Origin: a virus | Virus record (IMG/VR): IMGVR_UViG_3300028800_000347 | Location: 1-20,795 of that record | Direction: 5' to 3' (one strand) | DNA length: 20,795 nt | Shown: positions 1-20,795 of the stretch, piece after piece | How the letters are laid out: each line of letters opens with the position of its first letter | Position numbering within the stretch: position 1 is the stretch's first letter | The notes under the pieces: generated by a model | What the model saw: the letters and a program-made list of their open reading frames with translations, nothing else | Database searches by the model: none | Told to the model about the DNA's origin: nothing | Translations under genes and position numbers: made by a program

Positions 1-248
1 CAAACTATAGCTTTGGTGCGGGCGGAAACACTTTTACTGGGAAATCAGGCGCATATCTCGATATCGCGAGTGTTGGAACAGGCGCAACATTAAACTGCAA
101 AATCCTTGAAATTACTCCGGGATATAACGCAGCTTTAGGGTTAACTAATTTTAATCCAGAAAATGCTTTGTCGCAGAACTACAACAATGTCAACGTTATG
201 TTTAATAACCATAAATATAAAGGTGGCACAGGAACGCTCGGGAACTAA
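1..248 (+). CDS. C-terminal end of a virion protein upstream of the capsid gene (partial)
   Basis: The reading frame is open from the left edge (first whole codon at base 3) to a TAA at 246-248, giving the last 81 residues. The segment is rich in Gly, Asn, Thr and aromatic residues and has no charged clusters, like a beta-rich virion protein. It ends 18 bases before the capsid gene start. In many short-tailed phages this slot holds a capsid cement or decoration protein, and the Gly/Asn-rich tail fits that, but this is inference from position and composition only. The N-terminal part lies outside the window, so neither start nor length can be given. Confidence 0.7.
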   Translation, partial: NYSFGAGGNTFTGKSGAYLDIASVGTGATLNCKILEITPGYNAALGLTNFNPENALSQNYNNVNVMFNNHKYKGGTGTLGN

Positions 249-266
249 TTTAAAGGGAGATTTATT

Positions 267-1166
267 ATGGCCATTGTACGCGCCGCGATACGAAACTTAC
301 TTATACCAACTGCTAACGCAGTTTTTTGGGACTACAAAACTTTTAACGCTCAGTATAAAGAAATTTATACAACCATTCGTTCCAATATGGCGCAAGAGCT
401 TGACGTTGAAATGAGACCATTTGGCTTAGGGCAGATGCAGAATGAATCATCTCCTGTCGCCTTTGATAACGGTTTTGGTCAACGGAACTTAACGACTTAT
501 GTTCATAAGAAAATCAGCTTGGCATTCGGTATTTCCGAAGAAGCTTTGACTGACAATCTTTACCGCAATAAGTTCGGTGGCATGGTTAACATGTTGAAGC
601 AATCGATGCATGTTACTAAAGATATTTTGGGTGCTGCTCCTTTAAATGGTGCGTTCTCTACTTATCGAACTGGTGACGGTCAATTCTTATGTTCTGCTAC
701 CCACCCTACGGATGGCGGTACTTATTCAAACCTAGGTACACCTGCTGATTTAGCAGAAACCTCTATCGAAAGCATGATTACAGGTATCAGACGTTTCACG
801 GACTTGGCTGGTAAACCAGTGCATATTAATCCTGTGAAATTGGTTGTTCCGCCAGAGTTAGAATGGGCTGCTGCTCGTTTAACGTATTCTCCAAACAGAA
901 TTGGTACGAACAATAACGATATCTCAGCTATTCATCGTTTATCGGCTATTCCTAAAGGTTATATCGTAAATCAATATCTAACGAACCCAAGCGCATACTT
1001 CATTGTCACAGACGCAATTGATGGCTTTAAGCACTTTGTTAAACAAGACATCAAAGTTGACGTTGATACTGATTTTGCAACTTCTAACGTATTGACGAAG
1101 ATTTGGGAACGTTATTGCTTCGGTGTAACGAATCCTCGTGCAGTTATGGGAAATGCTGGCGTTTAA
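267..1166 (+). CDS. Major capsid protein (HK97-fold, Mu gpT-like)
   Basis: This 299-residue protein builds the icosahedral head shell. It matches the pattern of capsid proteins of the Mu gpT-like group. A central stretch starting near residue 76 (LTTYVHKKISLAFGISEEAL) corresponds to the conserved part before an 'x-DNLY' motif. The SATHPTDGG motif near residue 143 is followed by a helix and then KLVVPPELEWAA, and the C-terminal third has the SAYFIVTDAIDGFKHF and ERYCFGVTNPRAV motifs. Length agrees with the family (about 300). The ATG at 267 has AAGGGAGA at 253-260 with 6-base spacing. No N-terminal prodomain is evident, so a scaffold or protease would have to be a separate gene upstream of the window. 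It is the first complete gene of the structural operon. Confidence 0.93.
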   Translation: MAIVRAAIRNLLIPTANAVFWDYKTFNAQYKEIYTTIRSNMAQELDVEMRPFGLGQMQNESSPVAFDNGFGQRNLTTYVHKKISLAFGISEEALTDNLYRNKFGGMVNMLKQSMHVTKDILGAAPLNGAFSTYRTGDGQFLCSATHPTDGGTYSNLGTPADLAETSIESMITGIRRFTDLAGKPVHINPVKLVVPPELEWAAARLTYSPNRIGTNNNDISAIHRLSAIPKGYIVNQYLTNPSAYFIVTDAIDGFKHFVKQDIKVDVDTDFATSNVLTKIWERYCFGVTNPRAVMGNAGV

Positions 1167-1180
1167 TAAGGAGATTTTAA

Positions 1181-1879
1181 ATGGCTAACAATTATATTCC
1201 TGGAACCACGAACGCAACCTTGATTGCGGATGGCGGAATCATATCGACTCCGGCTCCAACTAAGGTTGCTGGAGATAAAGTTAATGCGGTTCTAGAGCTG
1301 CAAACAACGACTCGCGCGCCTGTTTTCATGAAACCCATGACGACTGCGCAGATTGCGGCTATTCCTAACCCAACGAATGGTATGGAAGCTTTTGACGGTG
1401 ATTTAGGTAGATTTGTTCAGTATTACGGAGGCGCTTGGAATCAAGTTAATCCTTTGAACAGAACAAATTACACTTCTGGGACTTTGGCTACCGCTGACGT
1501 TCAAGGTATGTATGCAGCCCCGGTCGCTGTCGCATCGTTGCCGGCTCTTGCTGCTGGGTTAACTTATGTTGTTCATGGATTAAGACTCGTTCTTGATTCA
1601 GTAACAGCAGCGTTTACGGGTGGTGGCGCAATTCAGCTTCAATACGGAAATACGGTTAATGCTGGCGGAGTAGCTGCGGCCAATACGGTTGCAGCAACAT
1701 TCTTGACAGCGGCGGTTGCTGGAACAGATAGAACTATTTATACGACGGGCCTGGATGGCTCGGCTCAGACCGCGGCTGCATCACTAACATTAGGAATGTA
1801 CTTTTCAAATGCAACAGCAGCTTTTGCAGCAGGTGGAACATCAAGTATTGCTTACCAAATCTGGTATTCGGTTGTCTAA
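1181..1879 (+). CDS. Fibre-like or head decoration protein
   Basis: This 232-residue protein follows the capsid gene by 14 bases, with AAGGAGA at 1168-1174. Residues about 37-87 carry a motif common in phage fibres: LELQTTT, then a KPMTTAQIAAIPNP segment, NGMEAFDGD and a closing YYGGAWNQV. It usually links a fibre stem to a tip. The rest (about 95-232) is an Ala/Gly/Thr-rich beta domain with FTGGGAIQLQYGNT and a C-terminal SIAYQIWYSVV strand, a fold type repeatedly found beside phage capsid genes. I infer a head fibre or decoration protein from the gene position; a minor tail-fibre role is possible. No membrane segment or signal peptide is visible. Confidence 0.7.
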   Translation: MANNYIPGTTNATLIADGGIISTPAPTKVAGDKVNAVLELQTTTRAPVFMKPMTTAQIAAIPNPTNGMEAFDGDLGRFVQYYGGAWNQVNPLNRTNYTSGTLATADVQGMYAAPVAVASLPALAAGLTYVVHGLRLVLDSVTAAFTGGGAIQLQYGNTVNAGGVAAANTVAATFLTAAVAGTDRTIYTTGLDGSAQTAAASLTLGMYFSNATAAFAAGGTSSIAYQIWYSVV

Positions 1880-1910
1880 GGTGTTTAATTTTAAATAAAT
1901 GGAGTTAGTT

Positions 1911-2162
1911 ATGAATATGGAAATCATAAATAAAATTGAAACGCAAATTTCTGAGCTTGAAAACAGGCTTAAGAAGAACCGCGAATCGATTCGAGACATA
2001 GAAGACAGTAAAAAAGCACTTAAAAGTGAATCTAATGCCATTGCTGGCGCTTTACAAGCTTTTAAGGGTGTTTTGGGAGAATTTAATGCGGCTAAATTAG
2101 CAGAAGAAGCTTCTAAAGCCAAAAAATCTCCTGAAGCTTCTGAAAAAAAGAAGGATAAATAA
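1911..2162 (+). CDS. Small coiled-coil protein, function unknown
   Basis: An 83-residue, highly charged protein. The first 60 residues form a predicted amphipathic coiled coil (IETQISELENRLKKNRESI and what follows), and the C-terminus is a Lys/Glu/Ala/Ser-rich basic tail. I chose the ATG at 1911 because GGAG at 1901-1904 sits 6 bases before it; an in-frame ATG at 1899 lies upstream of that site and would contain it. The stop overlaps the next start by one base (TAATG at 2160-2164). I do not recognise a family. Position between two head-associated genes suggests a small head or assembly factor; this is inference. Confidence 0.75.
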   Translation: MNMEIINKIETQISELENRLKKNRESIRDIEDSKKALKSESNAIAGALQAFKGVLGEFNAAKLAEEASKAKKSPEASEKKKDK

Positions 2163-2845
2163 TGTCTAAACCCGTTAAAATTTTATGGCCAGTTACAAAT
2201 ACGCAGGCGGTTTGCCTTAATCAAACGCTTGGTGCGGCCGGTTATTTAGATATTAACGGGTCACTTGCATCTGACATTAACAATCCACCAAGATTTGTGA
2301 AATTTGACAACATAGCAAGACAAATTACGCTTACTTCAACCGCAAATTTATCAGGAATACAATTTACGATAATTGGTCTTGATGAATATGGAAATAGCGA
2401 TGTCGTTCAAATAAATGGACCAAATAACAATACTGTTAATACAGGCGCAAGCTTGTTTTCTGTTGTTCAATCCGTTTTTGCAAATGCGGCTGTCGGAACA
2501 AACGTAAGTGTTGGAACAGGTACTGTTGGCGCAACTGTCTGGATAAGAAGCGACTATCAAAGGTCTGTTAATAATTTTGTCGTTAGCGTAGATGTGACCG
2601 GCACAATTAATTATTCTTTTGAAACAGTCCTTTATGACCCAAATTTATTGGAGGGAGATGCAATAATTCACCCTATTGATGGTGTAACTATCCCAACAAT
2701 ACCAACAGCAACCCCAATGACTAACTGCACTGTAGATTGTACAGCAAGTTATAACTTCCCAACCCACAGCTCAAGAATTTACGTTAATTCTTCAGATGGC
2801 ACAGGAAGTTTAAAAATATATTTCATACAGCAAGGAATAACCTAA
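2162..2845 (+). CDS. Beta-rich virion structural protein
   Basis: A 227-residue protein of a type often seen in short-tailed phage structural modules. It has a conserved N-terminal region ending in ARQITLTSTANLSGIQFTI, followed by GLDEYGNSDVVQINGPN and a VGTGTVGATVW segment, which look like stacked beta strands of a jelly-roll or Ig-like domain. The C-terminal quarter has an SSRIYVNSSDGTGSLKIYF strand pair. AAGGA at 2151-2155 precedes the ATG. The gene overlaps both neighbours by one base, consistent with coupled translation. Likely a head decoration or head-tail interface protein, but no specific role can be read from the sequence. Confidence 0.7.
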   Translation: MSKPVKILWPVTNTQAVCLNQTLGAAGYLDINGSLASDINNPPRFVKFDNIARQITLTSTANLSGIQFTIIGLDEYGNSDVVQINGPNNNTVNTGASLFSVVQSVFANAAVGTNVSVGTGTVGATVWIRSDYQRSVNNFVVSVDVTGTINYSFETVLYDPNLLEGDAIIHPIDGVTIPTIPTATPMTNCTVDCTASYNFPTHSSRIYVNSSDGTGSLKIYFIQQGIT

Positions 2846-3054
2846 TGAGCCGCACAACGAAGGATAACTCTGATTCAAGATGGATTCAGCGCGCCATTAA
2901 AAGAAAAGGTTCATTACACGAAGCTTTGCATGTTCCTATGTCAAAGAAAATTCCCGATGCTTTACTTCAAAAGGCATCTCACTCAAGAAGCCCCTTAATG
3001 AGAGAAAGGGCCAATTTAGCAAAAAACCTAAAAAGGTTTAATCGTTCGGGATAA
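2845..3054 (+). CDS. Small basic phage protein of the 'WIQRAIKRKGSL' type
   Basis: This 69-residue, strongly basic protein follows a pattern widely seen as a small gene in tailed-phage structural modules: WIQRAIKRKGSLHEAL, then a 'VPMSKKIP' turn, a helix, and a C-terminal RERANLAKNLKRF helix. The family has no established function that I know of; a role in binding DNA or capsid interior is a guess from charge. The start overlaps the upstream stop (TAATG) and AAGGA at 2832-2836 serves as ribosome site. It is followed 15 bases later by the adaptor gene. Confidence 0.8.
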   Translation: MSRTTKDNSDSRWIQRAIKRKGSLHEALHVPMSKKIPDALLQKASHSRSPLMRERANLAKNLKRFNRSG

Positions 3055-3069
3055 CCAAAGGATGGAAAA

Positions 3070-4122
3070 ATGTCGACATCAGGAACATACGAATTTGGTT
3101 CTACCACGAACGAGAAAATCATAAGGGAAGCTTATGAAAGAGTTGGCGTTGTAGGAAATTTAATAGTTGGGCAGAAAGTAGAATCCGCCTTAATGTCATT
3201 AAATTTTATCTGCGTTTCTTGGATAAACAAAAGACTAAATCTATTCACAATAAAACAAGGCATGTTAGGTCTCGTCCCAGGACAGGGAACCTACATAATG
3301 CCAGGCTATGTAGTTGACATCTTAAAATGTAGCCTTAGAAACTCTACGCGAAACTTAGGAGGTACGGCTGTCGCATCTGAAGGTGCTGCAATTAATGCTT
3401 TCGACGGAAATCCTGATACTGCCTGTACGCAAACGACCCCTAATGGAAATATTAGCTATTCGTGGGGAGGTGGCCTCAGAGCTATTTCAATGATAGGCGT
3501 CATGTCCTTTGTTGATAGAAATTATACATTGAAGGCCCAATACTCTTATGACGGTGCAACCTGGGTTGATGCTCTTGTTACAGAGCAAACTTCTTACAGA
3601 AAAAACATTATCGAGTGGTTTACGATACCAACACCCATATCAGCAGGATATTTTAGAATACTAGAAACCGGTGGCTCCGTTTTAAATATTTCCGAACTCT
3701 ATTTCAACAACAACACAATTGATTCTCCTTTATCTAAATCATCTTGGAGTGATTACAACGTTTATGCTAATAAAGACCAGATTGGCACACCATGCTCTTT
3801 CTGGTTTGACAGACAAATAACGCCAGTTCTTAACATATATCAAGTTCCAGGTAATATTTATAACAACATTTTTTATACGTTTAAAAGACAAATACAAGAT
3901 ATTGGAGATATGGTTGATACTGCTGAAATACCAACAAGATTTTTTGACGCTTTAACATCCGAGCTTGCTTACAGGCTTTGTATAAAAGAGAAAAAACTTG
4001 AATTGCTTGATGCATTAAAGCAGGAAGCATATGAGGCATTTAAATACGTTGCTTTTGAAGACGAAGAAAGCGTTCCCGTGAAAATAACCCCTAAAGCTGC
4101 CACTCGATGGAGTGCAAGATAA
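3070..4122 (+). CDS. Head-to-tail adaptor (P22 gp4-like tail accessory factor) with inserted discoidin-like domain
   Basis: A 350-residue protein. Residues 15-85 (helices with IIREAYERVGVV, LNFICVSWINKRLNLFTIKQ, then GTYIMPGYVVDIL) and 225-340 (DYNVYANKDQ, FWFDRQ, LNIYQVPGN, FDALTSELAYRL) together match the phage adaptor proteins that sit between portal and tail in short-tailed phages and seal packaged DNA. Between them, residues about 95-222 form a separate beta domain: AINAFDGNPDTACTQ, a YSYDGATWVDAL strand and a final GYFRILETGG segment look like an F5/8 type C (discoidin) carbohydrate-binding fold. AAAGGATGG at 3057-3065 precedes the ATG. The stop overlaps the next start by one base. Confidence 0.8.
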   Translation: MSTSGTYEFGSTTNEKIIREAYERVGVVGNLIVGQKVESALMSLNFICVSWINKRLNLFTIKQGMLGLVPGQGTYIMPGYVVDILKCSLRNSTRNLGGTAVASEGAAINAFDGNPDTACTQTTPNGNISYSWGGGLRAISMIGVMSFVDRNYTLKAQYSYDGATWVDALVTEQTSYRKNIIEWFTIPTPISAGYFRILETGGSVLNISELYFNNNTIDSPLSKSSWSDYNVYANKDQIGTPCSFWFDRQITPVLNIYQVPGNIYNNIFYTFKRQIQDIGDMVDTAEIPTRFFDALTSELAYRLCIKEKKLELLDALKQEAYEAFKYVAFEDEESVPVKITPKAATRWSAR

Positions 4123-4631
4123 TGGCAATACGTAAAGGGCGATATTACAGAACAGGGACGAGAAACCCAGAAGCGAAAGGCATCTGTGACCGCTCTAGCT
4201 TCGCTTTTAATCACAGCGACCTTGTTAAGCAAATGGAATGGCGCGGAAATTCCCTTGAATGGACAGGCTTAATGGTTGGAAGACCATTTCTTGACGAGCC
4301 AAACGAACAATTGAGAAACCCTGAAGTCGGTCCCGATTCTATTCCAGTTCCCGACCCAAAATTGCCTGTTTACACGCCAGTGGTTTTTTCAAATCAAATG
4401 ATACCTTTTTCTCAACTTCCAATATTAAATTTTGCTTCATGGGGCGGTATTCAGCAGGGTGTATTAGCAGCACCCGAAGACGAAAGGCTTGAAGCATTAG
4501 AAGAGCAAATTCCTGCACCCGTTGAAAATATTTCTAGTTCATCTCAATCATTTGTACAGGAGTTAACACAGGCACAAATTTTAAATAATCTCGAAAACTA
4601 TGATTGGAGCCAAACACAATGGCAGATTTAA
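4122..4631 (+). CDS. Degenerate phage zinc-ribbon-like small protein
   Basis: A 169-residue protein. Its first 75 residues follow a small phage protein often found beside adaptor genes, with the pattern 'CDRxxF ... HSDL ... WRGN ... WTGL ... LDEP ... QLRNP'. In zinc-ribbon members the pattern is CxxC plus a second Cys pair; here only Cys22 remains, with Ser25 in the second position and no Cys in GRPFLDEP (53-60). The C-terminal half is low-complexity and acidic (Glu/Gln/Pro/Ser) and looks unstructured. I chose ATG 4122 (one-base overlap with the upstream stop; GGAG at 4109-4112) over in-frame codons from 4107. It overlaps the next gene by 13 bases. Function unknown. Confidence 0.75.
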   Translation: MAIRKGRYYRTGTRNPEAKGICDRSSFAFNHSDLVKQMEWRGNSLEWTGLMVGRPFLDEPNEQLRNPEVGPDSIPVPDPKLPVYTPVVFSNQMIPFSQLPILNFASWGGIQQGVLAAPEDERLEALEEQIPAPVENISSSSQSFVQELTQAQILNNLENYDWSQTQWQI

Positions 4632-6961
4632 CGTTATTAGCTCCACAATCAGCATATCCTTCGATATTGACAACTACGTCTCCGAATGGCCTGTCAAATG
4701 TTTTACAAGTTATTACGGACGGATTAAACCATCCTTCGCCCCTGTCTCTTTCTACTAATGCAATTAATATCAATACACAAATGGGTGGAGCCGGTGCTGG
4801 GTTTTTTATTGATGGCATTAAAATAGATTTAATACCAGCTAACCTAAATTCTGTTTTAAGAGGCGATTTTTCTTATTTATTTACTGCTTTAAGAATTCCT
4901 AATGGCACTACTGAACAAAGGCCAGACCCTGCTAGCAATGGGGATTTTAGATATAACACAACAACAGATAGGATTGAAGCTGTTGAGAATGGTTCGTGGA
5001 TAGAAATAACTTCAGCCGGTGGCGGCTATGGTCCAGGCGATCCAACCTTTATATCAGATACCTACGGGGCTGATACTTTTAACGTTTTCCTTGGAACTCC
5101 TGAGCCTGATTTTACGAATAGAGTTGAGTGTACTCTTTTCGGAGACAAAGTTTTACAGGCTGTTTCTTCGGGTTCCCGTCTCTCTGCATTTGGTTACCAA
5201 AGTTTAACCGCAAATACAACTGGATTTAATAATTCCGCCTTTGGTCATTTGAGTGGTTCATCTTTAACGATTGGATTTAATAATAGTTTATTCGGAAAAT
5301 CTTGCGGTCAAAATCTTGTTTCAGGGGACAATAACTGCATCTTTGGTTTTGAATCTGGTCTTGGTTTAACCGGAAATAGCAACTCAGTATTTGGAGTAGG
5401 CGCCGGAAGAAGTAATAGTAACGGCGATAATAATTGCTTCTTTGGATTTGAATCCTCCAGAAATTCTGATGTGGTTTCAAACTGTTCTTCATATGGCTTT
5501 AATTCTCTCAGAAACAATGAATCAAATTTATGCTGCGCATTTGGCTCTCTTGCAGCTTACAATAATATTTCGGGAACCCTTATAAATGCCTTCGGATACT
5601 CTGCGTTGTATTCAAATTCATTCGGAAATGAAAACAGTGCATTTGCTGATGAGGCCTTATTTAATAACCAAGACGGCGATTATAACTGTGCATTTGGTTC
5701 ACAATCCGCATACTCTAGCCTTAGCGCAAATTCGGTGTCTGCTTACGGCCATCATTCTTTAAAAGCCAATTTAACATCTTCAAATTCTGCGTTTGGTAAA
5801 GATTCAGCACTATCTAATACAACCGGAACTGTAGACGCATTCGGGTTTGAATCATTAAAAACAAATACAACTGGAACTTCTAATTGCTCGTTTGGACGCG
5901 CTTCTCTTCGCGCAAATACTGTTGCTGGTAGCCTAAGTGCGTTTGGTTATCAGGCTGCTACTGCTTTTAATGGCGGAGCGGCAAATAATATCATAAGCGC
6001 TTTTGGTTATCAGGCTGCTTATAATACTAATCCAGCTCCCGCTACAGATTTATATTATGTAGATGTGTTTGGTGTTCAGGCTGCTTTTTTAAACACGACC
6101 GGAAATTATAATACTGGCTTTGGCGCTTATACAATTTATTGCAACCAGACGGGAGATAATAATAGTGCCTTTGGAAGCTGGGCATGCGGCGGAAATAATG
6201 GTACCCCTTCTAGCTGTTCAGATAATAGCGCATTTGGCGCGTTTTCCCTAGGGAGCGTCACGACGGGCTCAAGCAATACCTCGATAGGAGCGCTTTGTTT
6301 TCAAGATATAAGCACGGGCAGTAACAACGTTGGCGTTGGATATAATGTTAGCTCAAACCGTAACACCATATCAAAATGTACGCTTATTGGAAATGCTGTT
6401 AATACATCTTCTGACGGATTAACTTATGCAACTGCAATAGGCGCTGATGCAGTCGTTGGCGCAAGTCACTCCCTTGTCTTAGGAAGGCTTGACAACACTA
6501 ACCCTACAAAAGTCGGTATAGGCACTATAGCACCAGCTTCCCCATTGCATATTGTTGGTGATTTTAGACAAAAAGGAATTGTTACAGATTTTACAGGAAC
6601 TGACTTATTAACAAGGCAGCATGGATTTATAGTTGTTTCTTCAGCAACCTCTACGTTAGATTTTCCACTCCAGGTAAACTCGGCTAATGCAGTATTTGTA
6701 AAAATAAGAATACTTGTTATGAACAGTGGGACACTATTTGCTTTTGCAGAATCTACCGCCTGCGCATCCTCTAATACGGTAAGTGCTACGGCTATTGGGT
6801 CTCTACCAACTATCACGTACACCGCATCTTCTGGTTCTTTCACGCCAACATCTGCATGGTCAGTTTCGGGTAATAACTTAAGACTTTCGTTAACTGGTGA
6901 TGCAGATGACGTAAATATATTTGTTGTTACATCAGAATTATTTGCAGTTAATGGAAGTTGA
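4619..6961 (+). CDS. Large fibre protein with beta-roll repeat shaft
   Basis: A 780-residue fibre. Residues 1-95 form an N-terminal, probably virion-binding domain. Residues about 96-130 carry the fibre motif GTTEQRPDPASNGDFRYNTT ending in ENGSWIEI. From about 189 to 623 there are some 24 repeats of 14-22 residues, consensus '(S/C)AFGxxSLxxNTTGxNN', like the beta-roll of YadA-type trimeric adhesins. Then comes KVGIGTIAPASPLHIVG (about 629-645) and a terminal beta domain of about 125 residues. This position often leads into a self-cleaving peptidase S74 chaperone, but none is recognisable here. The start is ATG 4619, with GGAG at 4606-4609; an in-frame TTG at 4604 lies before that site. Probably a trimeric adhesin for host or surface binding. 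Confidence 0.82.
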   Translation: MADLTLLAPQSAYPSILTTTSPNGLSNVLQVITDGLNHPSPLSLSTNAININTQMGGAGAGFFIDGIKIDLIPANLNSVLRGDFSYLFTALRIPNGTTEQRPDPASNGDFRYNTTTDRIEAVENGSWIEITSAGGGYGPGDPTFISDTYGADTFNVFLGTPEPDFTNRVECTLFGDKVLQAVSSGSRLSAFGYQSLTANTTGFNNSAFGHLSGSSLTIGFNNSLFGKSCGQNLVSGDNNCIFGFESGLGLTGNSNSVFGVGAGRSNSNGDNNCFFGFESSRNSDVVSNCSSYGFNSLRNNESNLCCAFGSLAAYNNISGTLINAFGYSALYSNSFGNENSAFADEALFNNQDGDYNCAFGSQSAYSSLSANSVSAYGHHSLKANLTSSNSAFGKDSALSNTTGTVDAFGFESLKTNTTGTSNCSFGRASLRANTVAGSLSAFGYQAATAFNGGAANNIISAFGYQAAYNTNPAPATDLYYVDVFGVQAAFLNTTGNYNTGFGAYTIYCNQTGDNNSAFGSWACGGNNGTPSSCSDNSAFGAFSLGSVTTGSSNTSIGALCFQDISTGSNNVGVGYNVSSNRNTISKCTLIGNAVNTSSDGLTYATAIGADAVVGASHSLVLGRLDNTNPTKVGIGTIAPASPLHIVGDFRQKGIVTDFTGTDLLTRQHGFIVVSSATSTLDFPLQVNSANAVFVKIRILVMNSGTLFAFAESTACASSNTVSATAIGSLPTITYTASSGSFTPTSAWSVSGNNLRLSLTGDADDVNIFVVTSELFAVNGS
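5183..6490 (+). repeat. Coding beta-roll repeats (about 24 units, 42-66 bp each)
   Basis: Within the fibre gene, the codons for 'xAFG' recur every 14-22 residues. Well-preserved units read SAFGYQSLTANTTGFNN, SAFGKDSALSNTTG and DAFGFESLKTNTTGTSN. The repeats are diverged at DNA level, so this is an old protein-level repeat rather than a recent tandem expansion. Unit length varies most around units 16, 17 and 20, where extra residues enter the turn. Several units have Cys in the first position where others have Ser. Confidence 0.85.
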
Positions 6962-6971
6962 GGTAAGTTAA

Positions 6972-7613
6972 ATGGCAATGACATACACAAGCTTAATACA
7001 AATGGTTGAAGACTATATAAATAGACTTGACACGGATACTATTAATAGAATTCCTACATTTATAGAGCTTGCTCAACATCAATTGTCTGATGCCTGTAAA
7101 ACTGTTGGCCAAGAAGATTATATTGTTTCTCAATTTATACCGGGTGTTTCTGTTTATCAAAAACCTGTTGGCTGGAGGAGAAGTGTTTCTATTAATTTTG
7201 GTACTGGCGCTGATTTTAACACTAGAAAAATATTAGAGTTACAAGTATACGAATACCTTAGACTTTATACAAAAAACCCTGATGACAATACAAAATGGGG
7301 TGAACCACTTTTTTATTCTGACTATGGCTTTACAAACTTTTTAGTAGCACCGACTCCACTTTTGGCTTATCCATTTGAGTTTTGCTATATAAAAATTCCA
7401 GACCTTTTATCTGTAACAAATCAAACTAATTTCTGGACAAATTTTTCGCCATCCCTTTTGTTTAATTCAACGATGTTTCAGGCGCATTTTTTCTTGCAAA
7501 ACTATGACCAGGCATCCGCGTATCAAGTTGAGGTTGAAAAAGGCACAACAAGAATCAATGACCAAGATACCTTAAGAAAGGTAGACAGAAACAGCGAACG
7601 GGAGGTTGACTAA
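6972..7613 (+). CDS. Phage adaptor / tail tubular protein A-like (T7 gp11-like role)
   Basis: A 213-residue protein fitting the common phage adaptor family. The N-terminal helix pair (MVEDYINRLDTDTINRIPTF, then IELAQHQLSDAC) is followed by a beta segment with YQKPVGWRRSVSINFGTG, the motif EYLRLYTKNP, then FYSDYGFTNFLVAPTPLLAY and a C-terminal helical region. Such proteins form a ring between portal and nozzle. It is distinct in sequence from the 3070-4122 adaptor, so the connector probably has two ring layers. GAGG at 6960-6963 favours ATG 6972 over the next ATG two codons later. The stop overlaps the nozzle gene start. Confidence 0.82.
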   Translation: MAMTYTSLIQMVEDYINRLDTDTINRIPTFIELAQHQLSDACKTVGQEDYIVSQFIPGVSVYQKPVGWRRSVSINFGTGADFNTRKILELQVYEYLRLYTKNPDDNTKWGEPLFYSDYGFTNFLVAPTPLLAYPFEFCYIKIPDLLSVTNQTNFWTNFSPSLLFNSTMFQAHFFLQNYDQASAYQVEVEKGTTRINDQDTLRKVDRNSEREVD

Positions 7614-9148
7614 TGGCAACTGCTGAAAACATTTTCCCATCCGTTTCTGCCCCTGGTGTTCAAAGAGATGGTACTCAATTTGATTCAGATAGATACATAG
7701 ATGGTCAATGGTGTCGATTTTCGGGCGAAAAGGCTCGCCCTCAGAAGATGGGCGGCTATGAAAAGATGTTTGAATTCGAAGGAAACGTTCCACGTGGAGC
7801 TTTTGTTGTCTCAACGACACCTCTTGCAACTGTGTATGTCGGAGATTCCGACATACTGAACGCCTATTCTGTTGATAAAAATACAGGTATGCAAAATGGT
7901 GTAGTGGTTGACAGGACGCCAATTTTATTTACTACCAATCCATATAATCAATGGAGCTTTGACATAATGACGCAAGGTCAAGGCGGCCCTAGCATTATAT
8001 TAGCAATGGCAACCAGAAACCTGTACTCCGTAGACCAAGATACTGAAACTCCTATTTATTACGGAAGGATAGACTCTAATGACCCATTAATTGAAACCGG
8101 TATTTATGTTAGCGGCGGATTCTTCGTTCTACAAAATATCCTGTTTTTTTACGGCAGCAATGGAGAGGTTGGCTATACGCAAGTAAACGACCCAACAACT
8201 GTTGTTAATAGAGCACCAATCACGGGAACAAAAATAATTGCCGGCAGGATAGCGCGCGGTGGTTCAAATTCTCCTTCAGGATTGCTTTGGACGCTGGATA
8301 GCTTAATAAGAGTTTATAACTCTGGCGGGGACGCAATCGAATTCGGTTTCGATACTATTACTTCTGGTACTTCAATTCTATCTGCAAATTCGGTTACTCA
8401 GTATAACTCTGTTTTTTATTGGGTTGGGACTGACAATTTTTATATGTATAACGGTGTTTGCCAAGACTGGCCAAATACTATGTCAAAACAATACTTTTTT
8501 AGAAACTTAAACTTTTCACAAAGAGCAAAAGTTTGGATGTCCAGAAATAAAATGTATGGGGAAATTTACATACATTATCCATCCTTAAATAGTAATGAGT
8601 GCGACAGCATGCTGGTATATAACGATACCTATAAAGTTTGGTATGACTCGAAGATAGCCAGAAGTTGTGGTTTCTACAGTCAGATATTCGGTAAGCCAAT
8701 CTGGATAGGTAATGGAGCTGGTCCTAATCCTGACCCTTACATCGCTTGGAGACATGAAGTTGGTACAGACAAAGTTATTGATGATGTGCATACCTCCATA
8801 GAATCTTATTTTGAAACCAGTGTTATGTCGTGGGCATCAAGAGGGCCAGGCGGCCAAAATATTGCTAAGAACGTAACTATTTTTCTTTATGAGTTAGACC
8901 CTGATTTTGTTCAGTCTGGCGACATGAGTTTAATTGTTAATGGAAAGAGATTTCCTAACTCTAATACGGAGAATTCAACGCCTTATGTTTTCAACAATAA
9001 TCCTCTTTCTCCAAATTATAAAGAAAAAATAGATATTAGAGAGAAAAGACGTTTAATGACTTTAAGGTTTGAAAGCAATATTAATGGCGGTTATTACGAA
9101 ATGGGAAATTGTTTATTGATTCCAAGAGAGGGGGATATAAGACCGTGA
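7613..9148 (+). CDS. Tail nozzle / hub protein (P22 gp10- or T7 gp12-like)
   Basis: A 511-residue protein, close in length to P22 gp10 (about 470). The N-terminus has the typical RYIDGQWCRFSGEKARPQKM segment followed by GGYEKMF, and the rest alternates strands with aromatic Gly turns (VSGGFFVLQNILFFYGSNG, QYNSVFYWVGTDNFYMYNG, YNDTYKVWYDS) like the beta-propeller of tail nozzles. The C-terminal part (RRLMTLRFESNINGGYYEMG) also fits this class. The nozzle closes the tail channel and holds packaged DNA. GGGAGG at 7600-7605 precedes the ATG, with one-base overlap upstream. It ends TGA, overlapped by the GTG of the next gene. Confidence 0.85.
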   Translation: MATAENIFPSVSAPGVQRDGTQFDSDRYIDGQWCRFSGEKARPQKMGGYEKMFEFEGNVPRGAFVVSTTPLATVYVGDSDILNAYSVDKNTGMQNGVVVDRTPILFTTNPYNQWSFDIMTQGQGGPSIILAMATRNLYSVDQDTETPIYYGRIDSNDPLIETGIYVSGGFFVLQNILFFYGSNGEVGYTQVNDPTTVVNRAPITGTKIIAGRIARGGSNSPSGLLWTLDSLIRVYNSGGDAIEFGFDTITSGTSILSANSVTQYNSVFYWVGTDNFYMYNGVCQDWPNTMSKQYFFRNLNFSQRAKVWMSRNKMYGEIYIHYPSLNSNECDSMLVYNDTYKVWYDSKIARSCGFYSQIFGKPIWIGNGAGPNPDPYIAWRHEVGTDKVIDDVHTSIESYFETSVMSWASRGPGGQNIAKNVTIFLYELDPDFVQSGDMSLIVNGKRFPNSNTENSTPYVFNNNPLSPNYKEKIDIREKRRLMTLRFESNINGGYYEMGNCLLIPREGDIRP

Positions 9149-9378
9149 TTATCCCAACCAAGGAAACTTCTTTTGCTGATTTTGTTGCATCTTTAATTGT
9201 GGATTTTCCACAAGACAATATTCCTTCTTTTTCAAACGAAAAGGATTGGAAATTATTTGGCGATTTTCTTGTTCAAGAAAATTCTTTTTCAAAAAATGGA
9301 GCACCTTCTCCTAAAGGGTTCAAAAGTAGGACGCAATGGGAACAGGCAGTTTATCAATCAATGTCATCGTACATTTAG
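9145..9378 (+). CDS. Small phage protein between nozzle and ejection genes
   Basis: A 77-residue protein read from GTG at 9145, overlapping the nozzle stop (GTGA). A GAGGGGG run at 9128-9134 lies 10 bases upstream and supports this start; the in-frame upstream codons from 9109 lack such a site. The helical core (KDWKLFGDFLVQENSFSKNG, then APSPKGFKSRTQWEQAV) has a pattern I have seen in small genes following nozzle genes in other phages. Function unknown; a tail completion or chaperone role is only a guess from position. Confidence 0.7.
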   Translation: MIIPTKETSFADFVASLIVDFPQDNIPSFSNEKDWKLFGDFLVQENSFSKNGAPSPKGFKSRTQWEQAVYQSMSSYI

Positions 9379-9387
9379 GGGATATTT

Positions 9388-11037
9388 ATGAGTTTATTTG
9401 ATTATTTAATGAGGGATACATCCAAGCCGATGGCGCAATCAAATTATGTACCTGTGGTGCCAGTGAACAGCCCTGAGGCAAATTACAGGCGTCAACAATT
9501 GGCCGCGAGAGACCAGGCACTTAATCCGTATAATGTCCTACGGAATTCGTTCACGGCAGCTAATGCGCCTGCTGCACCTGGCGCACCTGTAACACCTGGT
9601 TTACCTAATGCTCCTATGGGCGCGCAACCCCCTTCTGGCCTACCTTCTACTCTCCCTCCCGGTATGCAGGAACCGCAAAAGTTCGCATTCGGAGGTCCCG
9701 TTTCAAGCATGTTAGGAGGACTTGGAAAGAGTTTATTAGGCGGAATATTAGGCGGCGGTGGTGGCGGCCTTAGCAACATGTTTAGTAACTCTAATAGCGG
9801 CGGAAACGGCTTGAGTAACGGAAGCTATTGGAGCAGTGGTAACAACGGCAACTCAGGTGATGGTGGCGGCCTTTCGGGTGTTCTGGGCGGCTTATTTAAT
9901 GGAATTAAACCTATGTTGCCGCAACTTGCAGGCATGGCAGGCGGTGCGCTAGGAACTTTCTTTGGCGGACCTGCTGGCGGAATGATAGGCGGCAGCCTTG
10001 GCGGCTCTTTAGGCGATGCACTATTTGGCGGCAATAATCAACAACAGCAACAAGGTCAAATGCAGCCAGGACAGTCTTTTGGTGGACAAGCCGGAGGCGC
10101 ACTTGGAAATTACATGAACCAAGGTTTAAATCAATACCTGCCGAGCAATTTCCAAAATCAAAACTTTGGAAATATTGGAAGTGCTGCTGGTGAATACTTT
10201 GGGGGACAATTTGGGCATCCTAACGTTGGCAGAATGCTTGGTGGCCTAGCCGACCAATATATGGCTCCAAGAATGCCACAAGATTTAAGAAATACACGTA
10301 TGGGAGACTTCGGTACTTACGCGGGTAATCGTTTTGGTAACGAAATAGATAGCCGCATGCAAGGTGCTGGCATAAATCCATATTATGGCGGAGTCCCTAT
10401 GGCGCCAGATGCAGGCGATTTATATTCGCGCGCACCAGGTGGTTCTATGGGTGGATACGGTGGCGCAGGCGGAGGGTATTCAATACCTCAAGCCCCTAAT
10501 GCTGGGGATATCTTTAATCGTGCCCCTGGCGGCTTTTCTGGCGGTTATAGCAGAGGCGGTAACTCGCAGCCTTCTGAGATTCCTATGGCGCCTACCTTTA
10601 ATGCGGGAACCCCAGGTGGACCAAGCTCTCGCTCGTTCCCAATGCAAGAGCAATCTGGCCGAGGTGCTTTATTAAGCGATATCAGAAATTACAGACGTCC
10701 ATCTTATTCGGCGCCTGCTAATGACGGATATTCGGGATACTCTTCGCCACAAGCTCCAGATTCTGGCGATTTATTTAATCGTGCCCCGGGTGCTGCCATG
10801 CGCTCCTCGATGCACCCTAGCGCCGGAAATAGCATCTTTAATGAATTCCAGCAAAGAGCTAGCCAGCCTGGTATGGGCTTAAGACCAACAGAAACAAGAG
10901 CGACCGCTAATTATCCAGCAAATAACGGTAATAGCATGATGGATATGCTGCGGAATAGCTTAAGCGCTAGAAGAGGTGCTTTAGAGCCTGAAGACCCATA
11001 TGCATCTAGAGGCTACACCGTAAGAGGAGGCTATTAA
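9388..11037 (+). CDS. Gly-rich internal virion / ejection protein with glycine zipper
   Basis: A 549-residue protein, very rich in Gly, Asn, Ser, Pro and Gln. The N-terminal 95 residues are Pro/Ala-rich, followed by QKFAFGGPV and glycine-rich hydrophobic stretches. Residues 182-215 contain a near-perfect glycine zipper, with Gly at 185, 189, 193, 197, 201, 205 and 209, able to form a packed membrane helix. Three copies of 'xAPxxGDxxxRAPG' occur at 338-351, 368-381 and 455-468. I infer a virion-internal protein ejected with the DNA, because it lies directly after the tail nozzle and starts the run of similar proteins. AGGGGA at 9377-9382 precedes the start. Confidence 0.68.
   Translation: MSLFDYLMRDTSKPMAQSNYVPVVPVNSPEANYRRQQLAARDQALNPYNVLRNSFTAANAPAAPGAPVTPGLPNAPMGAQPPSGLPSTLPPGMQEPQKFAFGGPVSSMLGGLGKSLLGGILGGGGGGLSNMFSNSNSGGNGLSNGSYWSSGNNGNSGDGGGLSGVLGGLFNGIKPMLPQLAGMAGGALGTFFGGPAGGMIGGSLGGSLGDALFGGNNQQQQQGQMQPGQSFGGQAGGALGNYMNQGLNQYLPSNFQNQNFGNIGSAAGEYFGGQFGHPNVGRMLGGLADQYMAPRMPQDLRNTRMGDFGTYAGNRFGNEIDSRMQGAGINPYYGGVPMAPDAGDLYSRAPGGSMGGYGGAGGGYSIPQAPNAGDIFNRAPGGFSGGYSRGGNSQPSEIPMAPTFNAGTPGGPSSRSFPMQEQSGRGALLSDIRNYRRPSYSAPANDGYSGYSSPQAPDSGDLFNRAPGAAMRSSMHPSAGNSIFNEFQQRASQPGMGLRPTETRATANYPANNGNSMMDMLRNSLSARRGALEPEDPYASRGYTVRGGY
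10399..10791 (+). repeat. Three-copy 'APxxGDxxxRAPG' protein repeat
   Basis: The 14-residue motif MAPDAGDLYSRAPG is followed by QAPNAGDIFNRAPG and QAPDSGDLFNRAPG, starting at bases 10399, 10489 and 10750. Gly/Tyr/Ser-rich spacers separate the copies. The unequal spacing and the shared Asp-Gly-Asp-like core suggest a short linear binding motif kept in several copies rather than slippage. Confidence 0.8.
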
Positions 11038-12263
11038 TGCCAAAGTTTCTTAAAAGGATAATTTCCACGCCTTCCCGGATCATAAGGGAGGTTACTAAAC
11101 CTGTTGTTAAGGTTTTACCAGAAGGGGTTCGGAATGCGTTACCGACAATTGGTTCGGTTATTGGGGGTTCAGTAGGTGGCCCGTTTGGCGCAGTTATTGG
11201 CGGCCAAATTGGTGGTTCCATGCGCGGTGGAAAACACCATTTCGACCATTCCATGGGAGGCGCTCTCCAGGGGCTTGGTCACGCAGTATTTTCGCCCATG
11301 CTAGGAAGCTCTCTAGGGCTTAATCCAGATTCATTTTTAGCTAAAGCAATGATGATGAATTCTCCTTCATTATTAGGTCAAATGGGGATTCCAGGATTTA
11401 GCGAAGCTGGGCTTAATGGCCAACGAATGGCCCAAATGGCGGCTGCTGAAAGCGGAGGAGCCGGAGGACTTGGAGGTGGAATATTAGGGAATGGTCTCTC
11501 TGGTGTAAGCGGCGGTGCAGGCTCAGGCCTTCTTGGAGGCGGCGGTTTTCTTGGAGGTGGCAACCTATTAAAAGCAGCATTGTTAGCAACCTCATTAGGT
11601 GGTTCATTAAGAGCTAAGAAAAAGAATAGTCATCGTGAACGCGAAAGCGAAACGCTTGATGATGCGATTAAAAGAGCGCGTCACTCTGATGATTCATCTA
11701 AATATTTCAGGGAATTACCTCCGAGAAATTCTGCTCAATTTCCGCCGGAAGGCTATCGTGGTCTTGATTGGAATTATTTCCCAAGTATGGAGCAGCAAGC
11801 TGAGCAATTAATAAGAGCTAACGATAAAATAGATAGGACTAGAAGTTATAAAAAAGGTGGCAATGTAAAAGGTTATTATAAAGGCGGCAACAGCGGGCAA
11901 TCTGATAAAGTATTAACCCGAGTTCCTCCCAACACACATATAGTTGACGCTACAACCGTAAGTCTTTCTGGCGACGGCAATTCTGATAATGGCGCTCGAG
12001 TTGTTAAAGACTGGGTAAATAGCTTTCAAAATGGTCACTTTGAACAACAAGACCAAAGCGGAAAAACAGTTCCTATTTACGTTTCCGATGGTGAATTCGA
12101 AATATTACCTGATGAAGTTTTAGCCATTGGCGGTGGAGATATGGAAAAAGGCCATAGAATCATAAATAGTATGAAAAAAGGAATCAGGAAGCACAAGGGT
12201 GTTAAAAAGTTTTTACCACCTAAATCTAAACCATTAGATAAATACGCAGGTATTAAGAGGTAA
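11037..12263 (+). CDS. Internal virion / ejection protein with glycine zipper and tandem 'SDGE' domains
   Basis: A 408-residue protein. The N-terminus is basic (residues 3-32). Residues 39-60 form a perfect glycine zipper (Gly 39, 43, 47, 51, 55, 59; second face 44, 48, 56, 60). A Gly-rich stretch follows to about 195, then a basic charged region. From about 289 there are two copies of a domain common in phage virion proteins: a diverged copy (VPPNTHIVDATTVSLSGDG) and a good copy near 345 (VPIYVSDGEFEILPDEV, IGGGDMEKGHRIINSM). I infer an ejection-channel or virion-lumen protein. It overlaps the upstream stop by one base and has AGAGGAGG at 11023-11030. Confidence 0.7.
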   Translation: MPKFLKRIISTPSRIIREVTKPVVKVLPEGVRNALPTIGSVIGGSVGGPFGAVIGGQIGGSMRGGKHHFDHSMGGALQGLGHAVFSPMLGSSLGLNPDSFLAKAMMMNSPSLLGQMGIPGFSEAGLNGQRMAQMAAAESGGAGGLGGGILGNGLSGVSGGAGSGLLGGGGFLGGGNLLKAALLATSLGGSLRAKKKNSHRERESETLDDAIKRARHSDDSSKYFRELPPRNSAQFPPEGYRGLDWNYFPSMEQQAEQLIRANDKIDRTRSYKKGGNVKGYYKGGNSGQSDKVLTRVPPNTHIVDATTVSLSGDGNSDNGARVVKDWVNSFQNGHFEQQDQSGKTVPIYVSDGEFEILPDEVLAIGGGDMEKGHRIINSMKKGIRKHKGVKKFLPPKSKPLDKYAGIKR

Positions 12264-12266
12264 TTT

Positions 12267-13133
12267 ATGCCATTTTTATCAAGTGCCCAATATACAGATT
12301 TACCAGAAGCAGAAAAGAAAATTTATGCAGAATTGATGCAGAGAGTTTCTCAATATGCTAATGAGCCATATTCTGCGGGCTATAATCCTGCATATCCAGG
12401 ACAGAGAATTGCAGAAATTCATCCATCCATGAGGGAATCTCATGCAAGAATTGGCCGAGGAATTGACGCTGAGGCTCCATTATTTGATAGGTCGCAAGAA
12501 AGTATTCAACAAGGCATGAAGCCATTTCATGAAAACTATCAACAATATATGAATCCTTATCAGCAAGATGTTTTAAGGCAATTATCTGAAGAAGGCGCTC
12601 GAAATTTTAAAGAAAACGTAATGCCAGCGTTAGACGCTAGATTTTTTAAATTAGGGCAATTTGGAAGTACACGTCATGCTGATTTAGCAGGAAGAGCTGC
12701 AAGAGATTTCCAAAAAGAGCTTTTGAACAATCAGCAGAAAGTATTAATGTCTGGATTTGAACAAGCTGGCAATATGTATAACGCTAATCAAAATAGACGA
12801 ATGGAGGGTGCTTCACAGCTTTCTAGTATGGCTCCCTTAAGACAAGGAGCAAGAATGTCTGACATAGCAGCCTTAGAAGGCATTGGACGATATGAGCAGC
12901 AGCAAAAACAATCAATATTAGATGCTCAGTATCAAGAATATTTACGTCAACTTGAAGAGCCAATCAGAAGATTAGGGGTTCAATCTTCGATATTGCACGG
13001 GATACCAAGTACTGGAGGTAGTATTACTTCATTTAGAGAAACACCACCAACAGCACCAACAGCTACACAAAGTAATCTGAGCAATATTGCAGGCACTTTA
13101 TTATCATCTGGATTATTGGGAGGCAGAAGGTAA
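12267..13133 (+). CDS. Helical internal virion protein ('LGQFGSTR' type)
   Basis: A 288-residue, mainly alpha-helical protein. It follows a pattern repeated in short-tailed phage ejection gene clusters: YMNPYQQDVL near residue 93, a helix ending ARFFKLGQFGSTRHADL (LGQFGSTR at 129-136), a long Gln/Ala helix, LSSMAPLRQGARMSDIAALE, and a segment with SILDAQYQEYLRQLEEPIRR followed by LGVQSSILHGIPS. Those proteins lie inside the capsid and are ejected with the genome, though few have been tested. The Ser/Thr/Pro tail ends in a small hydrophobic helix. AAGAGG at 12255-12260 precedes the start; its stop overlaps the next gene by one base. Confidence 0.72.
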   Translation: MPFLSSAQYTDLPEAEKKIYAELMQRVSQYANEPYSAGYNPAYPGQRIAEIHPSMRESHARIGRGIDAEAPLFDRSQESIQQGMKPFHENYQQYMNPYQQDVLRQLSEEGARNFKENVMPALDARFFKLGQFGSTRHADLAGRAARDFQKELLNNQQKVLMSGFEQAGNMYNANQNRRMEGASQLSSMAPLRQGARMSDIAALEGIGRYEQQQKQSILDAQYQEYLRQLEEPIRRLGVQSSILHGIPSTGGSITSFRETPPTAPTATQSNLSNIAGTLLSSGLLGGRR

Positions 13134-14344
13134 TGGGCATATTAGAGGATTTTGAAAAAATGATTTTCCTGCAACAAATGCAAGGACAGGGCGGAAATCA
13201 AGGTGCACAAATGCAACCTGTTAACTACGATATGCAATCTATGCAACAGCCTCAGCCTCAACAGATGGGTCAAAGAAGCCCTATAGAAAGTGGTTCTGAT
13301 GCTGCCGTTGAATCAGCTAGGCGCTCTTTAGCGCTTAAAAAAAGAATGCTAGCGATGGATGATGATGAAAGCCAGAGAGCGCTTGGGAAAGCTTTTCTTA
13401 TGATGCAAAACTCTATGAGAAACAATCCGACTTACGGTGACAGTACCTCGGGAAATATTAACGCTATTCTTGGTGGAATTAATGATGGTCTTTTGAATTA
13501 TGACCAAGAAAGAGAACGCATAGCTAATGCAAATGATGTTTTACTGAGACAAGAAAAAGAAGAGCAGGCGCTATACAGAAAAGAAGACCGTGAAATGAAG
13601 CGTATGAATCACGAAATGGAGATGGCTCGTAAGAATCTTTCAATAAATCAAGGTTACTTTAATTTGAAAAAATCTGAATTAGAGCAAGAAAAACAACTCG
13701 AAGAAGAAATGACTAAAGCAGGCGTTGATATACCTTTAGGCAGATTGTCTAACCATCCCTCAATGTACAACAATGCAATGGCTGACATAAAATCTCTACT
13801 AGAAAAAAGAGATACTTCAATTCCTGCTTTACAAGCCATTGATACGATTGAGAATGTGTTGACTCGTGATCCAGATGTGACAAAACACTGGGGCGTCATC
13901 GCCTTAGCAGCGCAAAGAAAAGACCCTGGCTACGTCAATCAGCAACTTGCTAATCAGGTAGATGAAAAAACAAGGTACCATGCGGAATTATTAGCAAAAA
14001 GTCTTGCAACGCTTCCAGTTTCTAAATTTAAAGGAATTCCTGCAAAAGGATTAACGGTTTTTGCTGAGAAGTTGATATCCGGTATGAGCCCCAGTATGGA
14101 CATGAGTGCGAAATCGATACTAAAAATGATAAAACCAGATAAAAAATTCTATACCCATAATATTGAGTCTGGAGACATTGTATATGAAAAATTACAGCAA
14201 GGGATACGCCATATTCCAAAACCAATGGCTTTAGAGCTGGATAAATGGGATGAGGATGAAGCTCAAAATCCGTATTTAGGTTTGCCGGATGCAGAGTTAG
14301 CGGCTAAGGAAGCGGAGCTTATGAAACAGCTTGGAGGCTCGTAA
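13133..14344 (+). CDS. Helical internal virion / ejection protein
   Basis: A 403-residue protein. Residues about 12-52 are Gln/Met-rich low-complexity. Residues about 60-115 are helical (RRSLALKKRMLAMDDDESQR, then a Gly-containing segment), and residues about 120-195 are a long, highly charged coiled coil (RQEKEEQALYRKEDREMKRM and on). The C-terminal half is a compact helical domain with DVTKHWGVIALAAQRKDPG, KFKGIPAKGLTVFAEKL and SMDMSAKSILKMI, a pattern typical of phage internal proteins following the LGQFGSTR protein. It ends in an acidic Ala/Glu helix. Not matched to a characterised protein, so the role is from context. It overlaps the upstream stop by one base. Confidence 0.7.
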   Translation: MGILEDFEKMIFLQQMQGQGGNQGAQMQPVNYDMQSMQQPQPQQMGQRSPIESGSDAAVESARRSLALKKRMLAMDDDESQRALGKAFLMMQNSMRNNPTYGDSTSGNINAILGGINDGLLNYDQERERIANANDVLLRQEKEEQALYRKEDREMKRMNHEMEMARKNLSINQGYFNLKKSELEQEKQLEEEMTKAGVDIPLGRLSNHPSMYNNAMADIKSLLEKRDTSIPALQAIDTIENVLTRDPDVTKHWGVIALAAQRKDPGYVNQQLANQVDEKTRYHAELLAKSLATLPVSKFKGIPAKGLTVFAEKLISGMSPSMDMSAKSILKMIKPDKKFYTHNIESGDIVYEKLQQGIRHIPKPMALELDKWDEDEAQNPYLGLPDAELAAKEAELMKQLGGS

Positions 14345-14352
14345 GAGATAAT

Positions 14353-17013
14353 ATGATTGACAGAACGAAATTAGAAAGGGAATTAGCGCAAATAGCGGAA
14401 GCGAGAAGATTGTCTGCGCAATCAAGAACACAATTATCGCCCGTAGCCGCACCTTCACGCGAATCTTTAGAAGCAGAACTTGCAAAAATACAGGCTGCAA
14501 GAGCTGCACAGAGCGCACCGAAAAAAGAGGGATTTATGCATCGTGCAGGACAGTATGCGAGAGGAATATTGCAAGGCATAGGCTCAGAAAGCGATATTAA
14601 TCCTCCTGGAAACCCTTTATATGCATACCATTCTGATTACGCAGATATAGGCGCAAAGGCTAATCCTGGCGCACCTATGTCAGAAGAATTGCCGCGTATA
14701 TTAGGCCTGGGTAAAGAATATGAACCAGAAGAAGGTGACACTTTAGGGAAGGTTATTAATTTTGGCGGAAATATGACAGCGCCTTCTTCAATGATGCCAC
14801 TTGGTGGTTACGCTGGACTTTTAAATTCGGTTGGTAAAGGAACTAAGGGTTTAGCTAAGGCCGCCGCTAAAGAAGCGGGAATGATTGGGGCACAATCTGC
14901 CGTTATTAAAGGGACTCCAAGACTAACGAAAGAAGGTACACCGCTTGGGATGGCAGAAGACCTTGCGAAGGGCTATTTAACTGGAAAGCTGCCCGGGTGG
15001 GGTAAAAAAATAATCAGCCCTAAAGCGCCAAAGTTAAACCGTAATGAAAAAGCGGTGCACAATTATATTTCAGGTATCGTAGGTGAAGAAAACATTCCTG
15101 GAATCGTTGAAAGACTTCGGGCGTATAAATCTGAAATTGGTTATGAACCTCTAACGGCAGAAGTTGCCGGAAATCCAGCTTTTGCACAATTGCAAAGAGC
15201 TATGAAAGGCGTTGCTGGTTCCGGTATTGCAGAAAAAGAGGCAGCTGGTGCAAAAGCAATTGCGGATGCGTTAAAAAATTCAAAGCTTTCCGATTCTGAT
15301 ATGTTGGATGTTCAAAATTACTTCATAAATAGGTTGGGGCAACTCGAAGACCAGGTTCATACTGCTACACAAACTTTAAATCCCAAGTTAAATGAAACAG
15401 AGGCCGGACGCAGTCTTCAAGGCGCAGTTAGTGATGAATTGACGGAAAGAAAGGTCAATCGAAGAGCTGCCACTGAACCACTTTATGAACAAGTAGAGCA
15501 GATGACAGACCCTCTTGCCCCGAGAAATACTTTAAATTTTCTAGATAGCCAAGTTGTTAGAGGAGATTTAGAAAATGATGTTAATTGGGTAAGGAGAATG
15601 ATTGACCGCCCTACGCGAGAAGAGACCGCACAACGGAGAGCTGCTGAAACAATGGTGGCACAGATGAGAGAGCAGGGCTATGGCGATAGAGCTATACAGG
15701 CTGTAATAGATGATACACCTGCTACGGCCCCAAGTATTGCTGAACTGTCCGCAACAAGAAAAGCTATTAATGCAAGAATTCAAGAATACGGAAAATCTGG
15801 AAAAGATAATCAGGCTAGATTGCTAAGGGAAATTAGAAACCATCTTGATTTGGATTTAGAAAATATTGATTTACAAAGACAGGCAAATCAGCAATATCGT
15901 GAACTTTCTGAACCTGTATCAGCAATCACTAAAAATAAAGCTTTAAACTCTGTCTCTAAAAGATTAAATGGGCAGTTTTTAATGTCAGAGTCTAGGGTTC
16001 CTGGGGTATTCATCAATAATACGGCAGGTTCAATTGATGATTCAAGAGCTTTGTTAAGGGAGTTACAAAATAAACCAGGAGCTCTTCAGGATGTTAGAAG
16101 CTACCTAAATAATTTAGCATCTCTGGAAATCATGGACCAGAATACAGGCCTTGTTAATCAAAAGAAATTAGACGCTTTTAGGAAGAAATATCCGGGCGCC
16201 CAAGTTTTATACCCAGATTTATATGATACAAAGCTTAGGGAAATTGGAAGCTCTCAAAGAATGGTAGATAGATTCCTTAAAAATATTGAAAGCTTTTCGA
16301 ATTTACTTTACAGAGATTCTTTAGGGGATTACGTTGGGGGAGACCCTTCTAAAGCAATAAAAAAAATATTTAGTGGGGATTCTGCCGACAATATGAGACG
16401 CCTACTAAGTGAATTACCAGAAGGTGACGAATCATTAAGAAATGCCGTCAGAAATGAAACTATTACACATTTTGAAAAATCAATCACTAATGCTGGCTCG
16501 GCTGGCGAGCACAATAATTTATCTTACCCAAAAACTCAAAAATTCTTAACTGAACATAAGAGTGCTTTAGAACAAGTTCTAACAGATAATCAGATGACTG
16601 TCGCCAAAGAAGTAGGAAAAATAACGGCTGGTAAAAATTATGCATCTACAGAAGGGATGTCGGATAATTCTCATACGCACGCAAATATTCGTAATGCCCT
16701 GGATTTTTCTAAAAAAGGAGGGTATTCGATGCCCGCAATTAAAGCTTTACTAACAAAAATAGGGGTGGGTACTCCACTTGCAAAAGAGTTCTTTAAAGAT
16801 ATGAGAGATTTACAGATACAGAAAAACGAACAAATTCTTTCAAGAGTTTTAAGAGATACAGGATATGCAGACTATTTATTATCAACGCCTTTAAAAAGCA
16901 AAGAAGATTTTATGAAGTTTCTTAAAGACTCAGAATTTTATTCTAAAGGCAGGTACATTCCGCCAGAAGTTCGCGATCTAATAAATAAAAGAAATGAAGA
17001 GAAGGAGGAATAA
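14353..17013 (+). CDS. Large ejection / internal core protein
   Basis: An 886-residue, mostly helical protein, the largest in the window, in the position of the largest internal ejection proteins (compare P22 gp16 or T7 gp16 by place, not by sequence). The N-terminus has two copies of a short heptad motif (LERELAQIAEARR at 7-19 and LEAELAKIQAARA at 39-51). A Gly/Ala hydrophobic segment lies near 140-185. Long helical regions at about 230-700 include SATRKAINARIQEYGKSG, RLLREIRNHLDLDLENIDLQ and GSSQRMVDRFLKNIESFS. No lytic transglycosylase motif is visible. The SD is weak (AAGAGA at 14343-14348), and there is an 8-base gap after the upstream gene. It ends with an acidic EEKEE tail before the fibre gene. 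See also the internal starts at 14536 and 16729. Confidence 0.72.
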   Translation: MIDRTKLERELAQIAEARRLSAQSRTQLSPVAAPSRESLEAELAKIQAARAAQSAPKKEGFMHRAGQYARGILQGIGSESDINPPGNPLYAYHSDYADIGAKANPGAPMSEELPRILGLGKEYEPEEGDTLGKVINFGGNMTAPSSMMPLGGYAGLLNSVGKGTKGLAKAAAKEAGMIGAQSAVIKGTPRLTKEGTPLGMAEDLAKGYLTGKLPGWGKKIISPKAPKLNRNEKAVHNYISGIVGEENIPGIVERLRAYKSEIGYEPLTAEVAGNPAFAQLQRAMKGVAGSGIAEKEAAGAKAIADALKNSKLSDSDMLDVQNYFINRLGQLEDQVHTATQTLNPKLNETEAGRSLQGAVSDELTERKVNRRAATEPLYEQVEQMTDPLAPRNTLNFLDSQVVRGDLENDVNWVRRMIDRPTREETAQRRAAETMVAQMREQGYGDRAIQAVIDDTPATAPSIAELSATRKAINARIQEYGKSGKDNQARLLREIRNHLDLDLENIDLQRQANQQYRELSEPVSAITKNKALNSVSKRLNGQFLMSESRVPGVFINNTAGSIDDSRALLRELQNKPGALQDVRSYLNNLASLEIMDQNTGLVNQKKLDAFRKKYPGAQVLYPDLYDTKLREIGSSQRMVDRFLKNIESFSNLLYRDSLGDYVGGDPSKAIKKIFSGDSADNMRRLLSELPEGDESLRNAVRNETITHFEKSITNAGSAGEHNNLSYPKTQKFLTEHKSALEQVLTDNQMTVAKEVGKITAGKNYASTEGMSDNSHTHANIRNALDFSKKGGYSMPAIKALLTKIGVGTPLAKEFFKDMRDLQIQKNEQILSRVLRDTGYADYLLSTPLKSKEDFMKFLKDSEFYSKGRYIPPEVRDLINKRNEEKEE
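14527..14538 (+). promoter_or_regulatory. Weak in-frame internal ribosome site, start at residue 62
   Basis: AGAGGGATTT precedes an in-frame ATG at 14536-14538. Starting here would skip the two N-terminal heptad copies (residues 1-61) and begin at MHRAGQYARGILQGIG. Spacing is short (about 4-5 bases), so a start here is less likely than at 14353, although the 14353 start itself has only a weak ribosome site. Confidence 0.3.
16714..16731 (+). promoter_or_regulatory. Strong in-frame internal ribosome site (candidate nested product)
   Basis: AAAGGAGGG at 16714-16722 lies 7 bases before an in-frame ATG at 16729 within the 886-residue ejection gene. Translation here would give a 94-residue C-terminal product beginning MPAIKALLTKIGVG and ending with the parent at 17013. 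The site is stronger by eye than that of the parent gene at 14353. It may be chance, since the codons for Lys-Lys-Gly-Gly naturally create it. Confidence 0.4.
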
Positions 17014-17015
17014 CG

Positions 17016-19439
17016 ATGCCAGCATTATATACAACAACTTACACCGCTGTTTTTTCAGGAGAAAACGTATATCCAGCGTTTCCCCAATATACTGCTTTTC
17101 CTTTAACTAGAGATATTATTCTTTCATGGCCAGGTGGTTTTCAAAATCTGAATATGATTACCTCTCCAAATATGGACATCACGCCAGATGTGGGTGGCTG
17201 GACTGTAACAATGCCAGATGCAACAGGTGCAGGGGTTGGTTTTGCTTGTGAAATAAATAATCCTGGGAATTTTAGCTTTGACCTCTTAGATAACGACGGT
17301 AATTTAATAATTGCTATTCCAGCAGGCAACGCAAAAAAAATATGGCTTATTAATAATTCAACGAATGCTGGTTTATGGCGAACTTTTCCAGGTGGTGGTG
17401 GAGGCGGTGGTGCTGTTACTTCAGTTAATGCGGCTTCTGCTTCGGATAATCTTCTCATTACAGGAACGCCCGGCTTGCCTATCATAGGCGCAGGTACTAT
17501 TAATTTTGCATTAGCTAAAGATTTATTAGAATTATCGTCATTTGCTGCATCTACCGGATTTGCTGTACGAACAGCCGCCGATACATGGGCGCTTCGAGAC
17601 ATCAATGGCACAGCGGGACAAATAACCGTTACCAATCCTGATGGCGTCGCAGGAAATATTACAATTGGCCTCTCTTTAACTCTGGCTGGATTAACCTCTA
17701 TTGGAGTTGGCAATCTTTCTTTATCGGGAAATACGATTGCTTCTACCAATAATAATGGGGAAATTTTATTAAACCCTCAAGGAACCGGGGTAATTGGATT
17801 AGGTAAGGATACAGAGCTACGCACTGGCTCAAAATTGAAATTTTTTAATGATGCTGGCACTCACTATATCTCGTTCAAAGCGGCCGCTGCATTTCCTGCA
17901 GATTTAGACCTTACATGGCCTGTAGCAGTCCCGGTTGTTGGACAGCTTTTATCCTACACGGCTCCCAATACCCTTGGATGGGCATCTGTCCCTATTATAC
18001 CAGGCGGTCCAACTACCTTAAATGCTGTCGCAAGATATGCAAATACTGGAGGAGGGCTTGCTAATTCTGTTTTAATTTTGGATGACCCAGGTAACGCCAG
18101 CGGCCTTTTATCATGTCAAATTGGGGATATTCTAATAGGGGGGGTTTCATCTCTGGCTACTTTAGTAACCCTTGTACCTAATCAAGATTTTACACTTAGC
18201 CCAAATGGTGCCGGCACTGTACTGATAACATCCGATGCTCTTTTAAAGAAAAGCACAACGCAATCGAGGCTTCGGCTTTATGACAATACTGACACCCGTT
18301 TTGCTGGATTAATGGCAAATCCGGCTATGACCAATAATTTTACATGGACTCTACCGGCAACAGGGAATACAGCTGGCTATTTCTTTACAGACGCCGCGAA
18401 TAGCCTTTCAGTACAGAACCCAACAGTGGGTGCCGTCGGTGCAATTGGAGATATCCCGGTATTTAATGATACAACTGGTAATCTTTTCAAAGACTCGGGC
18501 ATTAATATTAGTACGGGTGGTGATATTTCTAGGGCTGGTGCAATGTCTTTGTCTGCCACGGGCGCTAATCTTACTCTTGGCGCAGGAACGACTGCGCAGG
18601 TATTAGTGGGCGGTGCTTCGACAACCTTAATAACACTTAATAATTCTCAAGCAAATACTACTACTGTTAGGTCCTATGGAGTCTTGAATGTGCTTTCTAC
18701 TTCTGGTCCAACCATAAGTACATTAAAGCTTTTTAATCTTGCAAATACGTTTGGAATAAATCTTCAGGCACCCTCTGCCTTAGGAGCTAATGCAACTTTT
18801 GTTTTACCGTCTGCGGCATCCGCAGGTGCTTTATTAAGTGATGTGAGTGGTAATTTTTCAATAACTAATACAAATTCTAATATTACGACATTTTCTAATA
18901 CAACTGATTCATCATCGACTGTAACTGGTGCATTAATTTGCTCAGGCGGTCTTGGTATTGCAAAGAAAGGTTTTTTTGGAGATAGAATAACGTCGCCTAG
19001 TATTGCTTTCTCATCAACTGATGGAATTATTGGAACAACAACAAACAATAGCGCAACAGCAGGAAGTGTCGGTGAATATGTATCAGGAAACGCAACAGCT
19101 GTTTCATTCACTTCGGGCGTTCCTAAAAATTTTACTTCTATTTCATTAACAGCGGGAGACTGGGAGGTAAGTGGCGCTGTTCAGTATACTGCCAGCGGAA
19201 CCATGACTGTTATCATTGGCAGCATAAGCACAACAAGTGCTACTATCAACAGTACCACAACAGCATTTACCCAATTTAACTTGAGCGGATGGACGGCAGG
19301 AGGTCTTCAAGCGGCACCCGTTGCATCAACGCGTATTTCATTAGCAAGTACAACAACTGTCTATTTAGTTGGTCAGTCTAATTTTTCATCCGGGGTTGTA
19401 AACGGTAATGGATATATGCAAGCATGGAGGATTCGTTAG
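17016..19439 (+). CDS. Tail fibre protein
   Basis: An 807-residue fibre at the end of the structural operon. Residues 1-125 form an N-terminal virion-attachment domain, followed by a seven-Gly linker (126-132) and VTSVNAASASDNLLITGTPG, a standard fibre junction. Three copies of the fibre module 'LxfxnxxgtxxxxxxAPaxlxxnxTxxLP ... G.ll..d..gnl.w' lie near 266-322, 413-469 and 564-616. The C-terminus (FTSISLTAGDWEVSGAVQYT to RISLASTTTVYLVGQSNF, ending MQAWRIR) is a typical globular fibre tip, likely the receptor-binding end. No peptidase S74, C-type lectin or variable-repeat signature is seen. GAAGGAGGA at 17001-17009 precedes the ATG. A seven-G run at 18138-18144 is in frame. Confidence 0.85.
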   Translation: MPALYTTTYTAVFSGENVYPAFPQYTAFPLTRDIILSWPGGFQNLNMITSPNMDITPDVGGWTVTMPDATGAGVGFACEINNPGNFSFDLLDNDGNLIIAIPAGNAKKIWLINNSTNAGLWRTFPGGGGGGGAVTSVNAASASDNLLITGTPGLPIIGAGTINFALAKDLLELSSFAASTGFAVRTAADTWALRDINGTAGQITVTNPDGVAGNITIGLSLTLAGLTSIGVGNLSLSGNTIASTNNNGEILLNPQGTGVIGLGKDTELRTGSKLKFFNDAGTHYISFKAAAAFPADLDLTWPVAVPVVGQLLSYTAPNTLGWASVPIIPGGPTTLNAVARYANTGGGLANSVLILDDPGNASGLLSCQIGDILIGGVSSLATLVTLVPNQDFTLSPNGAGTVLITSDALLKKSTTQSRLRLYDNTDTRFAGLMANPAMTNNFTWTLPATGNTAGYFFTDAANSLSVQNPTVGAVGAIGDIPVFNDTTGNLFKDSGINISTGGDISRAGAMSLSATGANLTLGAGTTAQVLVGGASTTLITLNNSQANTTTVRSYGVLNVLSTSGPTISTLKLFNLANTFGINLQAPSALGANATFVLPSAASAGALLSDVSGNFSITNTNSNITTFSNTTDSSSTVTGALICSGGLGIAKKGFFGDRITSPSIAFSSTDGIIGTTTNNSATAGSVGEYVSGNATAVSFTSGVPKNFTSISLTAGDWEVSGAVQYTASGTMTVIIGSISTTSATINSTTTAFTQFNLSGWTAGGLQAAPVASTRISLASTTTVYLVGQSNFSSGVVNGNGYMQAWRIR

Positions 19440-19473
19440 ATATAATATATCCTGAAACAGGTCGGCCTAGGCC
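19439..19473. repeat. Three consecutive dyads at the convergent junction
   Basis: Three symmetric sequences follow each other: GATATAATATATC (19439-19451, perfect about its central A), CCTGAAACAGG (19451-19461, four-base arms and three-base loop) and GGCCTAGGCC (19464-19473, perfect). They fill the whole 27-base gap between the fibre stop and the stop of the minus-strand gene. They could form weak hairpins on either strand or be protein sites. There is no T-run, so a classical intrinsic terminator is not supported. Confidence 0.6.
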
Positions 19474-19793
19474 TCTTCAATGGCTTTCCTAACATCATAT
19501 TCTGTTAAAGCAGAGTGAATAGGAAAGTCCATTATCGAAAGTTTTTGTAGCTTATTTTGCTTGCCTTTTCCCCATTCTATTACAAAGCAATCAAAAAATA
19601 CTTTTTCTTTCTGAACATCAACGGGATTCATGGTCCCTGCGCAAAGCGTTTCAGTGAATGTAATTTGTTTTCTCTTCATTAGAAAAGCAAAGTCTTTTTC
19701 CATTCCCAGAATAAATATGTTTTCATTTTTGTCACATTCATTAACAATAACTTCCCCAATATCTACTTTTTTCGGCTTCGCATTCTTGACCAT
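19467..19793 (-). CDS. 108-residue protein of unknown function
   Basis: The last gene of the minus-strand group, starting in a one-base overlap with the MarR-type gene (TAATG) and preceded by AAGGGA. The protein is mixed alpha/beta, with an IGEVIVNECDKNENIFILGM strand region, FAFLMKRKQITFTETLCAG, and VFFDCFVIEWGKGKQNK. It has three cysteines and no membrane segment. I do not recognise a family. The stop TAG at 19469-19467 lies inside the GGCCTAGGCC dyad. Coupling to the regulator suggests a shared role. Confidence 0.7.
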   Translation of the reverse strand: MVKNAKPKKVDIGEVIVNECDKNENIFILGMEKDFAFLMKRKQITFTETLCAGTMNPVDVQKEKVFFDCFVIEWGKGKQNKLQKLSIMDFPIHSALTEYDVRKAIEEA

Positions 19794-20245
19794 TATTTTG
19801 CTTCCCTTCTTAGTTTGATAACATCTTTATTAAATTTAGACAAATAATCTATAAATTTATCCTTATCTTTAGCAATAACCCCAAAACTTTCTTCAATTTT
19901 CAGAACCTTCGGCATCATTTTTTTTAATAATTTAGCGCCTTCCTCTGTAAGCGCCGGATAAACAGCTCTTCTATCAGCCGGGTCTTTGTGAAACTGTATG
20001 TACTGAGGCATCTGCTGTATACAAAGTTTTAACGAATGCTGATACATGACTAATTTTTTGGCTATATAATCCATATGATAGCCCCTGTATTCAGAAATGG
20101 CGTACATTATATGAATCTGACTCATACTTACGCCGTATCGCTTCAAAGATTTATTGAAAATCGTATTTATAGCGCGAGCACACATAGAAATACTAAGCCC
20201 TATTAACTCAACATTATTACTTTTTAATGGAATATCATTACTCAT
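19793..20245 (-). CDS. MarR-family winged-helix regulator
   Basis: A 150-residue protein with the MarR layout: N-terminal dimerisation helix (12-35), GVSMSQIHIMYAISEYRG (38-55), a helix-turn-helix (about 56-80: IAKKLVMYQHSLKLCIQQM), wing with DPADRR (88-93) and ALTEEGAKLL (98-107), then C-terminal dimer helices. The DxRR wing is the diagnostic feature. The segment after the recognition helix (PQYIQFHKD) departs from the usual 'LExxGxIxR', so DNA or ligand specificity may differ. MarR proteins usually repress nearby genes; autorepression of this cassette is a reasonable inference, but its promoter lies beyond the right edge. The ATG overlaps the upstream small ORF by 8 bases; its own ribosome site is weak. 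Confidence 0.85.
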   Translation of the reverse strand: MSNDIPLKSNNVELIGLSISMCARAINTIFNKSLKRYGVSMSQIHIMYAISEYRGYHMDYIAKKLVMYQHSLKLCIQQMPQYIQFHKDPADRRAVYPALTEEGAKLLKKMMPKVLKIEESFGVIAKDKDKFIDYLSKFNKDVIKLRREAK

Positions 20246-20363
20246 CTAAATCAATACCTAAAATACTTTTTGAAAACCAATAAATCGAGCTAAGCAAGGT
20301 AAAAAAACCTATAAAACCCATACATAAAAACGATAACGCATCGTAAGCCTCATTATAAACCAT
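20238..20363 (-). CDS. 41-residue single-pass membrane protein (small ORF)
   Basis: Read directly from the minus strand: ATG at 20363, TAA at 20240-20238. An AGGAG a few bases before the ATG, next to the previous stop codon, makes a good ribosome site. The product starts MVYNEAYDA and has one hydrophobic segment (ALSFLCMGFIGFFTLLSSIY, residues about 9-28), followed by a short tail ending GIDLDE. Its last codons overlap the MarR start by 8 bases (ATGAGTAA), so it probably feeds ribosomes to that gene. The 8-base gap behind the upstream membrane-protein gene shows it is part of the same unit. Function unknown. Confidence 0.72.
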   Translation of the reverse strand: MVYNEAYDALSFLCMGFIGFFTLLSSIYWFSKSILGIDLDE

Positions 20364-20371
20364 ATAGACTC

Positions 20372-20611
20372 CTAAAAGAATTTAACGCTCATCAGAATAA
20401 CTTTTAATATTAAACAATACACAAACACACAAAAGAAGAAAAAATCAAAATCTCTCATAAAGAAGTCCTTAATTTTTTCAACTTTGTCATCAATCCATCT
20501 AAAATAGGTATGCTTTTTTAGAAATCCATTTATTTTAAAAATAAGCCAAAAAAAGGCGTTTATAAAAATAAATATATTTATTAATTCAACTATTTTTTGT
20601 GAAAAAATCAT
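20372..20611 (-). CDS. 79-residue two-pass membrane protein
   Basis: ATG at 20611, with AAAGGA 8 bases before. Two hydrophobic segments, one at residues about 8-30 (ELINIFIFINAFFWLIFKI) and one at about 55-76 (FDFFFFCVFVYCLILKVILM), flank a charged loop with HTYFRWIDDKVEKIKDFF. The size and topology resemble class II holins, but no endolysin is visible and Phe content is unusual, so I do not call it a holin. Other options are a superinfection-exclusion or membrane sensor protein. The start overlaps the upstream stop (ATGA), indicating coupling. Function unknown. Confidence 0.7.
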   Translation of the reverse strand: MIFSQKIVELINIFIFINAFFWLIFKINGFLKKHTYFRWIDDKVEKIKDFFMRDFDFFFFCVFVYCLILKVILMSVKFF

Positions 20612-20795
20612 AATATCAATCCTTTGTTAGTAGCTATCATTATTTTTTGACCACACCATTCTGGTATTTGCCGAATGTCGCCGCCCAAGAAACCTATTTC
20701 GCAATGCTGACCTGTCTTTAATTTAACGAGTAAAACATAATCATACTCACACCCCGTTCTAATAACGAAGCTATCAAAGTTTTTCCCTCTTGTAA
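20608..20795 (-). CDS. C-terminal end of an unknown protein (partial)
   Basis: Open from the right edge (first whole codon at 20793) to TGA at 20610-20608, giving 61 residues. The segment reads FDSFVIRTGCEYDYVLLVKL, then KTGQHCEIGFLGGDIRQIP, ending QKIMIATNKGLIL, and looks like a small mixed alpha/beta soluble domain. The stop overlaps the start of the two-pass membrane gene (ATGA). It is too short to place in a family, and the N-terminus is outside the window. Confidence 0.65.
   Translation of the reverse strand, partial: TRGKNFDSFVIRTGCEYDYVLLVKLKTGQHCEIGFLGGDIRQIPEWCGQKIMIATNKGLIL

Follow-up and report, generated by a model that had tools for sequence, protein, structure and literature searches.

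A MarR-type regulator and its small neighbours facing the virion operon of uncultivated podovirus-like phages: a candidate early regulatory operon

What is a MarR-type regulator, accompanied by two tiny membrane proteins, doing opposite the virion operon of a phage? The window analysed here is a whole virus record of 20,795 bases, the right end of which truncates the first frame of the gene group in question. As the sequence-only reading had described, five minus-strand frames are tightly packed against the end of the virion operon. The rightmost (20608–20793, minus strand) comprises the 3'-terminal 61 codons of a gene encoding a soluble 102/108-residue protein; it is open at the right edge, with about 42 N-terminal residues lying off the window, and its product carries the motif IPEW(C/S)GQKI. 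This frame overlaps by 4 bp that of a 79-residue membrane protein (20372–20611, minus strand) with two predicted transmembrane helices (residues 7–25 and 58–76) joined by a K/R-rich loop. After a gap of 8 bp comes the frame for a 41-residue one-pass membrane protein with the C-terminus ILGIDLDE (20238–20363, minus strand), which overlaps by 8 bp the gene for a 150-residue MarR-like winged-helix regulator (19793–20245, minus strand); this in turn shares 1 bp with the frame for a 108-residue protein, the final gene of the operon (19467–19793, minus strand). Only 27 bp separate the latter from its convergent neighbour, the last gene of the late operon, which encodes an 807-residue fibre-like virion protein (17016–19439, plus strand). 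Purine-rich sequences resembling ribosome binding sites precede three of the four complete frames, namely AAGGGAAG, AGGAG and AAGGA 5' of the 108-, 41- and 79-residue frames, respectively.

Three relatives were found in IMG/VR: IMGVR_UViG_3300011425_000005 (G001; 50.8 kb) via the stabilisation protein, and 3300035725_000004 (G002; 51.3 kb) and 3300050512_000119 (G003; 52.4 kb) via two-sequence profiles. Scans of IMG/VR with the single MarR, 108-residue or 79-residue protein gave no match, and when scans were repeated with four-sequence profiles these three relatives alone were recovered. Judging from their ends, the relatives are probably complete, circularly permuted genomes; IMG/VR lists no end repeats for them. 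The sequence-only reading had proposed a search for the same gene order in other phages, and it is present in these three. Running towards the fibre gene, the order is the 102/108-residue gene, optional membrane genes, the MarR-like gene, an optional K-rich gene (in G003) and a gene for 108–165 residues, and this order, the orientation and the convergent place behind the fibre gene are common to all four phages. Identities to the relatives are 44–59% for the partial gene (59% to G001, 44% to G003), 42–46% for the MarR gene, 37–47% for the 108-residue gene and 45–57% for the fibre gene at the same place. Since the partial, MarR and 108-residue genes have same-order homologues in three phages, and the 41-residue frame has one in a single phage, the five frames are not a product of chance.

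These phages are an uncultivated lineage of bacterial viruses, podovirus-like, whose plus-strand virion operon encodes a Mu gpT-like major capsid protein, an SU10-type adaptor, the stabilisation protein, ejection-type proteins and the fibre. Scans of prokaryote genomes with the MarR and major capsid alignments found neither a prophage nor a host, and none of the virion proteins or of 52 further proteins of G001 and G003 could be recognised as an integrase. The relatives do have RecT, a YqaJ exonuclease, a DnaD-like helicase loader and an RNA ligase. MarR matches in Listeria records of 1.5–2 kb were set aside because they look like host-type MarR fragments. The Caulobacter phages RW/GB2A and ctpbd312 have a similar virion operon, with 36–40% identity in the stabilisation protein (36% between the window and RW/GB2A), and they too have a convergent gene group on the opposite strand, although tblastn found no relative of the cassette proteins there; nor do other reference phages hold a relative of the 102/108-residue, MarR or 108-residue proteins. 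In the more distant GB2A, genes for helicase, endonuclease, polymerase and exonuclease are found on the strand facing the end of the virion operon, a layout consistent with an early-side operon ending at this place.

Two side observations concern the virion genes themselves. The protein at window positions 3070–4122 has a discoidin-like insert (F5/8 type C, E 7.9e-4, below the cut-off), and in G001 (L002, 5946–7007 and 10001–11911) a very similar stretch is also found within the stabilisation protein, a pattern that looks like the copying of a domain from one virion protein into another; the stabilisation protein of the window is without it. The gene that follows the major capsid gene is single in the window (1181–1879), while three tandem related copies are present in G001 (3299–5340) and in G002 (20932–22986).

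The identity of the regulator was examined by profile and by structure prediction. A four-sequence MarR profile matched 44 PDB sequences at E values up to 1, nearly all of the MarR family, with Hpr as the best match (E 2.7e-6). The AlphaFold2 model (mean pLDDT 72) contains helices at residues 13–37, 41–52, 58–64 and 69–77, strands at 83–87 and 95–99, and further helices at 101–122 and 128–149, corresponding to a winged helix-turn-helix with flanking dimer helices, the MarR topology. The top 50 Foldseek matches to this model are MarR-type regulators (1.3e-6 to the HsmR–DNA structure), with moderate TM-scores of 0.5–0.66. Like members of the MarR/SarA/Hpr superfamily (Hpr/ScoC 2fxa, HsmR 8zde, MepR and SlyA), the predicted protein has an N-terminal dimer helix, a helix-turn-helix, a two-stranded wing with D-x-R and C-terminal dimer helices; it differs from them in that a shorter turn links the recognition helix to the wing, and the single sequences that were scanned score under the curated Pfam cut-off for MarR/SarA. 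Between G001 and G002 the gene differs at 22, 8 and 60 first, second and third codon positions, and is thus under purifying selection. By profile and predicted fold, then, the cassette encodes a MarR family regulator, which would be expected to bind DNA. The earlier statement that no individual member of the group is recognised was wrong to this extent, for the MarR assignment made alongside it could be tested and is borne out by the PDB profile, the topology of the model and the pattern of codon-position conservation.

The wing residues D-x-R-x-x-Y-P-A-L-T-x-E-G-A are invariant across the four phages, whereas the recognition helix varies between the window, the G001/G002 pair and G003, suggestive of distinct DNA targets. 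In a manual alignment with MarR proteins, the position of the conserved DNA-contacting Arg is occupied by L in the window, V in G001 and G002, and R in G003; the comparison depends on manual counting because the alignment with pMarR (see below) is unreliable for locating this residue. Together with the variable recognition helix, this raises the possibility that in some of the phages the protein binds DNA differently or no longer at all.

Conservation of the two membrane proteins is of a different kind. The 41-residue protein has a homologue at the same place in G003, a 42-residue protein with 49% identity (z = 9.1 against hydropathy-class shuffles). The 79-residue protein and an 80-residue two-helix protein of G003 share 22% identity (p = 0.09 against hydropathy-preserving shuffles), so that the 79-residue frame is backed by position, size and two-helix pattern and not by sequence. 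Its basic loop has a charge of +8/−6 (+6/−1 in the G003 counterpart), which by the positive-inside rule points to a loop in the cytoplasm and both termini on the outside. The cassette of G003 contains three membrane genes in all, for a 121-residue one-helix, the 80-residue two-helix and the 42-residue one-helix protein; elsewhere in that phage (L023, 42442–42863) a second overlapping pair, encoding a two-helix 74-residue and a one-helix 70-residue protein, recalls the 79/41-residue layout, without clear sequence similarity. Both the 79- and the 41-residue protein are absent from the cassettes of G001 and G002. The membrane proteins are therefore optional and cannot be the core of the operon, and the notion of a fixed cassette coupling a regulator to membrane proteins fails, two of the three relatives keeping the MarR gene without either. 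Such presence/absence pairs among phages make it possible to ask what the two mini-proteins add.

The promoter, the start of the operon and a divergent RHH gene lie to the right of the window and were read from G001, G002 and G003. Extension in this direction had been proposed by the sequence-only reading; in the relatives it leads to a promoter region shared between the operon start and the adjoining RHH gene, while the window's own right side is unseen. The RHH protein matches Pfam NikA-like in G001 (2.9e-6) and G002 (3e-6), and DUF6290 in G003 (1.7e-4, below the cut-off). The gap between the divergent genes holds a conserved element of 45 bp (40/45 and 34/45 positions of the other two relatives match G001), which contains two putative promoters matching a sigma-70-like consensus, TTGACA-17-TAnnAT towards the cassette and TTGACT-17-TAnnAT towards the RHH gene. 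In all three relatives both have 17-nt spacers and the two overlap by 13 bp; the cassette-side promoter of G003 scores 11/12. Shuffled sequence yields 0–4 such loose divergent pairs per 184 kb, so the argument for these promoters rests on their conserved place. The surroundings of the promoter showed no clear MarR palindrome. The 17-bp left part of the element, TTGACAAATGATTTACA, recurs (16–17 of 17 positions) at a promoter-like site 5' of the RecT operon in G001 and G002, where all other sites in the scan score 15 or less, and was not found again in G003. This repeat suggests a link between the cassette and the early recombination operon, and hence early expression. In P22, the immI region places the Arc/Mnt RHH repressors near the tailspike gene. 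The present arrangement resembles it, by analogy only, in having an RHH-family regulator gene, with a divergent promoter, close to the end of the virion genes where the fibre is encoded, but no Ant-like gene is seen, the opposing gene is the MarR operon, and the RHH protein is closer to NikA-like/DUF6290 than to Arc.

The relatives thus show that the cassette forms the 3' end of a distinct operon on the opposite strand, which runs from the RHH-divergent promoter. From the sequence-only reading, what stands is a convergent group of conserved order comprising one-pass and two-pass mini-proteins, a MarR regulator and two unknown partners; its placement in the virion module does not. We favour, with slightly more confidence than doubt, the interpretation that a podovirus-like phage here has an early, leftward operon of accessory and regulatory genes, controlled by RHH and MarR proteins and convergent with the virion operon, and that the five frames form its promoter-distal end. 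Judging by homology, the operon of the window would likewise start off the window at two overlapping, divergent sigma-70-type promoters, one driving the RHH (NikA/Arc-like) regulator gene and the other the cassette. RNA polymerase could occupy just one of them at a time, and which one fires would be set by the RHH protein, probably together with MarR. Early in infection the 102-residue protein, MarR and the 108-residue protein would be made, joined in the window phage and G003 by two small inner-membrane proteins. MarR would be a dimeric winged-helix DNA-binding protein acting on its own operon, on host promoters or on both, and the membrane proteins would be optional cargo whose probable target is the host envelope. 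A bolder proposal, that this is a new kind of switch in which RHH and MarR genes flank mutually exclusive promoters, share an operator with RecT and use the optional membrane proteins (and csrA in one phage) as sensors or effectors, strikes us as distinctly doubtful. The compact overlapping promoter element of this conserved operon is testable with purified proteins and short DNA.

How far might the regulator act on the host instead? Phage MarR regulators are rarely studied, and the one worked-out example that we found is pMarR (PSSP7_011) of cyanophage P-SSP7, a MarR factor that activates host RNase E (PMC9692554). Here too a MarR-type factor belongs to a podovirus, and pMarR is an early gene that steers transcription during infection. 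With this direct precedent for a phage MarR factor activating a host gene, the present protein could act mainly by reprogramming host transcription, its operon neighbours being unrelated passengers; the presence of csrA, which encodes a host-type RNA-binding regulator, just upstream in the same operon of G003 (Pfam CsrA 6.7e-17) points the same way, and csrA has already been reported in phages (PMC7366521). Yet pMarR, with 124 residues and other neighbours, belongs to PHROG 9665 (1.9e-48), to which the window protein (E 0.22) and that of G003 (0.031) match less well than to PHROG 11961 (phrog_11961), itself a weak match for these proteins. There is little detectable profile similarity and no close homology, so that the present proteins are not placed in the pMarR family, and we regard a mainly host-directed role as unlikely. 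The kind is already known, since pMarR is a phage MarR factor; this family and its arrangement are new.

Two further readings concern the membrane proteins. Exclusion genes typically encode small, optional membrane proteins on the early side, and the 79- and 41-residue proteins fit this description, their presence or absence between related phages also fitting accessory cargo. As a superinfection-exclusion or host-envelope module, they might sit in the inner membrane and block phage entry or anti-phage defence signalling, with MarR setting the dose; neither matches any exclusion protein in Pfam or PHROGs, and we see this role as possible though rather improbable. A toxin–antitoxin pair was rejected for want of a family match. 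Lysis timing, which the sequence-only reading had also considered, would make the two adjacent small membrane proteins a holin/antiholin or pinholin pair, with expression timed by MarR and an endolysin encoded elsewhere. Lysis genes of an unrecognised type must indeed exist somewhere, as neither the virion operon nor 52 further proteins of G001 and G003 yielded a recognisable endolysin. Neither endolysin nor spanin, however, adjoins the cassette on either side in the three relatives, so that the same order inside a known lysis module, which would have overturned the original interpretation, was not encountered there; G001 and G002 retain the cassette without either membrane protein, and a holin is thus not common to all its bearers; the predicted topology of the 79-residue protein is the reverse of that of a class II holin; and a more distant relative keeps a holin and a peptidase beside the stabilisation protein, in the late operon. 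Since the cassette persists without membrane proteins and without adjacent endolysin or spanin genes, we consider a lysis role very unlikely. Naming an early regulatory operon is useful for annotation, as no lysis system has been recognised in this uncultivated lineage of phages.

The final gene of this candidate early operon encodes the 108-residue protein, whose homologues in G001–G003 have 129–165 residues with the C-terminal 100 conserved. Its model (pLDDT 85) is a small alpha/beta domain of order H-b-b-b-H-b-H with one structural match, the uncharacterised uncultured-phage protein A0A6J5KSL9 (E 5.9e-6, TM 0.68), and no significant match to a known fold in the PDB. Neither Gad1 (Foldseek E 0.02, TM 0.30) nor any of the VIA-align rows (best Z 4.2) was considered a significant match.

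G001 also encodes two secreted beta-barrel-like outer-membrane proteins (L007, 4694–5407, and L008, 1753–2571; Pfam OMP_b-brl 0.0065 and 2.4e-7), an unusual cargo for a phage, with homologues in G002 and G003. In G003, a gene of the 'LGIPEW...IPVGVNLEPVKW' family (L023, 9808–10422, and L013, 1–181) contains a GC-rich Ala/Ser/Trp repeat array at which the contig is broken; relatives of this family occur in Xanthomonas phages (31–35% identity) and on one Roseomonas plasmid.
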